NCBI RefSeq assembly: GCF_004924335.1
Contig: NZ_CP024633.1
Coordinates: forward strand, 3,472,001-3,536,000
Length of the DNA stretch: 64,000 nt
Reading direction: 5' to 3'
DNA from: Mycobacteroides salmoniphilum
Lineage (GTDB): Bacteria > Actinomycetota > Actinomycetes > Mycobacteriales > Mycobacteriaceae
The translations under genes were made by a program, and so were the position numbers. Numbering within the stretch: the first letter of the stretch is position 1; each line of letters begins with the position of its first letter. The notes below the pieces were generated by a model. It had not been told where the DNA came from and searched no databases. It saw nothing but the letters and a program-made list of their open reading frames with translations. This document shows positions 1-64,000 of this stretch, piece by piece.

Positions 1-1
1 G

Positions 2-3000
2 ATGAGCAGCGAGTCCGGCCCACTCGCCCGGTTCTCGGCACCCACTCGGGAATGGTTCGCCGAATCATTCCCGGCTCCCACGCAGGCCCAGTCCGGCGCT
101 TGGCAGTCCATCGCTAACGGCGACAACACCCTCGTCGTCGCCCCCACCGGATCCGGTAAGACTCTCGCGGCGTTTCTGTGGGCCATCGACACCCTGGCCA
201 GTGCCGACCCCGATCGGCGCGGGCCGGATGTCGCCGGCAGTGCGGCTCCGGGCCTGGATGTCGCCGGCAGTGCGGCTCCGGGAACCCGGGTCCTGTACAT
301 CTCGCCACTCAAGGCACTCGCCGTCGATGTCGAGCGAAATCTGCGTGCTCCTCTTGCCGGAATCGCTCGGACCGCACAGCGGATGGGCCTGCCCGAGCCC
401 TCGATCACCATCGGGGTGCGCTCGGGCGACACGCCAGCGCAGCGCCGCCGCGCGTTGATCTCCTCTCCCCCGGACATTCTCATCACCACGCCCGAATCGC
501 TGTTCCTGATGCTGACCTCGGCCGCGCGCGAAACATTGGGAACGGTCACCACCGTCATCGTGGACGAGGTGCACGCGGTGGCCGGAACCAAACGCGGCGC
601 ACATCTCGCGCTCTCCCTTGAACGGCTGGACAGCAGGCTTTCCACGCCGGCACAGCGAATTGGCCTGTCTGCGACGGTGAAACCCGCAGCCGAGGTCGCC
701 CGCTTCCTGTCCGGTCGCGCTCCGGCCGCCATCGTCGCTCCCGCCAGTCCCAAGACCTTCGACCTGTCGGTGGTGGTGCCTGTTCCGGATATGAGCGCCC
801 CTGACACCTATCCGAATCCGGAATCCGGCGCCGATTCGCCCCGGACGGGCGGAAACACGATGTGGCCGCATGTGGAGCAGCGCATCGTCGACCTCATCGA
901 GGCACACCACTCGAGCATTGTCTTTGCCAATTCACGTCGCCTCGCCGAGCGGCTCACCGCCAGGTTCAACGAGATTCACGCCGAACGCCTCGGCGTGGAC
1001 CTCACTCCGGCACCCAATCCCGGTGTACCCGGAGGACCCCCGGCGCACATCATGGGCAGCGGGCAGACCTATGGCGCCGCACCGCTGCTGGCCCGAGCGC
1101 ATCACGGCTCGGTGAGCAAGGAACAGCGCGCGAACATCGAGGACGACCTCAAGACCGGCCGGCTCAGATGCGTGGTGGCCACCAGCAGCCTGGAGCTCGG
1201 AATCGACATGGGCGCCGTGGATCTGGTGGTTCAGGTGGAGGCGCCGCCGTCGGTGGCCAGTGGACTGCAACGCATCGGTAGGGCCGGCCACCAAGTGGGC
1301 GAGGTCTCCAGAGGCGTGCTCTTCCCGAAGCACCGCACCGATCTGTTGGGCTGCGCGGTCACGGTGCGGCGCATGCTCGACGGCGATATCGAGACCCTGC
1401 ACGTGCCCGCTAATCCGCTGGACATCCTGGCCCAACACACGGTGGCCGCGTGCGCCTTGGATCCGCTGGACGTTGAGACCTGGTTCGACGTCGTCAGGCG
1501 TAGCGCCCCCTTCAGCTCCTTGCCGCGCAGCGCGTTTGACGCGGTACTTGACCTGCTCAGCGGCAAATACCCCTCCACCGACTTCGCCGAGCTGCGTCCG
1601 CGTGTCGTCTACGACAGAGACGAAGGAACGCTCACCGGACGGCCCGGAGCGCAGCGGCTGGCGGTGACGTCCGGTGGCGCCATTCCCGATCGCGGCCTGT
1701 TCACGGTGTACATGTATGGCGGCGCCGAAGGCGAGAAGCCCTCACGGGTGGGGGAACTCGATGAGGAAATGGTGTACGAATCACGGCCGGGCGACGTGAT
1801 TTCATTGGGTGCCACCAGCTGGCGCATTACCGAGATCACCCATGAGCGGGTCGTGGTGGTCCCGGCCTTCGGGCAACCGGGCAGGTTGCCGTTCTGGCGC
1901 GGCGACGCCGTGGGGCGGCCCGCCGAGCTGGGCATGGCACTGGGACACCTCACCGGCGAACTGGCCGCCGCACGCAATGCAGAATTCGAAACACGTTGTG
2001 CTGCTATGGGATTCGATGACTTTGCAATGGGGAATCTGCGCACGCTGCTCACCGACCAGCTGCAGTCGACGGGCGCCGTCCCCACCGATACGACGCTGAT
2101 CGTCGAGAGATTCCGTGACGAGCTCGGCGACTGGCGCATCGTGCTGCATTCACCGTACGGACTACGGGTCAACGGCCCGCTGGCACTCGCCGTCTCCGAT
2201 CGGCTCCAGCAGCGCTACGGCCTCAGCGAGTCACCCACCGCCACCGACGACGGCATCGTGGTGCGGCTCCCCGATACCGACGACAACCCGCCCGGAGCAA
2301 GTCTTTTCGTCTTCGATGCCGCGGAAATCGAGGCCATCGTGACGCGAGAGGTGGGCGGGTCCGCACTGTTCGCGGCGCGGTTCCGTGAGTGCGCGGCGCG
2401 CGCCCTGCTGCTGCCCCGCCGAACTCCCGGCCGCCGATCGCCGCTATGGCAGCAGCGCCAGCGCGCCGCGCAGCTGCTGGACGTCGCACGCAAGCATTCC
2501 GATTTCCCGATGGTGCTGGAGGCGCTGCGCGAATGCCTGCAGGACGTTTACGACATCGATACCTTGGTGCGGTTGATGTCCGGTATCGAGCAGCGCCGGA
2601 TCCGGATCGTCGAGGTGCAGACCGACACGCCCTCCCCCTTCGCGGCCGCTCAACTGTTCAGCTATGTCGGCGGATTCATGTACGACGAGGATCGCCCACT
2701 GGCCGAGCGACGGGCCGCGGCGCTCTCCCTGGACACCGGTCTGCTCGCCGAGCTCATGGGCCGTGTGGAGCTGCGAGAGCTGCTCGACCCGGCCGTCATC
2801 GAGACCACCGAAAGACAACTGCAGCATCTTGCCGACGAGCGCAAGGCCCGTGACCACGAGGGCCTTGCCGACCTGTTCCGTCTCCTCGGTCCCCTCACCA
2901 CCGACGAGGTCAGCGCGCGCTGCACCGGTACCGGGACAGACTGGCTGCACGAGCTCGTCGCGGCCCGCCGCGTGGTCGAGACCCACTACGGGCAGTGTGC

Positions 3001-4591
3001 CTGGTGGGCAGCCGTCGAAGATGTGGCCCGATTGCGTGACGCACTCGGGGTGCCCGTACCGCCGGGTGTGCCCGCGGCCTTCACCGACGCGACGGCAGAC
3101 CCGCTCGGAGAGCTGCTGGGCCGATACGCACGCACACACGGCCCATTCACCACCGGGCAGGCGGCCGAACGCTTCGGCATCGGAGTCCGCGTTGCCGCCG
3201 ACGCCCTGGCGGCGATGGCCACCCGCGGCCAGTTGGTGCGCGGTGAATTCACCTCCGATGCCACAGATTCTGAGCAGTGGTGCGATGCGGAGGTCCTGCG
3301 GATTCTGCGTCGACGGTCCCTCGCGGCACTGCGCGCACAGGTGGAACCCGTCAGCACGGCGGCGTTCGCACGGTTTCTGCCCGATTGGCAGTACCTCGAT
3401 TCCAGCCTGCGCGGGGTCGAGGGGGTGGCCACCGTCATCGACCAACTCGCCGGGGTACCGATACCCGCATCCGCGTGGGAGCCACTGATTCTGGCGCGCC
3501 GGGTTCGCGACTACTCCCCCCAGATGCTCGATGAACTACTGGCCTCCGGGGAGGCGGTCTGGTCCGGGCATGGCTCGATCACCGCACAGGATGGCTGGAT
3601 CGCATTGCACCCGAGTGGGGTCGCGCCGGCCACACTCGCCGCCACCGATCCTGTTGTACTTGACGAGGCGCACCGGGCGATCCTCGACGGCCTTGCCGCC
3701 GGTGGCGGATTCTTCTTCCGCCAATTCGGCGAGGGTGCGACCAGGGCGGCGTTGTGGGATCTGGTCTGGGCGGGGCAGGTGACGGGAGACACCTTCGCAC
3801 CCGTACGAGCGCTCCTGGGCACCAGCACGACATCACGCACCGCGCACCGAAACCGGCGAGCTCCCCGACTGCGCGCCTACACGCCAATACCCACCGCGGC
3901 ACCGGTCGATCCGGCGGTCGCCGGCCGGTGGTCATTACTCCCGGAGAGGCTGGCCGACGGTACCGAGCGCTCGCACATGCAGGCCGAATTGCTGCTCGGA
4001 CGGTATGGCGTGGTGACCAAGGGCAGCGTCGCCGCCGAGGGTGTCGCGGGCGGATTCGCGTGGCTGTACAAGGTGTTGTCGACGTTCGAGGACAACGGAC
4101 GCTGCCGCCGAGGCTATTTCGTCGAATCGCTCGGGGGTGCGCAGTTCGCCTCTCCCACGACCGTGGACAGGCTGCGTGAGTATCTCGACGCCGTCGACGA
4201 CGAGCGCGCACCGTGCCGGGCCACGGTGCTGGCGGCGACCGATCCGGCCAATCCATATGGTGCGGCGCTGGCGTGGCCGCGGGCGGCGTCCGACTCCGGT
4301 CATCGACCGGGCCGTAAGGCCGGGGCACTCGTGGCGCTCGTTGACGGCCATCTGGTTCTCTACATCGAAAGGGGCGGCAAGTCGCTGCTCAGCTTCGTGA
4401 CCGACCCCACGATGCTGCACGCCGCCGCATTGGGCACGATGGAATTGGTCCGCGAGGGCGGGCTCGCTGGGCTGGTGATCGAAAGAGCCGATGGCAGATC
4501 GGTCTTCGACATCGGGGAGTCGGCCGTCATCGCAGCCTTGCTGGAGGCCGGTTTCGCGCGGACGCCGAAAGGATTGCGGGTACGCCGATGA
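2..4591 (+). CDS. lhr: Lhr-type ATP-dependent superfamily 2 helicase
   Basis: A 1529-residue Lhr-family helicase (3'-5' DNA/RNA translocase used in nucleic-acid repair). The N-terminal part holds the helicase core: Walker A APTGSGKT at residues 47-54, a DEVH box near 188-191, and the RecA2 motifs SSLELGIDMG and QRIGRAGHQ after about residue 390. The rest is the long Lhr C-terminal region typical of the full-length actinobacterial form of about 1500 residues. The ATG at base 2 is kept because the reading frame and family length both fit, but the upstream region lies outside the window. The stop overlaps the first of two mini-ORFs as ATGA, so lhr probably heads an operon with the VOC and FMN-binding genes downstream. 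Odd: an in-frame 30-bp tandem duplication at 223-282, soon after Walker A. Confidence 0.95.
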   Translation: MSSESGPLARFSAPTREWFAESFPAPTQAQSGAWQSIANGDNTLVVAPTGSGKTLAAFLWAIDTLASADPDRRGPDVAGSAAPGLDVAGSAAPGTRVLYISPLKALAVDVERNLRAPLAGIARTAQRMGLPEPSITIGVRSGDTPAQRRRALISSPPDILITTPESLFLMLTSAARETLGTVTTVIVDEVHAVAGTKRGAHLALSLERLDSRLSTPAQRIGLSATVKPAAEVARFLSGRAPAAIVAPASPKTFDLSVVVPVPDMSAPDTYPNPESGADSPRTGGNTMWPHVEQRIVDLIEAHHSSIVFANSRRLAERLTARFNEIHAERLGVDLTPAPNPGVPGGPPAHIMGSGQTYGAAPLLARAHHGSVSKEQRANIEDDLKTGRLRCVVATSSLELGIDMGAVDLVVQVEAPPSVASGLQRIGRAGHQVGEVSRGVLFPKHRTDLLGCAVTVRRMLDGDIETLHVPANPLDILAQHTVAACALDPLDVETWFDVVRRSAPFSSLPRSAFDAVLDLLSGKYPSTDFAELRPRVVYDRDEGTLTGRPGAQRLAVTSGGAIPDRGLFTVYMYGGAEGEKPSRVGELDEEMVYESRPGDVISLGATSWRITEITHERVVVVPAFGQPGRLPFWRGDAVGRPAELGMALGHLTGELAAARNAEFETRCAAMGFDDFAMGNLRTLLTDQLQSTGAVPTDTTLIVERFRDELGDWRIVLHSPYGLRVNGPLALAVSDRLQQRYGLSESPTATDDGIVVRLPDTDDNPPGASLFVFDAAEIEAIVTREVGGSALFAARFRECAARALLLPRRTPGRRSPLWQQRQRAAQLLDVARKHSDFPMVLEALRECLQDVYDIDTLVRLMSGIEQRRIRIVEVQTDTPSPFAAAQLFSYVGGFMYDEDRPLAERRAAALSLDTGLLAELMGRVELRELLDPAVIETTERQLQHLADERKARDHEGLADLFRLLGPLTTDEVSARCTGTGTDWLHELVAARRVVETHYGQCAWWAAVEDVARLRDALGVPVPPGVPAAFTDATADPLGELLGRYARTHGPFTTGQAAERFGIGVRVAADALAAMATRGQLVRGEFTSDATDSEQWCDAEVLRILRRRSLAALRAQVEPVSTAAFARFLPDWQYLDSSLRGVEGVATVIDQLAGVPIPASAWEPLILARRVRDYSPQMLDELLASGEAVWSGHGSITAQDGWIALHPSGVAPATLAATDPVVLDEAHRAILDGLAAGGGFFFRQFGEGATRAALWDLVWAGQVTGDTFAPVRALLGTSTTSRTAHRNRRAPRLRAYTPIPTAAPVDPAVAGRWSLLPERLADGTERSHMQAELLLGRYGVVTKGSVAAEGVAGGFAWLYKVLSTFEDNGRCRRGYFVESLGGAQFASPTTVDRLREYLDAVDDERAPCRATVLAATDPANPYGAALAWPRAASDSGHRPGRKAGALVALVDGHLVLYIERGGKSLLSFVTDPTMLHAAALGTMELVREGGLAGLVIERADGRSVFDIGESAVIAALLEAGFARTPKGLRVRR
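223..282 (+). repeat. 30-bp tandem duplication inside lhr
   Basis: Two copies of a 30-bp unit (223-252 and 253-282) differ at very few bases and encode DVAGSAAPG twice in the loop after helicase motif I. The length is a multiple of three, so the frame is kept. It looks like a recent slippage event and may vary between strains. Confidence 0.9.
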
Positions 4592-4648
4592 GCGCCTGCG
4601 CGAAGAGGAAAAAGTACCGATGAGCCCTTGGGCGAAGAGGAGACGGTG
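4585..4648 (+). repeat. Imperfect 32-bp tandem repeat carrying two mini-ORFs
   Basis: 4585-4616 and 4617-4648 match at 25 of 32 positions by eye. Each copy carries an ATGAGC start, a shared core GCGAAGAGGA, and an 11-codon reading frame. The core includes a purine-rich GAAGAGGA that could act as a ribosome-binding site for the next start in the chain. Confidence 0.75.
4588..4623 (+). CDS. Possible 11-residue coupled mini-ORF A
   Basis: Reads MSACAKRKKYR and stops at 4621-4623. Its ATG overlaps the lhr stop as ATGA and its own stop overlaps the ATG of mini-ORF B as ATGA. The peptide is very basic. It may exist only to carry ribosomes from lhr to the VOC gene by termination-reinitiation; no family is recognised. 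That it is translated is inferred from the overlaps alone. Confidence 0.35.
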   Translation: MSACAKRKKYR

Positions 4649-4655
4649 CACGTGA
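4620..4655 (+). CDS. Possible 11-residue coupled mini-ORF B
   Basis: Reads MSPWAKRRRCT, a close copy of mini-ORF A (MSxxAKR, then a basic tail). Its ATG overlaps the stop of A, and its TGA overlaps the GTG start of the VOC gene as GTGA at 4652-4655. The unbroken chain of 4-nt overlaps is the main evidence that it is more than chance. Function unknown. Confidence 0.35.
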   Translation: MSPWAKRRRCT

Positions 4656-5041
4656 AGGTAACCCGGTTCGACCACATCGTGATCAACTGCACCGACGTGG
4701 CGACGACCGCGGCCTGGTATCAGCGCGTCCTCGGCATGACTCGGGAAACATTCGGCCCCGCGCGCCGTACGGCCCTGATATTCGGCGACCAGAAGATCAA
4801 CCTGCGCCCTGTCACGGCGACCCAGGACGAGTGGTTCACCGGCCGGGCGGCGGCCGCCGGATCGGATGACCTGTGTTTCGTCACCGATTCCTCGCCGTCC
4901 GAGGTTCGCGAGCACCTCGGCGCATGCGGTGTGGACATCGAGCAGGGCCCGGTGACCAAGGTCGGGGCACTGGGTGAGATGACATCGCACTACTGCCGCG
5001 ACCCGGACGGAAACCTCATCGAGATCGCGGTGTACCCGTGA
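4652..5041 (+). CDS. VOC (glyoxalase/bleomycin-resistance fold) family protein
   Basis: A 129-residue single-domain vicinal-oxygen-chelate protein. The start of the fold (TRFDHIVINCTDV) and a late metal-ligand stretch (DPDGNLIEIAVYP) are clear; the substrate cannot be told from sequence. In-frame starts exist at 4628 (TTG), 4646 (GTG) and 4652 (GTG). 4652 is preferred because GAGGAG at 4637-4642 sits 9 nt upstream and because GTGA overlaps the stop of mini-ORF B. Its own stop overlaps the next gene as GTGA, so the operon continues. Confidence 0.85.
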   Translation: MKVTRFDHIVINCTDVATTAAWYQRVLGMTRETFGPARRTALIFGDQKINLRPVTATQDEWFTGRAAAAGSDDLCFVTDSSPSEVREHLGACGVDIEQGPVTKVGALGEMTSHYCRDPDGNLIEIAVYP

Positions 5042-5640
5042 CCAACAACCACTACCACCACCTCGCCTTCGGCGCGGACGCGCTCGAGCGGCAGCGGGCC
5101 AACGGCAGCTATGTCGCCTACGGCACACATCTGGAACGCCCCGATGACGGCCCCGACGGCCTCGGGTCACGGGAGCTACGGATGATCGCCGAGGCGACCC
5201 AGTTCTGCCTGGGCACTGTCACCCCGACAGGATGGCCATACCTGCAATATCGCAGCGGCCCTGCGGGATTCGTCCGTAACCTCGGCGGCAACACACTGCG
5301 GTTCATCGATCTTCCGGGCAACAATCAGTTCGTGACGCTGGGGAACCTCGCGGCCGACGATCGATTGGCGATGTTCTTCGTCGACTACCCACGCAAGCAG
5401 CGCCTCAAGCTGTTCGGGCGCGGCACCGTGCATGACGGCGAACGCCGCGAGATCGATATCGCGGTAGAGGCATTCGACTGGAACTGCTCGCGCAGCATCA
5501 TTCCCCGCTATGACCAGCAGTACCTTTCCGATCTCGGCAGGGCCTATCAAGAAAGAGCACAGGCCCGGGAGGCCGAGCTGACGGCCGAAATCGATAAGCT
5601 CCGCGCCCGCATTGCCGAACTCGAAGCCACGCGACCATGA
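5038..5640 (+). CDS. Pyridoxamine-5'-phosphate-oxidase-like FMN-binding split-barrel protein
   Basis: A 200-residue protein with the split-barrel pattern of the PNPOx-like family: FCLGTVTPTGWPYLQYRSGP forms the first strands, followed by GNNQFVTLGN and a stretch around DYPRKQRLKLFGRG expected to contact FMN or F420. The last 35 residues form a charged helix, possibly a coiled coil (AQAREAELTAEIDKLRARIA). The GTG start at 5038 overlaps the stop of the VOC gene, so the pair is translationally coupled. The family includes FMN oxidases, F420 reductases and haem-binding members; which one applies is not clear. Confidence 0.85.
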   Translation: MTNNHYHHLAFGADALERQRANGSYVAYGTHLERPDDGPDGLGSRELRMIAEATQFCLGTVTPTGWPYLQYRSGPAGFVRNLGGNTLRFIDLPGNNQFVTLGNLAADDRLAMFFVDYPRKQRLKLFGRGTVHDGERREIDIAVEAFDWNCSRSIIPRYDQQYLSDLGRAYQERAQAREAELTAEIDKLRARIAELEATRP

Positions 5641-5945
5641 ATCCCCTCGCCGGCAATCGGGTGCTACGCACCCACGCAGCACGGTTCAGGGACTGGCTAG
5701 AGGAATATCCCGGCAACGAAATCGGGTACCCGGAGTGGAAGCACGTCGAAGACCACTTCTCGGAGCTACTCACCACCGGCGGCATCTGTCGGCTCGATCA
5801 GGACGGGCGTCACTGCCGTAGCGCCCTCGTCGATGCGTACCGGACCTCCGTCCCGGTGAACGGGTCCCGGAATGCCAGCGAGCGCGCCACGAGTTGCAGC
5901 GGCCGGGTGAAGTCAGTCGATGCCACCGCCACAACCTCGGGATAG
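5637..5945 (+). CDS. Small hypothetical protein, tail antisense to the pseudouridine synthase
   Basis: A 102-codon frame whose ATG overlaps the previous stop as ATGA, again suggesting coupling. The first 65 residues or so look protein-like (FRDWLEEYPGNEIGYPEWKH, then HFSELLTTGGICRLDQDG). The last 45 are low in complexity and run antisense to the 3' end of the pseudouridine synthase for 136 bp. The true product may be shorter in relatives, with the reading frame extended here by loss of a stop. No family recognised. Confidence 0.45.
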   Translation: MNPLAGNRVLRTHAARFRDWLEEYPGNEIGYPEWKHVEDHFSELLTTGGICRLDQDGRHCRSALVDAYRTSVPVNGSRNASERATSCSGRVKSVDATATTSG

Positions 5946-6703
5946 AGCGAGTCGTTGACAATCGGGATTCCCAGGCTGTTCATGTGCACCCGCAGCTGAT
6001 GGGTCTGCCCGGTGCTCGGAGTCAGGCGGTACCTGCCTGTCGAACCATCGTGATCGAGCAGCTCGATATGCGTCTCGGCGTTCACCGGCCCCGGCTCCTC
6101 GTTCGCCTGAAGGATGCTGCGCCGCTTGATAATCCTGCTCCGCAGCGTGACCGGCAGGGCGACCTCCGGGTCGACGGGCGCCAACGCCTCGTAGATCTTG
6201 ACGACCTGGCGGTGCGCGAACAGCGATTGATACGCGCTCCGGACCTCGCGGCGCACCGTGAACAGCAGCACACCCGCGGTCAGCCGGTCGAGGCGGTGCG
6301 CGGGCGCCAGTTCCGGCAGATCCAATGTCTTACGCAACCGCACCAGCGCCGTCTCGGTGACATGGCCACCGCGCGGCATCGTGGAGAGGAAGTGTGGCTT
6401 GTCGACCACCAAAACGTCATCGTCCCAGTGCAATACGTCAATAGCGAAGGGAACAGGAATCTCCGCGGCCACGTCGCGATACGTGTACACCGACGATCCC
6501 GCACGCAGATGTGTCTCCGCGGTGACGGGCGCACCTGCGGCGTCGACAACCTCACCACGGCTCACCTTCTCGGCGGCGGCCGGGCCGAATCGGGACACCA
6601 ACTCATCAAGAACACAGCCATCCGCCCGAATCCGAATTCGGACCGGCCCCAGGCCGTCCCGGACCGGCAGCGGTGGCTCGGGAGCCCTTCTTCTGGGGCT
6701 CAT
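5810..6703 (-). CDS. RluA-family pseudouridine synthase
   Basis: A 297-residue RNA pseudouridine synthase. The catalytic motif HRLDRLTAGVLLF holds the expected aspartate. An N-terminal S4-like segment (LDELVSRFGPAAAEKVSRGE) precedes it, and the late motif TGQTHQLRVHM is typical of the family. It is probably the counterpart of M. tuberculosis Rv3300c, which also lies near glpD2. The target uridine in rRNA or tRNA cannot be assigned. It follows glpD on the same strand with only a 22-bp gap, so the two may be co-transcribed. Confidence 0.92.
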   Translation of the reverse strand: MSPRRRAPEPPLPVRDGLGPVRIRIRADGCVLDELVSRFGPAAAEKVSRGEVVDAAGAPVTAETHLRAGSSVYTYRDVAAEIPVPFAIDVLHWDDDVLVVDKPHFLSTMPRGGHVTETALVRLRKTLDLPELAPAHRLDRLTAGVLLFTVRREVRSAYQSLFAHRQVVKIYEALAPVDPEVALPVTLRSRIIKRRSILQANEEPGPVNAETHIELLDHDGSTGRYRLTPSTGQTHQLRVHMNSLGIPIVNDSLYPEVVAVASTDFTRPLQLVARSLAFRDPFTGTEVRYASTRALRQ

Positions 6704-6725
6704 CGGCCGGGCCTACTGCCGGGTC

Positions 6726-8495
6726 TTACTTGGATGGGGACAGTACGTCGGTCACCGGTTCGACGATGAACGAGCGTGCCTCGGGTGCGGCGACCCGCAA
6801 CGCATCCGCCGACGCATCGTCGGGCTGCCGCTGCGAGCGCACCTCGGCGTCAACCCGCGCACGATAGGTATCTACCTCGCGCACAATGTCTTCCGCGGAC
6901 CATCCGAGCACCGGAGCCACCAGCTCGGCGACCTCCTGGGCGCAGTCGACACCACGATGCGGGTATTCGATGGCAATACGCATGCGCCGGGCGAGAATAT
7001 CCTCCAAGTGCAAGGCACCTTCGGCGACCACCGCGTAGAGCGCCTCCACCTTCAAATACATCGGCGCCTTGGCGAGCGGTTGCAGCAGGGTGTGATCCGA
7101 GCCGGCACAGGCCAGCACCTCGCCGATCAGCGAACCGTACCGGTCCAGCAGATGCCGCACCCGATACGGATGCAGGCCGTAGGTCTCCCCCACATGCTCG
7201 GTCTGGTTGATCAGCGCGAAATACCCATCGGCCCCTAGCAGCGGCACCTTCTCGGTGATTGAGGGCGCCACCCGTGCCGGCACGAATTCGCTTGCCATAT
7301 CGATGGCATCAGAGGCCATGACGCGGTAGGTCGTGTACTTACCGCCCGCGATGGCCACCAGACCCGGGGCCGCCACCGCGACGGCGTGCTCGCGGGACAG
7401 TTTGGACGTGTCGTCGTCCTCACCGGCCAGCAGGGGGCGCAGTCCCGCGTACACCCCATCGATATCGTTGTGCGTCAACGGCGTTGCCAGCACCGTGTTC
7501 ACCTTGTTCAGGATGTAGTCGATATCCACCTTGGTGGCTGCCGGGTGCGCCAGGTCGAGATTCCATTCGGTGTCGGTGGTCCCGATGATCCAGTGGTTGC
7601 CCCACGGGATGACGAACAGCACCGACTTTTCCGTCCGCAGGATGATCGCCACTTCGCTCACGACTCTGTCCCGTGGCACCACGATGTGAACGCCCTTGGA
7701 GGCGGTTACCCGGAAGCGGCCGCGGGTACGCGAAAGCGCCTGGATCTCATCGGTCCACACCCCAGTGGCATTGACGACGACATGCCCGCGCACCTCGGTT
7801 TCGGCACCATTCTCGGTGTCGCGCACCACCACACCGGTGACGCGATCGCCCTCACGCAACAGCGAGACCACCTGCGTTGATGTTCTGACGACGGCCCCGT
7901 AGTGCGCCGCCGTGCGGGCCACATTCATGGTGTGCCGAGCGTCGTCGACCACGGTGTCGTAGTAGCGGATACCGCCGATGAGCGAGTTGCGCTTCAGTCC
8001 CGGCGCCAGCCGCAGTGCACCGGCGCGGGTGAGATGTTTCTGGGCGGGAACAGATTTCGCGCCACCCATCTGGTCATACAAAAAGATGCCGGCGGCAATG
8101 TAGGGACGCTCCCACCACCGATTGGTCAGCGGGAACAAGAACGGCAGCGGCTTGACCAGATGGGGCGCCAACGTCGAGAGCGACAGCTCCCGTTCACGCA
8201 AAGCCTCCTGAACCAGGCCGAATTCGAGCTGTTCCAGGTAACGCAGACCGCCGTGGAACATCTTCGAGGAGCGGCTCGACGTCCCGGCGGCGAAGTCACG
8301 CGCCTCGACCAATGCGACCTTCAGCCCGCGTGTGGCGGCGTCGAGAGCAGATCCGGCACCGACCACACCACCGCCGATCACGATGACATCGAACTGCTCG
8401 GATCCCAGGCGCTCCCAGTTCAGCGCACGGGCCTGCGGTCCCAGGAACGTGTAGGTCGGTCCACCCGATACCGATGGGCTGGTTGCGTCACTCAC
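6726..8495 (-). CDS. glpD: FAD-dependent glycerol-3-phosphate dehydrogenase
   Basis: A 589-residue GlpD-type flavoenzyme that oxidises sn-glycerol 3-phosphate to dihydroxyacetone phosphate and feeds electrons to menaquinone at the membrane. The dinucleotide-binding motif IGGGVVGAGSALDAATRG lies near residues 39-57, followed by the family signature SSRSSKMFHGGLRYLEQ. Length matches the family. A GTG at 8493-8495 is the start. It follows lpdA on the same strand after 115 bp, the same order as lpdA-glpD2 in M. tuberculosis. Confidence 0.95.
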   Translation of the reverse strand: MSDATSPSVSGGPTYTFLGPQARALNWERLGSEQFDVIVIGGGVVGAGSALDAATRGLKVALVEARDFAAGTSSRSSKMFHGGLRYLEQLEFGLVQEALRERELSLSTLAPHLVKPLPFLFPLTNRWWERPYIAAGIFLYDQMGGAKSVPAQKHLTRAGALRLAPGLKRNSLIGGIRYYDTVVDDARHTMNVARTAAHYGAVVRTSTQVVSLLREGDRVTGVVVRDTENGAETEVRGHVVVNATGVWTDEIQALSRTRGRFRVTASKGVHIVVPRDRVVSEVAIILRTEKSVLFVIPWGNHWIIGTTDTEWNLDLAHPAATKVDIDYILNKVNTVLATPLTHNDIDGVYAGLRPLLAGEDDDTSKLSREHAVAVAAPGLVAIAGGKYTTYRVMASDAIDMASEFVPARVAPSITEKVPLLGADGYFALINQTEHVGETYGLHPYRVRHLLDRYGSLIGEVLACAGSDHTLLQPLAKAPMYLKVEALYAVVAEGALHLEDILARRMRIAIEYPHRGVDCAQEVAELVAPVLGWSAEDIVREVDTYRARVDAEVRSQRQPDDASADALRVAAPEARSFIVEPVTDVLSPSK

Positions 8496-8610
8496 GACTG
8501 CTCCCTTCCACGCCCACTACCGGGCCCCGGAGTCCTTCCAGAAAGCCACGTTACCGGCCGGTAGCGCTCTCGTCTGTGATGCACGCCGCTGTAGCGCATG
8601 TCGTCCGAGG

Positions 8611-10026
8611 TCAGTCCAGGTCATCGTGGGCAATCAGCTGGCGCGCCGCCTCCGTCACCGAACCGGACAGAGACGGGTACACCGACAGCGTCTGCGCCAG
8701 ATCGTTCACCGAGAGCAGGTTCTGTACCGCAAGGGCGATGGGCAAAATCAGCTCGGAGGCATTCGCGGCCACTACGACGCCACCGATCACCACACCGGTG
8801 GCCGGGCGACAGAAGATCTTGACGAAACCACGCTTGAGGCCCGACATCTTGGCCCGGGGGTTCGTATGCAGGGGCAGCGTGACCGTCCGCGCCGGCACCT
8901 CACCGTTGTCGATGGCCGCCTGGGACACCCCCACGGCCGCGATCTCCGGGCGAGTGAACACGGCGGCGGCAACGGTTTTCAACTTGATGGGATGCACCGC
9001 GTCACCGAGTGCGTGATACATGGCAATGCGGCCCTGCATGGCCGCCACCGAGGCCAGCGGCAGCAGGCCCGTGCAGTCGCCCGCGGCATAAATGCCGGCC
9101 ACCGAGGTGCGCGACACCCGGTCGACGGTGAGATAGCCGCCGGGACCGAGCGTGATGCCGACCCGTTCCAGGCCCAGGCCCGCGGTGTTGGGAATCGAGC
9201 CCACCGTCATCAGCACATGGCTGCCGTCGACCATCCGGCCGTCGGCCATCGCGACGCGGACGCCGGTATCGGTTCTTGTCACCGAATCGGCTCTGGCGTT
9301 CTTGACGAGCGTCACACCGCGTTCGGCCAGCGTGTCCTCCAGGACCAGGGCCGCATCCTCGTCCTCGTGCGGCAGCACGCGGTCCCGGCTGGCGACCACG
9401 GTCACCTGAACGCCCAGCTCCGTGTACGCGTGGACGAATTCGGCACCCGTCACACCCGATCCGACCACGATGAGGTGTTCGGGCAGCTCCTCGAGGTCAT
9501 AGAGCTGGCGCCACGTGAGGATCCGTTCGCCGTCGGGGCGGGCATGAGACAGCACGCGCGGGCTGGCGCCGGTGGCAATGAGCACCACATCGGCTTCCAG
9601 GATGGTGCTTGTCCCGTCCGCGGCAGTGGCTTTGACCCGGTGAAATGCCATACCGACCACATGATCGACCAACTCGGCACGTCCGGAGATCAGACGTACC
9701 CCGGCACTGCGCAGCCGCTCGGCGATATCGGCCGATTGCTCGGAGGCAAGGCGCTTGACGCGGTTGTGGATCTGCGGAAGCGAGATCTTGGCATGCTCCA
9801 CGTCGATGTCAAAGCCCAGGTTGGGCGCGCGCCGCAGGTCGGTGCGCACACCGGTGGACGCGATGAACGTCTTGGACGGCACGCAATCGAAGAGCACGCA
9901 CGCGCCACCGATTCCGTCCGAGTCGATCACCGTGACCTCGGTGGCGCTTCGCTCATGGGCCGCGGCCACGAGCGCCGCCTCGTATCCCGCGGGTCCTCCA
10001 CCAATGATCACGATGCGCGTTGCCAC
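8611..10026 (-). CDS. lpdA: LpdA-type NAD(P)H:quinone flavoprotein reductase
   Basis: A 471-residue flavoprotein of the disulfide-reductase fold: FAD motif GGGPAG at residues 9-14, a CxxxxC pair in GGACVLFDCVPSK, a second nucleotide-binding motif VGSGVTGAEF and the FAD motif GIYAAGDCTG. The C-terminal His-Glu dyad of true lipoamide dehydrogenases is missing (the region reads SVYPSLSGSVTEA), which fits the quinone reductase LpdA rather than a dehydrogenase-complex subunit. The start is the GTG at 10024-10026 (VATRIVIIGGG). The open frame continues upstream to 10185, but that would overlap the divergent promoter and gene. Confidence 0.93.
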   Translation of the reverse strand: MATRIVIIGGGPAGYEAALVAAAHERSATEVTVIDSDGIGGACVLFDCVPSKTFIASTGVRTDLRRAPNLGFDIDVEHAKISLPQIHNRVKRLASEQSADIAERLRSAGVRLISGRAELVDHVVGMAFHRVKATAADGTSTILEADVVLIATGASPRVLSHARPDGERILTWRQLYDLEELPEHLIVVGSGVTGAEFVHAYTELGVQVTVVASRDRVLPHEDEDAALVLEDTLAERGVTLVKNARADSVTRTDTGVRVAMADGRMVDGSHVLMTVGSIPNTAGLGLERVGITLGPGGYLTVDRVSRTSVAGIYAAGDCTGLLPLASVAAMQGRIAMYHALGDAVHPIKLKTVAAAVFTRPEIAAVGVSQAAIDNGEVPARTVTLPLHTNPRAKMSGLKRGFVKIFCRPATGVVIGGVVVAANASELILPIALAVQNLLSVNDLAQTLSVYPSLSGSVTEAARQLIAHDDLD

Positions 10027-10106
10027 GGCATCAAACCTACAAGTACGGACCCGACCCGGCTTGCCATCGTGGGGCAACCTTGCCGTCATCTCCACCACAG
10101 GACCAC

Positions 10107-10119
10107 TAGGCTTGCCCCC
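10107..10119 (+). promoter_or_regulatory. Predicted leaderless promoter -10 element
   Basis: TAGGCT (10107-10112) fits the mycobacterial -10 pattern TAnnnT and lies 7 nt before the GTG start, so transcription should begin at or beside the start codon. No Shine-Dalgarno sequence is seen. Confidence 0.6.
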
Positions 10120-10596
10120 GTGCCGCTCTACGCCGCCTATGGCTCCAACATGCATCCCGAACAGATGTTGCAGAGGGCGCCGCACTCGCCCATGGCCGGC
10201 ACCGGCTGGCTACACGGCTGGCGGCTGACCTTCGGCGGTGAGGACATCGGCTGGGAGGGAGCCCTGGCCACCGTCGTGCAGGACCCCCACTCGAGGGTCT
10301 TCGTCGTGCTCTACGACATGACCGGGGCCGACGAGAGGAACCTCGATCGCTGGGAAGGTTCGGAGCTCGGCATCCACACCAAGATCCGTTGCCGGATCGA
10401 CCGGGAATCCTCCGACACGACCATTGACCCGGTGCTGGCCTGGCTCTATGTCGTCAACGCCTACGAGGGTGGACTACCGTCTGCGCGGTATCTGGGCGTG
10501 ATGGCCGATGCCGCGGAAATCGCCGGTGCACCAGAGGATTACGTACACGGCTTGCGCACCCGGGCGTCACGCAACATCGGCCCCGGAACGAGCTAG
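10120..10596 (+). CDS. Gamma-glutamylcyclotransferase-like (AIG2/GGCT fold) protein
   Basis: A 158-residue protein opening with the fold's signature LYAAYGSNM, followed by WRLTFGGEDIGWEGALATVV and a central LDRWEG. The position matches Rv3304 between lpdA and amiA1. The family includes enzymes acting on gamma-glutamyl amines; the real substrate is unknown. The GTG at 10120 is chosen because the fold begins there and a leaderless promoter lies directly upstream; the same open frame runs far upstream antisense to lpdA. Its stop shares a CTAG palindrome with the stop of amiA1. Confidence 0.85.
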   Translation: MPLYAAYGSNMHPEQMLQRAPHSPMAGTGWLHGWRLTFGGEDIGWEGALATVVQDPHSRVFVVLYDMTGADERNLDRWEGSELGIHTKIRCRIDRESSDTTIDPVLAWLYVVNAYEGGLPSARYLGVMADAAEIAGAPEDYVHGLRTRASRNIGPGTS

Positions 10597-11804
10597 ACGG
10601 AGCCCTGCGCGGCGCTTTGCTCCACGAGATTGACCAGCGTCCGCACACCCACGCCAAGCGCCCGCTCGTCGATATCGAAGTTCGGTTGGTGGATATCGAG
10701 CTGCGGGCCCGATCCCGACCACACGCCCAGCCTTGCCATGGCGCCGGGCACCTCCTCCAAGTACCAGGAGAAGTCCTCGCCGCCACCGGACTGGGTGGTC
10801 TCTGCGAGCGCGTCCAACCCGATGTCCTCGATCGCCCGCACGAAGATGTGCGTGGACTCGGGCTCATTGATGACGGGCGGGACACCACGCCGGTAGTTGA
10901 GGGTGTAATCGATGCGCAGCGGAGCCAATAGCCCCGCAATCACATCGCGGACGGTGTTCTCCAGCGTGATCCAGACATCCCGGCTGCCGGTGCGCACCGT
11001 GCCGGCCAATGAGCCGATCTGTGGAATGGCATTGGCCGCCTGGCCCGCGTTGACGGCCCCCCACACCATGACGGTGCCGGCGCGCGGGTCGATGCGACGA
11101 CTCAACATCCCCGGCAATCCGGTGATGACAGTACCGAGCCCATACACCAGATCGGCCGTCAGATGCGGCCGTGAGGTGTGCCCGCCCGGGGAGTGCAGCG
11201 TGACTTCGACAGTGTCCGCGGCCGAGGTGATCGCCCCCGCGCGGACGGCCACCTTGCCCACCTCCAGACGCGGATCACAGTGCAGTGCAAAGATTCTTGT
11301 CACCCCGGCCATCGCCCCGGTGGCCACCACGTCGATGGCGCCGCCCGGCATGACCTCCTCGGCGGGCTGGAAGATGAGGCGTACACCCGAGGGCAGCGAG
11401 GGAGCCGAGTTGAGGGCCATGGCCGCGCCCAGCAGGATCGCGGTGTGTGCGTCGTGCCCGCAGGCGTGCGCGACGTTTGGCACCGTCGAGGAGTAGGACG
11501 CCCCGGTGCGCTCCTGCATCGGGAGCGCATCCATGTCCGCGCGCAGCGCCACCCGCGGGCCATCCTCGGGCCCGAAGTCGCAGGTGATTCCCGTACCTCC
11601 GGGCAGCACCTTGGGATTGAGCCCGGCTTCGGCCAACCGTGCGGCCACGTATTCGGTGGTGGCGTGCTCCTGGCGCGCCAACTCAGGATGTGCGTGGATG
11701 TGGCGGCGCCACCGGATCAGCGTCTCGGAGTTCTCCGCGAGCCAATGCTCCGCGATGGCGGACAGGGATGTGTCGCTTGCGCGAAGACCATCATGTTCGC
11801 TCAT
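10593..11804 (-). CDS. amiA1: M20-family amidohydrolase (AmiA1-like)
   Basis: A 403-residue zinc amidohydrolase of the M20D type (aminoacylase/hippuricase relatives). RRHIHAHPELARQE opens the fold, and metal ligands appear in ADMDALP, HACGHDAHT and ALHCDPR, with GGGEDFSWYL near the C terminus. The lid domain lies between. The likely substrate is an N-acyl amino acid or peptide; it cannot be named. Its start overlaps the stop of amiB1 by 4 nt, so the two are co-translated. Its stop shares CTAG with the convergent GGCT-like gene. Confidence 0.9.
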   Translation of the reverse strand: MSEHDGLRASDTSLSAIAEHWLAENSETLIRWRRHIHAHPELARQEHATTEYVAARLAEAGLNPKVLPGGTGITCDFGPEDGPRVALRADMDALPMQERTGASYSSTVPNVAHACGHDAHTAILLGAAMALNSAPSLPSGVRLIFQPAEEVMPGGAIDVVATGAMAGVTRIFALHCDPRLEVGKVAVRAGAITSAADTVEVTLHSPGGHTSRPHLTADLVYGLGTVITGLPGMLSRRIDPRAGTVMVWGAVNAGQAANAIPQIGSLAGTVRTGSRDVWITLENTVRDVIAGLLAPLRIDYTLNYRRGVPPVINEPESTHIFVRAIEDIGLDALAETTQSGGGEDFSWYLEEVPGAMARLGVWSGSGPQLDIHQPNFDIDERALGVGVRTLVNLVEQSAAQGSV

Positions 11805-13006
11805 ACCGCCACCGTCCTGCGCGCCAGTCGATCAAGCACTCGGGAGCGCTCGGTCTCGTTCTCGGCCAGTCGTACCACGGTGCGCGCCAACATCTTCGCG
11901 CCTTCGACCACTGCCCGATCAGCACCTGGTTCCCTGGCGGCCTTCTCGAAATCGGGCTGGTGGATGACCGCTCCACCCGAATCGATGCCAATGACCGGGT
12001 GAATACCGGGCAGCACCTGCGTCACGTTGCCCATATCGGTGCTACCCAGGGGCACGTTGGCCTCGAACTCCGCGGGCACCGGTGTGCGGCCGAGGGACTC
12101 CATTTGCTCGCGAAACACCTCGACCAGCCATGGATCCGGCGTCAGCTCCAGGTAGGGCGGCGAAGATTCGACCAGTTCGTGACTGCATCCCGTGGCCATC
12201 GCACCCGCAGCGAAGCATGCGTAAACCTTCTCCTCCAGCTCGCGCAGAGACGCCGATTCCACAGCACGCATCGTGTACTGCATCGCGGCGCGAGCAGGGA
12301 TGATGTTGGCCGCCTCCCCACCCTCGGTGACGATGCCGTGGATCAGCTGCCCTGGTGAAAGATGCTGACGCAGCAGGCCGATCGAGACCTGTGCGACGGT
12401 GACCGCGTCGGCAGCGTTGATGCCGAGGTGCGGCGCGACCGCGGCATGCGATTCCTTGCCGTGGTAGGTGACCATCACATCGGTCAGCGCGAGGGAGCGC
12501 GCGCCCGCGATATCGATCGGCCCGGGGTGCAGCATCACCGCCGCCGCGATGTCGTCGAAGACACCCGCCTTGAGCAGAAGTGCCTTACCGCCCCCGTACT
12601 CCTCGGCCGGCGTGCCGATAACCACCACGGTGAGTCCGAGGGCGTCGGCGACCTCAGCCAGCCCCAGGCCGGTGCCGACGGCGGACGCGGCGATGATGTT
12701 GTGCCCGCACGCGTGGCCGATCCCGGGCAGCGCGTCGTACTCGGCGCAAACACCGATGACCAGCGGGCCATCCCCATAAGTGGCACGGAACGCCGTATCC
12801 ATACCGCCCTGACCGGTGACGATCTCAAATCCGCGCTCGGCAAGCAGCCGCTGCGTTTTCAGGGCGCTGCGAACCTCGTGGAATGCCAGCTCAGGTTCGG
12901 CGTGAATGTCGTGCGACAGCGCCACCAGATCCGTCGCCGCGGCATCCACGACCGTGCTGACGGTCTGGGTATGCGCGGAGGACGACGCTCCGGTGGTCAA
13001 GGGCAT
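11801..13006 (-). CDS. amiB1: M20-family amidohydrolase (AmiB1-like)
   Basis: A 401-residue paralogue of the downstream amidohydrolase, closer to the AbgB/PepV-like side of the M20 family. DIHAEPELAFHE opens the fold, GIGHACGHN carries metal ligands, and PAEEYGGGKALLLKAG and MLHPG follow. The two tandem genes match the amiA1-amiB1 pair of M. tuberculosis. It is first in the two-gene operon and divergent from deoD; 36 bp separate the two starts, so both promoters sit in a very tight space. Confidence 0.9.
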   Translation of the reverse strand: MPLTTGASSSAHTQTVSTVVDAAATDLVALSHDIHAEPELAFHEVRSALKTQRLLAERGFEIVTGQGGMDTAFRATYGDGPLVIGVCAEYDALPGIGHACGHNIIAASAVGTGLGLAEVADALGLTVVVIGTPAEEYGGGKALLLKAGVFDDIAAAVMLHPGPIDIAGARSLALTDVMVTYHGKESHAAVAPHLGINAADAVTVAQVSIGLLRQHLSPGQLIHGIVTEGGEAANIIPARAAMQYTMRAVESASLRELEEKVYACFAAGAMATGCSHELVESSPPYLELTPDPWLVEVFREQMESLGRTPVPAEFEANVPLGSTDMGNVTQVLPGIHPVIGIDSGGAVIHQPDFEKAAREPGADRAVVEGAKMLARTVVRLAENETERSRVLDRLARRTVAV

Positions 13007-13028
13007 TAGATCAGTATCCCATCATGGT

Positions 13029-13042
13029 TAGGCTCCGTAGCT
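13029..13042 (+). promoter_or_regulatory. Predicted near-leaderless promoter -10 of deoD
   Basis: TAGGCT at 13029-13034, 8 nt before the GTG of deoD. It fits TAnnnT with spacing compatible with a leaderless or very short leader. The divergent amiB1 start is only 36 bp away. Confidence 0.5.
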
Positions 13043-13882
13043 GTGACCGATGAGCGTCCCGCGCGACGAGGCGACAGCACCGATGAGGCTCCGGATAACA
13101 CGGCATCTCGCGCGGCCGCGGAAATCGCGGCGCGCACGGGCGTCGCGTCCCACCCCGTCGCGGTGGTTCTCGGATCGGGCTGGGCTCCAGCAGCAGCGGA
13201 GCTGGGCACCCCCGCCACCAGCATTGCGATGGCCGACCTCCCCGGATTCAGCCCGCCGAGCGCGGCCGGACACGGCGGCTCGGTGCTGTCGGTGCCCATT
13301 GGCGACACGGGTGACCGGATGCTCGTACTACTCGGCAGGATCCACGCCTACGAGGGTCACGACCTGCGTCACGTCGTCCATCCCGTGCGTACCGCCTGCG
13401 CCGCGGGTGCCCGGACCATCGTGCTCACCAACGCCGCCGGAGGACTACACGAGGACTATGCGGTAGGTCAGCCGGTACTGATCAGCGACCATCTGAACCT
13501 GACGGCCCGCTCGCCGTTGGTGGGTGCGCAGTTCGTCGATCTTGTCGACGCATACGCGCCGCGATTACGGGCACTGGCGCGGGAGATCGACGACAGCCTC
13601 ACCGAGGGGGTGTACGCGGGTCTGCCCGGCCCGCACTACGAGACCCCCGCGGAGATCCGCATGCTGCGCACGCTGGGCGCGGACCTGGTGGGCATGTCGA
13701 CCGTGCACGAGACCATCGCGGCACGTGCGGCTGGGGCCGAGGTGCTGGGCGTGTCCCTGGTGACGAACCTCGCGGCCGGAATGACCGGAGAGTCCCTCAA
13801 CCATGAGGAGGTGCTGGCCGCCGGGCGCGCGTCGGCCACTCGCATGGGCCAACTTCTCAGTTCGGTGATTGGCCGGTTATGA
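13043..13882 (+). CDS. deoD: Purine nucleoside phosphorylase
   Basis: A 279-residue trimeric-type purine nucleoside phosphorylase. It cleaves purine (deoxy)nucleosides with phosphate to give the base and (deoxy)ribose 1-phosphate. Visible motifs: VVLGSGW near the N terminus, [19 protein letters not shown], and [14 protein letters not shown] with [11 protein letters not shown] towards the end. The GTG at 13043 starts the gene. The stop overlaps the pmmB start as ATGA. Pairing with a phosphopentose/phosphohexose mutase-like enzyme fits use of the released sugar phosphate. Confidence 0.93.
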
Positions 13883-15501
13883 CTGAGTCCCCGCCGACAG
13901 CGCACACGATCCAAGAGTGGATCGACCATGACCCCGACCCCGAAACCGCCGCCGAGCTGCGAGCCTGCTCCGAAGAGGAACTCGCGCAGCGATTCTCCGA
14001 GTCACTGATATTCGGCACGGCGGGCCTGCGCGGCATCGTCCGCGGCGGCCCCAACGGCATGAACCTGGCCGTAGTGCTACGCACCACCTACGCGCTGGCC
14101 AAGGTGCTCAAGGATCGGTGCCTCGGCGGCTCGACGGTGGTGGTGGGTCGCGATGCGCGGCACGGATCGGAGAAGTTCACGCAGGGCGCGGCGGAAGTTC
14201 TTGCCGCCGAGGGGTTCAAGGTAGTGCTCCTCCCCCGTCCACTGCCCACACCGGTGCTGGCGTTCGCGGTACGGCACGTGGATGCGGCAGCGGGCATCCA
14301 GATCACCGCATCGCACAACCCTCCCGTCGATAACGGCTACAAGGTGTACTGGTCGGGGGGAGCCCAGATCATCTCCCCTACCGATCGTGATATCGAATCG
14401 ATGACGGCCGCTGCACCTTTCGCCGATCAGATTCCGCGCACCCCCGTTACTCCCGCCGACGACACTTTGGTGGATGCCTACATCCAACGTGCCGCCACGG
14501 TGCGCCGAGGATCCGGCGGTGTCCGCGTCGCGCTCACCGCACTGCACGGAGTCGGCGGGGTTACCGCCCTGGCGACGTTGAATGCCGCAGGTATCAGCGA
14601 CATCCACGTGGTGGACAGCCAGTTCCAGCCGGATCCGGACTTTCCTACGGTCGCGTTTCCGAATCCCGAGGAACCGGGTGTCTCTGATGCGGTGCTGACC
14701 CGGGCCGCCGAGGTCGAGGCGGATCTGGCCATCGCGCTGGACCCGGACGCCGACAGGTGCGCCATCGGAATCCCCACCACGACGGGTTGGCGCATGCTGT
14801 CCGGAGATGAAACCGGTTGGCTACTCGGTGATTACATACTCTCCACGCAGCCACATTCATCTACTCCACCGGTGGTGGCCAGTACGGTGGTGTCCTCTCG
14901 TATGCTCGCGCGCATCGCGGCATCACTGGGCGCCCGGCATGTGGAAACCCTTACCGGATTCAAATGGCTTGTTCGGGCAGCAGATTTCGATCTTGTCTAC
15001 GCGTATGAGGAAGCCATCGGGCATTGCGTAGATCCGGCGGCGGTGCGCGACAAGGACGGCATCTCCGCGGCGGTGCTCGCATGTGACCTGGTGACGCATC
15101 TGCGTGAGCTCGGCACGAGCGTGGAAGAGAAGCTAGAGAATCTGGCGATCAGGCACGGCATTCACGTGACCTCGCAGGTGTCGTTGCGCATGGACTCACT
15201 CGATGACATCACCGCAATGATGACTCGCCTGCGGGCGAACCTGCCCGCCGCCTTGTCCGGGTTTCCCATCACCGCAGAGGACCTCCTGGAACGGCGAGGC
15301 CAACAGCGCACCGACGCGGTGATCCTCGCCGGTGAAATCGGGGGGTCGTCCATCCGGCTGGTGATCCGCCCCTCGGGAACCGAACCAAAGGTCAAGTGCT
15401 ACATCGAGGTCCGCGAGCCCGTCATCACCGATCCGACCGTCGCGCGGATCTGGGCAGGCGTGGTGGTCTCCGAGCTGGAGGCTTACGCCCGCCACATTTA
15501 G
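13879..15501 (+). CDS. pmmB: Phosphohexomutase (phosphomannomutase/phosphoglucomutase family)
   Basis: A 540-residue alpha-D-phosphohexomutase. The phosphoserine loop TASHNPP lies near residues 145-151, the magnesium site DPDADRC near 288, the sugar-binding EEAIGH near 376, and the phosphate-binding RPSGTEPK near 496. The size and the pairing with purine nucleoside phosphorylase match pmmB of M. tuberculosis and also phosphopentomutase-like enzymes, so it may convert ribose 1-phosphate to ribose 5-phosphate. Starts by ATGA overlap with deoD. It ends at a hairpin shared with the convergent upp gene. Confidence 0.9.
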
Positions 15502-15528
15502 TTCGGCCCGATTATCTGGGACCGAACT
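15500..15528. terminator. Bidirectional hairpin between pmmB and upp
   Basis: AGTTCGGCCC (15500-15509) pairs with GGGACCGAACT (15518-15528) with one bulged A and an 8-nt loop. It covers the pmmB stop and lies at the 3' end of upp, so it may stop both transcripts. No U-tract, as is usual for mycobacteria. Confidence 0.65.
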
Positions 15529-16162
15529 GACGATCGCCCGCATCGCCCAAGCCGGGAACGATGTACGCGGCTTCGTTGAGACCCTCGTCGATCGCGGCCG
15601 TGAAAAGTCGCGCGGACGTGATTCCCCCTGATGGGCCGTAGCGCGCAACGCCCTGCTGAACCGCCTCAACCCCCTGCGGTGCCGCGACCACGCACAGCAT
15701 CGTCACGTCGGTAGCACCCCGGGAATGCAACAGATCCAGCGTATGGACCATCGACCCGCCGGTCGCGAGCATTGGGTCCAGGACGAACACCGGCTGCGTC
15801 GACAAATCGGCCGGAAGAGACTCCAGGTACGGGGTGGGCTGCAGGGTCTCCTCGTCGCGTGCCATACCGACGAATCCGACCCGCGCCTCAGGGATGAGGG
15901 CATGTGCCTGGTCCACCATGCCCAGCCCCGCCCGCAGAACCGGGACCAGCAACGGAGGATTGGCCAAACGGAAACCGGTCGTCACAGCCACCGGTGTGCG
16001 CACGGCGGCGGATTCCACCGGTGCCGTGCGGGTCGCTTCATAGACGAGCATCAGGGTCAGATCCCGCAGCGCGGCACGGAAAGCCGCATTATCGGTGCCT
16101 GCGTCGCGCAGGGTGGTCAGCCGGGCCGCGGCAAGTGGGTGCTCGACTACGTGCACATGCAT
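15512..16162 (-). CDS. upp: Uracil phosphoribosyltransferase
   Basis: A 216-residue enzyme that joins uracil to PRPP to give UMP in pyrimidine salvage. [17 protein letters not shown] and the PRPP loop [13 protein letters not shown] are diagnostic, and [15 protein letters not shown] is the uracil-binding C terminus. Length is close to the family norm. It is convergent with pmmB. A CRP-like palindrome lies 57 bp upstream of its start. Confidence 0.95.
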
Positions 16163-16218
16163 GCTCCAGACCCTAGAACAGCAAGCTTCGATCCCGCCGA
16201 TCTCGAACGCCGCGAAAA

Positions 16219-16234
16219 TGTGATGGGCATCACT
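16219..16234. promoter_or_regulatory. Candidate CRP-family binding site
   Basis: TGTGATGGGCATCACT matches TGTGA-N6-TCACA at 9 of 10 defined bases. It lies between the divergent upp start (16162) and the esp-like operon (16456), so it could act on either. This is a motif match only. Confidence 0.45.
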
Positions 16235-16323
16235 TTCAGCGTGGTACGACCCTGCATCTCGATATCGTTCCTAGCAAAGCCGAGCCAGCCCTGCTGAGCA
16301 GGTAATACAACGGGGTGGCCACG

Positions 16324-16358
16324 TTGCCAAAAAATCTTTGAAAAAAGTTTCAGAAAGA
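16324..16358. promoter_or_regulatory. A-tract-rich segment upstream of the esp-like operon
   Basis: A short AT-rich stretch with two A6 tracts about 12 nt apart, within the 293-bp gap 16163-16455. Such segments are typical targets of Lsr2-type or EspR-type nucleoid proteins. The rest of the gap holds the CRP-like site and, at 16446-16453, a purine-rich GATGGAGG ribosome-binding site for the first gene. Confidence 0.4.
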
Positions 16359-16455
16359 TGGAACCGAATCGCGACTACCCCCGTCGTATCCAATTACAAG
16401 GCAGAAACTGCCCGAAACCAGGCGGGTAGCCGACCACCGAAAAGATGGAGGGGAC

Positions 16456-16782
16456 ATGGCAGACGGATTAGCAGCCGACACAGACATTCTGCGTGGCGTT
16501 GGCGGAGCTCAGTTGGGGATGGGCGGAACGCTCGCGGCGGTAGGCACCGCAGTCAGCATCTTTCCGGTCGCCGCACTGGCGCCGATCTTCGGTCCGATTG
16601 GCGCGCACTACCTGGGCGCATTCGCCATGACCTCCGCCAAGCAAGGGATGGACGTCGGTCAGCTCGCGATGGGCGTCACCGAGTCCGGTGTGACCACCAA
16701 CGTGGCGAGCAAGGGCTACGACGACGATGACGACAACATCGGCCAAAACATCAGCGCCACGGTCGACGGAATCGGGGCGTAA
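16456..16782 (+). CDS. Small EspC-like type VII secretion-associated protein
   Basis: A 108-residue protein with two predicted helices around an FGPIG turn, followed by YDDDDDN near the C terminus. That gives a YxxxD pattern after a helix pair, the general secretion signal of type VII substrates. The size and the first-gene position match EspC/EspF-type proteins that are co-secreted with a larger partner. The middle (MGGTLAAVGTAVSIFPVAAL) is hydrophobic. GATGGAGG precedes the ATG. The following gene begins 2 nt after the stop. Family assignment is inferred from pattern and context. Confidence 0.6.
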   Translation: MADGLAADTDILRGVGGAQLGMGGTLAAVGTAVSIFPVAALAPIFGPIGAHYLGAFAMTSAKQGMDVGQLAMGVTESGVTTNVASKGYDDDDDNIGQNISATVDGIGA

Positions 16783-16784
16783 CC

Positions 16785-18134
16785 ATGGTTGAGACACGGC
16801 CAATCCCGTCCGAGCGTCTCGCGGAGGCGACGAACACCAACTACCCGAGCTTTGAGAACAACCCCTTCTCGGCGAACCTGATCAGCAACGCCATGGACAT
16901 GGCAGGAACCGTCGGTAACGGCCAGTTCAAGGAGGGTCAGGACCCCAGCAAGATGCTGGAGGGTGGCATGCAGGTCATGCAACAGGTGATGCAACAGGGC
17001 ATGCAAGCGGGAAGCCAGCTCATCGGTTCCTTCGCCGGTGCGGCAGCTCAGGCTCTGGGGCAGTTCGCCGGCATGGCCGGCCAGGCGCTGAGCAGCATGG
17101 CCACCCGCAGCGGCGCCATGGGCGCCAATGTGGGACAGGCATCCGATTCGACCGCGCGGGCCAGCACCCTGATCACCGAGGCCCTCCAGGAGTTTCAGCA
17201 CACGTCCGAGATCCTGACACCGCTGATCGCCCTCTTCCCTCCCGCTGCCGCGGAACTCGCCGAGGCCGCGAGCAGGGCCACCGCCAGGGTCGCGGAGCAC
17301 ACGGCACAGCTTGAAGGAGAGCTAGGCGCGCAGGCCGGTGAACTGGGAGGTATGGCGAGTGCCGACATGGGCAATCCCTCGACACCCGCATCCGGCAGCG
17401 TCCAGCCCGCCATGTCGGCCATGCAGGGTGGCCTCCAGGCCGGGACTCAGGCGCTGTCCGGCGTCGCAAGCGGCGTCACCCAGACCATGAGCTCGATGGG
17501 TCAGGGCCTCGGCCAGATTCCGCAGGCTCTTACCGGCTTGCTCGGCGGCGCCGGAGGCAGCGGTGCCGGGAGCGCGCTGGGCGGCGCCAACATGAGCGGT
17601 ATCGCCGCCGGTGCACTGGCCAACCCGTTCGGTGCCGGCGCCGGCCATGCGTCGTCCACCGCCGGCGGCACCAGCAGTGGATTGGGTGGCGCCAACGCCA
17701 ACGCGGCCAAGATGCTGCTTGACCCGCGCAGCATGGGCAAGGGTGCACAGCTGTTCCTCCCCGACGGCAGCACCAGCCAGGCTCCGAACGCCGCCGCGGC
17801 AGAGGCCGTGCGCAAGGCGCTCAGCCAGGTGGGTGTGCCCTACGAGTGGGGCGGCACCAAGCCCGGCGTCGGCCTGGACTGCAGTGGCCTGACCCAGTGG
17901 GCCTATGGAGAGTCCGGCGTCGACATCCCCCGGCTCGCTCAGGAGCAGGGTGTCGGTATCCGGATCGACCAAGGATCGGTCATGCCCGGCGATCTGGCGG
18001 TGTGGGATGGCCACGTCGCCATGGTGATCGGCAACGGCATGATGGTCGAGGCCGGTGACCCGGTACAGATCTCCCCGATCCGTACCACCAACGCCGGGCA
18101 GGGATTCCATGGATTCTACCGACCAACCTCCTAG
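16785..18134 (+). CDS. Alanine/glycine-rich protein with C-terminal NlpC/P60 peptidase domain
   Basis: A 449-residue protein. Residues about 1-210 are helical and rich in Met, Gln and Ala, like a type VII substrate body; 210-335 are Gly/Ala/Ser-rich linker. The last 110 residues are an NlpC/P60 cysteine peptidase: LDCSGLTQWAYGESG holds the catalytic Cys, and DGHVAMVIGNG the His. Such domains cut D-Glu-mDAP bonds in peptidoglycan. No Sec signal peptide is seen, which fits export through an ESX system with its EspC-like neighbour. It overlaps the next gene by 26 bp. The role as a wall-cutting or interbacterial effector is inference. Confidence 0.8.
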   Translation: MVETRPIPSERLAEATNTNYPSFENNPFSANLISNAMDMAGTVGNGQFKEGQDPSKMLEGGMQVMQQVMQQGMQAGSQLIGSFAGAAAQALGQFAGMAGQALSSMATRSGAMGANVGQASDSTARASTLITEALQEFQHTSEILTPLIALFPPAAAELAEAASRATARVAEHTAQLEGELGAQAGELGGMASADMGNPSTPASGSVQPAMSAMQGGLQAGTQALSGVASGVTQTMSSMGQGLGQIPQALTGLLGGAGGSGAGSALGGANMSGIAAGALANPFGAGAGHASSTAGGTSSGLGGANANAAKMLLDPRSMGKGAQLFLPDGSTSQAPNAAAAEAVRKALSQVGVPYEWGGTKPGVGLDCSGLTQWAYGESGVDIPRLAQEQGVGIRIDQGSVMPGDLAVWDGHVAMVIGNGMMVEAGDPVQISPIRTTNAGQGFHGFYRPTS

Positions 18135-18462
18135 TTCAGGAGTGCCGCGGCCCGAGCCGCGTGCGAGCATCGATATGACCAATCGTGCTCGCACGCTGCG
18201 GGTCAAGGTGTCCGAATTCGGCCTGCCGCTTGAGGTTCAGGTCGAACCCGACCTGCTCAATCGCGGCGCGTCGGCACTGGCACGGGAGATCTTGAACCTG
18301 TGCGAACTCGGTGCCGCGCGCTGCGGAGCGGCCCGCCGCGAAGAGCTTGCCGAAACCGGTATCCCGGATTACATCCTGGACAAGCTCGGTCTCGCGACAC
18401 CCGCCCAGGTCGCCGACCTCGAACTGCGCCAATCCGACGATCAGATGGAACGGAGATCCTGA
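18109..18462 (+). CDS. EspD/EspH-like (DUF2694-type) accessory protein
   Basis: A 117-residue protein. The core RTLRVKVSEFGLPLEVQVEP followed by LAREILNLCELGAARCGA resembles the core of EspD, where a short beta segment precedes SQLASEILVIADLARQKA (recalled, not searched). EspD-type proteins stabilise the secreted EspA-EspC pair. The ATG at 18109 is chosen for the GGCAGGGA upstream; GTG at 18142 and ATG at 18175 are alternatives. It overlaps the NlpC/P60 gene by 26 bp and the next gene by 1 nt, so the cassette is tightly coupled. Confidence 0.6.
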   Translation: MDSTDQPPSSGVPRPEPRASIDMTNRARTLRVKVSEFGLPLEVQVEPDLLNRGASALAREILNLCELGAARCGAARREELAETGIPDYILDKLGLATPAQVADLELRQSDDQMERRS

Positions 18463-18803
18463 TGACGGAGCCAGACCTCAACTTCTTCAAGGCGCTCGAA
18501 CAGCAGTACCAGGAGACCATGACGAAGGCTCGCGCCGGCGGCCATCTGCTGAACAGTGCGGTCGAGGAGCTCAAAGACCTTCGCGGATGGGCACGTTCGG
18601 CGCAGGGCCATGTGGAGGCGGAAGCCAACGGCAACGGCGCGCTGACCAATCTGAGACTCGATGACTCGGTCACCAAACTGTCTCCCAACATCGTCGGGCA
18701 GATCGTGGTGGCCACCGCCGCCGCGGCCGCGGGCCAGGCCTTCGATCACCGTGAGCGGGTGTTCGCTCAGCTGATGGTCGACCTGAAGAACCCGCAGCCG
18801 TAG
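18462..18803 (+). CDS. YbaB/EspL-like protein
   Basis: A 113-residue protein of the YbaB/EbfC-like fold. VEAEANGNGALTNLRLDD is the typical strand-turn-strand with the conserved LxxLxxxD, followed by a long helix AAAAAGQAFDHRERVFAQLM. EspL of the ESX-1 locus has the same fold and lies in an esp cluster, and such proteins are thought to assist substrate stability or expression. The ATG overlaps the previous stop (TGATG). It is the last gene of the four-gene cassette. Confidence 0.7.
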   Translation: MTEPDLNFFKALEQQYQETMTKARAGGHLLNSAVEELKDLRGWARSAQGHVEAEANGNGALTNLRLDDSVTKLSPNIVGQIVVATAAAAAGQAFDHRERVFAQLMVDLKNPQP

Positions 18804-18815
18804 CCGGCTTCGGGC

Positions 18816-19565
18816 CTACAGCCCCGCGCGGTCTCGGTGTGAATCGGTCAGAAAGACCGTGTTTTTGGCGTCTCGCCAGTTTTGGCTGAGTCGGCCGTCT
18901 CGATAGGCGTACGGTCGCAGCCCTGTCGGCTGCAGCAGGGCCGCCACTTCGTCCGAGGGTGTCTCGATGATCATCACCGGGCGTGAAGCGGCGATAGTGA
19001 CGAGCCCGCCACGAATGACCGCGGCCTCCATCCCCTGTACGTCGATCTTGATCACCTGAGGGGCCAGGCCGAAATCATCCAGTCGGCGCACCTGTACGGG
19101 ATGGCGTTCGATCGTCAGTTTTGATTCGTCGAATCCCGCCATGGTCTCGGAGTTGAGCCAACCGCGCGCCTCACCCTCGTCGAGAGAGGCCAGACCGTCG
19201 TAGACGAAGTTGCGGTATCGAGGAACGAACAGATCAAAGGTACCGTCCGCGTCGGAGAGTCCGCAGGCATGTACGCGCACGGTACTGCTTTCATATCGCC
19301 GTCTAAGCCGCTGAGCAAGAACGGCGTTGGGCTCGAAACTCACGATCCTTTCCGGCGAGGCCGTGCGCTGCAGCGCACAAATGCTCTGACCCCAGTTGCC
19401 TCCGATGTCGACTGCCTCCGATAGGGGGCCCAGTCTGCCCAGCAGGTGGAATTCAGGATCGATGCGCCACCCAAGTAGTCGAGTGCCCATGTTGTAAGCG
19501 CCGAACTTGAGTGGCCGGAGAAACGGCAAATAGGTTTGCGCCAATCTCAGCGCTGGCATGCCCAC
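18816..19565 (-). CDS. FkbM-family SAM-dependent methyltransferase
   Basis: A 249-residue methyltransferase. VDIGGNWGQSICALQ is the SAM-binding motif I, IVSFEPNAVLA is the acidic loop, and VIKIDVQGMEAAVIRG is the signature of the FkbM family, whose members O-methylate sugars of glycolipids and polyketides. The start is a GTG at 19565 or an ATG at 19559. It is convergent with the esp-like cassette and stands next to a decayed stretch, so it may be what is left of a glycolipid-modification locus. Confidence 0.85.
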   Translation of the reverse strand: MGMPALRLAQTYLPFLRPLKFGAYNMGTRLLGWRIDPEFHLLGRLGPLSEAVDIGGNWGQSICALQRTASPERIVSFEPNAVLAQRLRRRYESSTVRVHACGLSDADGTFDLFVPRYRNFVYDGLASLDEGEARGWLNSETMAGFDESKLTIERHPVQVRRLDDFGLAPQVIKIDVQGMEAAVIRGGLVTIAASRPVMIIETPSDEVAALLQPTGLRPYAYRDGRLSQNWRDAKNTVFLTDSHRDRAGL

Positions 19566-19924
19566 GTGGGCAGACTAGTCGACCGACCAGGCTCCGCCGG
19601 GTCGGTGGCCGGGCGCCCGGTTCAGCGCCGTGACATGGCCCGTGGATCTCTAGGGTCGCCGTCACACCTACCGACCCCTCGTATCTGCACCGGTAGGTGC
19701 TCGCGGCGACCAAGATGATGAGCTTGTTTGCGGCCGAACAGCCGCCAGACATAGCGCATCCACGCTGCGGGCACGGCCCGAAGGAACAGGGACCGTACTT
19801 AGCCCGCCGATCGCGGGAGCCAGCAGAAAATATCGCGTCTGACCTGCTCCGCGCAACCTTTTCGGAATTCTCGCCGCAATGCTCCCCACGGGGCGCTGAT
19901 CGATTGCCACGGTTGCTCCGCTGA
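19566..19924. other. Gene-poor stretch with possible decayed coding remnant
   Basis: No convincing gene. On the minus strand, about 19627-19795, a stop-bounded 55-codon frame reads LFLRAVPAAWMRYVWRLFG and on to a basic tail, which looks like the C terminus of a glycosyltransferase-like enzyme cut off by an in-frame TAA. The remaining frames are shadow-like. This may be a broken gene once adjacent to the FkbM methyltransferase. Confidence 0.35.
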
Positions 19925-19936
19925 TAACATCCGGAT
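19925..19936 (+). promoter_or_regulatory. Predicted leaderless promoter -10 element
   Basis: TAACAT at 19925-19930 and a 6-nt spacer CCGGAT before the GTG. The next paralogue has the same hexamer and almost the same spacer. TTGCCA at 19904-19909 could be a weak -35. Confidence 0.65.
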
Positions 19937-20926
19937 GTGGCACGCGAGTGGCTTCTCTTGGAAACACTCGGCGACGAGCCAACTGTCATCGCCTCCGGCA
20001 ATCAGCCGCGGAACATGGTTCCGCTCAGCGCATTTCTACGACGTAATCGAAATCTTGGACTGATTCGCCGCATCATCACCGCGGCAACAAAGGCAAATAG
20101 GCCGGCCAGCATCGGCCCGCCCGATTCGGATTCGGTCATCGATATCCGACCGATCGCCATGCCCGACGATCGGGTACACGGAGTGTGGCTGTGGACGGGA
20201 TCGACCCCCCCGCCTGCCCCTCCCCCTGCAGAAGGCGGAGCGGTAGTCCTCAATGCCGATACCGGCGTCCTGCACATAAGCGACGGTGCGGCCCTGGCCA
20301 TGGGAATGGCCGCCACCGAACCGCACGCCGAAATCAGCATGCCCGAGCTCTACCGCTACCTGGCGCCGAATCCCGGCGAGACGGACGTTCTGGGGCTCAT
20401 CGTGACCGCGACCGAAGGCATGACCTACAGCGCCACCTGGCCCGGCGTGGATAGCGTCGGCAATCCCACGCTGTGCCACTTCGCCAGCCGACTGGTCGTG
20501 GAGCCCAACAACGAGGGTGTCCCCGAGCGTCTGGGACGCGCCATCAACCTGCGAGTCGGCCGGCCGGCACCACCGGTTCCACTGCTTGAACAGCAGGTCC
20601 TCGAGGCCACCGCCGAGTCCGGCGCGTATCGCGCGCTGGTCATGATCGCTTCGCGGAAACTGATCAAATGGATTGATCCGCCTGCGCCGGAATGGCATTG
20701 GGAGTTCGACCCGCTGGGCCGCCCCAAGATTCACCCGGACGACGAAGCGAATCTGAACTTTATGATCGACAATGCCGTATTCGGTGCGACCGAGGCGGTA
20801 ATCAGGTTCCGCTGCCACGATGACAGCTGGGAGTCGCTGCACTGTTCGACCCACGTGGTCAAGTTGAGCGAAGATGCGACCGTCGCACTCATCACCCACC
20901 GACGCCGGCCGACGAAGCCTCTCTAG
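19937..20926 (+). CDS. Mycobacterial PAS/GAF-like protein, paralogue 1
   Basis: A 329-residue protein of unknown function. It opens with REWLLLETLGDEPTVIASG and closes with a PAS-like segment in which IDPPAPEWHWEFDPLGRPKI is followed by HPDD. Both stretches are repeated in the next gene, so they share an ancestor. The N-terminal third resembles a GAF-like domain seen in mycobacterial-only families. No output domain, membrane segment or catalytic motif is visible, so it may be a stand-alone sensor or ligand binder. GTG start with a leaderless promoter. Confidence 0.7.
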   Translation: MAREWLLLETLGDEPTVIASGNQPRNMVPLSAFLRRNRNLGLIRRIITAATKANRPASIGPPDSDSVIDIRPIAMPDDRVHGVWLWTGSTPPPAPPPAEGGAVVLNADTGVLHISDGAALAMGMAATEPHAEISMPELYRYLAPNPGETDVLGLIVTATEGMTYSATWPGVDSVGNPTLCHFASRLVVEPNNEGVPERLGRAINLRVGRPAPPVPLLEQQVLEATAESGAYRALVMIASRKLIKWIDPPAPEWHWEFDPLGRPKIHPDDEANLNFMIDNAVFGATEAVIRFRCHDDSWESLHCSTHVVKLSEDATVALITHRRRPTKPL

Positions 20927-20976
20927 TCGCCTCATCTGGAGACAGATCCGGCGTCCGCCAGTTCGCCCAAAATTGC

Positions 20977-20988
20977 TAACATCCGGGC
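20977..20988 (+). promoter_or_regulatory. Predicted leaderless promoter -10 element
   Basis: TAACAT at 20977-20982 and a 6-nt spacer CCGGGC before the ATG, nearly identical to the element before the first paralogue. The stretch between the two genes (20927-20976) holds nothing else recognisable. Confidence 0.65.
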
Positions 20989-21987
20989 ATGTCGCGCGAT
21001 TGGATGCTGCTAGAGACCCTGAGTGAGGAACCCACGGTCATAGCCATCGGATTGCAGGCCCGAAACATGACGCCGCTCGAGTCGGTGCTGGGCCGCAACC
21101 GGCACCGCCCATTGATCGAGGCGACGATCACCGAATGCCTGCGCACGGGCGAACCGTCGGTGGCTGCCACTGCGGCACGGGACCGCGTAGTGCGCGTACA
21201 TCCGATATCCATGGGGCAGGGAGGTATCCACGGCGTCCAGGTGTGGTTCGGGCCGGCAGACCTCGAGCCGCCACGACGGCCCCTTGCCGGAGCGTGCCTG
21301 GGCGATTTGGACACATCGGTCACCACGCTCACCGCGGAGTATTTCGATGTCATGGGTTTCGACCGGCGCCACCGGGCCGAGAAACAGGCCATCGCCGAAG
21401 GTCTTGCACCTGTACTACCGAGTCCACACAACGCCGAATTGATGGCGAACGCCGTGAACCCCGAACTCGATGCGACCTTCTGCGGAACATGTCTGGCCGC
21501 CGACTACCAAGGAAACATCGTCCAAGTCCACTACGCCGGGCGGGCATCCAAGGAAATCAATGCGGCAGGCGCCGTGGAGCGCATCAACAGGATCGTCTGC
21601 ACACGGGTGGAGAACAGCCCCGCAGAACCTCGGGTGGGGCTGGCACAGCAGATACTGGACGCGGTCGCAACCCCCGGAGCGCATCGGCTGCTGATCAATG
21701 TCGACACCTTCGCCGTCCTCAAGTGGATCGATGAGCCATTCCCCGACCTGGCATGGCGCTATGACCCCGATCGGCCCGAGAGCATCCATCCCGAGGACGC
21801 GGCCGTGGCGCGAAACATGCGGGAGGAGCTTCGGGCGGGATCGACGGCCGGGGTGCTCCGAATGCGAGCCGTCTCCGGCGGATGGCTGCGACTGAATGCC
21901 TCCGCCACGAAGTTTGCGTTGCGCGACAACGCGTTTGCGGCCCTGGTCACCCTGACGACCGCGCCGTCGGCAGATGCCGAATCGTGA
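20989..21987 (+). CDS. Mycobacterial PAS/GAF-like protein, paralogue 2
   Basis: A 332-residue tandem paralogue of the gene before it. SRDWMLLETLSEEPTVIAIG aligns with the first gene's N terminus, and IDEPFPDLAWRYDPDRPESI with HPED aligns with its PAS-like segment. The middle has diverged. No known function or output domain. It has its own leaderless promoter, so the two copies may be expressed independently rather than as an operon. Confidence 0.7.
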   Translation: MSRDWMLLETLSEEPTVIAIGLQARNMTPLESVLGRNRHRPLIEATITECLRTGEPSVAATAARDRVVRVHPISMGQGGIHGVQVWFGPADLEPPRRPLAGACLGDLDTSVTTLTAEYFDVMGFDRRHRAEKQAIAEGLAPVLPSPHNAELMANAVNPELDATFCGTCLAADYQGNIVQVHYAGRASKEINAAGAVERINRIVCTRVENSPAEPRVGLAQQILDAVATPGAHRLLINVDTFAVLKWIDEPFPDLAWRYDPDRPESIHPEDAAVARNMREELRAGSTAGVLRMRAVSGGWLRLNASATKFALRDNAFAALVTLTTAPSADAES

Positions 21988-22070
21988 ATCGCCGGGATGT
22001 GGGCGGCCGTCACCGCCGCGCGTGCGCCGGTTCTCGCGGTGGGTCTTTCGCTCAACTCAGCCGTTCTGGC

Positions 22071-22082
22071 TAGGCTTGCCGC
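22071..22082 (+). promoter_or_regulatory. Predicted leaderless promoter -10 element
   Basis: TAGGCT at 22071-22076, a 6-nt spacer TGCCGC, then the ATG at 22083. No ribosome-binding site is present. Confidence 0.65.
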
Positions 22083-23387
22083 ATGGCTGCTGACATCGTT
22101 CCCATCGAACTCGGGCTCACAGAAGGTGACGTGGTCACCCTGTGGGCCCCGCGGTGGCGCGACGCCGGGGACGAGTGGGAGGCGTTTCTCGGCAAGGACG
22201 ACGATCTGTACGTGTTCGAGTCGGTGGCCGATCTGGTGGCCTTCGTGCGGACCGACAACGACAACGATCTGGTCGATCACCCGGCGTGGTCGACGCTGGG
22301 TGCGCTGTCGGCCGACGAGCTTGAGCCCGACGACGACAATCGCTTCGACCTGATCGGCGTACCGGAGCTGGTAGCCGACAAGCCGAGCGAGGATGCGGTC
22401 GACACACTGCGCGCCACGCTCGCGATCGTGGCCTCTATCGGTGCGGTCTGCGAGCTGGCACCCATCAACAAGCTCATCAACGGCAATCCAGTCCTGAGCA
22501 CGCTGTCGGGTGGAGCCGAAAGCTTTACGGGCAAGGACGGATTGAAGCGGTGGAACCAGATCGGTGCCATCGTCGGCAAGTCCTGGGACTCGGTGGTCGA
22601 CGCCATCGACGAGATCGCCGCGACGCCGGATGTGGACGAGGAGCTCTCCGCCGCCGCGGATGCCGAGCTGCTCGCTGCCGCGGAGAATGCCGTCGACAAC
22701 GAGGACGACCTCGAGGAACTGGATCTGCTCGAGGAGGAGTCCGACACCGAGAGCTCTGACGACGCCGAGGACGAGGACGAGTCCGCCGACGAGGATGAAG
22801 ACGAGGACGCCGCGGAGGACGACCAGGTTCTCGGCGGCGACGAGGATTTCTGGCTGGCAGTCGGTATCGACCCGATCCAGATGATCACCAACTCAGGAAC
22901 GTTCTACACGCTGCGCTGCTACCTCGACGACGAACCGATCTTCTTGGGACGCAACGGAAGAATCAGCGTGTTCGGTTCCGAGCGGGCATTGGCCCGGTAC
23001 CTCGCCGACGAGCACGATCACGATCTGGCCGACCTGAGCACCTACGACGACATTCGCACCGCCGCCACCGATGGCTCGCTGCGAATCGACATCACCGACG
23101 ACAACATCTACGTGTTCACCGGGCTCGCCGATGACCTGGAAGACGGCATCGACGAGGTGGACCGGGATCAGCTCGACCTGGCGGTGGAGCTGCTGACCGA
23201 TGTCGCCGAGTACTCCGAGGATGACAGCGTCGACGCGGAGCTGGACAGCGATACCCCCCTGGGCAAGCTGGTCGGGCATCTGCTCGAACCGGATAAGCAC
23301 GACGAGCCCAAGGGCGCATTCGCGGACGCGGCCGAGAGCTGGCGGACGCTGGAGCGTGCGATGGAAGCGCGACTGCGCCGCGAGTGA
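22083..23387 (+). CDS. Acidic conserved protein (Rv3311-like)
   Basis: A 434-residue, very acidic protein matching the place of Rv3311 upstream of add. It has a duplicated domain: FLGKDDDLYVFESVADLVAF near residues 39-58 resembles FLGRNGRISVFGSERALARY near 283-302, and each is followed by an Asp-rich DxDLxD tail. Between them lies a linker of mostly Asp, Glu and Ser, about residues 195-260. No signal peptide or membrane segment. Function unknown; the linker suggests a flexible two-headed binding protein. Confidence 0.75.
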   Translation: MAADIVPIELGLTEGDVVTLWAPRWRDAGDEWEAFLGKDDDLYVFESVADLVAFVRTDNDNDLVDHPAWSTLGALSADELEPDDDNRFDLIGVPELVADKPSEDAVDTLRATLAIVASIGAVCELAPINKLINGNPVLSTLSGGAESFTGKDGLKRWNQIGAIVGKSWDSVVDAIDEIAATPDVDEELSAAADAELLAAAENAVDNEDDLEELDLLEEESDTESSDDAEDEDESADEDEDEDAAEDDQVLGGDEDFWLAVGIDPIQMITNSGTFYTLRCYLDDEPIFLGRNGRISVFGSERALARYLADEHDHDLADLSTYDDIRTAATDGSLRIDITDDNIYVFTGLADDLEDGIDEVDRDQLDLAVELLTDVAEYSEDDSVDAELDSDTPLGKLVGHLLEPDKHDEPKGAFADAAESWRTLERAMEARLRRE

Positions 23388-23394
23388 TGCGCGC

Positions 23395-23418
23395 CTAGCC
23401 GGTCACCGTGACGGCTAG
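23395..23418. terminator. Hairpin between convergent genes (Rv3311-like and add)
   Basis: CTAGCCGGTCA (23395-23405) pairs with TGACGGCTAG (23409-23418) with one bulged G and a 3-nt loop. It spans the convergent 3' ends and overlaps the add stop codon, so it could end both transcripts. Confidence 0.6.
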
Positions 23419-24503
23419 CCGATCAGGACCGCGTACCCGGGTTTGATCACGTCATCGATGATCGCCAACCGTTCGTCGAACGGGATAAAGGCTGATTTCA
23501 TCGCGTTGATGGTGAATCTCTGCAGGTCACTCCAGCCGTATCCGAACGTCTCGACGAGTCGCAGCATCTCGCGGCTCATCGAGGTATCGCTCATCAGCCG
23601 GTTGTCGGTGTTCACGGTCACCCGGAATCGCAGCCGCGCCAGCAGGTCGAAGGGGTGGTCGGCGATGCTGTCGACCGCTCCCGTCTGCACATTCGAGCTC
23701 GGGCACAGTTCCAGGGGCACCCGCTTGTCGCGCAGCAGCGAGGACAAGCGGCCGAGGTGGGCCGTGCCGTCGGGGTCGATATCGATATCGTCGACGATGC
23801 GCACCCCATGACCCAGCCGATCGGCACCGCAGAAGGCGATCGCCTCGTGGATCGAGGGCAATCCGAATCCCTCACCAGCATGGATGGTGAACCGGGAGTT
23901 GGCATTCCGCATGTATTCGAAGGCGTCCAGGTGGCGACTCGGCGGATAACCGGCCTCGGCCCCGGCGATATCGAAACCGACGGCACCCCGGTCACGGAAC
24001 TTCACGGCCAGCTCGGCGATCTCCCGAGACCGTGCGGCATGCCGCATCGCGGTGACCAGGGTGCGCACCTTGATGCGCTTACCGGCCGCGCTCGCCTGCC
24101 GCTCCCCGTCGGCGAATCCGGCCAACACGGCGTCCATCACGTCATCGAGAGTCAGACCCGCGTCGATGTGAAGTTCCGGCGCGAAACGCACCTCCGCGTA
24201 CACCACGCCATCGGCCGCGAGGTCCTCGACGCACTCGGCGGCGACGCGGTGCAGCGACGCCGCCGTCTGCATCACACCCACGGTGTGCGCGAAGGTCTCC
24301 AGGTACTGCTCCAGGGAGCCGCTGTCGGCGGCGGTGCGGAACCACGAGGCCAGGGCACTCTCGTCCTCGGCCGGCAGGTTCTCGTACCCGGATTCCCGGG
24401 CCAGATCGAGGACGGTGCCGGGCCGCAGCCCGCCGTCCAGATGATCATGCAAAAGCGCCTTGGGAGCCTGGGTGATTGACACCAAATCAAGTTCGGCTGT
24501 CAC
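23415..24503 (-). CDS. add: Adenosine deaminase
   Basis: A 362-residue zinc enzyme that deaminates (deoxy)adenosine to (deoxy)inosine. [10 protein letters not shown] gives the first zinc histidines, [11 protein letters not shown] the third and the catalytic Glu, and RLGHGVR another active-site His. The last metal motif reads NTDNRLM where most family members have TDDP, so the second Asp is Asn. It is the third gene of the deoA-type salvage operon with cdd and deoA; its start overlaps the deoA stop as GTGA. Confidence 0.93.
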
Positions 24504-25801
24504 ACCGAAAGTCTATCGATGATGAGTGCGGTAGCGGCGGGCGCCGCACCGATGCCCCATCCACCGTCCAGGGCATGGAGGGCGGCCGGCAGACGTTCGG
24601 GGGTCTCGGTGTAGAGCGTGAACAGCGGTTCACCTGCGACAACCGTGTCTCCCGGACGTCGGTGAATACGCACCCCGGCGCCGTACTGCACGGTCTCCCC
24701 CGGACGGCTGCGTCCGGCTCCGAGCCGCCACGCGGCGAGCCCGACCGGCATCGCATCGATATGGTGCATGACCCCGCTGGACGGAGCGAGCACGGTCTCC
24801 TGACACTGCCCGACCGGCAGCGGCACCGAGAGATCACCACCTTGTGCGCGGATCATCGCCCGAAACACGTCCATCGCGGTGCCGTCGATCAATGTCGCGG
24901 CCGGGTCTTTGCCGTCGATACCTGCCGCGGCAAGCATCTCGCGGGCCAGAGCCACGGTGAGTGCGACAACGTCATCGGGTCCTCCCCCGGCCAGCACGTC
25001 GAGTGATTCCTGCACCTCGACAGCGTTTCCGGCGGTGAGCCCGAGCGGTGTATCCATCGCGGTCAGCAGAGCGCTGGTCGCCACCCCGTGTGCGGTGCCC
25101 AGATCAACCATCGCCGAAGCCAATTCACGCGCCTGCCGCTCGGTCTTCATGAACGCACCCGCACCCACCTTGACATCCAGGACCAGCGCCGCGGTTCCCT
25201 CGGCCAGCTTCTTGCTCATGATCGACCCGGCGATCAGCGGTATCGATTCCACGGTGCCGGTGATATCGCGCAGCGCGTACAGCTTTCGGTCGGCGGGCGC
25301 CAATGACGCCCCTGCGGCGCAGATCACCGCCCCGACATCGGAAAGCTGGTGACGTATCTCCTCGTTGGTGAGATCGACACGGATTCCCGCGATGGACTCG
25401 AGCTTGTCCAGGGTGCCGCCGGTGTGCCCGAGACCGCGCCCGGACAGCTGGGGCACCGCCGCTCCACAGGCGGCCACGACCGCGACCAGCGGCAGGCTGA
25501 TCTTGTCGCCCACTCCTCCGGTGGAGTGCTTGTCGACGGTCGGCCGGGACAAACCCGACAGATCCAGCCGCTCACCGGAGGCCAATATCGCCGCGGTCCA
25601 CGCCGTCGTCTCGGTGGTGTCCATACCGCGCAGATAGATCGCCATGAGCAGCGCCGCGACCTGCTCCTCGCCGATGCCGCCGCGGGTGTACTCGCCGATC
25701 AGCCAGTCGATGGCCCCGGAACTCAGTTCCCCGCCGTCGCGCTTGGCCGCGATGATCGACGGCATATCGAACGCGTACTCGGCTGGCCCCGAAGTGCTCA
25801 T
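24500..25801 (-). CDS. deoA: Thymidine phosphorylase
   Basis: A 433-residue pyrimidine nucleoside phosphorylase that converts thymidine and phosphate to thymine and deoxyribose 1-phosphate. [16 protein letters not shown] opens the helical domain, [16 protein letters not shown] is the phosphate-binding signature, and [16 protein letters not shown] follows. The C-terminal domain carries the barrel-sandwich fold ([17 protein letters not shown]). It overlaps the stop of cdd by 1 nt and the start of add by 4 nt, so all three are one operon. Confidence 0.95.
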
Positions 25802-26199
25802 CAGATCCGGCCCCGGTCCAGGTCATCGGGGCCGAAGGCCTCCGGGAGTAGCTCCGCGAGTCGTCGCGGCGCATCCGCGTGATCGATCAACAGGTCGGGG
25901 CCGCCGTGTTCGAGAAGCAGCTGACGGCACCGGCCGCAGGGCATCAGCGGCTCACCGCGCGAATCGACACAGGACAGCGCCCGTAGCCGTCCTCCCCCGG
26001 TGGAGAACAGGGCGCAGACCACAGAACACTCCGCACAGAGACCCAGGCCATATGAGACATTCTCCACATTGCAGCCGACGATCACCCGACCATCGTCGAC
26101 AAGCGCGGCGGCCCCCACCGGGTACTTCGAATACGGCGCATATGAATGCTTGGTTACCGCATATGCCTTGTCCCGCAGTTCTTTCCAGTCGATCAACAT
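25801..26199 (-). CDS. cdd: Cytidine deaminase
   Basis: A 132-residue tetrameric-type cytidine deaminase. AYAPYSKYPVGAAALVD (preceded by H) starts the fold, GCNVENVSYGLGLCAEC holds the catalytic Glu and first zinc Cys, and PCGRCRQLL holds the other two Cys ligands. It heads the cdd-deoA-add operon. On the minus strand GGGAGGTT lies 8 nt before the ATG (26208-26215 on the plus strand), a strong ribosome-binding site. It is divergent from sdhC across 259 bp. Confidence 0.95.
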   Translation of the reverse strand: MLIDWKELRDKAYAVTKHSYAPYSKYPVGAAALVDDGRVIVGCNVENVSYGLGLCAECSVVCALFSTGGGRLRALSCVDSRGEPLMPCGRCRQLLLEHGGPDLLIDHADAPRRLAELLPEAFGPDDLDRGRI

Positions 26200-26258
26200 G
26201 ATCGGGAAACCTCCCTGTCGACCCCATGAGAGTCGCGTCGGCTCATCATTTGCTCGTG

Positions 26259-26277
26259 CAAGGTTTACCTAACTTAC
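26259..26277. promoter_or_regulatory. Candidate IdeR/DtxR-type iron box upstream of sdhC
   Basis: The 19-bp stretch AAGGTT...CCTAACTTA-like at 26259-26277 matches the IdeR/DtxR palindrome TTAGGTTAGSCTAACCTAA at about 13 of 19 positions on either strand. A -10-like TACGGT lies at 26285-26290, so the box would cover the -35 region of an sdhC promoter. Motif match only. Confidence 0.4.
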
Positions 26278-26290
26278 TTTGGAGTACGGT

Positions 26291-26310
26291 GCTTTTCGGC
26301 GCTTTTCGGC
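26291..26310 (+). repeat. Two tandem 10-bp repeats upstream of sdhC
   Basis: GCTTTTCGGC occurs twice back to back, and a third partial copy TTTCGGCGCC follows at 26321-26330. A 10-bp period is one helical turn, so copies face the same side of the DNA, as in many activator sites. The rest of the leader to 26458 shows only the GGAGG ribosome-binding site at 26449-26453. Confidence 0.6.
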
Positions 26311-26458
26311 GCTCAGGCGATTTCGGCGCCACCTCGGAATGGGTTTAGAGTTCGGGAGACGGTTCGCCGACCACCGTTGGGCCATCGGTTGCGCGTCATG
26401 GACGCCCCCATTGACCGCGCCATTTGGCCCCAGTCCACCATTGGTGTTGGAGGCCCAC

Positions 26459-26881
26459 GTGACGACTGCGACACCCGATACGGCCACATCTGGCCGCGAA
26501 GGTAATCGCCTCAAGCGATCGCTATACCGGGGTGATCCAGGAATGTGGTCCTGGGTCCTGCATCGCATTACCGGTGCCACAATTTTCTTCTTCCTCTTTG
26601 TTCACGTCCTGGATACTGCCCTCGTACGGGTAAGCCCCGAGGTGTACAACTCGGTGATCGAGACCTACAAGACCCCGATCGTCGGGCTGATGGAACTCGG
26701 CCTGGTAGCGGCGGTCCTGTACCACGCGCTCAATGGCGTCCGAGTCATTCTCGTCGATTTCTGGTCGAAGGGCCCGCGTTATCAGCGGCTCATGCTGTGG
26801 ATCATCGGCGCCACCTGGTTTGTGGTGATGGTTCCCGCGGTAACCCGGATTCTCATGCACATGGCGGAGCGATTCCTGTGA
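26459..26881 (+). CDS. sdhC: Succinate dehydrogenase cytochrome b556 subunit
   Basis: A 140-residue membrane anchor. SLYRGDPGMWSWVLHRITG is the family signature with the quinone- and haem-associated Ser/Arg and His region, followed by three membrane helices (IFFFLFVHVLD, ELGLVAAVLYHALNGVRVIL with the haem His, LMLWIIGATWFVVMV). The GTG at 26459 is chosen because GGAGG ends 5 nt before it and the family N terminus starts there; the frame is open further upstream. The stop overlaps sdhD. Confidence 0.92.
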   Translation: MTTATPDTATSGREGNRLKRSLYRGDPGMWSWVLHRITGATIFFFLFVHVLDTALVRVSPEVYNSVIETYKTPIVGLMELGLVAAVLYHALNGVRVILVDFWSKGPRYQRLMLWIIGATWFVVMVPAVTRILMHMAERFL

Positions 26882-27360
26882 CGACACCTCAGACCGGCTC
26901 CCATGCGAGCACTCGCGCCAGCGGTCGCCCCGCTCCCGTGATGGAGCGCAACTACGACCGCCCTGCCGCGCTGGACAATCCACGCGCACCCCGGCGCGGG
27001 TCGGGCATGCCCAACTTCGAGAAGTACGCGTGGATCTTCATGCGTCTGTCGGGTGTCGTCCTGATCTTCCTGGCACTCGGCCACCTCTTCATCATGCTGA
27101 TGTGGGACAACGGCGTGTACCGCCTGGACTTCAACTTCGTGGCGCAGCGCTGGGCGAGCCCGTTCTGGCAGACCTGGGACCTGACGATGCTGTGGCTCGC
27201 GCAGCTGCACGGCGGTAATGGCATGCGCACGATCATCGCCGACTACACCCGCAAGGATTCGACCCGGTTCTGGCTCAATTGCCTGCTGGCACTGTCGATC
27301 ATCTTCACGGTTGTGCTCGGCACCTACGTCCTGCTGACCTTCAACCCGAACATCGGTTAG
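26878..27360 (+). CDS. sdhD: Succinate dehydrogenase hydrophobic anchor subunit
   Basis: A 160-residue membrane anchor partner of SdhC. After a 40-residue hydrophilic leader come YAWIFMRLSGVVLIFLALGH with the haem-associated His, WDLTMLWLAQLHGGNGMRTI, and a last helix CLLALSIIFTVVLGTYVLL. The GTG at 26878 overlaps the sdhC TGA, and sdhA follows after 13 bp. Together the two anchors bind haem b and menaquinone at the membrane. Confidence 0.92.
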   Translation: MTTPQTGSHASTRASGRPAPVMERNYDRPAALDNPRAPRRGSGMPNFEKYAWIFMRLSGVVLIFLALGHLFIMLMWDNGVYRLDFNFVAQRWASPFWQTWDLTMLWLAQLHGGNGMRTIIADYTRKDSTRFWLNCLLALSIIFTVVLGTYVLLTFNPNIG

Positions 27361-27373
27361 GGGCTTTTTCACT

Positions 27374-29140
27374 ATGGGTTCCCCCATCATTCAGGAACAT
27401 CGGTACGACGTCGTCATCGTCGGCGCGGGCGGTGCGGGTATGCGCGCCGCTGTGGAGGCCGGACCTCGCGTTCGTACGGCGGTATTGACCAAGCTGTACC
27501 CGACACGTAGTCACACCGGTGCCGCCCAGGGCGGTATGTGCGCCGCGCTGGCCAATGTCGAGGAAGACAACTGGGAGTGGCACACCTTCGACACCGTCAA
27601 GGGCGGCGACTATCTCGCCGACCAGGACGCCGTGGAGATCATGTGCAAGGAGGCCATCGACGCCGTCCTCGACCTCGAGAAGATGGGTATGCCGTTCAAC
27701 CGGACGCCCCAGGGTCGAATCGACCAGCGCCGCTTCGGTGGTCACACTCGCGACCACGGTAAGGCGCCGGTGCGCCGGGCCTGCTACGCCGCGGACCGTA
27801 CCGGGCACATGATCCTGCAGACGCTGTACCAAAACTGCGTCAAGCACGATGTCGAGTTCTTCAACGAGTTCTACGCGCTGGATGTCGTGCTCACCGAGAC
27901 GGCCAACGGCCCGGTAGCCACCGGCATCGTGGCCTACGAACTCGCGACCGGCGACATCCATGTATTCCACGCCAAGGCAATCGTTTTCGCCACCGGCGGT
28001 TCGGGTCGCATGTACAAGACCACCTCCAACGCGCACACCCTGACCGGCGACGGCCTGGGCATCGTGTTCCGCAAGGGACTTCCGCTGGAGGACATGGAGT
28101 TCCATCAGTTCCACCCGACCGGCCTTGCGGGTCTGGGCATTCTGATCTCCGAGGCCGTGCGCGGTGAGGGCGGTCGTCTACTCAACGCCGACGGTGAACG
28201 ATTCATGGAGCGCTACGCCCCCACCATCGTCGACCTGGCACCTCGCGACATCGTCGCGCGGTCAATGGTTCTCGAGGTGCTCGAGGGCCGCGGCGCCGGA
28301 CCGAACAAGGACTACGTCTACATCGACGTGCGTCACCTCGGCGCCGACGTGCTGGAAGCGAAACTGCCGGACATCACCGAATTCGCCCGCACGTACCTGG
28401 GCGTCGACCCGGTCACCGAACTGGTTCCGGTGTATCCCACCTGTCACTACGTGATGGGCGGCATCCCGACCAACATCCAGGGACAGGTGCTGCGCGACAA
28501 CGACAACGTTGTCCCCGGTCTGTACGCGGCCGGCGAGTGCGCCTGCGTCTCGGTGCACGGCGCCAACCGGCTGGGCACCAACTCGCTGCTGGACATCAAC
28601 GTGTTCGGTCGCCGCGCGGGCATTGCCGCGGCCGAGTACGCCGAAGCCCACGACTTCGTCGAACTGCCGGAGAGCCCGGCCACGATGGTCACCGAGTGGG
28701 TGGCCGACGTGCTGTCCGAGCACGGCGACGAGCGGGTGGCTGACATCCGCACCGAGCTGCAGCAGTCGATGGACAACAACGCCGCGGTGTTCCGCACCGA
28801 AGAAACGCTCAAGCAGGCGTTGCAGGACATCCACCGCCTCAAGGAGCGGTACAGCCGAATCACGGTGCACGACAAGGGCAAGCGCTACAACAGCGATCTA
28901 CTCGAGGCCATCGAGCTGGGCTTCCTGCTCGAACTCGCCGAGGTGACCGTGGTCGGTGCGCTCAACCGCAAGGAATCCCGTGGCGGCCACGCCCGCGAGG
29001 ACTACCCGAACCGCGACGACACCAACTACATGCGACACACCATGGCGTACAAGCAGGGTGCCGAGCTGCTGTCCGATATCCGGCTGGACTACAAGCCCGT
29101 CGTCCAGACCCGGTACGAGCCGATGGAACGGAAGTACTGA
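27374..29140 (+). CDS. sdhA: Succinate dehydrogenase flavoprotein subunit
   Basis: A 588-residue flavoprotein of complex II that oxidises succinate to fumarate. IVGAGGAGMRAAVEAG binds FAD, and RSHTGAAQGGM carries the His (near 46) that usually bonds FAD covalently. Active-site residues lie in FHPTGLAGLGILISEA and REDYPNRDD, and the C-terminal motif LLDINVFGRRAG is typical. The order sdhCDAB and the family type match the Rv3316-3319 operon. Length is normal. Confidence 0.96.
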   Translation: MGSPIIQEHRYDVVIVGAGGAGMRAAVEAGPRVRTAVLTKLYPTRSHTGAAQGGMCAALANVEEDNWEWHTFDTVKGGDYLADQDAVEIMCKEAIDAVLDLEKMGMPFNRTPQGRIDQRRFGGHTRDHGKAPVRRACYAADRTGHMILQTLYQNCVKHDVEFFNEFYALDVVLTETANGPVATGIVAYELATGDIHVFHAKAIVFATGGSGRMYKTTSNAHTLTGDGLGIVFRKGLPLEDMEFHQFHPTGLAGLGILISEAVRGEGGRLLNADGERFMERYAPTIVDLAPRDIVARSMVLEVLEGRGAGPNKDYVYIDVRHLGADVLEAKLPDITEFARTYLGVDPVTELVPVYPTCHYVMGGIPTNIQGQVLRDNDNVVPGLYAAGECACVSVHGANRLGTNSLLDINVFGRRAGIAAAEYAEAHDFVELPESPATMVTEWVADVLSEHGDERVADIRTELQQSMDNNAAVFRTEETLKQALQDIHRLKERYSRITVHDKGKRYNSDLLEAIELGFLLELAEVTVVGALNRKESRGGHAREDYPNRDDTNYMRHTMAYKQGAELLSDIRLDYKPVVQTRYEPMERKY

Positions 29141-29141
29141 G

Positions 29142-29924
29142 ATGACTGCGGTTATCGAGAAAGCCGAAGCCGGCGACCCGCCGCTGCCGCCGATCCCCGA
29201 GGGCGCGGTCATGGTGGAGCTCAAGATTCAGCGCTTCAACCCCGAGGATCCGGACGCCGCCGGGTGGCAGAGCTTCCGCGTGCCCTGCCTGCCGACGGAC
29301 CGGCTGCTGAACCTGCTGCTGTACGTGAAGGGCTACCTGGACGGCACGCTGACCTTCCGCCGCTCCTGCGCGCACGGTGTGTGCGGCTCGGATGCCATGC
29401 GGATCAACGGTGTCAACCGGCTGGCCTGCAAGGTCCTGATGCGGGATCTGCTACCCAAGAAACCCAAGAAGATGCTCACCATCACCATCGAGCCGATCCG
29501 CGGTCTGCCCGTGGAAAAGGACCTCGTGGTCAACATGGAGCCCTTCTTCGATGCGTTCCGCGCCGTGAAGCCGTACATGATCACCAGCGGCAATCAGCCG
29601 ACGCGCGAATACATCCAGAGCCAGACCGACCGCGCGCGCTTCGATGACACCACCAAGTGCATCCTGTGCGCTTGCTGCACCACCAGCTGCCCGGTGTTCT
29701 GGAGCGACGGAAGCTACTTCGGTCCCGCCGCGATCGTGAACGCGCACCGGTTCATCTTCGACAGCCGCGACGAGGCTGCCGCCGAACGTCTGGACATCCT
29801 CAATGACGTCGACGGAGTGTGGCGCTGCCGCACCACGTTCAACTGCACGGACGCCTGCCCGCGCGGTATCGAGGTCACCAAGGCGATCCAGGAGGTCAAG
29901 CGCGCACTGATGTTCGCGCGCTAG
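29142..29924 (+). CDS. sdhB: Succinate dehydrogenase iron-sulfur subunit
   Basis: A 260-residue protein with three iron-sulfur sites that passes electrons from SdhA to quinone. SCAHGVCGSDA and the later LAC bind the [2Fe-2S] cluster; CILCACCTTSCP and CTDACPRG bind the [4Fe-4S] and [3Fe-4S] clusters. The ATG at 29142 follows the sdhA stop by 1 nt. Last gene of the operon; the next gene starts 54 bp on and is unrelated. Confidence 0.96.
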   Translation: MTAVIEKAEAGDPPLPPIPEGAVMVELKIQRFNPEDPDAAGWQSFRVPCLPTDRLLNLLLYVKGYLDGTLTFRRSCAHGVCGSDAMRINGVNRLACKVLMRDLLPKKPKKMLTITIEPIRGLPVEKDLVVNMEPFFDAFRAVKPYMITSGNQPTREYIQSQTDRARFDDTTKCILCACCTTSCPVFWSDGSYFGPAAIVNAHRFIFDSRDEAAAERLDILNDVDGVWRCRTTFNCTDACPRGIEVTKAIQEVKRALMFAR

Positions 29925-29978
29925 CCGATCGACCTGTCCGCACGGCGCCTGTCACACATCTGCGGGCTGTCTCGTCAT

Positions 29979-30596
29979 ATGGGTATGACTGAGACACCAC
30001 GCACAACAACACGTATCGAGCCCGTTGCCCCGCGGCACGCTTCACTGCTCACCCGCATCATGTACCGGGTTGCCAGACGGCGATATGGCCAAGTGCCCGA
30101 GCCGTTTACGGTGATCGCCCACCATCGCAAGCTGATGGTCGCGGCCGCGATGCACGAGCAGATGCTGAGCAGCGCGTCGCAGGTATTGCCGGTGAACGTC
30201 CGTGAGCTCGCAGTGTTCTGGACCGCCCGCACGGTGGGCTGCTCCTGGTGCGTCGACTTCGGCTCCATGCTGCAGCGGCTCGACGGCTTGGACGTCGAGC
30301 GCCTCAAGGCCGTAGAGGGATATGCGAGTTCTCCTCTATTCACCGACGACGAGCGTGCCGCCATCGCCTATGCCGACGCGATGACCGGCAATCCGCACGA
30401 CATCACCGACCAACAGGTCGAGGACCTGCGGCGGCGGTTCGGCGACGCCGGAGTGATCGAGCTGACCTATCAGATCGGCGTCGAGAATATGCGTGCCCGC
30501 ACCTACGCGGCGCTCGGAATCACCGAGCAGGGCTTCAATTCCGGTGATGCCTGCCGGGTTCCGTGGGCGAGTCCCCAAGACTCCCTGGACGCCTAG
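29979..30596 (+). CDS. AhpD-fold carboxymuconolactone-decarboxylase-like protein
   Basis: A 205-residue AhpD-like protein. The CxxC redox pair is in VGCSWCVDFG (Cys 88 and 91), in the usual place after a helix of the fold. Members reduce peroxides or act in peroxidase partner systems. Its importance is context: an ECF41-type sigma factor lies convergently next to it, and AhpD/CMD proteins are the standard ECF41 partners and likely targets. An internal ATG at 29985 is an alternative start. Its stop shares CTAG with the sigma gene's stop. Confidence 0.85.
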   Translation: MGMTETPRTTTRIEPVAPRHASLLTRIMYRVARRRYGQVPEPFTVIAHHRKLMVAAAMHEQMLSSASQVLPVNVRELAVFWTARTVGCSWCVDFGSMLQRLDGLDVERLKAVEGYASSPLFTDDERAAIAYADAMTGNPHDITDQQVEDLRRRFGDAGVIELTYQIGVENMRARTYAALGITEQGFNSGDACRVPWASPQDSLDA

Positions 30597-31501
30597 CCGG
30601 TCCGCAGCGGCGTGCCGGTGAACTTGTCGGGATTGCTGACATCCCAGACTGCCAGCACCTTGCCGTCCCGCACCGTGTAGCCACTGACACGGGGCAGCAC
30701 CGGCCTGAAGTCCGGGTCGGTGTCTGTCTCGGTCAGATACATGCCGAACTGTCCATTCACCAACGCCGGATTGATGGCCTGCATCATCTGCGGGCCGTAA
30801 CGGTCCAGCAACCCAAGCAGGAAACGGGCCACCTTGTCGGGGCCATGGATGACCCGGACCGCAGTCGGCGCCTTGCCGTTGGAATCTCCCGTCATCGTCA
30901 CGTCCGGATGCAGCAGTCGGACAACGGCTTCCACGCTGCCCGACATGAGCGCCTCAAGCAACTTGCCAACCACCTCGTTGTGCTCGGCATCGGACACCGG
31001 TTCCGGGGCTGCCGTCACCGCCCGGCGCGCACGCGTGGCGAGTTGACGCGCGGCCGCATCGCTCATGCCGAGAATCTCGGCAATCTGCTTGAACGGCAAC
31101 GAGAAGCCGTCGTGCAAGACAAACGCGACGCGCTGATCGGGCGCCAGGCGGTCCAGCACCACCATGGCCGCAAAGCGCGCGTCCTCACTGGCCACCAGTG
31201 CGGTCAGCGGATCATTGCCGTCCAGGCCTGTGACCACCGGCTCCGGAAGCCACTCCCCCACATAGGTTTCCCTGCGATAGACGGCAGATCGCAACCGGTC
31301 CAGCCCGAGCCGGGAGACCACGGTGGTCAGCCACGCCGGCAGGTCTTCGATCTCGACGGCCGTGGCGTGCAGACGCAGCCAAGCGTCCTGGACGATGTCC
31401 TCGGCGTCGGCAACGCTACCGGTGAGCCGATAAGCCACCGCCTGCAATCGCGGGCGCAGCGCCTCGAATTCGTCGGTGCGATCACGTACCGGAACTGCCA
31501 C
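30593..31501 (-). CDS. sigJ: ECF41-group sigma factor with C-terminal SnoaL-like domain (SigJ-like)
   Basis: A 302-residue extracytoplasmic-function sigma factor. Sigma2 (YRLTGSVADAEDIVQDAWLR) and sigma4 (LPFKQIAEILGMSDAAARQL) are clear. ECF41 hallmarks are present: WLPEP at residues 84-88, a SnoaL/NTF2-like C-terminal domain, and NPDKF near 290 at the end. In this group the fused C-terminal domain replaces an anti-sigma factor. Position near dacB1 matches sigJ (Rv3328c). Probably controls the convergent AhpD-like gene, judged from the family; a promoter match was not tested. Confidence 0.92.
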   Translation of the reverse strand: MAVPVRDRTDEFEALRPRLQAVAYRLTGSVADAEDIVQDAWLRLHATAVEIEDLPAWLTTVVSRLGLDRLRSAVYRRETYVGEWLPEPVVTGLDGNDPLTALVASEDARFAAMVVLDRLAPDQRVAFVLHDGFSLPFKQIAEILGMSDAAARQLATRARRAVTAAPEPVSDAEHNEVVGKLLEALMSGSVEAVVRLLHPDVTMTGDSNGKAPTAVRVIHGPDKVARFLLGLLDRYGPQMMQAINPALVNGQFGMYLTETDTDPDFRPVLPRVSGYTVRDGKVLAVWDVSNPDKFTGTPLRTG

Positions 31502-31522
31502 CGCTTCAGCCTAGGCCTGCAA

Positions 31523-31534
31523 TAGGGTGAGCCC
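31523..31534 (+). promoter_or_regulatory. Predicted leaderless promoter -10 element
   Basis: TAGGGT at 31523-31528, a 6-nt spacer GAGCCC, and the ATG at 31535. Lies in the 33-bp gap between the divergent sigma factor and the SMP-30-like gene. Confidence 0.6.
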
Positions 31535-32545
31535 ATGGCCAAGCCGTCAATCGATCCCGTTCGCTGGCAGCCGCCCGGAGTACGGGCGCTATCCCTGAAT
31601 CCACAGCCCCTGCCCTCCCTGACGGTGGTGCCGGTCCCTGGTCACGGCCCCGAGGACGTCGTGGCCGACGCCGCGGGAAACATCTGGGCGGGTGTGGTGG
31701 ATGGAAAGATTCTCCGTATCTCTCCCGATGGTGCCGAGATCACGCATATCGCGACCACCGAGCACCCGCCCCTGGGCCTGCATATCGCACGCGATGGACG
31801 CGTGTTGATCTGCAGTCGCGACAAGCTGCTGGCACTCGATCCGGCGTCCGGAGATATCGAGCCACTTGTCTCCAAGGTCGACGGACCGCCGCTGATCTTC
31901 TGCTCGAATGTCACCGAAGCATCCGATGGGACAATCTATTTCAGCGAATCGACGGCGCGTTTTCCGTTTGAGCAGTTCATGGCGGCCATCCTGGAGGGTC
32001 GCCCCACCGGGCGGGTATTTCGCCGCGATCCTGACGGCACCGTGACGACCATCGCCACGGGACTGGCCTTCACCAACGGGGTCACGCTCACCGCCGACGA
32101 GTCCGCCTTGATCGTCGCCGAGACCGTCGGCCGCCGGGTGAGCAGGTACTCACTGACCGGTGCGGACGCCGGCGCCCTGACGCCCATCCTCGAAGAGATC
32201 CCGGGCATGCCCGACAACATCAGCACCGGCGCGGACGGTCGCATCTGGGTCACCCTGGCCAGCCCGCGCAACGCACTCGCCGAATGGCTACTCCCGCGCG
32301 CTCCCGCAATGCGGAAGGTCCTGTGGCAGCTGCCCGACGCACTGCTTCCGGGCACGGACACCGATCCGTGGGTTATCGCGGTGAACCCGGACACCGGCGA
32401 TGTGGTGGCCAACATCAGCGGCAAGTCGCGGGATCTGCGCACCATCACCGGTGTCGTCGAATCCGGCGGTCGACTCTGGTTGGGCTGCATCGGATCGTCC
32501 GCTGTCGGTCACCTCAACCTGGCCGATATCGCACCGCCCACCTAG
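31535..32545 (+). CDS. SMP-30/strictosidine-synthase-like beta-propeller protein
   Basis: A 336-residue six-bladed propeller protein. [20 protein letters not shown] begins the first blade. [21 protein letters not shown] and [12 protein letters not shown] fit the strictosidine synthase-like subgroup, while calcium-dependent lactonases share the fold. Substrate unknown; hydrolysis of a lactone or similar bond is possible. It is divergent from sigJ and in front of dacB1 with a 77-bp gap. Confidence 0.82.
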
Positions 32546-32622
32546 TCGGCCCGATAAGTCACATCCGACACAGGCGTAACATCCCCCAGTTCAGGGTGGT
32601 GTTCACTTACTGTGGCAAGGCG

Positions 32623-33909
32623 ATGACCACCTGGATTCCTGCGCCCGATCGCCGCCCGTCGCTGCGGACCGCCGCGACGCGCCTCGCCGCGGCCACCGCC
32701 GCCGGACTGATCGTCGCCACCTTTCCCTTGAGCACGCCGCTCGCCGCCGCCGAACCCGGATTTACCCCGCCGGATACCAGCGGGTGCCCCTACAAGGTCG
32801 TCACGCCTCCGGCAGTCGACACCTCCGAGGTACCCAGGGCCGGTGGAGATCCGCCCGCACCGCTCCCGGTGCCCGCCAAGCCGATCGGCGGCGAGATGCT
32901 CGGGCGCTGCGATGTGATCACCCCGGACGGGGCAGGGCCCATCCCCAACGATGTTTCCGCGGAATCCTGGCTTATCGCCGACCTGAACACCGGAAATGTG
33001 GTGGCCGCCAAGGACCCCCACGCCCGGCACCGGCCCGCCAGTGTGATCAAGGTGCTGGTCGCGATGGATGCCATCAACAACCTGAACCTCAACCAGGCGG
33101 TCGTGGGAACCCAGGACGACGCGAACAGCGAGGGCACCAGGGTCGGCGTCGACGTCGGCGGCACCTACACCGTCCGGCAACTGCTCACCGGCCTGCTCAT
33201 GAACTCGGGCAACGACGCCGCACACGCGCTGTCCGTCCAGCTCGGCGGAATGAATGAGACCGTCACCAAGCTCAACGACATGGCGCAGAAACTCGGCGCA
33301 CGCGATACCCGGGTGGCCACCCCCTCAGGTCTGGACGGTCCCGGTATGAGTACCTCGGCCTACGACCTGGGCTTGTTCTACAAGTACGCGTTCGCCGACC
33401 CCACCTTCGCCGATCTGGTGTCGGCGCCGAAGGCGACGTTCCCGGGCCACCCCGCCAAACCCGGTGAACACGATGACCATCCGCCCTACGAGATGACCAA
33501 CGACAACCGGCTGCTCTACAACTACCCCGGTGCGCTCGGCGGGAAGACCGGATACACCGACGACGCGCAACAAACCTTCGTCGGCGCCGCCGAACGCGAC
33601 GGCCGCCGGTTGGTCGTCACCATGCTGCGCGGTACGCGTCTTCCGATTGCACCGTGGGAGCAGGCGGCCCATCTGCTCGACTACGGGTTCTCGACCCCGC
33701 CCGACGCCTCGATCGGCAAGCTCGTCGACCCCGACCCCTCGCTGCTGACCAAACCGCACGCTGACAACGCGGCCACTCCCCAGGCGGCCGGCCTCAGCGC
33801 CGACGCGGTGAACAGCGTCCCCGTCCGGGTGGGCGTGACCATCATCGGCGCGATGATCGTCTTCGGGCTCATTCTCGCGGCGAGATCACTCAACCGCCGC
33901 CAGGCCTAG
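32623..33909 (+). CDS. dacB1: D-alanyl-D-alanine carboxypeptidase (penicillin-binding protein)
   Basis: A 428-residue DacB1-type DD-carboxypeptidase that trims peptidoglycan stem peptides. A signal-peptide-like N terminus ([20 protein letters not shown]) leads to a Pro-rich spacer, then the S11-type catalytic core: SVIK near residue 140, SGN near 195 and KTG near 308. A final helix ([20 protein letters not shown]) anchors it in the membrane. The ATG at 32623 is chosen; GTGs lie upstream in frame but would place charges before the signal segment. Position and sequence match Rv3330. Confidence 0.92.
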
Positions 33910-33925
33910 CTCTTAGCCGCAGGCC

Positions 33926-34954
33926 TCAGTCGCCGCCGCGGCCTAGCCACGAAATACCTAGCGCGCCAACAGCTCCAGCTCCGAACGCGGCGAGAACCCC
34001 CAGTTTGGAGGACCGCTCGACGGTCTCGACGCGCGTGGTGATGACCACGGGCTCGGGCGGCGGCACATACACAAATGATCGGTTCGCATCGGACGTGGCC
34101 GCCCACGCGGTGGCATACAACAACAGGCGGGCCGTGATGTAGGCGAACACCATGATGCCGAGCACCGGACCAAACGTGGAGCCCGCCGGGCCATGCATGA
34201 TCACGCTCAGATAGATCGAAGCGACCTGTTTGAACAGCTCGAAACCGATCGCCGCGATGAGCCCGGCCCGCACCGCACTCGAGAACGGCAGCCGCTCCCT
34301 CGGGAGCCGCGCGATCATCCAGGTGAACAACGCCCACGACAACACGGTCGCTATCGCGATCGTGACGACCTTGAGCAGGACCGCTGGTATGGAGACGTCA
34401 TGTAGCCCCACCCAGCCGAGTATTCGCAGGATGGTCTTCTCGTTACCGACGACGGTGACCGCGATGGTGAGAGCCAGCGCCACGAACGTTGAGCCCAATG
34501 CCACCAAGTCCGACAGCTTGCCTCGCACGAAGCCGTCCGAGTCGTTGGGCTGCTCCCACATGGCGCTGAGCGCCGCGCGCACGTTGGCCATCCACCCCAG
34601 CCCGGCCCACGCCGCGGTCGCAAGACCCGCGATACCCAGGCTCGTACGCGAGGCAATGGCCGTATCCATCAGATTGATTAGCTGATTGCCCACCTCACCG
34701 GAGATAGCCCCGCTGATGCGGCCACGTAGCTCCGCAATGGTGTCCGGCCGCCTGGACAACACGAAGCCCATCGCCGCGAACCCGACCATCATGAGGGGGA
34801 ACAGCGCAAAAACCGTGAAATACGTGATTCCCGCGGCGTAGAAGTTGCCGTTTACCTTCTGATAGCGCTCCTGCATGCGCATGATGTGGTCAAACCAGGG
34901 AAACCGTGCACGATAGCGGTCGAGAATCCCGGGCTTATCGTCTTCGGCCACCAT
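33926..34954 (-). CDS. YihY/BrkB-family inner membrane protein
   Basis: A 342-residue membrane protein with about six helices. GNFYAAGITYFTVFALFPLM is the family signature helix, and GSTFGPVLGIMVFAYITARL another conserved one. Once thought to be RNase BN, the family is now of unclear function. It follows trpS on the same strand with a 19-bp gap, as in Rv3335c-Rv3336c, so they are likely co-transcribed. The last helix is followed by a Gly-rich tail. Confidence 0.88.
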   Translation of the reverse strand: MVAEDDKPGILDRYRARFPWFDHIMRMQERYQKVNGNFYAAGITYFTVFALFPLMMVGFAAMGFVLSRRPDTIAELRGRISGAISGEVGNQLINLMDTAIASRTSLGIAGLATAAWAGLGWMANVRAALSAMWEQPNDSDGFVRGKLSDLVALGSTFVALALTIAVTVVGNEKTILRILGWVGLHDVSIPAVLLKVVTIAIATVLSWALFTWMIARLPRERLPFSSAVRAGLIAAIGFELFKQVASIYLSVIMHGPAGSTFGPVLGIMVFAYITARLLLYATAWAATSDANRSFVYVPPPEPVVITTRVETVERSSKLGVLAAFGAGAVGALGISWLGRGGD

Positions 34955-34973
34955 TCACCGCCTCTGCTGTTCG

Positions 34974-36071
<1,098 letters not shown>

Positions 36072-36881
36072 TCAGCGGTACTCGACCGTCACCGGCGCGT
36101 GATCGGACCAGCGCAGTGCGTAGGCATCCGCGCGCTCGACCCGTGCCGAGTGCGCTCGCCGGCCAAGATCGGCAGTGGCGAGGTGATAGTCGATGCGCCA
36201 GCCGGCGTCATTGTCGAAGGCCTTACCCCGCCACGACCACCAGCTGTACGGTCCGTCGACATCGGGATGCAGCAGCCGGAAACTGTCGACCCATCCAGCC
36301 TCCAACAGCGCGGCAACCCAGGCCCGCTCCTGCGGCAGGAAGCCCGCCTTCTTCTGGTTTGCCTTCCACGCCTTGATGTCTCGCTCGGTGTGCCCGATGT
36401 TCCAATCGCCGCAGATCACCACGTCGCGCCCGCTGCCCGCCAGCGTCGCCATCCTGGTACCCACCGCCGCCATGAAGCGCTCTTTCTCCTCCTGGCGCGT
36501 GGTACCGGCTTCTCCGGTGGGCAGGTAGATGCTTGCCACCGTGAGATCGCCGATCTGGGCCTCCAGGTACCGGCCGGACTCGTCGAACTCGCCGCCGTCG
36601 GCGTCCAGCGTCGCCTTGGTGGAGACGGCCGGGACCCGGCTGAGGATGCCCACGCCGTTGCGTCCCTTCACGCTCGACGAGGCGTTCACCACGTGCCAGC
36701 CCGCGGCAAGCGCCGGGGCAAGCGCCTCGTGGAGCTGCTCGTCCTCCGCACGCACCTCCTGCAGACACACGATGTCGGCGGTCGTCTGCTCCAGCCAGGG
36801 CAGCAGCCCCCGGTTCTCCGCGGATCGCTCCTTGACTGCGGCACGAATGCCATTGACGTTGATGGTGGTGACGGTGATCAT
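36072..36881 (-). CDS. xthA: Exodeoxyribonuclease III
   Basis: A 269-residue AP endonuclease/3'-5' exonuclease for base excision repair. VNGIRAAVKE is the start of the fold, IVCLQEVRAED holds the catalytic Glu, GDWNIGHTERD the Asp-Asn pair, and WSDHAPVTVEY the terminal Asp-His. The ATG at 36881 (MITVTTINVNG) is preferred over an upstream frame start because the fold begins there. It precedes trpS by 63 bp. Confidence 0.95.
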   Translation of the reverse strand: MITVTTINVNGIRAAVKERSAENRGLLPWLEQTTADIVCLQEVRAEDEQLHEALAPALAAGWHVVNASSSVKGRNGVGILSRVPAVSTKATLDADGGEFDESGRYLEAQIGDLTVASIYLPTGEAGTTRQEEKERFMAAVGTRMATLAGSGRDVVICGDWNIGHTERDIKAWKANQKKAGFLPQERAWVAALLEAGWVDSFRLLHPDVDGPYSWWSWRGKAFDNDAGWRIDYHLATADLGRRAHSARVERADAYALRWSDHAPVTVEYR

Positions 36882-37026
36882 CGGTCGCCGACGATAGTCG
36901 AGTGGTGTGACAGTGATGAGCCGCCGGGGCGAAGAACAGCCAACAGTGATCGGCGCCACGGGGCACGGTAAGTTGACGCAACAGACAGTAATGTCAACGC
37001 AGACGTTGGCACACTAGGAGGACCCC

Positions 37027-37905
37027 ATGCTGGAAGCCATTTTGTCGAAGTCGTCGAACAGGCGGGCACCCATCGAGATGGGCGAGGGCGAGCCGGTCCT
37101 CCTGCTGCATCCGTTCATGCTGTCGCAGTCCGTGTGGGAGACCGTGGCCGAGCAACTCGCCGATGCCGGGTATGAGGTGTTCGCACCCACCTATCCCGGA
37201 CACAACGGCGGTGGACCGATGCCCCCGCTGCCTCCGTTGTCGCAGCGCTCGGTCGACGTCTACCTGGACCAGGTAGAAGCGATCATGGACGAGAAGGGCT
37301 GGGAGACAGCGCATCTGGTAGGTAACTCGTTGGGTGGCTGGATCGCCCTGGGTCTGGCACTGCGTGGCCGGGCCCGCAGCGTGACGGCGATCGCCCCCGC
37401 GGGCGGCTGGACCAAGTACTCGCCGCTGAAGGCGGAGATCGTGGTGAAGTTCGCGGCCATGCTCCCCTGGCTGGCGTTCTCCCGGCTGTTGGGCCGCCGC
37501 GCGGCAGGCCTGCCGTTCGTCAAATTCGCCACCGCTCGCACCCTGTGCGGAGAGACCGAGGCGCTGAGCCTTCCGGACTTCCACAGCATCTTCGAGGACA
37601 TCACGCACTGCCCGGCCTACTTCGCGTCGCTGACGTCGATTCTGCCGGCGCCGGGTCTGCAGAACCTCAACACCATCTCGGTACCGGCCCAGCTGGTGCT
37701 GTGCGAGAAGGACGAAATCGTGCCCCCGGGTCGTTTCGGGAAGCTCATCTCCCAGGGCCTGCCCGCCGATGCACGACGGATCACGCTGGCCGGCATGGGC
37801 CACGTGCCCATGTTCGAGGCGCCCGGTCAGATCACCGAGGTCATCACCGACCTGATCGACCCGCTGGTTGCCGCCAAGCGCAGCGCGGCCTCCGACGTCG
37901 GCTAG
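37027..37905 (+). CDS. Alpha/beta hydrolase
   Basis: A 292-residue alpha/beta-hydrolase. The nucleophile elbow GNSLGG lies near residues 99-104, LLLHPFMLSQ supplies the oxyanion-hole region, and the late GHVPMFEAP carries the catalytic His; an Asp sits in CEKDEIVPP. The ATG at 37027 follows AGGAGG by 4 nt (37016-37021 region), a near-ideal ribosome-binding site. Substrate unknown. Position matches the Rv3338-type hydrolases next to the isocitrate dehydrogenase locus. Confidence 0.88.
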   Translation: MLEAILSKSSNRRAPIEMGEGEPVLLLHPFMLSQSVWETVAEQLADAGYEVFAPTYPGHNGGGPMPPLPPLSQRSVDVYLDQVEAIMDEKGWETAHLVGNSLGGWIALGLALRGRARSVTAIAPAGGWTKYSPLKAEIVVKFAAMLPWLAFSRLLGRRAAGLPFVKFATARTLCGETEALSLPDFHSIFEDITHCPAYFASLTSILPAPGLQNLNTISVPAQLVLCEKDEIVPPGRFGKLISQGLPADARRITLAGMGHVPMFEAPGQITEVITDLIDPLVAAKRSAASDVG

Positions 37906-37978
37906 GCGTGCCGCCGAGTGTGAACCTGTGGCGGAGTTTCGGATCATTCACCGCCCAGGTTTCACACTCGACGCCTAG
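37902..37978. terminator. Large inverted repeat between the hydrolase and icd
   Basis: Arms 37902-37928 and 37956-37978 pair over about 22 bp (CTAGGCGT then CGAGTGTGAA then CCTG) with a 5-nt bulge, one unpaired A and a 27-nt loop. The left arm contains the stop codon of the hydrolase. It lies tail-to-tail with icd, so it may end both transcripts. It is larger than a plain terminator. Confidence 0.6.
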
Positions 37979-37980
37979 AG

Positions 37981-40218
37981 CTACACCTCGACGGATGCCA
38001 GAGCGGCGTTGAAGGTCTGGCTCGGCCGCATCACCGCGTTGGTCTTCTCGGAATCCAGCTGGTAGTAACCACCGATATCGGCAGGGCTGCCCTGCACCGA
38101 GGCAAGTTCGGCCACGATCGCGTCCTCATTCTCGACCAGCCGCTTGGCCAGCGGCGCGAACAGCTCGGCCAGCTCCGCATCCTCGGTCTGCGCGGCGAGC
38201 TCAGACGCCCAGTACAGGGCCAGGTAAAACTGGCTGCCGCGGTTATCGAGCTCGCCGGCCTTACGCGACGGGCCCTTGTCGTTCTCCAGCAGCTTCCCGG
38301 TCGCGGCATCCAGCGTGGTGGCCAGGATCTTGGCCCGCGGGTTCCCGGTCTTGATACCCAGGTCCTCCAGGCTCACGGCCAGCGCGAGGAACTCGCCGAG
38401 CGAATCCCACCGCAGGTGGTTCTCCTCGACCAGCTGGCTGACGTGCTTGGGCGCCGAACCACCAGCACCGGTCTCGTACAACCCGCCACCGGCCATCAGC
38501 GGCACGATGGAGAGCATCTTGGCGCTGGTGCCCAGCTCCAGAATCGGGAACAGGTCGGTGAGGTAGTCGCGCAAGATGTTGCCGGTTGCCGAGACGGTGT
38601 CCAGCCCACGGATCACCCGCTCCATGGTGTACCGAATGGCCCATACCTGCGGCATGATCTGGATCTCGAGGCCCTCGGTGTCGTGATCCTTGAGGTAGGT
38701 CTTGACCTTCTTGCGCAGCTCGTTCTCGTGCGGACGCTCGGTGTCCAGCCAGAACACCACGGTCATACCGGATTCCCGCGCGCGAGTGACGGCCAGCTTC
38801 ACCCAGTCCTGGATCGCGGCATCGGTGACGACCGGCATGCGCCAGATGTCTCCGGCCTCCACGTTCTGGCTCAGCAACACCTCGCCGGTGTCGATGTCGA
38901 CGATGTCGGCGACACCGGCCTCCGTGATCTCGAACGTCTTGTCGTGACTGCCGTACTCCTCGGCCTTCTGCGCCATGAGACCGACGTTGGGCACGGTGCC
39001 CATGGTGGTCGGGTCGAACTGACCGTGGGTCTTGCAGAAGTTGATCATCTCCTGGTAGATCCGGGAGAAGGTCGACTCGGGGTTGACGGCCTTGGTGTCC
39101 TTGAGCTTGCCGTCTGCGCCGTACATCTTCCCGCCGGCCCGGATCATGGCGGGCATCGACGCGTCCACGATCACGTCGCTGGGCGAGTGGAAGTTCGAGA
39201 TTCCCTTGGCCGAATCCACCATGGCCAGCTCGGGGCGGTGCTCGTGGCAGGCATGCAGGTCGCGGATGATCTCCTCATGCTGTGAAGCCGGCAGCGCCTC
39301 GATCTTGCTGTAGAGGTCGGACATGCCGTTGTTGACGTTCACGCCCAGCTCGTCGAACAGCTCCTGGTGCTTGGCGAAGGCCTCCTTGTAGAAGATCTTC
39401 ACCGCGTGTCCGAAGACGATGGGGTGGCTGACCCGCATCATGGTGGCCTTGACGTGCAGAGAGAGCATCACGCCGGTCTTGTATGCATCCTCGATCTGCT
39501 CCTCGTAGAAGTCGCACAGCGCCTTCTTGCTCATGAACATGCTGTCGATGATGTCGCCCTCACCCAGCTTCACCTCGGCCTTGAGCACTGTGGCCTCGCC
39601 CGTGGCGGTCGTGAGCACCATCTTCACCTTGCGAGCACGATCCAGGGTCAGCGACTTCTCACCGTGGTAGAAGTCCCCTTCCTTCATGGTCGCCACGTGG
39701 GTGCGCGAAGCCTGCGACCACTGACCCATGCTGTGCGGGTGCTTGCGCGCGTACTCCTTCACCGCACGCGGCGCCCGACGGTCCGAGTTGCCTTCGCGCA
39801 GAACCGGGTTCACCGCGCTGCCGAGACACTTGGTGTACCGCGCCACGATGTCCTTCTCTTCGTCGCTCTTCGCGTCCCCGGGGTAGTCGGGCAGCTTGTA
39901 GCCCTTGCCCTGCAGTTCCTTGATGGCGGCCAAAAGCTGAGGCACCGACGCGCTGATGTTCGGCAGCTTGATGATGTTCGTCTCCGGCAACTGCGTCAGA
40001 CGGCCCAGCTCGGCCAGATTGTCCGGAACCCGCTGGTCTTCGGGAAGGTAGTCGGCGAACTCGGAGAGGATGCGCGAGGCAACGGAGATATCGCTGGTTT
40101 GGACGTCGATACCGGCGGGTCCGGCGAAGGCCCGGATGATCGGCAAGAAGGAGTACGTCGCGAGCAGCGGCGCCTCGTCTGTCAGCGTGTAGATGATGGT
40201 CGGCTGCTGCGCACTCAT
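37981..40218 (-). CDS. icd: Monomeric NADP-dependent isocitrate dehydrogenase
   Basis: A 745-residue monomeric-type isocitrate dehydrogenase that converts isocitrate to 2-oxoglutarate with NADPH. Motifs include [28 protein letters not shown]-like [18 protein letters not shown], and [19 protein letters not shown]. It is about 745 residues long, as expected for the monomeric form, unlike the roughly 400-residue dimeric form. GGGAG lies 6 nt before the ATG (minus strand). It stands where M. tuberculosis has the dimeric icd1 next to metC. Confidence 0.95.
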
Positions 40219-40408
40219 GGTCGCTCCCGGCGTCGTTGGTCGGTCAGAATCTGAGGTAGTCCGCGGGTCGCGCGGATGCCCTATTCAGTATCACGTCGCC
40301 TCCGAGCCTAGGCGGGCGGACGGCATGTGATCACGCTCCCATCGCGACACCCAGACACCTTCGCGCGGCGCCCTGCATACCTGGTGGCAACCATTCGGTG
40401 CATTGAGA

Positions 40409-40414
40409 TAGGCT
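40409..40414 (+). promoter_or_regulatory. Predicted -10 element of the metC-metX leader transcript
   Basis: TAGGCT (TAnnnT) places the start of transcription at about 40421, right at the first base of the P1 stem of the riboswitch. The 203-bp region 40219-40421 otherwise holds only the icd leader and promoter area. Confidence 0.5.
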
Positions 40415-40421
40415 TCTCAGT

Positions 40422-40558
40422 GGTCATGAGCACCAGCGTCAAGCCCCGGCTCGCTGGTCGGCAACCCTCCAACCGCGGTGGGGTGCCCCGGGTGATGACC
40501 AGGTTGAGTAGCCGACTGGGTTATGAAAGGACAGTCGGCCACACGGCAAGCGCGGGTC
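40422..40558 (+). ncRNA. SAM-IV riboswitch
   Basis: Near-verbatim match to the mycobacterial SAM-IV aptamer as remembered. P1 is formed by GGTCAT (40422-40427) and ATGACC (40495-40500). The core has CCAGCGTCAAGCCCCGGCT and GGCAACCCTCCAACCGCGG. CCGCG (40473-40477) can form the pseudoknot with CGCGG (40551-40555). A further stem GCCGACTG/CAGTCGGC (40511-40518, 40532-40539) closes a 13-nt loop. It binds S-adenosylmethionine and should lower metC-metX expression when SAM is plentiful. Confidence 0.92.
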
Positions 40559-40591
40559 CGATGGCGGGCCCCGAGAAGACAGGTTGGCCCG

Positions 40592-40663
40592 ATGAATTAT
40601 TCGTCACCCGGGGGTGAATCCCTGCATTCCTGTTGTCGCTGTTGTCGCTGTCGCATGCCCTAA
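40592..40663 (+). CDS. Poly-cysteine leader peptide upstream of metC
   Basis: A 23-codon ORF reading MNYSSPGGESLHS, then CCRCCRCR, then MP and stop: five Cys codons in eight, all TGT. It lies between the SAM-IV riboswitch and metC. Poly-Cys short ORFs are known in mycobacteria as cysteine-responsive attenuators of sulfur genes, in which ribosome stalling at Cys codons changes downstream expression. A hairpin CGGGCC/GGCCCG (40565-40570, 40586-40591) ends right at the ATG. Expression and attenuation here are inferred. Confidence 0.75.
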   Translation: MNYSSPGGESLHSCCRCCRCRMP

Positions 40664-40700
40664 ACCGCCAGCCCCGCACCGACCACCCAGGAGGTTCTCC

Positions 40701-42029
40701 ATGACCGATATCGATCCCACCGCCCAGTGGGCATTTGAGACCAAGCAGATCCACGCGGGCCAGTCCCCCGATGCGGCAACCAACGCCCGCGCTCTGCCGA
40801 TCTACCAGACCACGTCCTACGTCTTCAACGACACCGCACACGCGGCGGCGCTGTTCGGTCTGTCCGAAGAGGGCAACATCTACACGCGCATCGGCAACCC
40901 GACCCAGGATGTCGTGGAGCAGCGCATCGCCACCCTCGAAGGCGGAGTGGCGGCGCTACTGCTGGCTTCCGGGCAGGCGGCCGCGACGTTGGCCATCCTG
41001 AACATCGCGCAAGCCGGCGACAACATCGTGTCCAGCCCGCGCCTGTACGGCGGCACCTACAACCTGCTGCACTACACGTTGCCGCGCCTGGGCGTATCGA
41101 CCACCTTCGTCGACGATCCCGACGATCTCGAGTCCTGGCGCCGCGCCATCACCCCGCAGACCAAGGCGCTCTTCGCCGAGTCGATCTCCAACCCGCAGAA
41201 CGACATTCTCGATATTCCCGGCATTTCGGAGATCGCACACGCGGCAGGCATCCCCCTCATCGTCGACAACACCGTCGCCACTCCGTATTTGATTCAGCCG
41301 CTGGCGCACGGCGCCGACATCGTGGTGCACTCGGCTACCAAATACCTTGGTGGCCATGGCAATGCGATCGGCGGCGTGATCATCGACGGTGGCACCTTCG
41401 ATTGGACGCAGGGACGCCACCCCGGATTCACCACGCCCGACCCCAGCTACCACGGCGTGGTGTTCGCCGACCTGGGTGCACCCGCTTACGCACTCAAGGC
41501 GCGCGTGCAGCTGCTGCGCGATCTGGGCCCCGCCATCTCGCCGTTCAACGCGTTCCTCATCGCTCAGGGACTGGAGACGTTGAGCCTGCGCGTGCAACGC
41601 CATGTAGAAAATGCGGAACGCGTCGCTCATCACCTCATCTCCCAGCCGGGGGTCACCCACGTCAACTACGCCGGGCTGCCTACCTCACCTTGGCACGAAC
41701 GCGCAAAAGCGCTGGCCCCCAAGGGTGCCGGTGCCGTGCTCGCCTTCGAGCTGGACGGCGGAGCCGAGGCGGCGACGACCTTCATCGATGCGCTGACCTT
41801 ACACAGCCAGGTCGCCAACATCGGTGACGTGCGATCTCTCGTGATCCACCCCGCGACGACGACGCACGCACAACTCTCGTCCGCCGAACAGGTGGCCTCC
41901 GGCGTGACGCCGGGACTGGTCCGTTTGTCGGTCGGCATCGAGGGCATCGACGACATCCTGGCCGATTTGGACACCGGATTCGCCGCGGTGCGGCGACTCA
42001 AACAGCCCGCGGCGGTGGCATCATCGTGA
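40701..42029 (+). CDS. metC: O-acetylhomoserine sulfhydrylase (MetC/MetY type)
   Basis: A 442-residue PLP enzyme that makes homocysteine from O-acetylhomoserine and sulfide. [11 protein letters not shown] and [15 protein letters not shown] are typical of the Cys/Met PLP family, and [11 protein letters not shown] carries the PLP lysine. The ATG at 40701 is preferred because AGGAGG (40689-40694) precedes it; an in-frame GTG at 40614 would run through the leader. GGAG can pair with CTCC directly before the ATG (40690-40693, 40697-40700), possibly hiding the ribosome site. The stop overlaps metX as GTGA. Confidence 0.95.
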
Positions 42030-43213
42030 CCTTAACCGACGATCTTCGCGCCAGCGGCTCCTCCGCCGACCAGCGACCTCCCTCGCCCCGCATCACCCTC
42101 CCCCAGGGTGATGAGATCGCCTATGCACCAATAGGTTCGATCACACTGGAGAGCGGCGCTGTGATCGACGACGTGACCGTCGCGGTACAGAGCTGGGGAA
42201 AGCTCTCACCGCGCCGCGATAACGTCGTCTTCGTCTGCCACGCGCTCACCGCCGACTCACACGTGGTCGGGGCCGCCGGTCCCGACCACATCACCGGCGG
42301 CTGGTGGGAAGGAATCATCGGGCCGGGTGCAGCGATCGACACCGACCAATGGTGTGCGGTCGCCACCAACGTACTGGGCGGCTGCCGAGGCACAACCGGC
42401 CCGACTTCCCTTGACGCAGAGGGAAAGCCCTGGGGCTCACGGTTCCCCGAGGTGTCGGTGCGCGATCAGGTGAATGCCGACATCGCCGCACTCGCACAAT
42501 TCGGCATCACCGAGGTCGCCGCCGTCGTCGGCGGTTCGATGGGCGGTGCGCGCGCATTGGAATGGGCTGTCATGCGACCGGATTCGGTGCGCGCGGCGCT
42601 GGTGCTGGCGGTCGGTGCACGCGCCACCGGCGATCAGATCGGCACCCAGAACACGCAGATCGCCGCCATCCGGGCGGACCCGGACTGGCAGGGCGGCGAC
42701 TACTACGGCAGCGGACGCGGCCCCGAAAAGGGGCTGAACCTCGCCCGTCGCATCGCACATCTGACCTACCGCGGCGAGGTCGAGCTGGACACCCGATTCG
42801 GCAACGATCCCCAGGTCGGCCCGGACGGGCCCGAAGATCCGTGGGCCGGTGGCCGATACGCGGTGCAGAGCTACCTCGAGCATCAGGGCAATAAGTTCGT
42901 TCGGCGCTTCGATGCCGGCAGCTACGCCATCCTGACCGAGGCACTCAACCGGCACGACGTCGGCCGGAGCCGTGGCGGTGTGGAGAAGGCGCTACGCGGC
43001 TGCCCTGTCCCCGTCGTCGTCGGCGGCATCACGTCCGACCGGCTATACCCGCTACGGCTGCAGGAGGAATTAGCGGACCTGCTGCCCGGTTGTACCGGCT
43101 TGCGGGTGGTCGAATCGGTGCACGGCCACGATGCGTTCCTCATCGAGTTCGACGCGGTGAGCGAGCTGGTGCGGGAAACACTCGCCCTGGCCAAGTCAAC
43201 ACAGGCTTCGTAA
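42026..43213 (+). CDS. metX: Homoserine O-acetyltransferase
   Basis: A 395-residue alpha/beta-hydrolase-type acetyltransferase that makes O-acetylhomoserine, the substrate of the preceding enzyme. [13 protein letters not shown] has the nucleophilic Ser near residue 171, RFDAGSY and [10 protein letters not shown] supply further family motifs and the catalytic His. GTG start at 42026 overlaps metC. The pair forms the methionine branch, probably both under the leader at 40422-40700. Confidence 0.95.
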
Positions 43214-43233
43214 ACAGAACCCGAGGAGCGCGA

Positions 43234-43968
43234 ATGCCGGACGCACAAGCAGAGCCGTCGCTTTCGTTCGGTTCCCAGGCCGCGGCCTACGAGCGGGGGC
43301 GCCCCTCCTACCCGCCCGAGGCCATCGACTGGCTACTGCCGGCCGGAGCACACGACGTCCTGGATCTGGGTGCTGGCACCGGGAAGCTGACCACCCGCCT
43401 GGTGGAGCGCGGACTCAACGTGGTCGCGGTGGATCCGCTCGCCGAAATGCTTGAGGTGCTGAGTAACTCGCTCCCCGATACCCCAGCGCTACTGGGTTCC
43501 GCCGAGGAGATTCCGCTGCCGGACAACAGCGTGGATGCGGTACTGGTGGCGCAGGCCTGGCACTGGGTGGATCCCGAACGCGCCATTCCCGAGGTCGCTC
43601 GCGTGCTGCGCCCCGGCGGCCGGCTGGGGCTGGTGTGGAACACCCGCGATGAACGGCTGGGCTGGGTCGCCGATCTTGGCAAAATCATCGGCAGCGAGGA
43701 CGATCCGTTCAACCACGCCGTCAGCCTGCCCGCACCGTTCACCGGGCAAGAGCGGCACCAGGTTGAGTGGACGAGTTACCTTACCCCACAAGCACTTCTG
43801 GACATGGTGGCCTCGCGCAGCTACTGCATCACCGCCCCCGAGGCCGCCCGGAAGAAGACACTGCAACAGGTCCGGGAGCTACTGGCCACCCACCCTGCGC
43901 TGGCACAGTCGACGGGCCTGGCACTGCCCTATGTCACCGTGAGCATCCGCGCGAACCTGAACCAATAG
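43234..43968 (+). CDS. SAM-dependent class I methyltransferase
   Basis: A 244-residue small-molecule methyltransferase (Methyltransf_11 type). VLDLGAGTGKLTTRL binds SAM, VAVDPLAEMLEVL follows, and LLGSAEEIPLPDNSVDAVLV is motif II/III. ATG at 43234 with GAGGAG 5 nt upstream. It follows metX after 20 bp, as Rv3342 does, so it is likely in the same operon. Substrate unknown. Confidence 0.9.
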   Translation: MPDAQAEPSLSFGSQAAAYERGRPSYPPEAIDWLLPAGAHDVLDLGAGTGKLTTRLVERGLNVVAVDPLAEMLEVLSNSLPDTPALLGSAEEIPLPDNSVDAVLVAQAWHWVDPERAIPEVARVLRPGGRLGLVWNTRDERLGWVADLGKIIGSEDDPFNHAVSLPAPFTGQERHQVEWTSYLTPQALLDMVASRSYCITAPEAARKKTLQQVRELLATHPALAQSTGLALPYVTVSIRANLNQ

Positions 43969-44024
43969 GAAGCTACCCCGGATCGGGTGCCCCAGTTCAC
44001 AGAGACGAACCCGCTCGGTGCCGC

Positions 44025-44036
44025 TACGGTGTACCC
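44025..44036 (+). promoter_or_regulatory. Predicted leaderless promoter -10 element
   Basis: TACGGT at 44025-44030, a 6-nt spacer GTACCC, then the GTG at 44037. No ribosome-binding site. Confidence 0.6.
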
Positions 44037-44714
44037 GTGCGTACGGATCGCCGCCTGCTGGCAGCCCTCTTTGTCACCACCACACTGCTGATCCCGGCAC
44101 TTGCCGGGTGTGGCTCCAACGGGTCGTCTTCTGATGCCAAGGATGAGTCCGCATCCACCACCAGTAGCACCCCCACCGAACGGCACACCCGCCAGTTCAT
44201 CCCCGAGCTGGGTATCTACGTCACCGTCCCGAACGATTGGGTGGCCTTCTCCGACGGGGTGCACGACAACAAGGGACTGGTGACCTACCAGGTGCGGCCC
44301 AAGTGGGAGTCGTCGGAGTTCGCGCAGTACGTGCGCATCCGTAAGTTGGTGGCTTCCGACGAGAACACAGCTGCCCCCGAAGTGAAGGACTGGCTGGCAT
44401 CGTCGAACGCCGACGCGGTGAGCGCCTTCGTCAAGACCCGCAAGTCAAAAGTCACTGCGGATAAACGAGATTCATGGGACGGCCCCAGCCTGCCCGGAGC
44501 CTCGGCCAGCCTGGAACTGGAGAAGCCCCCTGCCGCCGAGGGCAAGCCGCCGGTCGCCACTACGCCGAAGATCTACGTGGCGTTTGTCGGACAGGGCGAT
44601 CAGCGTTGGCAGATCGCCACGAGCAATACCGGCAGCCCCAGCGGAGAGCCGTCCGAACAGTTCTTCGGCGAGCAGGCCGACTCCATCGCGCGCTCGGTAC
44701 AGCTGCTCAAGTAG
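44037..44714 (+). CDS. Predicted secreted lipoprotein
   Basis: A 225-residue protein with a type II signal peptide: TDRRLLAALFVTTTLLIPALAGC has the lipobox LAGC with Cys 25. A Ser/Thr-rich linker follows, then a globular domain starting at RQFIPELGIYVTVPNDWVAF, a pattern resembling LpqN/LpqT-type mycobacterial lipoproteins, though not securely. It should sit on the outer face of the inner membrane. The GTG at 44037 is preferred over the longer open frame because the signal peptide starts there and a leaderless promoter precedes it. Confidence 0.82.
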   Translation: MRTDRRLLAALFVTTTLLIPALAGCGSNGSSSDAKDESASTTSSTPTERHTRQFIPELGIYVTVPNDWVAFSDGVHDNKGLVTYQVRPKWESSEFAQYVRIRKLVASDENTAAPEVKDWLASSNADAVSAFVKTRKSKVTADKRDSWDGPSLPGASASLELEKPPAAEGKPPVATTPKIYVAFVGQGDQRWQIATSNTGSPSGEPSEQFFGEQADSIARSVQLLK

Positions 44715-44718
44715 GCGC

Positions 44719-45048
44719 CTATCCGGTGCCCAGCGGGTCGATCGTCAGCGCCAGATAGACCATCACCGCCGCCACGGCGCCGAGGGCACCGACGTCAAAG
44801 GTCTTGCCGCGCACCGCCAAGAGCCCCGCGGTCTCGTCGGTAAGCACCAGCCGCAGCGCTGCGGCCACACTCACGGCGATTCCCACCACCAGCGCGCCGC
44901 GCCGCCAACGGTCGGCGACCACCAATCCCAGCGCCACCAGGAACACCGCAGACACCACCAGGATCGGCCACTGCTCACGGGCGAAGCGGCGGATGGCCTC
45001 CAGTGCCGTCGCGAGAAGACCACGCGACTCGGGTTGCAGGGCTGTCAC
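44719..45048 (-). CDS. DUF3017 membrane protein
   Basis: A 109-residue membrane protein with three helices: [38 protein letters not shown] and [18 protein letters not shown]. This is the actinobacterial DUF3017 family, almost always next to folD (Rv3355c-Rv3356c). Start GTG at 45048 overlaps the folD stop by 4 nt. Function unknown. Confidence 0.88.
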
Positions 45049-45890
45049 GAACGTTCCGCCCGCTCGATCACGTTGGTGAGCAAGAAGGCTCGGGTCAACG
45101 GCCCGACTCCACCGGGATTGGGCGAAACGTATCCGGCGACGTTCCAGACGTCCGGCGCCACGTCACCGGTCAGCTTGTCGTCGACGCGACTCACGCCCAC
45201 GTCCATCACCGCAGCGCCCGGCTTGATCATGTCGGCGGTCACCATATGCGGCACCCCCGCGGCGGCGATGACGATGTCGGCCTGCCGGGTCAACGCGGCC
45301 AGATCGCGAGTCCCGGTGTGGCATAGCGTGACCGTCGCATTTTCCGAACGCCGGGTGAGCAGCAGCCCGAGCGGACGGCCCACCGTGACGCCACGGCCGA
45401 TCACCACAACATGCGCACCGTCGAGCGTGACGTCGTAGCGGCGCAGCAGGTACACGATTCCGCGCGGCGTGCAGGGCAGCGGTGCTTCCTTGCCCAGCAC
45501 CAGCCGGCCCAGGTTCGTCGGATGCAGGCCATCGGCGTCCTTGTCGGGATCGATGCGCTCCAGCGCCTCGTTCTCGTCGAGGTGCTTGGGCAGCGGCAAC
45601 TGCACGATGTATCCGGTGCAGTCCGGGTTGGCGTTCAGCTCGTCGATGGTCGCGCACAGCGTGGCCTGATCGATATCGGCCGGCAGGTCCCGGCGGATCG
45701 AGTTGATGCCCACCTTGGCGCAGTCGTTGTGCTTGCCGCGGACATAGGCCTGCGAGCCCGGGTCATCCCCGACGAGGATGGTGCCCAAGCCCGGTTTCTT
45801 GCCTGCCGCCGTCAGCGCCGCGGCGCGGGTGGCCAGCTCTACAAAGATTTCGTCGCGGGTGGCCTTGCCATCAAGTCGAGTCGCCGTCAC
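45045..45890 (-). CDS. folD: Methylenetetrahydrofolate dehydrogenase/cyclohydrolase
   Basis: A 281-residue bifunctional enzyme that interconverts methylene-, methenyl- and 10-formyl-tetrahydrofolate. [14 protein letters not shown] holds the catalytic Lys, [13 protein letters not shown] is the NADP site, and [17 protein letters not shown] the C-terminal signature. The start GTG at 45890 ([10 protein letters not shown]) is chosen; the frame stays open upstream over the nitroreductase end. Co-translated with DUF3017. Confidence 0.95.
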
Positions 45891-45909
45891 ACGCCCAGTA
45901 TTCCAGCCG

Positions 45910-46560
45910 TCACCAGCTGTCCCAGTGCAGGACGTCCGAGAGCGGCTGACGCTTGGCCAGCCGGAAGTCGGTACCGACGGTGTAGGCGATCGGGAACAGG
46001 CCGCCCTGGGTGACCTTGTCGAACGGGATGCCCAGGATGTCGGCAGTGCGCTTCTCACCATCATCCATCAGGTGCAACGTCGTCCAGGCCGATCCCACAC
46101 CGCGGTTACGCGCGGCGAGCATGAAGCTCCACACCGCGGGCAGCAGCGATCCCCAGGTGGACGCCGCCCCGACCACGGGCAGGTTGTCGAGGCGCCCCGA
46201 GATGCAGGGAATCAGGAACAGCGGTGACCGCTCGAAGTTCTCGGCGAGGTAGCCGGCCGAGTCCACCACCTTGTCGCGTCGCTCACCCCGGGTGTCGCCC
46301 TCGGCATACTCGGGGCCCTGACCGGTGGCGTACTTGTTCCAGCCCTCGCGGTAGATGTCGGCGATGGCCTTCTTCTTGTCGGCGTCCTCGACGATGACAA
46401 AGTGCCAGCCCTGATGGTTGGAGCCGGTCGGCGCCTGCATCGCGATGTTCAGACATTCCTCGATGACCGAACGTTCGACGGGCCTGTCGAAATCGAGGCG
46501 CTTGCGCACCGAACGGGTGGTGGTCAGAACTTCATCGGCGGACAGATTCAGGGAGGTCAT
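45910..46560 (-). CDS. Nitroreductase-family FMN oxidoreductase (Rv3368c-like)
   Basis: A 216-residue protein. [12 protein letters not shown] and [18 protein letters not shown] bind FMN, and [13 protein letters not shown] and [16 protein letters not shown] complete the family pattern. The whole protein closely resembles M. tuberculosis Rv3368c, as remembered. Members reduce nitro groups or flavins with NAD(P)H. ATG at 46560 with a leaderless promoter element; an upstream frame extension is not supported. Confidence 0.9.
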
Positions 46561-46572
46561 CACACGAACGTA
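46561..46572 (-). promoter_or_regulatory. Predicted leaderless promoter -10 element of the nitroreductase
   Basis: On the minus strand TACGTT, then a 6-nt spacer CGTGTG, then the ATG. On the plus strand the hexamer is AACGTA at 46567-46572. Confidence 0.55.
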
Positions 46573-46636
46573 CAACGCGTGGCCGAACCGAAAAGTAGGA
46601 GTGCGCCTCCAGAATTCGCCAGCCCCTTCCGCGGCG

Positions 46637-46649
46637 TAATCTCCGGAAC
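46637..46649 (+). promoter_or_regulatory. Predicted leaderless promoter -10 element of the flavin oxidoreductase
   Basis: TAATCT at 46637-46642 and a 7-nt spacer before the GTG at 46650. Divergent from the nitroreductase promoter. Confidence 0.55.
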
Positions 46650-47828
46650 GTGGCCACCGACGTTCGCAATATCCCCGACGTGCTGGCACCCGCGCGGCTT
46701 GGCCCCATCACGCTGCGCAATCGGACGATCAAGGCCGCCACATTCGAGGCCGCTTCCCCGGACGCACTGGTCACCGACGATCTCATCGAATATCACCGCA
46801 GGCCCGCACTGGGCGGTGTCGGCATGACCACAGTCGCCTACTGCGCCGTCGCCCCCGAAGGCCGCACCGAATACGGCCAAGTCTGGATGCGCGAGGACGC
46901 GCTGCCCGGGCTGCGGCGCCTCACCGACGCCATCCACGACACCGGCGCCGCCGTCTCGGCGCAGATCGGCCATGCCGGCCCGGTGGCCAACGCACGATCG
47001 AATGGGTCGCGCGCCCTCTCCCCGATCCGGTTCTTCAACCCATTGGGCATGAAGTTCGCCCGGCGGGCCAGCGCCTCCGATATCGAGGGTGTGGTTGCCG
47101 CGCATGCGAACGCGGCCCGCCTGGCCATCGAGGCCGGTTTCGATGCCGTCGAAATCCATTTGGGCCACGGATATTTCGTGAGCTCCTTCCTGAGCCCGCT
47201 GTTCAATCGGCGGGGGGACGAGTACGGCGGATCGCTGGCAAACCGCGCCAAGGTGGCGCGCGCGGTGGTGCACGCGGTGCGCAAGGCGGTCGGCAACCAG
47301 CTGGCCGTGACCGCGAAACTCACGATGACCGACGGCATCCGCGGGGGCATCCCCCTTGAGGAATCACTACAGACCGCACGATGGCTGCAGGAAGACGGCG
47401 GGCTCGATGCCCTCGAACTCACCGCGGGCAGCTCCCTGGTCAACCCCATGTACCTGTTCCGCGGCGAGGTGCCGATTCGCGAGCTCGCCAAGGGCTTCCC
47501 TAAACCCCTCGGGTGGGGCGTGCGCGTCACGGGAAAGAAGTTCTTCCGGTCCTACCCCTACCGCGACGCGTTCCTGCTCGATGACGCCCGCCAGTTCCGT
47601 GCCGAACTGGACATGCCACTGATTCTGTTGGGCGGTATCGCCGGCGGCGACACCATGGACCTGGCGATGGCGGAAGGCTTTGAGTTCGTGGCCATGGGCC
47701 GGGCGCTGCTGGCCGATCCGGATCTGGTGAATCGGGTGGCGGCCGACCGGGCCACTCATTCGCGGTGCACACACTGCAATCAGTGCATGGCCACGATTTT
47801 CAGCCGAACCCACTGCGTCCTCACCTGA
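46650..47828 (+). CDS. NADH:flavin oxidoreductase (old yellow enzyme family)
   Basis: A 392-residue TIM-barrel flavoenzyme. LAPARLGPITLRNRTIKAAT opens the barrel, AQIGHAGPVAN and GFDAVEIHLGHGYFVSSFLS hold active-site residues, NRRGDEYGGSLANR is a signature, and VAMGRALLADPDL the phosphate site. The end CTHCNQCMATIF has a Cys-rich stretch like the clusters in 2,4-dienoyl-CoA reductases, but the third domain is missing. Likely counterpart of Rv3359. The gap 47829-47988 holds a TACAGT (47975-47980) before the next gene and nothing else clear. Confidence 0.9.
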   Translation: MATDVRNIPDVLAPARLGPITLRNRTIKAATFEAASPDALVTDDLIEYHRRPALGGVGMTTVAYCAVAPEGRTEYGQVWMREDALPGLRRLTDAIHDTGAAVSAQIGHAGPVANARSNGSRALSPIRFFNPLGMKFARRASASDIEGVVAAHANAARLAIEAGFDAVEIHLGHGYFVSSFLSPLFNRRGDEYGGSLANRAKVARAVVHAVRKAVGNQLAVTAKLTMTDGIRGGIPLEESLQTARWLQEDGGLDALELTAGSSLVNPMYLFRGEVPIRELAKGFPKPLGWGVRVTGKKFFRSYPYRDAFLLDDARQFRAELDMPLILLGGIAGGDTMDLAMAEGFEFVAMGRALLADPDLVNRVAADRATHSRCTHCNQCMATIFSRTHCVLT

Positions 47829-47988
47829 CGTTTGCCGCTGCACTCACGTCCGTAGATCCAGCGCCGCAGATGCGCCGGTTGCACGTTGCTAGAGACATTT
47901 GTCCGGACGCCGTTTCCTGGGCAGAGCCTGTGAACCACCCGGCGCGGGAAGGACGGTCCCACGCCGCGACCCGATACAGTCGGTGGCG

Positions 47989-50550
47989 ATGACTGGTCGG
48001 GAAGCACCCACTCTCACCGTGGTATTCGATGGTGACGAACGAAAGTTCGCACCCGGGCACGACATTCATATCGGCCGCGATATCCACGCCGATGTACGCA
48101 TCACGCACCCGTTGGTGTCGCGTATTCACCTGATAATCAGGTTTGTCGACGGCAAATGGATCGCCGAGGACCAACGCAGCCTCAACGGCATCTTCGTCAA
48201 CGGTCGTCAGGTCGGTTGGGTCGAAGTGCGCGATGACACCGTGATCAACCTCGGCGACCCGGGTGGACCGCGGATGACGTTCGCCCTCGGCGGTCTCGGC
48301 AGCGAGACGCAGCTGGGGATCGCTCCCCCCACCATGCGCGGTCCTGCGTCGGGTCTGCAGCCGGCCTCCCATACCGGCACCCAGCAGCAGCACCACCCCA
48401 CCGGCGGATACCCGTCCGGTCCGCAGACCTACGGGCAGCCAGGTCCGCAAACCTATGGCCAGCAGCACCCCTACGGTGCACCGCCGTCGGCGCCGCAGAC
48501 CTACGGAACCTCGGGGCCCACTCGCCCGCGCCAGCAATACCCGTCGGCCCCCACGCCGATACCCGCCGAGCACTCCGGTGAGCCGGTAGAGCCGTTCGGC
48601 ACCCGGGCGATGCGGGCGCTGGGCATCGGCGGCGGTGCGCCGAAACCATCACCCGGCGCCGTCACCGTCGGCCGTGCCCCCGACAACACCATCGTCGTCA
48701 ACGACGTGCTGGCCTCACGGCACCACGCCCTGTTGCTTCCGACCGCCGGCGGACTGGAAATCCAGGACCTGCACACCATCAATGGCACCTTCGTCAACGG
48801 TGTCCAGGTCGAGCAGGCAACGGTGCGCGAGGGTGACACCGTCACCATCGGTAACGTCGACCTCGTCGTCCAAAACGGCACCCTCGTCAAACCGACGATG
48901 GCCACCCGCGTCGGCGGTCTTGAGGTTCAGGGCATCGACTTCACCGTCGAGGGCGGCAAGAAGCTGCTCGACAACATCAGCTTCTCGGCCGGGCCCGGCT
49001 CGCTCACCGCGGTCATCGGCCCTTCGGGTGCCGGCAAGTCCACCCTGGCCCGGCTGATCGTCGGCAACACCCAACCGTCGGCGGGCAAGGTGTCCTTCGA
49101 GGGCCACGGGGTGCACGCCGAATACGCCGTGATGCGCAACCGCATCGGCATGGTGCCGCAGGACGACGTGGTGCATCCGCAGCTGACCGTCAGCCAGGCA
49201 CTGCATTACGCCGCCGAGCTGCGGCTACCGCCGGACACCAGCAAGGAAGACCGCGAACAGGTGGTGTCGCGGGTTCTCGAGGAACTCGAGATGACCAAGC
49301 ACGCCGAGACCCGCGTCGACAAGCTCTCGGGTGGGCAGCGCAAGCGCGCTTCGGTGGCCATGGAGCTGCTGACCGGTCCGTCGCTGCTGATCCTGGACGA
49401 GCCCACCTCCGGTCTGGATCCGGCGCTGGACCGTCAGGTGATGAGCCTGATGCGCCAGCTCGCCGATGCCGGCCGCGTGGTCGTGGTGGTCACGCACTCG
49501 CTGACCTATCTGAGCTACTGCGACCAGGTGCTGCTGCTGGCACCCGGCGGCAAGACCGCCTACTGCGGACCTCCGCGCACCATCAACCAGGAGATGGGCA
49601 CCACCGACTGGGCGGATATCTTCGCCAACGCCGCGGCCGATCCGGACGGTGTGCACCAGGCCTATCTGACGCGGCACCCCGCCGCGAACAAACCCGTCAC
49701 CGCCCCGGTGACACCCGGCGACCTCGGAAAGCCACCCAAGACCAGTCTGCTGCGGCAGGTCTCCACGGTGGCGCGCCGTCAGGGACGGCTGATCCTGGCC
49801 GACCGCGGCTACTTCATCTTCCTGGCCCTGCTGCCGTTCGTCCTTGCCGGACTGGTGCTGTCGGTACCCGGCAGTGCCGGTTTCAACGTGGCCCTACCCG
49901 ACAACCCGAACGAACCGGGACTACTACTGGCGCTGACCAACCTCGGTGCCAGCTTCCTGGGCCTGGCGCTGACCATCCGCGACTTGATCGGTGAACGGGT
50001 GATCTTCCGGCGTGAACAGGCGGTAGGCCTGTCGGCCACGGCGTATCTGCTGGCCAAGATCATCACCTACTGCGGTGCCGCCATCGTGCAGTCCGCGATC
50101 ATGACGGCAGTCATCGTGATCGTCCGCGGTGGACCGACGCAGGGTGCGGTGCTGCTCGGAAACGCGAACTTCGAGCTGTGGGTCGCCGTTGCCGCGACCG
50201 CGTGCGCGGCCACGGTGCTGGGCCTGGTGTTGTCCTCGCTGGCCACCTCCGCCGAACAGGTGATGCCGATGCTGGTGATCGCCACCATGACGCAGATCGT
50301 CTTCAGCGGCGGCCTCATCCCGGTGACGGGACGTGCGGGGCTGGAACAGTTCTCCTTCCTGTTCCCGTCTCGCTGGGGATTCGCGGCAACGGCCTCGACC
50401 ACCGACCTGCGCAAGCTGGTACCGGTGGGGCCGCAGGACGAGTTGTGGAATCACGATGCCGGAACATGGCTGTTCGACATGGGCATCCTGGCGCTACTGG
50501 CGCTGGTGATGGCGGGATTCGTGCGCTGGCGCATCCGCCTCAAGGGCTAG
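47989..50550 (+). CDS. ABC transporter with two FHA domains (Rv1747-like)
   Basis: An 853-residue fused transporter. FHA domain 1 lies at about residues 10-95 (IGRDIHADVRITHPLVSRIH), a Pro/Gln/Tyr linker with three PQTYG units at 140-185, and FHA domain 2 at 220-295 (VGRAPDNTIVVNDVLASRHH). Then an ABC domain with Walker A GPSGAGKST (344-352), signature LSGGQ (about 445) and LLILDEP (about 465), and six membrane helices after residue 600. FHA domains bind phosphothreonine, so a Ser/Thr kinase such as PknF is the likely partner. Substrate unknown. ATG at 47989 is chosen. Confidence 0.93.
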   Translation: MTGREAPTLTVVFDGDERKFAPGHDIHIGRDIHADVRITHPLVSRIHLIIRFVDGKWIAEDQRSLNGIFVNGRQVGWVEVRDDTVINLGDPGGPRMTFALGGLGSETQLGIAPPTMRGPASGLQPASHTGTQQQHHPTGGYPSGPQTYGQPGPQTYGQQHPYGAPPSAPQTYGTSGPTRPRQQYPSAPTPIPAEHSGEPVEPFGTRAMRALGIGGGAPKPSPGAVTVGRAPDNTIVVNDVLASRHHALLLPTAGGLEIQDLHTINGTFVNGVQVEQATVREGDTVTIGNVDLVVQNGTLVKPTMATRVGGLEVQGIDFTVEGGKKLLDNISFSAGPGSLTAVIGPSGAGKSTLARLIVGNTQPSAGKVSFEGHGVHAEYAVMRNRIGMVPQDDVVHPQLTVSQALHYAAELRLPPDTSKEDREQVVSRVLEELEMTKHAETRVDKLSGGQRKRASVAMELLTGPSLLILDEPTSGLDPALDRQVMSLMRQLADAGRVVVVVTHSLTYLSYCDQVLLLAPGGKTAYCGPPRTINQEMGTTDWADIFANAAADPDGVHQAYLTRHPAANKPVTAPVTPGDLGKPPKTSLLRQVSTVARRQGRLILADRGYFIFLALLPFVLAGLVLSVPGSAGFNVALPDNPNEPGLLLALTNLGASFLGLALTIRDLIGERVIFRREQAVGLSATAYLLAKIITYCGAAIVQSAIMTAVIVIVRGGPTQGAVLLGNANFELWVAVAATACAATVLGLVLSSLATSAEQVMPMLVIATMTQIVFSGGLIPVTGRAGLEQFSFLFPSRWGFAATASTTDLRKLVPVGPQDELWNHDAGTWLFDMGILALLALVMAGFVRWRIRLKG

Positions 50551-50555
50551 ATTCG

Positions 50556-51110
50556 CTAGCCGCCGTGCACATCCAGTCCGTGCCCTGCGGCATACGCGAC
50601 AGCCTGCGGCAGATCGACTTTCGCGGTGACCAGGCTTGCGGTGGTCCACAGCGTCGGGTCGATGCGGGCACCCCGCAGGTCGGCGCCGTCGAGCTTGAGG
50701 TTCTGCGTGCGGGCGCCGGTGAAGTCGGCGCCGTGCAGATTGGCCTTGCGCATATCGGTGCCCACCAGGTTGGCCTCCCGGAAGCGGCAGTCCGACAGAT
50801 CCATCTCGCGCAGATCGAGCCCGCCGAGCGAGGACAGGGTGAAATCGGTCTCGATGAACTTCGACGGACGCACCCGGCAGTCGGTGAGGGTGGAGCCCAG
50901 CAGGCTGCACTGGCGGAACTCCGAATGCCATAGGGAGGTGCGGCGGAAGGTGCAGTTACGGAAGGCCGTGCCGATATGCAGCGACTCGGTGAGATTGGCT
51001 CCGCTGAAATCGCATTCGGTAAAGACCACACGCTCGGTGCGCAGTTCGCGAAAGTCTTCGTCGTAGAAGGTCTCCGCGGTGATCTCACGGTCAACCCAGT
51101 GCTCGGCCAT
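50556..51110 (-). CDS. mfpA: MfpA-like pentapeptide-repeat protein
   Basis: A 184-residue pentapeptide-repeat protein that is a clear MfpA relative (the M. tuberculosis protein begins QQWVDCEFTG; here AEHWVDREIT). Repeats such as AFRNC, DLREM, NLVGT and ADLRG form a right-handed helix that mimics DNA and binds DNA gyrase, which can protect it from fluoroquinolones. The ATG at 51110 aligns with the known start; ATGs at 51119 and 51122 are alternatives. It lies 5 bp from the convergent ABC transporter. Confidence 0.9.
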   Translation of the reverse strand: MAEHWVDREITAETFYDEDFRELRTERVVFTECDFSGANLTESLHIGTAFRNCTFRRTSLWHSEFRQCSLLGSTLTDCRVRPSKFIETDFTLSSLGGLDLREMDLSDCRFREANLVGTDMRKANLHGADFTGARTQNLKLDGADLRGARIDPTLWTTASLVTAKVDLPQAVAYAAGHGLDVHGG

Positions 51111-51136
51111 GACTGACATCATGCCCGGAGGGTCCG

Positions 51137-51532
51137 TCAGACGTTCACATCGAAACCCAGGTCGATATCGCAGGCGGCCTGACCGCCACGGATTCCCCAG
51201 TTCTCTGTCACGCTCTCGCGCAGCACAATGGTGACGTGATCCGGCGGTATGCCCAGTAAGGAAAGCTGTTTCACAATCTTGGCATAGAGGTTTCGTTTCG
51301 CTCCTATCGATCGGCCCGCGAAGCAGTCGATGGAGACGAAGGTGTACAGCTCTGGCCGGGCCAGATTTGGCGCGTGCGAAAACCTATGGGGTTCATGCAC
51401 AACAAGGCGCACATGCTTGTCCTCTTCCGGTATCTGAAAGGCAGTGACGAGCGCACCGTGAACCGCATCGATGATCGCCACCTCTTCGGCCTCGGTGTAG
51501 ACCCGGCGGACCTCGACCACTGAACTGGGCAT
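51137..51532 (-). CDS. Tautomerase-superfamily protein
   Basis: A 131-residue tautomerase-like protein. If started at the ATG at 51532 the mature protein begins with Pro (MPSSVVEV), the catalytic Pro-1 of 4-oxalocrotonate tautomerase relatives; an ATG 12-15 nt further up would lose it. Conserved core: DAVHGALVTAFQIPEEDKHV with VHEPHRF. Probably acts on a small keto-enol substrate. Same strand as mfpA, with a gap of 26 bp. Confidence 0.78.
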   Translation of the reverse strand: MPSSVVEVRRVYTEAEEVAIIDAVHGALVTAFQIPEEDKHVRLVVHEPHRFSHAPNLARPELYTFVSIDCFAGRSIGAKRNLYAKIVKQLSLLGIPPDHVTIVLRESVTENWGIRGGQAACDIDLGFDVNV

Positions 51533-51585
51533 GCCGTGGATCATCACACGAAGGGGCTACACAGCCAACGAATTTATCGTCCGGA

Positions 51586-51936
51586 TCATGCGGTGCGGTG
51601 GGCGGGCTGATGCAGGCCGAACCGTACGCCCTGGTCGTCCCTGCAGAATGCGAACCTGCCGAAATCAGGCTCCTCGGGTCCGGGGTCTTCGGCTTCACCA
51701 CCGAGTTCGCGGACGGATGAGACTGCGGCCTCAATATCCGGGACCCCGAAAAATACGTCGATCCGGCGGTCTTCGTCATCGTTGTGCAACCCGCCTCGCA
51801 CGCCTCCCGTTTCAAGCCACGCCTGCCCAGTCTCACCCATTGCGTGCGGCGTCCAGCCGAAGAGCCGCTGGTAGAACTTCTGAGCGCGTACCGCATCGGG
51901 CACACCGATCTCGAAGTACGTCGGTTCACCAGTCAT
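51586..51936 (-). CDS. VOC-family protein
   Basis: A 116-residue single-domain glyoxalase-fold protein: GEPTYFEIGVPDAVRAQKFY opens it and DDQGVRFGLHQP ends it. GAGGAGG lies 9 nt before the ATG at 51936, a strong site. It follows the AraC-family gene by only 25 bp on the same strand, so it is probably in its operon and may be its target. Substrate unknown. Confidence 0.85.
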   Translation of the reverse strand: MTGEPTYFEIGVPDAVRAQKFYQRLFGWTPHAMGETGQAWLETGGVRGGLHNDDEDRRIDVFFGVPDIEAAVSSVRELGGEAEDPGPEEPDFGRFAFCRDDQGVRFGLHQPAHRTA

Positions 51937-51961
51937 CGTGGGGGTTCCTCCTCGATTGGAT

Positions 51962-52885
51962 TTATCTGATGGAGCCGACGCTAAGCCCGCAATCTGCCCC
52001 CGTCTTGTACAAATGTTCACCGGCCACGGGGATCCCACATCCCAGCAGGTCGTCGTACCGTAATCCGGCCCATTCCCTCGGCGAACACCCAGCGAGCATC
52101 CGAAAGTCTCTGTTGAAATGCGCCTGGTCGAAATAACCGCAAGCCAATGCGATCGAGGAGAGCGATCGATGGCCCGGTGCGGCCGACAACGTCATTGCAC
52201 GCCGGAAACGAAGCACCCGAGCGGCCGCCTTGGGCGTCAGGCCGACTTGACTGCGGAAACGTTTCGCCAATCGAGCACGACTCCAACCGATCTCGGCCAG
52301 TATCTCCCCGATGATCACGGTTCCACCGGTGCGATTTAGCCAATGCCAGGCGAATTCGACCTCGGCGTCAGGCTCGGGTCCATCGGCTGCGGCGCGCATG
52401 AACATCGAATCCAGCAGATCGAATCGGCGTGCCCAATCAGGCTCAGCAGCAAGGCGTTCAGGTAAATGCCGGCCGCACTGCCCGAACAGGTCTTCAAGAC
52501 TCACCACGCGATTGCTCACTTCGTCCATCGCCACGCCGGACATTCGATACAGTCCGAGCGGCGCCAGCCGCACCTCAACGCAGTGCTGCGCATCCGAATG
52601 CAAGGTGGAGGTCGGCCCCTGGCTCACGCCCGCACCGAATGATTGCCACATCCGCGGTGTCGCATGATCCGCAACATCGGCTACGAGCAGTGGGGCATCG
52701 AGTTCGACGATGAGCACCGGCTCGACACTGGCAACCTCGCTACGGCCGACGGGCCGGGAGGACCACTCGCGAAGTTCGGTATATCCGTGCGCGATACCGG
52801 AGAGCGCGGCATCGGCGGATGATGTCACTGCCTGCCAGGCAGCCTCGGCTGTGGTCCCGCGTTCGTACCTTGCCGGGCCGCGCAT
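51962..52885 (-). CDS. AraC-family transcriptional regulator
   Basis: A regulator of about 307 residues with a C-terminal AraC-type double helix-turn-helix: ILAEIGWSRARLAKRFRSQV and SIALACGYFDQAHFNRDFRM. The N-terminal part probably binds an effector; no family name is sure. The start is uncertain: ATG at 52885, GTG at 52900 or GTG at 52936 are possible. It probably controls itself and the VOC gene just downstream. Confidence 0.85.
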   Translation of the reverse strand: MRGPARYERGTTAEAAWQAVTSSADAALSGIAHGYTELREWSSRPVGRSEVASVEPVLIVELDAPLLVADVADHATPRMWQSFGAGVSQGPTSTLHSDAQHCVEVRLAPLGLYRMSGVAMDEVSNRVVSLEDLFGQCGRHLPERLAAEPDWARRFDLLDSMFMRAAADGPEPDAEVEFAWHWLNRTGGTVIIGEILAEIGWSRARLAKRFRSQVGLTPKAAARVLRFRRAMTLSAAPGHRSLSSIALACGYFDQAHFNRDFRMLAGCSPREWAGLRYDDLLGCGIPVAGEHLYKTGADCGLSVGSIR

Positions 52886-52988
52886 GGTTCCATCGTGCAC
52901 CCCACCGGACAGATGCGGGAATCGGGGTATGGTCACCCTCTGTTCGCCATCCCGATCGGCAGAAACCCGGAGGATGAACACATAGAAA

Positions 52989-53225
52989 ATGAGAGCGCCA
53001 GATCCAGCCGTCTACGTGGCATTGATGGCAGCGGTGAGCGGCGGCATCTGCATACTTGCTGAGCCGCGCGAAAGCACCGTCCAGAAGTGGCTTTACTGGG
53101 CCGTCGCCCCTCTGGTCGCCGTTGTTTGTATCTCACTGGCCCTCAAGAGCGTGCTTGCCGGTTTGGGGATCGGCGCCTTTGTGGTCTTGTTTCTCGCCCT
53201 GACGCACCTCCGATACAAGCTCTAG
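52989..53225 (+). CDS. Small predicted membrane protein
   Basis: A 78-residue protein with three hydrophobic segments: VYVALMAAVSGGICILAE, WLYWAVAPLVAVVCISLAL and LGIGAFVVLFLALTHL. Divergent from the AraC gene. No family recognised. Few basic residues outside the last turn. Confidence 0.6.
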   Translation: MRAPDPAVYVALMAAVSGGICILAEPRESTVQKWLYWAVAPLVAVVCISLALKSVLAGLGIGAFVVLFLALTHLRYKL

Positions 53226-53323
53226 CACCCGACAGGTGGAGTACCGATCTTCGACATTGAACGAAGACTCCGAGGCTCTTCGGCGTACAGTGCGCTCATT
53301 GGGTAGGAATTGGGGAGGGAACC

Positions 53324-53710
53324 ATGAGAGCTGTCCTGATTGTGCTGGCCACGCTAATAAGCTGCGCCCCAGTCAGTTATGCCGACCCCATCAAATTCTT
53401 CAACAACACCGACCTCGGTACGTGGCTGGCATCAAACGGATTCAACTGCGTGCCCGCACTCGATTTTCTGCTGTGCTCTTACCAAGAACGGGCACATTCA
53501 TGGCAATTTCAGGTAGTCAATGGCGATACCACCGCCAAGCGAAAGGCAAGCTGTGACGCGGGAACTGCGTTGAGCCAAAGCCACCTACAAGGCGACACAT
53601 GGGCCCTCTTCTCCGGGAAGGGAGATGCGGCCTTATCCGGGATGCTCGAAACGATGAGTACGAAGGGCTTGACGGACGGGAAGATCGTTACTTCATGCCC
53701 CTACAACTAG
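53324..53710 (+). CDS. Small secreted protein with conserved cysteines
   Basis: A 128-residue protein with a signal peptide (RAVLIVLATLISCAPVSYA, likely cut before DP). The mature part has four Cys (FNCVPA, LLCSY, ASCDAG, TSCPYN), which would form two disulfides outside the cell. GGAGGGA lies before the ATG at 53324. No family recognised; such small secreted Cys proteins are common in mycobacteria. Confidence 0.7.
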   Translation: MRAVLIVLATLISCAPVSYADPIKFFNNTDLGTWLASNGFNCVPALDFLLCSYQERAHSWQFQVVNGDTTAKRKASCDAGTALSQSHLQGDTWALFSGKGDAALSGMLETMSTKGLTDGKIVTSCPYN

Positions 53711-53763
53711 GCTGAACTATGTTCAGAGTTCTGTTTCATGAGCCGACAACCGCCTTCTGCTGA
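53708..53763 (+). pseudogene. Duplicate fragment of the trmL 5' end with its promoter
   Basis: ATG at 53719 reads MFRVLFHEP and then drifts to a stop at 53761-53763. TrmL at 54327 begins VFRILFHEP, so nine codons match with one conservative change. TAGGCT (53708-53713) lies 5 nt before the ATG, as in a leaderless promoter. This looks like the old start of trmL, left behind when the intervening 600 bp with the GNAT gene was inserted or duplicated. Confidence 0.7.
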
Positions 53764-53801
53764 ACACGCCACGACTCCTTATCGCTCCGGGCGATTCTGA
53801 A

Positions 53802-54266
53802 CTACTGGATGGCTAGCGTCATGAAGATGCTGTGCGGATCTTCGACATAATTACCGAAGGGGCCACACGCAACAAACCCGTGTTTACGGTAGAACTCCCG
53901 CGCGGGGGCGAAGAAGCCCATACTCCCGGTCTCCAACGAAATCCTATACACACCACGATGTTTCGCGTCATCGAGGGCATGTGCGAGGAGCATCGAGGCG
54001 ACACCCAAACCTCGGTGCCGCGGATCAGTGCGCATGCTCTTGAGTTCTTCATGACATGCCGAGATCCGCACCAGTGCAACAGTTCCGACGAGATTTTGTC
54101 CGTCGGAAGCGACCCACATTCTGATTCCGGGTTTCTGGAGACCTACAGCGTCTAGGGCATGCCGACTCCCCGGAGGCGCTGTCGGCGCCATATCGTCGAG
54201 GTGAGCCTGCAAGAACGCCAGTAGCGTGGCGTTCTTGAAATCTGCCGCAGTGACTAAAAACGCCAC
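53802..54266 (-). CDS. GNAT-family N-acetyltransferase
   Basis: A 154-residue acetyltransferase. The acetyl-CoA site is MRTDPRHRGLGVASMLLAHA with the R/Q-x-x-G-x-G/A pattern (HRGLGV), and FYRKHGFVACGPFG is the C-terminal signature. Starts with a GTG at 54266. It sits within the segment bounded by the trmL duplicate, so it may be a recent insertion. Its base composition is visibly lower in GC than its neighbours. Substrate unknown. Confidence 0.85.
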   Translation of the reverse strand: MAFLVTAADFKNATLLAFLQAHLDDMAPTAPPGSRHALDAVGLQKPGIRMWVASDGQNLVGTVALVRISACHEELKSMRTDPRHRGLGVASMLLAHALDDAKHRGVYRISLETGSMGFFAPAREFYRKHGFVACGPFGNYVEDPHSIFMTLAIQ

Positions 54267-54326
54267 AACCTGCTCTCCATCACTTCCGCCGATGAGACTT
54301 CATCGCCTCTAAACCATAATGGTTGG

Positions 54327-54788
54327 GTGTTCCGCATCCTCTTCCATGAGCCCCGTATCGCCCCGAATACCGGCAATGCGATCCGGATGGTGGCGGGCAC
54401 CGGATGCGAGCTGCATCTGGTGCAGCCGCTGTTCGATCTGTCGGAGGCCAAGGTGCGGCGGGCCGGCCTGGACTATCACGACATGGCGTCGGTGACGGTC
54501 CACGAGAGTCTTTCCGCCGCTTGGAAATCACTGCAGCCGCAACGGGTGTACGCCTTCACCGCCCACGCGAGTGTCACGTATACCGATATCGCCTATCAGG
54601 CGGGCGATGTGCTGCTGTTCGGCCCCGAACCCACCGGACTGGATCCCGAGGTACTGGCCGATCCACACATCACTGAGAAAGTACGCATCCCGCTGCTCCC
54701 CGGCCGCAGATCGCTCAACCTGTCCAATGCCGCGGCCATCGCCGCATACGAGGCCTGGCGCCAACACGGGTTCGAGGGCAGCGTCTAA
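54327..54788 (+). CDS. trmL: tRNA (cytidine(34)-2'-O)-methyltransferase
   Basis: A 153-residue SPOUT methyltransferase that 2'-O-methylates the wobble nucleotide of leucine tRNAs. RIAPNTGNAIRM, LLFGPEPTGLD and IPLLPGRRSLNLSNAAAIAAYE are the three knot motifs. Counterpart of Rv3366 (spoU). The GTG at 54327 follows CATAAT by 6 nt, so it appears leaderless. Its stop overlaps the dnaE2 stop by 4 nt. Confidence 0.94.
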   Translation: MFRILFHEPRIAPNTGNAIRMVAGTGCELHLVQPLFDLSEAKVRRAGLDYHDMASVTVHESLSAAWKSLQPQRVYAFTAHASVTYTDIAYQAGDVLLFGPEPTGLDPEVLADPHITEKVRIPLLPGRRSLNLSNAAAIAAYEAWRQHGFEGSV

Positions 54789-57700
54789 CGAAAATCCCGC
54801 GAGGTGGACCTGACACGCAGGTCCAGCGGTCGCAGCTGATCGGCCACCACGGTGATGGCGCCGCTGGCATTTTGCACCTGGCCACGAATGATCAACGCCT
54901 GGGCGGTCACCGCCAGCTTGCGGTACCTCGCCCACAGGCCCACCGAGCACACCACGTTCACCATGCCCGTCTCGTCCTCAAGATTGATGAACGTCACCCC
55001 GCCCGCGGTAGCGGGCCGTTGACGATGTGTGACGGCTCCCGCCACCAACACCCGCGCCCCGTCCGGAACATCAAAAAGTCCCTTGGCCGGAACGACACCC
55101 AGCTCATCAAGCTGTTCCCGCAGGAACTGGGTGGGATATGCATCGGGGGTGACTCCGGTGGCCCACACATCAGCGGCGGCGCGGGTCACCTCCCCCATCG
55201 GCGGTAGCTCCGGAATCCGGGAAGACACCCCGACTCCGGGCAACCGGTCGGGCCGCTGCGCGGCGGCCGCACCCGCGACCCACAGCGCCTCGCGCCGGGA
55301 CATACCGAAGCAACTCAGCACGCCCCCCGTGGCCAGGGCCTCGACCTGCGCCGTGGTCAGCTGGATGCGACTGGTCAGATCGAGCAGAGAAGCGAACGCG
55401 CCGTGCGCTTTTCGCTCCTGGACAATCGCCTGAGCTAAGTCGTCTCCAATGTGACGGACGGCACCCAGGCCCATCCGGACCTCCAGGCCCGCATTCTCCA
55501 ACGTCGCATACGACAGGCTGGCATTGACATCGGGGCCGTGCACGGTGACACCGTGACGACGGGCATCGGCCACCAAGGACTGCGGCGAATAAAAACCCAT
55601 GGGCTGCGCGCGTAGCAGCGCCGCGCAGAACGCGGCCGGATGATGCAGCTTGAACCACGACGAATAGAACACCAATGAGGCAAAACTCTGTGCGTGACTT
55701 TCCGGGAAACCGAAATTGGCAAAGGCATAAAGCTTTTCGTAGATCCGGTCGGCGTCACTGCCGGTGATTCCATGTAAGCGCGCCATGCCTTCGTAGAACC
55801 TGGCGCGCAGCCGTTCCATCCGCTCGGGCGAGCGCTTGGAGCCCATCGCCCGGCGCAGCTGATCGGATTCGGCGGGGCTGAACCCGGCCACATCGACCGC
55901 CAGCTGCATCAATTGTTCCTGGAACAGCGGCACCCCAAGGGTCTTGTCCAACGCGGCCGCCATAGAGGGATGGTCGTGCTTCCAATCTTTGTCAATACCG
56001 TTGTACCGCCGAATATATGGGTGTACCGAGCCGCCCTGGATGGGGCCGGGCCGGATAAGCGCCACCTCGACCACCAAGTCATAGAAACACTTGGGCTTCA
56101 GTCGGGGCAGCGTCGCCATCTGCGCGCGCGACTCCACCTGAAACACCCCCACCGAATCGGCCCGGGCCAGCATCTCGTAGACCGCCTGCTCTTTTAGATC
56201 TATATGAGCGAGGTCAACCTTGATTCCCTTATGTTCCGCCACCAGATCGATGCAATAGTGCAGCGCCGAGAGCATGCCCAGGCCCAGCAGGTCGAACTTC
56301 ACCAAACCCACTGCCGCGCAATCATCTTTGTCCCACTGCAGCACGCTGCGGTTCTCCATACGCGCCCATTCGACGGGCACCACATCCGCCAGCGGACGAT
56401 CACAGATGACCATGCCACCCGAATGGATGCCCATATGCCGGGGAAAATTCTTGATCTGCCCCGCCAGGTTGCTCACCCGTGCCGGGATGCCGTCGACTTC
56501 CGCAGCATCGGCCAACCCGCCCCAGTGCCCGAGCTGCTTGCTCCACGCATCCTGTTGCCCCTGCGAAAATCCGAGAGCTTTAGCCATGTCCCGCACAGCC
56601 ATTCGACCGCGATAGGTGATGACATTGGCCACCTGGGCCGCGTACTCACGGCCGTACTTGTTGTAGACGTACTGGATGGCTTGTTCCCGCTCGTCCGATT
56701 CAATATCGACGTCGATATCCGGCGGCCCATCACGGGCCGGTGACAGGAACCGTTCGAAGAGCAGGCCGTTGGCCACCGGGTCGACATTGGTGACCCCGAG
56801 TGCGTAGCAGACTGCCGAGTTGGCGGCGGAACCACGGCCCTGACACAGGATGTCCCTGCGACGGCAGAACTGGGTGATGTCATGCACCACCAGGAAGTAG
56901 CCCGGAAAATTCAGCTGGGCAATGACATCCAGCTCACGCTCGATTTGGGCATAGGCCTTCTCCGCACCCGCCCTGGGACCATATCGCCGTGCGGCACCAT
57001 CGAGAGTCAGGTGCCGCAACCAGCTGTTCTCGGTGTGGCCGGACGGGACGTCGAACGGCGGCAACTGTGGAGCAATGAGCCGCAGATCGAAGGCGCACGA
57101 CTCCCCCAACTCGGCAGCCGCCGTCACCACCTCCGGACAGTGGGAAAACAGCCGCGCCATCTCGTCTCCGGAACGCAAATGTGCCCCGCCCACCGGATCC
57201 AGCCATCCCGCCGCATCATCAAGGCTCTTACGCGCCCGCACCGCCGCCATCGCCATCGCCAGCCGTCCATTGTCCGGCCTCGCGAAATGTGCTGCCGTGG
57301 TAGCTATTACACCCACACCAAATCTCGGGGCGAGCGCGGCGAGCATCGCATTGCGGTCATCCTCATCCGGATGCCCATGCCTGCTGAGCTCGATGCTGAC
57401 ACGGCCGGCACCGAACCGGTCGACCAAATCGGCCAGCGCCGCCCCGGCCGCATCGGGGCCGCCACCGGCAAGCGCCCGCCGCACATGGCCCTTACGGCAG
57501 CCGGTCAGGATGTGCCAGTGCCCTTCGGCTGCCTCGGTAAGGGCATCAAGGTCGTAGCGCGGCTGACCCTTTCGATCTTTGGGTGTTCCCCCCGACAAGT
57601 GCGCGGTGGCCATCTGCCGCGACAACCTCCGGTACCCCTCCTGTCCACGAGCCAGCACCAGGAGGTGTATCGAGTCTTCCGTATTGCCCTGCCCACCAAG

Positions 57701-58066
57701 GGATAGTTCCGCACCAAACACGGTAGGCAGGCCGAGCTCCTTGGCGGCTTCCGCGAAACGCACAACCCCGTAGAAGCCGTCGTGGTCGGTGATGGCCAGC
57801 GCTTTGAGATCAAGGCGCGACGCCTCCTGCGCCATCTCCTCCGGCAGGCTGGCGCCGTCGAGAAAGCTGAACGCCGAATGTGCGTGCAGCTCTGCGTAGG
57901 GCACCGCCGACCGTCCGCGCTCGCGGGTGGGCGGCTCATAGGGTGGGCGCTTTCGGCTCCACGCCGGACCATCCCCGCCATCCCCCGGAGGCGCGTAACG
58001 ATTAGGGCGCCCATCAAGCACCCGCTCCATTTCCGCCCAGCTCGGAGGACCTTGTGACCAGCCCAT
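54785..58066 (-). CDS. dnaE2: Error-prone DNA polymerase III alpha subunit
   Basis: A 1093-residue C-family polymerase of the ImuA'-ImuB-DnaE2 mutasome. The N-terminal PHP domain reads YAELHAHSAFSFLDGASLPE; the polymerase active site is PDIDVDIESDEREQAIQYV and the OB fold lies near the end (GVTFINLEDETGMVNVV). It carries out induced mutagenesis after DNA damage. An SOS box lies 13 bp upstream. The ATG at 58066 is used; the first 55 residues are a low-complexity leader. Confidence 0.96.
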   Translation of the reverse strand: MGWSQGPPSWAEMERVLDGRPNRYAPPGDGGDGPAWSRKRPPYEPPTRERGRSAVPYAELHAHSAFSFLDGASLPEEMAQEASRLDLKALAITDHDGFYGVVRFAEAAKELGLPTVFGAELSLGGQGNTEDSIHLLVLARGQEGYRRLSRQMATAHLSGGTPKDRKGQPRYDLDALTEAAEGHWHILTGCRKGHVRRALAGGGPDAAGAALADLVDRFGAGRVSIELSRHGHPDEDDRNAMLAALAPRFGVGVIATTAAHFARPDNGRLAMAMAAVRARKSLDDAAGWLDPVGGAHLRSGDEMARLFSHCPEVVTAAAELGESCAFDLRLIAPQLPPFDVPSGHTENSWLRHLTLDGAARRYGPRAGAEKAYAQIERELDVIAQLNFPGYFLVVHDITQFCRRRDILCQGRGSAANSAVCYALGVTNVDPVANGLLFERFLSPARDGPPDIDVDIESDEREQAIQYVYNKYGREYAAQVANVITYRGRMAVRDMAKALGFSQGQQDAWSKQLGHWGGLADAAEVDGIPARVSNLAGQIKNFPRHMGIHSGGMVICDRPLADVVPVEWARMENRSVLQWDKDDCAAVGLVKFDLLGLGMLSALHYCIDLVAEHKGIKVDLAHIDLKEQAVYEMLARADSVGVFQVESRAQMATLPRLKPKCFYDLVVEVALIRPGPIQGGSVHPYIRRYNGIDKDWKHDHPSMAAALDKTLGVPLFQEQLMQLAVDVAGFSPAESDQLRRAMGSKRSPERMERLRARFYEGMARLHGITGSDADRIYEKLYAFANFGFPESHAQSFASLVFYSSWFKLHHPAAFCAALLRAQPMGFYSPQSLVADARRHGVTVHGPDVNASLSYATLENAGLEVRMGLGAVRHIGDDLAQAIVQERKAHGAFASLLDLTSRIQLTTAQVEALATGGVLSCFGMSRREALWVAGAAAAQRPDRLPGVGVSSRIPELPPMGEVTRAAADVWATGVTPDAYPTQFLREQLDELGVVPAKGLFDVPDGARVLVAGAVTHRQRPATAGGVTFINLEDETGMVNVVCSVGLWARYRKLAVTAQALIIRGQVQNASGAITVVADQLRPLDLRVRSTSRDFR

Positions 58067-58078
58067 TGCACCAGTTTA

Positions 58079-58094
58079 TCGAACATATGTTCGC
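58079..58094. promoter_or_regulatory. SOS (LexA) box of dnaE2
   Basis: TCGAACATATGTTCGC matches the mycobacterial SOS box TCGAAC-N4-GTTCGA with one change at the last base. It is 12 bp from the dnaE2 start codon, in the position expected for LexA repression. Confidence 0.9.
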
Positions 58095-58112
58095 ATGTAT
58101 ATCCGGGGCTGT

Positions 58113-58145
58113 CCCCGGGCGGGCGCCGTCAGCGCCCGCCCGGGG
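58113..58145. terminator. Perfect 14-bp GC-rich hairpin after the alcohol dehydrogenase
   Basis: CCCCGGGCGGGCGC (58113-58126) and its exact complement (58132-58145) flank a 5-nt loop. It follows the stop of the alcohol dehydrogenase (minus strand) and lies just upstream of the dnaE2 SOS box, so it probably shields dnaE2 from read-through. No U-tract. Confidence 0.85.
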
Positions 58146-58151
58146 AGTGAA

Positions 58152-59177
58152 TCAGCTGAACGCGGACGGCGTGAAGACGCCGCGGAAGCGGACTTTCCCG
58201 GAGACAAGCCGGTCGTATGCCTCGGTGGCCTGATCCAGAGAGAAGGTCTCGATGATGGGTTTGACCTTGCCCCTGGCGGCGTAGTCGAGGATTTCACCAA
58301 GTCGCTGCTGGCCGCCATGTGTAGACCCGACGACCTTCTGGCGCATCATATGGAAGGGCACGGCCCCCGATGCGATCTCGAACGGGTGGTTGAAATCCAG
58401 ACCACTTAAAGCGACCCGGCCGTCCGGGCGCACGCCGGTCATCGCGTCCTGCGCTGCGGCGAACGCGTTCGTGGTCACCATCAACACATCGGCCCCGCCG
58501 ATATCGAACAGTTCCTTGCCGTTGGCCACCACATGATCAGCCCCTAACTGCAGGGCAAGGTCGCGCTTGTCCGGGGAATGAGTGATCGCGATCGTCTCGA
58601 ACCCACTGGCCTTGGAAAGCTGCAGTGCGACATGGCCAAGACCACCAATACCCACGACTGCCACCCGCTCATGCGGTTGCGGCTCAACATCCCGGAAGCT
58701 GCTCCACGTGGTGTAACCGGCACACATGATCGGCGCGGCCAGCTCATAGGGCAGCCCGTCGGGCAGCAGCACCGTGCCTTCAGCGGACAGCGCCACATAC
58801 TCGGCGTGACCACCCTGGGCGGCAAAACCCGAGGTCCGCGGATTGACACATTGCACCGCGGTCTGGCCTGTCAGCGGACGGTTCTGGCGGCAATAGGCGC
58901 ACCGCCCGCACGCCGACTGCACCCAGGTGGCCCCGACCCGGTCACCGATCTCGCGGGTATGCACACCGGCACCCACCTCGATGACCTCGCCGACGATTTC
59001 ATGGCCCGGAGTCTGGGGGTAAATATCACCGCCATAACCCTGCGTGGCCCACGCGTCGGTGTAACACATGCCCGAGGCATGCACCTTGACCAGCACCTGC
59101 CCCGGCTCTGCCGTCGGCGTAGGTACCTCCTGAACCTCCCACGGCCGATTCGCACCCGTCATCACGATTGCCTTCAC
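58152..59177 (-). CDS. Zinc-dependent alcohol dehydrogenase (MDR family)
   Basis: A 341-residue medium-chain dehydrogenase. GMCYTDAW and PGHEIVGEV hold the catalytic zinc ligands, and VVGIGGLGHVALQLSKA binds NAD(P). The structural-zinc Cys cluster reads CGRCAYCRQNR with the fourth Cys 14 residues on instead of 8, so that zinc may be lost or moved. Members oxidise alcohols or reduce aldehydes. It is divergent from a TetR gene with two matching operators between them, so it is probably the repressed target. Confidence 0.92.
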   Translation of the reverse strand: MKAIVMTGANRPWEVQEVPTPTAEPGQVLVKVHASGMCYTDAWATQGYGGDIYPQTPGHEIVGEVIEVGAGVHTREIGDRVGATWVQSACGRCAYCRQNRPLTGQTAVQCVNPRTSGFAAQGGHAEYVALSAEGTVLLPDGLPYELAAPIMCAGYTTWSSFRDVEPQPHERVAVVGIGGLGHVALQLSKASGFETIAITHSPDKRDLALQLGADHVVANGKELFDIGGADVLMVTTNAFAAAQDAMTGVRPDGRVALSGLDFNHPFEIASGAVPFHMMRQKVVGSTHGGQQRLGEILDYAARGKVKPIIETFSLDQATEAYDRLVSGKVRFRGVFTPSAFS

Positions 59178-59301
59178 AAAGATCGCCTCCTCAACTCGTC
59201 ATCAAAAATGCCCCGCCCCGGCGCCGCAATCCGCGGTAACACGCCCACAGTGGCTAACTGTCCGGGTATTCCGAACACTAGCTCAGCCGTTCCCGCAAAT
59301 C

Positions 59302-59319
59302 AATAACTAGATAGTTACC
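59302..59319. promoter_or_regulatory. Candidate TetR operator 1 (near alcohol dehydrogenase)
   Basis: AATAACTAGATAGTTACC: a 7-bp inverted repeat around a 4-nt centre with two mismatches. Same right arm AGTTACC as operator 2. It lies 125 bp upstream of the dehydrogenase start. Confidence 0.7.
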
Positions 59320-59410
59320 TAGGTAGTGCCGTTCTGGAATCACACAACCGGCGCAACCCACTCACTAGACGCCGTCAGATGACGCACCGATGCCACCGCG
59401 CCGAAGAATT

Positions 59411-59428
59411 GGTAACTGAATAGTTACC
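59411..59428. promoter_or_regulatory. Candidate TetR operator 2 (before the TetR gene)
   Basis: GGTAACTGAATAGTTACC is a perfect 7-bp inverted repeat with a 4-nt centre, ending 15 bp before the ATG of the TetR gene. Such a site would block its own promoter. Confidence 0.8.
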
Positions 59429-59443
59429 TTTACGCTCAGAAAC

Positions 59444-60025
59444 ATGCCCCCGGACGCTTCTGCCACCAAGAAGCGCCTGCTCGACGCCGCTTACGCCGAG
59501 TTTGCCGAGTTTGGGCTCGCGGGGGCTCGAGTCGACCGGATAGGTGCCGCGGCCGAAGCCAACAAGCGGCTGCTCTACGTCTACTTCACCAACAAGGAAA
59601 CGCTCTTCGACATTGTTGTCGCGCACTCCATCGAGCAGATGTCCGAGGCGGTTCCGTTCACCCCCGAAGACTTGCCGGGGTACGCGGGCGCGTTGTTCGA
59701 CCACCTGGTCGAAAACCCTCAACACCTCCGCCTGGCGACATGGGCTCAGCTCGAACGTCTCGATGCTGGCCCCTCAGAGACCAACGCCTACGCGACCAAG
59801 ATCAAAGCCATCGCCGATACCTGCCCGCCGGACGGCGATCTGGAACCGGCCGACATTCTGGCGCTCACTCTCGGATTGACCACCGCCTGGCTGGGTGCCT
59901 CGTCGGCACTGCGTGCACAGTCGGCGGCCGAACCCTTCTCCCCCGAACGTCTGGCCCGCCATCGCGCCGCACTGGTGGCGGCCGTCGAAGCGCTCCTCTC
60001 AACACGGGCCAATCCACAGCCCTGA
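59444..60025 (+). CDS. TetR/AcrR-family regulator
   Basis: A 193-residue repressor. The helix-turn-helix is in FAEFGLAGARVDRIGAAAEA with NKRLLYVYFTNKETLFD after it, the usual TetR pattern. The C-terminal ligand domain is unassigned. It is divergent from the alcohol dehydrogenase with two matching palindromes between, so it probably represses both and is released by an alcohol or aldehyde. The next gene starts 6 bp downstream. Confidence 0.92.
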   Translation: MPPDASATKKRLLDAAYAEFAEFGLAGARVDRIGAAAEANKRLLYVYFTNKETLFDIVVAHSIEQMSEAVPFTPEDLPGYAGALFDHLVENPQHLRLATWAQLERLDAGPSETNAYATKIKAIADTCPPDGDLEPADILALTLGLTTAWLGASSALRAQSAAEPFSPERLARHRAALVAAVEALLSTRANPQP

Positions 60026-60031
60026 CCCCCG

Positions 60032-60781
60032 ATGACCGACACCGACTTCCTCGACTCCGTCGCCGACAGACTGGCGGCACTTCCCGCTGTCGAGGCGGTT
60101 ACCCTCGGCGGTTCCCGCGCACAGGGCACGCACCGCCCGGACAGCGACTGGGACCTGGCGATCTACTACCGCGGCGATTTCGACCCTGACGAACTGCGCC
60201 AGATCGGTTGGGATGGAGAGGTCTCCGAGATCGGCGCTTGGGGCGGCGGGATATTCAACGGCGGCGCCTGGCTGCACATCGATGGCCGGGATATCGACGT
60301 GCATTACCGCGATCTGGCAGACGTCCAGAAGCAACTGGTACGCGCGGAGCGGGGCGAGTTCCACATCGAACCGCTGATGTTCCACCTTGCGGGAATCCCC
60401 AGCTACCTGGTGGCGGGTGAGCTCGCCCTCAACAAGGTGCTGCACGGCATCCTGCCGTGCCCGGATTACCCTGCGGCGCTTCGTGAGTCAGCGCCCGAAG
60501 TATGGGCCGCGCGGGCCGCGCTGAATGTGCGCTATGCCGAGAAAAATCATGCACCGCAGGGCCGGGTGACTCAGTGCGCGGGACTACTGGCCGTCGCCGC
60601 GATGGAGTACGCCCACGCGGCCCGGGCCGCCCGCGGCGCGTGGGTGACCAACGAAAAGCAGCTGATCGACGCGGCCGGGCTTTCGGCCGTACACACGATT
60701 CTCGCCGGGTTGTCGCCCGATCCGGCGGCGCTCACCAACGCCGTCGAGGAGATCCGCTCGCTCGGCGAAAGTGTGAGCTAA
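60032..60781 (+). CDS. Nucleotidyltransferase-fold protein
   Basis: A 249-residue protein with a minimal nucleotidyltransferase domain: LGGSRAQGTHRPDSDWDLAI carries the GS motif and the two Asp of DxD, and IDVHYRD supplies a third Asp. The C-terminal half is helical and may bind substrate. Related proteins adenylylate antibiotics or other proteins; here the target is unknown. It follows the TetR gene after 6 bp, so it may share its control. Confidence 0.82.
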   Translation: MTDTDFLDSVADRLAALPAVEAVTLGGSRAQGTHRPDSDWDLAIYYRGDFDPDELRQIGWDGEVSEIGAWGGGIFNGGAWLHIDGRDIDVHYRDLADVQKQLVRAERGEFHIEPLMFHLAGIPSYLVAGELALNKVLHGILPCPDYPAALRESAPEVWAARAALNVRYAEKNHAPQGRVTQCAGLLAVAAMEYAHAARAARGAWVTNEKQLIDAAGLSAVHTILAGLSPDPAALTNAVEEIRSLGESVS

Positions 60782-60857
60782 CGCGAGATCTTCGCGCGGA
60801 GCGGGCCGCAGCGATGCAAACACTCACGACCTCGCGGCGGCCGGGAACAACGTCACT

Positions 60858-61388
60858 TCATTGATATACCGAAGCCTCATCCACCAACCCGAACAGCTTC
60901 TCGACGACCTCACGCGCGGTCTCGACATCCAGGCCCACGATTCGCAGCTCTCCCTGATCCGCCCGCACCACCACCATCGCCAACCCCAAGGATCGCGACA
61001 GTGGGTCTTGTCGCAGTTCCACGGTCCGCACCAAGGCAAACGGAATGACCCAGAAAGATCTGAGCCACAACGTCTTCGACGCGATATACACCAGGTTGTC
61101 GTCGAGGACTCCCCAACGATATGCGCGATAGCGCTGCAGGGGCCGAAGGATCACCCACGCCACCGCACCTGCGATGCACAGCAGCCCCAACACGCCCACC
61201 GCATGCTGCAACGGGGTGCTCGCGTGCGCGGGCGGCGCCGTCACGGCCCATACCGCCGCGACCACGGCAACCAGAGGGATGCACGCCAACGCGTATTGGA
61301 TGGCCCAGAGCACGGGCGCCGATCTACTGGCACCGAGTCCGACCGGCACAATCGGCGTCACAGGCGTCGTGGACACCGTATCGATCAC
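60858..61388 (-). CDS. PH-domain-like membrane protein
   Basis: A 176-residue protein with two helices ([37 protein letters not shown]) and a C-terminal bacterial PH-like domain (DDNLVYIASKTLWLRSFWVI and TVELRQDPLSRSLGLAMVVV). YdbS-like proteins of this type occur in pairs in many Gram-positive bacteria. Start GTG at 61388 overlaps the preceding gene's stop, so the two are coupled. Function unknown. Confidence 0.8.
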   Translation of the reverse strand: MIDTVSTTPVTPIVPVGLGASRSAPVLWAIQYALACIPLVAVVAAVWAVTAPPAHASTPLQHAVGVLGLLCIAGAVAWVILRPLQRYRAYRWGVLDDNLVYIASKTLWLRSFWVIPFALVRTVELRQDPLSRSLGLAMVVVRADQGELRIVGLDVETAREVVEKLFGLVDEASVYQ

Positions 61389-61864
61389 CGTTCATCCCCC
61401 ATCGTCGGAGCGAACCGACGCATCCACACCTGCCGTATCGCCACGGCCGCAAGGACGAATACCAGAATCGCAGTCGGCGACCAGATGACCGTACTGTCGA
61501 TGCCACCGAACGCGTAGCCAATCACCCCCATCGAGATGAATGGGATAACAACTGTCACCGCGGCCCGCCACTGTCGGATGATCGCCATCTCGACGACGGC
61601 CGAGACCACCACGATCGAAAACGCGGCGAACACGACCACGCCCACCAGCTGCACGGTGGGGTCGAACGACGTGACGTAGTCGGCGTAGCGGTGCGGCGCA
61701 CCATCGGTCAGCGGCGTGTACGCGGTCCAACCGAAATCCCAGCCCCGAGGGTCGAGCCCCCGGTTCACCAGCACGGCTACCACGCACGACCACCAGGCAG
61801 CATTGCCCGTGGTCCGGGCAGCACTGAACACCTGGATGCGCGACATTCCTGGAGTATCCCCCAT
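61385..61864 (-). CDS. Multi-span membrane protein
   Basis: A 159-residue protein with four predicted helices: WWSCVVAVLVN, VQLVGVVVFAAFSIVVVSAV, AVTVVIPFISMGVIGYAFGG and AILVFVLAAVAIRQVWM. GGGGAG lies 6 nt before the ATG at 61864; an ATG at 61846 lacks a good site. Coupled with the PH-domain gene by a 4-nt overlap. No family recognised. Confidence 0.72.
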   Translation of the reverse strand: MGDTPGMSRIQVFSAARTTGNAAWWSCVVAVLVNRGLDPRGWDFGWTAYTPLTDGAPHRYADYVTSFDPTVQLVGVVVFAAFSIVVVSAVVEMAIIRQWRAAVTVVIPFISMGVIGYAFGGIDSTVIWSPTAILVFVLAAVAIRQVWMRRFAPTMGDER

Positions 61865-61975
61865 GGCTAACTCCCCAATGACGAACTTGTCACACAACGT
61901 TGACGAAACACCCCAAAACGGCAACGATGACTCCAACCGGGCCGATAAGCGGCCCAACAGTCTCAGAGGTAGCAC

Positions 61976-63988
61976 GTGAAATACATCGTTACCGGCGGCA
62001 CCGGCTTCATCGGACGACGGATCGTGTCCCGAATTCTCGAGACCCAGCCGGGCGCCGAGGTCGCCGTCCTGGTGCGGCGTGAATCCCTCTCGCGGTTCGA
62101 GAAGCTCGCCGAACAATGGGACGACCGCGTGCAGCCGCTGGTGGGTGACCTCACTCAAGCCGATCTCGGCCTGCCCGCCGACGGGGATCCGGTCACCGCC
62201 GATCACATCGTGCACTGTGCCGCGATCTATGACATCACCGTGGACGACCAGGCACAGCGCACCGCGAACGTGGAGGGCACGCGATCTGTCATCGCGCTGG
62301 CCAAACGCACCGGTGCCACCCTGCACCACATCTCCTCCATCGCGGTCGCGGGCAGTTACGAGGGCGAATTCACCGAGGAAGACTTCGACGTCAACCAGGA
62401 TCTGCCGACGCCCTATCACCAGACCAAGTTCGAGGCCGAGTTACTGGTGCGCTCGGAGCCCGGCCTGCACTTCCGGATTTACCGGCCTGCCGTCGTCGTC
62501 GGCGATTCCAAGACCGGCGAGATGGACAAGATCGACGGCCCGTACTACTTCTTCGGGGTGTTCGCCAAGCTTGCGCGCCTGCCCCGGTTCACACCGATGA
62601 TGCTGCCAAAGGCCGGGCGCTCCAACATCGTTCCGGTCGATTACGTCGTCGACGCGACCGTCGAGCTGATGCACCAGGAGGGCCGTGATGGGCAGGCCTT
62701 CCACCTGACCAATCCTGAGGTGACCTACCTGCGCGATATCTACTCCGGCATTGCGCCCGCTGCCGGTCTGCCACCCGTGCGTGGCTCGCTTCCCCATGCC
62801 ATGGCCACCCCGTTTCTGCGGGCACGCGGAACGCTCAAGGTCTGGCGCAACATGGTGGTCACCCAGCTCGGCATCCCGCCCGAGGTCATCGACATCACCG
62901 AGATCATGCCCACCTTCGTCTCCGAGGCGACGCAAAAAGCCTTGCGTCCCAGTGGTATTACGGTGCCCCCGTTTAGCAGCTACGCGGGCAAGCTGTATCA
63001 GTACTGGCGCAAGAATCTGGACCCGGAGCGGTACCGCCGTGACGACCCCGCCGGACCGCTGGTCGGCCGGCACGTCATCATCACCGGCGCATCCAGCGGT
63101 ATCGGACGTGCGGCAGCCATCGCGGTCGCCCAGCGCGGTGGCACCGTCTTCGCCGTAGCGCGCGACGCCGAGGCGCTCGACAACCTTGTCGCGGAGATCC
63201 GCGAGGACGGCGGTAAGGCGCATGCGTTTCCCTGCGATCTGACCGACTATTCGGCCGTCGACGACACCGTGAAGAGCATCCTCGGCCAGTTCGGGCATGT
63301 GGACTATCTGGTCAACAATGCCGGTCGCTCGATTCGCCGTTCGGTGGTGAACACCGTCGACCGATTCCATGACTACGAACGGGTCATGGCGATCAACTAC
63401 TTTGGCGCCGTGCGCCTGGTGCTGGCGCTTCTCCCTCATTGGCGGGAAAGGAAATTCGGCCATGTCGTCAATGTGTCGACGGCCGGTGTGCAGACCCGCA
63501 ACCCCAAGTACGCGTCGTACATCCCCACCAAGGCGGCACTGGATGCCTTCTCCGATGTGGTCGCGACCGAGACGGTGTCGGATCACATCACCTTCACCAA
63601 TATCCATATGCCGCTGGTGAAGACGCCGATGATCCAGCCTTCCAACAAGCTGAACGTGGTACGCGGGCTCACGCCGGAACATGCCGCCGCCATGGTGGTT
63701 CGCGGACTGATCGAGAAGCCGACCCGGATCGACCATCCGATGGGCACCTACGCCGATATCGGCCGGTATATGACACCGAAGCTGACCCGGCGGATCATGC
63801 ACCAGATGTATCTGGCATATCCGGATTCCCGGGCCGCCCGGGGCTTGGAGCCCGTCGACGATCGCCAGGACCTGTCGACCTCGCGACGTCGCCCCAAGGC
63901 GGCCAAGCGCGTTGCGACCGTCCCGAAGTTACGTGTTCCAGGTCCGGTGATGAAGGTGGTACGCCTCATCCCCGGAGTGCATTGGTGA
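61976..63988 (+). CDS. acrA1: Two-domain SDR fusion, fatty acyl-CoA reductase type (AcrA1-like)
   Basis: A 670-residue fusion of two short-chain dehydrogenase domains. N-terminal extended SDR: VTGGTGFIGRRI and YHQTKFEAE (Tyr-x3-Lys). C-terminal classical SDR: VIITGASSGIGRAAA, NNAG and SYIPTKAAL (Tyr-x3-Lys). The same layout is found in Rv3391 (acrA1), which is described as an acyl-CoA reductase. It probably reduces fatty acyl-CoA to aldehyde or alcohol for wax or lipid synthesis. GTG start at 61976 with AGAGG upstream. The remaining 12 bases of the window are uninformative. Confidence 0.9.
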   Translation: MKYIVTGGTGFIGRRIVSRILETQPGAEVAVLVRRESLSRFEKLAEQWDDRVQPLVGDLTQADLGLPADGDPVTADHIVHCAAIYDITVDDQAQRTANVEGTRSVIALAKRTGATLHHISSIAVAGSYEGEFTEEDFDVNQDLPTPYHQTKFEAELLVRSEPGLHFRIYRPAVVVGDSKTGEMDKIDGPYYFFGVFAKLARLPRFTPMMLPKAGRSNIVPVDYVVDATVELMHQEGRDGQAFHLTNPEVTYLRDIYSGIAPAAGLPPVRGSLPHAMATPFLRARGTLKVWRNMVVTQLGIPPEVIDITEIMPTFVSEATQKALRPSGITVPPFSSYAGKLYQYWRKNLDPERYRRDDPAGPLVGRHVIITGASSGIGRAAAIAVAQRGGTVFAVARDAEALDNLVAEIREDGGKAHAFPCDLTDYSAVDDTVKSILGQFGHVDYLVNNAGRSIRRSVVNTVDRFHDYERVMAINYFGAVRLVLALLPHWRERKFGHVVNVSTAGVQTRNPKYASYIPTKAALDAFSDVVATETVSDHITFTNIHMPLVKTPMIQPSNKLNVVRGLTPEHAAAMVVRGLIEKPTRIDHPMGTYADIGRYMTPKLTRRIMHQMYLAYPDSRAARGLEPVDDRQDLSTSRRRPKAAKRVATVPKLRVPGPVMKVVRLIPGVHW

Positions 63989-64000
63989 GCTAGAAACGGG

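Follow-up and report, generated by a model that had tools for sequence, protein, structure and literature searches.

A SAM-IV riboswitch stacked with a conserved cysteine-codon upstream ORF before metC in Mycobacteroides salmoniphilum: a candidate two-input leader

Upstream of metC-metX in Mycobacteroides salmoniphilum, a SAM-IV riboswitch aptamer is followed by a short upstream ORF (uORF) with a run of Cys codons, and this stacked element, located in a 64,000-nt stretch of the genome (the window), is real and conserved, and the mechanism proposed for it is plausible. The parts, their order, their conservation and the enrichment of Cys codons were observed directly in the genomes compared (Table 1). 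From predicted folds we favour, with modest confidence, a two-input serial gate that would read SAM first and cysteine second, with metC translation as its output. A first-pass annotation of the window had interpreted the leader as two stacked sensors, for SAM and for cysteine; this two-sensor interpretation is supported and the order of the two elements holds, except that the riboswitch appears to act in front of the uORF start and not as an independent sensor beside it.

Table 1. Positions of the leader elements and genes in the window
Feature	Position	Strand	Basis or remark
Predicted -10 element TAGGCT (TANNNT)	40409-40414	+	TA[GC]GCT conserved in clade
SAM-IV riboswitch aptamer	40422-40558	+	Rfam RF00634
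P3-loop CCGCGG	40473-40478	+	Presumed pseudoknot partner of 40551-40555, by complementarity
Hairpin 1 GGGUCCG-AUGG-CGGGCCC, proposed anti-sequestor	40554-40571	+	Folding energy, conservation
Hairpin 2 CGGGCC/GGCCCG, proposed sequestor	40565-40570 / 40586-40591	+	Ends at uORF ATG; excludes hairpin 1
AGGT, candidate uORF ribosome site	40581-40584	+	7 nt 5' of ATG, in loop of hairpin 2
Cys-rich uORF MNYSSPGGESLHSCCRCCRCRMP	40592-40663	+	ORF; frame and Cys tract conserved in clade
UCCUG at first Cys codon	40628-40632	+	Predicted pairing with CAGGA 40688-40692 of metC ribosome site
Cys codon tract, five TGT in CCRCCRC	40631-40651	+	Sequence; conserved in clade
metC ribosome site CAGGAGG	40688-40694	+	Sequence
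metC, bifunctional O-acetylhomoserine/O-acetylserine sulfhydrylase by family name	40701-42029	+	NF005872, 823.2 bits (cut-off 703)
metX, homoserine O-acetyltransferase	42026-43213	+	NF047917, 590.1 bits (cut-off 475)

The aptamer, already proposed at this position by the first-pass annotation, matched the whole RF00634 model (positions 1-116) at 107.4 bits (gathering score 38, E 8.2e-19). SAM-IV riboswitches have a pseudoknot between the P3 loop and the 3' end, and the P3-loop CCGCGG of the window is complementary, by sequence only, to CGCGGG at the aptamer 3' end (40551-40556); we take 40473-40478 and about 40551-40556 to be the two pseudoknot strands. A sigma-70 consensus scan of the window leader returned no promoter. 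The hexamer TA[GC]GCT lies 7 nt 5' of P1 in all 11 genomes of the window's clade (15 records, four being second copies), and so a transcript start near 40420-40422, close to P1 as proposed at first pass, is plausible from the sequence. Upstream of the leader, a monomeric isocitrate dehydrogenase gene is encoded on the opposite strand. The window genome comprises 4.78 Mb in one contig, and the closest named records in the metC search were Mycobacterium sp. D16Q13 and D16R12, Mycobacteroides franklinii and M. chelonae. In M. tuberculosis, metC was predicted to be under a SAM riboswitch (PMC9232105). The window genome has a second SAM-IV aptamer (L058, G000:C1:414175-414319, 96.2 bits) close before a different gene, whose translation resembles, by eye, a PLP-dependent protein of the cysteine-desulfurase type; a SAM-IV element before a cysteine desulfurase gene has been reported for Streptomyces lividans.

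Behind the aptamer, about 170 nt past the predicted transcript start, the uORF begins at ATG 40592 and runs for 23 codons (MNYSSPGGESLHSCCRCCRCRMP*), with TGT Cys codons at 40631, 40634, 40640, 40643 and 40649. Its stop codon is separated by 37 nt, with no overlap, from the metC start (ATG 40701), this gap being mostly 30-100 nt in the other leaders examined; metC and metX overlap by 4 bases. The arrangement of a 23-codon ORF with five TGT codons followed by metC-metX, as first described, is thus confirmed by sequence and family matches. The putative uORF ribosome site AGGT is unchanged in 10 aligned clade leaders, and CAGGAG of the metC site is present in 10 clade leaders (the forward-direction ones). 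The bare motif TGYTGYNNNTGYTGY is common in the window genome, with 66 matches versus 48 for the reversed control pattern; motif rarity was therefore rejected as evidence, and the case was built on conservation instead.

When 396 genomes of the genus were searched by DNA similarity, at least 11, the window's included, matched from query base 1, in the aptamer 3' end; among the matches listed, the remaining ones begin only in or just 5' of metC. In this clade of 11 genomes (leaders L212-L215 come from the same genomes as G190, G169, G243 and G298 and were counted once), the ATG, the frame and the Cys tract are kept in 11/11, with 5-7 Cys codons per uORF and at least four in the tract, and the tract length differs by indels in multiples of three that leave the frame intact. 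Among five genomes of equal length, distinct codon changes relative to the window amounted to three synonymous and no non-synonymous ones in the Cys/Arg tract, versus one and four, respectively, in the rest of the uORF. The tract changes more in the other six: one Cys has become His in G050 and G298, and G220 and G243 have a Phe-rich insertion that splits the tract. These in-frame insertions, FRLFFAPAAHQH or FGLYFAPAAHQH in L071 (G220) and L072 (G243, the genome of L214, M. franklinii), produce two Cys clusters. The Cys tract, whose lack of conservation in relatives would have spoken against the first-pass reading, is thus kept in the clade, and Cys-cluster uORFs recur in the corresponding position behind metC SAM-IV aptamers in Mycobacterium, Rhodococcus and Aldersonia. 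Judged by this conservation and by the Cys-cluster counts given below, the window uORF is not a chance frame.

Beyond the clade, 195 of the 198 genomes sampled from the genus proved to have SAM-IV, and 204 of 216 distinct SAM-IV leaders were placed before metC; metC follows directly in 90 of these and lies at a greater distance in the other 114. Among the 114 longer leaders, 82 (59/78 dereplicated) contain a short ORF that has two or more Cys codons and begins 44-68 nt past the anchor, compared with 28-29% in shuffles, and in 18/114 such an ORF has five or more, compared with 0.4%; examples are MRPDMCHHC, MRASLRPLTRCCCR, MRTFPQPMCCRC, MCCCP and VMCARFAHSLLIVCRC. A wider test covered 245 distinct SAM-IV leaders (221 before metC, 24 before other genes) and counted as a Cys-cluster uORF any ATG/GTG ORF with two Cys within five codons that ends before metC, the metC starts being assigned by script. 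Of the 221 metC leaders, 136 had the longer, spaced layout, and 84 of these 136 carried a Cys-cluster uORF by this rule. After dereplication the count was 68/99, versus 5.3 +/- 2.2 in dinucleotide shuffles of the 99 (maximum 13, 200 runs) and 2/99 on the reverse strand. The loci came from several searches, with L062-L091 recruited by DNA similarity to a query spanning the uORF; the dereplicated count was 63/94 when the window's clade was removed and 54/82 when L062-L091 were removed as well. Direct leaders gave 0/85 (0/66 dereplicated), a nearly automatic figure and no control, because little room is left for an ORF before metC. No Cys cluster was found in 31 of the 99 spaced leaders, several of which have uORFs with one Cys or none. 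Among the 24 leaders of other genes, a Cys-cluster uORF occurred within 130 nt in 0/24 and within 200 nt in three (L056, L058, L249), a set in which L249 is a metC leader missed by the motif and L026, L052 and L182 probably are too.

Outside the genus, sixteen named non-mycobacterial metC loci were scanned, of which eight (seven Rhodococcus, one Aldersonia) have SAM-IV, and Met-Cys-Cys follows the aptamer in all eight, as MCCCRR (found in Aldersonia), MCCCTD... or MCCRLD..., in L272 and L269 inside a longer frame by the start rule. The other eight loci (Rhodococcus, Nocardia) showed neither SAM-IV above the cut-off nor a Cys-cluster ORF upstream of metC. To cover families outside the genus, sets of 19 and 28 genomes were hand-chosen among 165 with SAM-IV. 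In a genus of another family (f4 g9), leaders encode, among others, MSRRMCCCRS, VCCRMCCRS, VCARMCCRR, VRTMMCCCS, VSCRMCCRH and VFCRMFCCR; no such cluster was seen in L372, L375, L378, L387 and L388 of the same set. Leaders of the direct layout came from families f3 (three genomes: L362, L366, L367) and f16 (three genomes: L369-L371).

Several leaders depart from these layouts. In L360, L364 and L377, metC leaders with no detected SAM-IV, GTG-started Cys uORFs lie near -10-like hexamers (by eye), as if a leaderless poly-Cys attenuator stood in place of the riboswitch. Nested starts occur in L091, L163-L166, L196 and L206 (63 nt past the anchor), where an ORF opening with ATGGAGG or GTGGAGG occupies the riboswitch slot and its first codons resemble the ribosome site of an inner five-codon ORF (MCCCP, MCCRP, MCMCP or MCMCQ). 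L038, L039, L043, L044, L278 and L287 have VRSYR where L078, L106 and L209 have VRSCR, which looks as if the Cys sensor had decayed (TGY to TAC) with the spaced layout kept. For L028, L085, L101, L102, L104 and L122, the start assigned to metC was GTG, and its ribosome site resembles AGAAAG instead of AGGAGG. On a MetC tree of 113 proteins, the stacked state required 19 changes compared with a mean of about 30 in shuffles, and the starred branches force at least 10; this was a quick tree with many weak forks, for which 20 state labels were hand-corrected, L230 was left out, and L385 and L386 were scored Cys-positive despite failing the five-codon rule. Repeated changes of the stacked state are suggestive only.

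The strongest argument for SAM control of uORF entry, drawn from sequence comparison, lies in where the uORF starts. The metC start in the 90 direct leaders lies at a median of 55 nt past the anchor, and the Cys uORF start in 76 leaders at a median of 50 nt; both leader types share the helix GGGUCCG/CGGGCCC (hairpin 1). The uORF thus sits where the riboswitch acts in direct leaders. Each pair of hairpin 1 is kept in 34-35 of 35 uORF-type leaders and in 34/34 direct-type leaders, the latter being 34 of 58 dereplicated ones, with the 24 left out including many with longer loops. Hairpin 2, which was noted at first pass as a hairpin ending at the leader ATG, proved a good candidate for the switch helix within the clade, where it is present in all 11 leaders (10 with 6 bp, one with 5 bp), and by prediction it places the riboswitch platform over the uORF translation start. 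The calculated energies are -13.1 kcal/mol for hairpin 1, -6.4 when it is trimmed to 5 bp by the pseudoknot, and -10.9 for hairpin 2. If the pseudoknot takes 40554-40555, hairpin 1 would therefore drop to -6.4 and hairpin 2 would win; that SAM would stabilise this pseudoknot we infer from SAM-IV biology. Folding of the whole leader gave hairpin 1 and a paired metC ATG. The full 6-bp hairpin 2 occurs in 32/90 direct and 20/114 uORF-type leaders (0.04 and 0.02 when shuffled), that is, in a minority, so other leaders must conceal the start differently. No two-sided covariation was detected in the clade or in the uORF-type leaders; in direct-type leaders, 2 of 12 pairs covary on both sides, in the helix adjoining the ribosome site.

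Between the uORF and metC, the window geometry fits a translational attenuator in the predicted folds. When 40550-40740 was folded, the UCCUG/CAGGA pairs had probabilities of 0.82-0.95; this pairing disappeared when a ribosome mask was placed so that its A site held any one of the Cys codons, and persisted with the mask at the stop codon. Correspondingly, the unpaired fraction of 40690-40695 was 0.08 unmasked, 0.32-0.33 with the mask at any Cys codon and 0.08 with the mask at the stop. Across 55 dereplicated leaders, openness rose by more than 0.15 in seven and fell by as much in two, and the stop-codon mask raised it in six; in the clade members G050 and G220, the metC site starts at an openness of 0.41 and 0.33 and hardly changes. 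With 7/55 leaders gaining, ribosome-site release as a general model was rejected for the genus, and stalling may work otherwise there. The GGAG/CTCC pairing (40690-40693 / 40697-40700), proposed in the first-pass annotation to hide the metC site, came up as an alternative fold, at about 0.45-0.57 with the Cys region masked; the clade leaders compared have not conserved CTCC, so this pairing was rejected as the metC lock, for which UCCUG/CAGGA is the better candidate. The UGU codons can also pair with GACAGG of the uORF itself, so the Cys tract may regulate its own start. A search for an intrinsic terminator after the uORF found none that was convincing, the single weak match (40609-40624) lying inside the uORF with a mixed tail (CATTCCTGTT) and lacking a long U run.

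Translation of the uORF, SAM-driven helix exchange, stalling for cysteine and release of metC are steps that we infer, and they would combine as follows. The SAM-IV aptamer would switch translation off, acting first on the start of the Cys-codon uORF, metC not being controlled directly. At little SAM, hairpin 1 would occupy the shared CGGGCC strand and ribosomes would initiate the uORF; with SAM bound, the pseudoknot would take part of hairpin 1, CGGGCC would pair with GGCCCG, and the uORF start would be concealed. Ribosomes traversing the uORF would leave UCCUG free to pair with the metC ribosome site, keeping metC low, and those awaiting charged tRNA-Cys would cover UCCUG and release that site. 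The operon would then be fully on only if both SAM and cysteine are short, in keeping with an enzyme family whose name contains both O-acetylhomoserine and O-acetylserine. The broader proposition, which in our judgement could equally well hold or fail, is that such a serial gate, with SAM epistatic to cysteine, has a modular design of long standing within the order: metC leaders of related genera would have switched repeatedly among having only the riboswitch, only a leaderless-looking Cys uORF, the two in series, or neither of them.

The same two sensors could instead have a transcriptional output, a reading we consider unlikely though it accounts for several observations: Rho would stop transcription before metC whenever ribosomes do not translate the uORF (SAM bound) or have left it, and a stalled ribosome or uORF translation would block Rho. 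The M. tuberculosis Mbox works with Rho (PMC12810186), and for mycobacterial cys leader peptides a role of Rho was put forward as a weak prediction (PMC1262725). Such an output would also explain why ribosome-site release is not general, and agrees with the lack of a convincing intrinsic terminator in the leader and with a window spacer (40664-40685) of 13 C, 4 G and no T. However, C exceeds G in 63/63 spacers and likewise in 63/63 metC coding starts, so this composition is not specific, and the window has a predicted ribosome-site lock on its Cys codons.

If the cysteines were incidental, the uORF might serve as a translational-coupling or reinitiation device under SAM control, as in the M. 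tuberculosis ppe2 B12 riboswitch, which acts via a uORF mainly by termination-reinitiation (PMC11260477); some spaced-leader uORFs have one Cys or none, e.g. VRSYR. This is improbable given the stop-to-start gaps, which leave no overlap, and Cys clusters that lie far above shuffles and are constrained in the closest genomes. A still smaller probability attaches to the peptide itself being what the uORF is for, such as a micropeptide that binds metal or thiols and is produced when SAM is low: in our judgement CCRCCRC could bind metal, and under the M. tuberculosis Mbox there is a conserved uORF whose role is unclear (PMC12810186), yet length and sequence vary from MCCCP to 39 residues, many products have 5-10 residues, and the Cys codons are the recurring feature. 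That a chance open frame follows an ordinary SAM-IV switch acting directly on metC is hardly credible and was already disfavoured by the clade conservation and by the Cys-cluster counts relative to shuffles, even though the bare motif is common in the window genome and the direct-type leaders suggest that the switch can control metC alone.

If the preferred serial gate is true, the leader would be a natural device reading SAM and cysteine on one transcript, with a bearing on how mycobacteria balance methionine against cysteine supply. The variants in related genomes (direct, stacked, Cys uORF only) would offer ready comparisons for how riboswitches gain a second input. A SAM-IV annotation before metC also need not imply direct control of metC, given the number of leaders with the longer layout and a Cys-cluster uORF.

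Canestrari et al. 2020 (doi 10.1111/mmi.14498) reportedly described poly-Cys leaderless short ORFs before sulfur-metabolism operons in M. smegmatis, where attenuation is said to follow ribosome speed on the Cys codons, with stalling releasing the downstream ribosome site. The window shares with these a short ORF that precedes a sulfur-metabolism operon and has a run of Cys codons; its uORF, however, is not leaderless and lies deep in the predicted leader, behind a riboswitch and with its own weak ribosome site. The Salmonella mgtA leader likewise joins ion sensing, by a Mg-sensing region, to translation of the mgtL leader peptide in one 5' leader, with a different ligand and different codons. 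Compared with SAM-IV riboswitches at large (RF00634), the window aptamer is a full-model match located before metC, but the first start codon behind its platform is that of the uORF, whereas in direct leaders it is that of metC. A 2005 paper described Cys leader peptides before mycobacterial cys operons and reported no conserved RNA structures before methionine operons (PMC1262725); these peptides share with the window uORF the Cys-codon runs near the stop codon of a short ORF and differ in being located at cys operons. In M. tuberculosis, the Mbox and B12 riboswitches operate together with uORFs (PMC12810186, PMC11260477), and resemble the window leader in that the main gene is preceded by a uORF that the riboswitch controls or cooperates with, although the available parts of both papers describe no amino-acid sensing by these uORFs; unlike in the ppe2 coupling, the window uORF stop does not overlap the metC start. 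In Rhodobacterales, the uORFC-8-2 motif before cysS also has a uORF with tandem Cys codons and is expected to act by ribosome-mediated attenuation (PMC8632094); it differs in having an intrinsic terminator, in having no described riboswitch aptamer and in belonging to another phylum. A ribosome-profiling paper on M. abscessus, whose main text does not contain 'metC', reported that leaders of amino-acid operons have uORFs and that an Mbox is combined with a uORF at mgtE (PMC4974804). No report of a SAM-IV aptamer stacked with a Cys uORF was found in the literature searched, insofar as the sources were available. Poly-Cys leaders and riboswitch-controlled uORFs are thus each known from such systems, and their combination before metC appears, within that literature, to be new.
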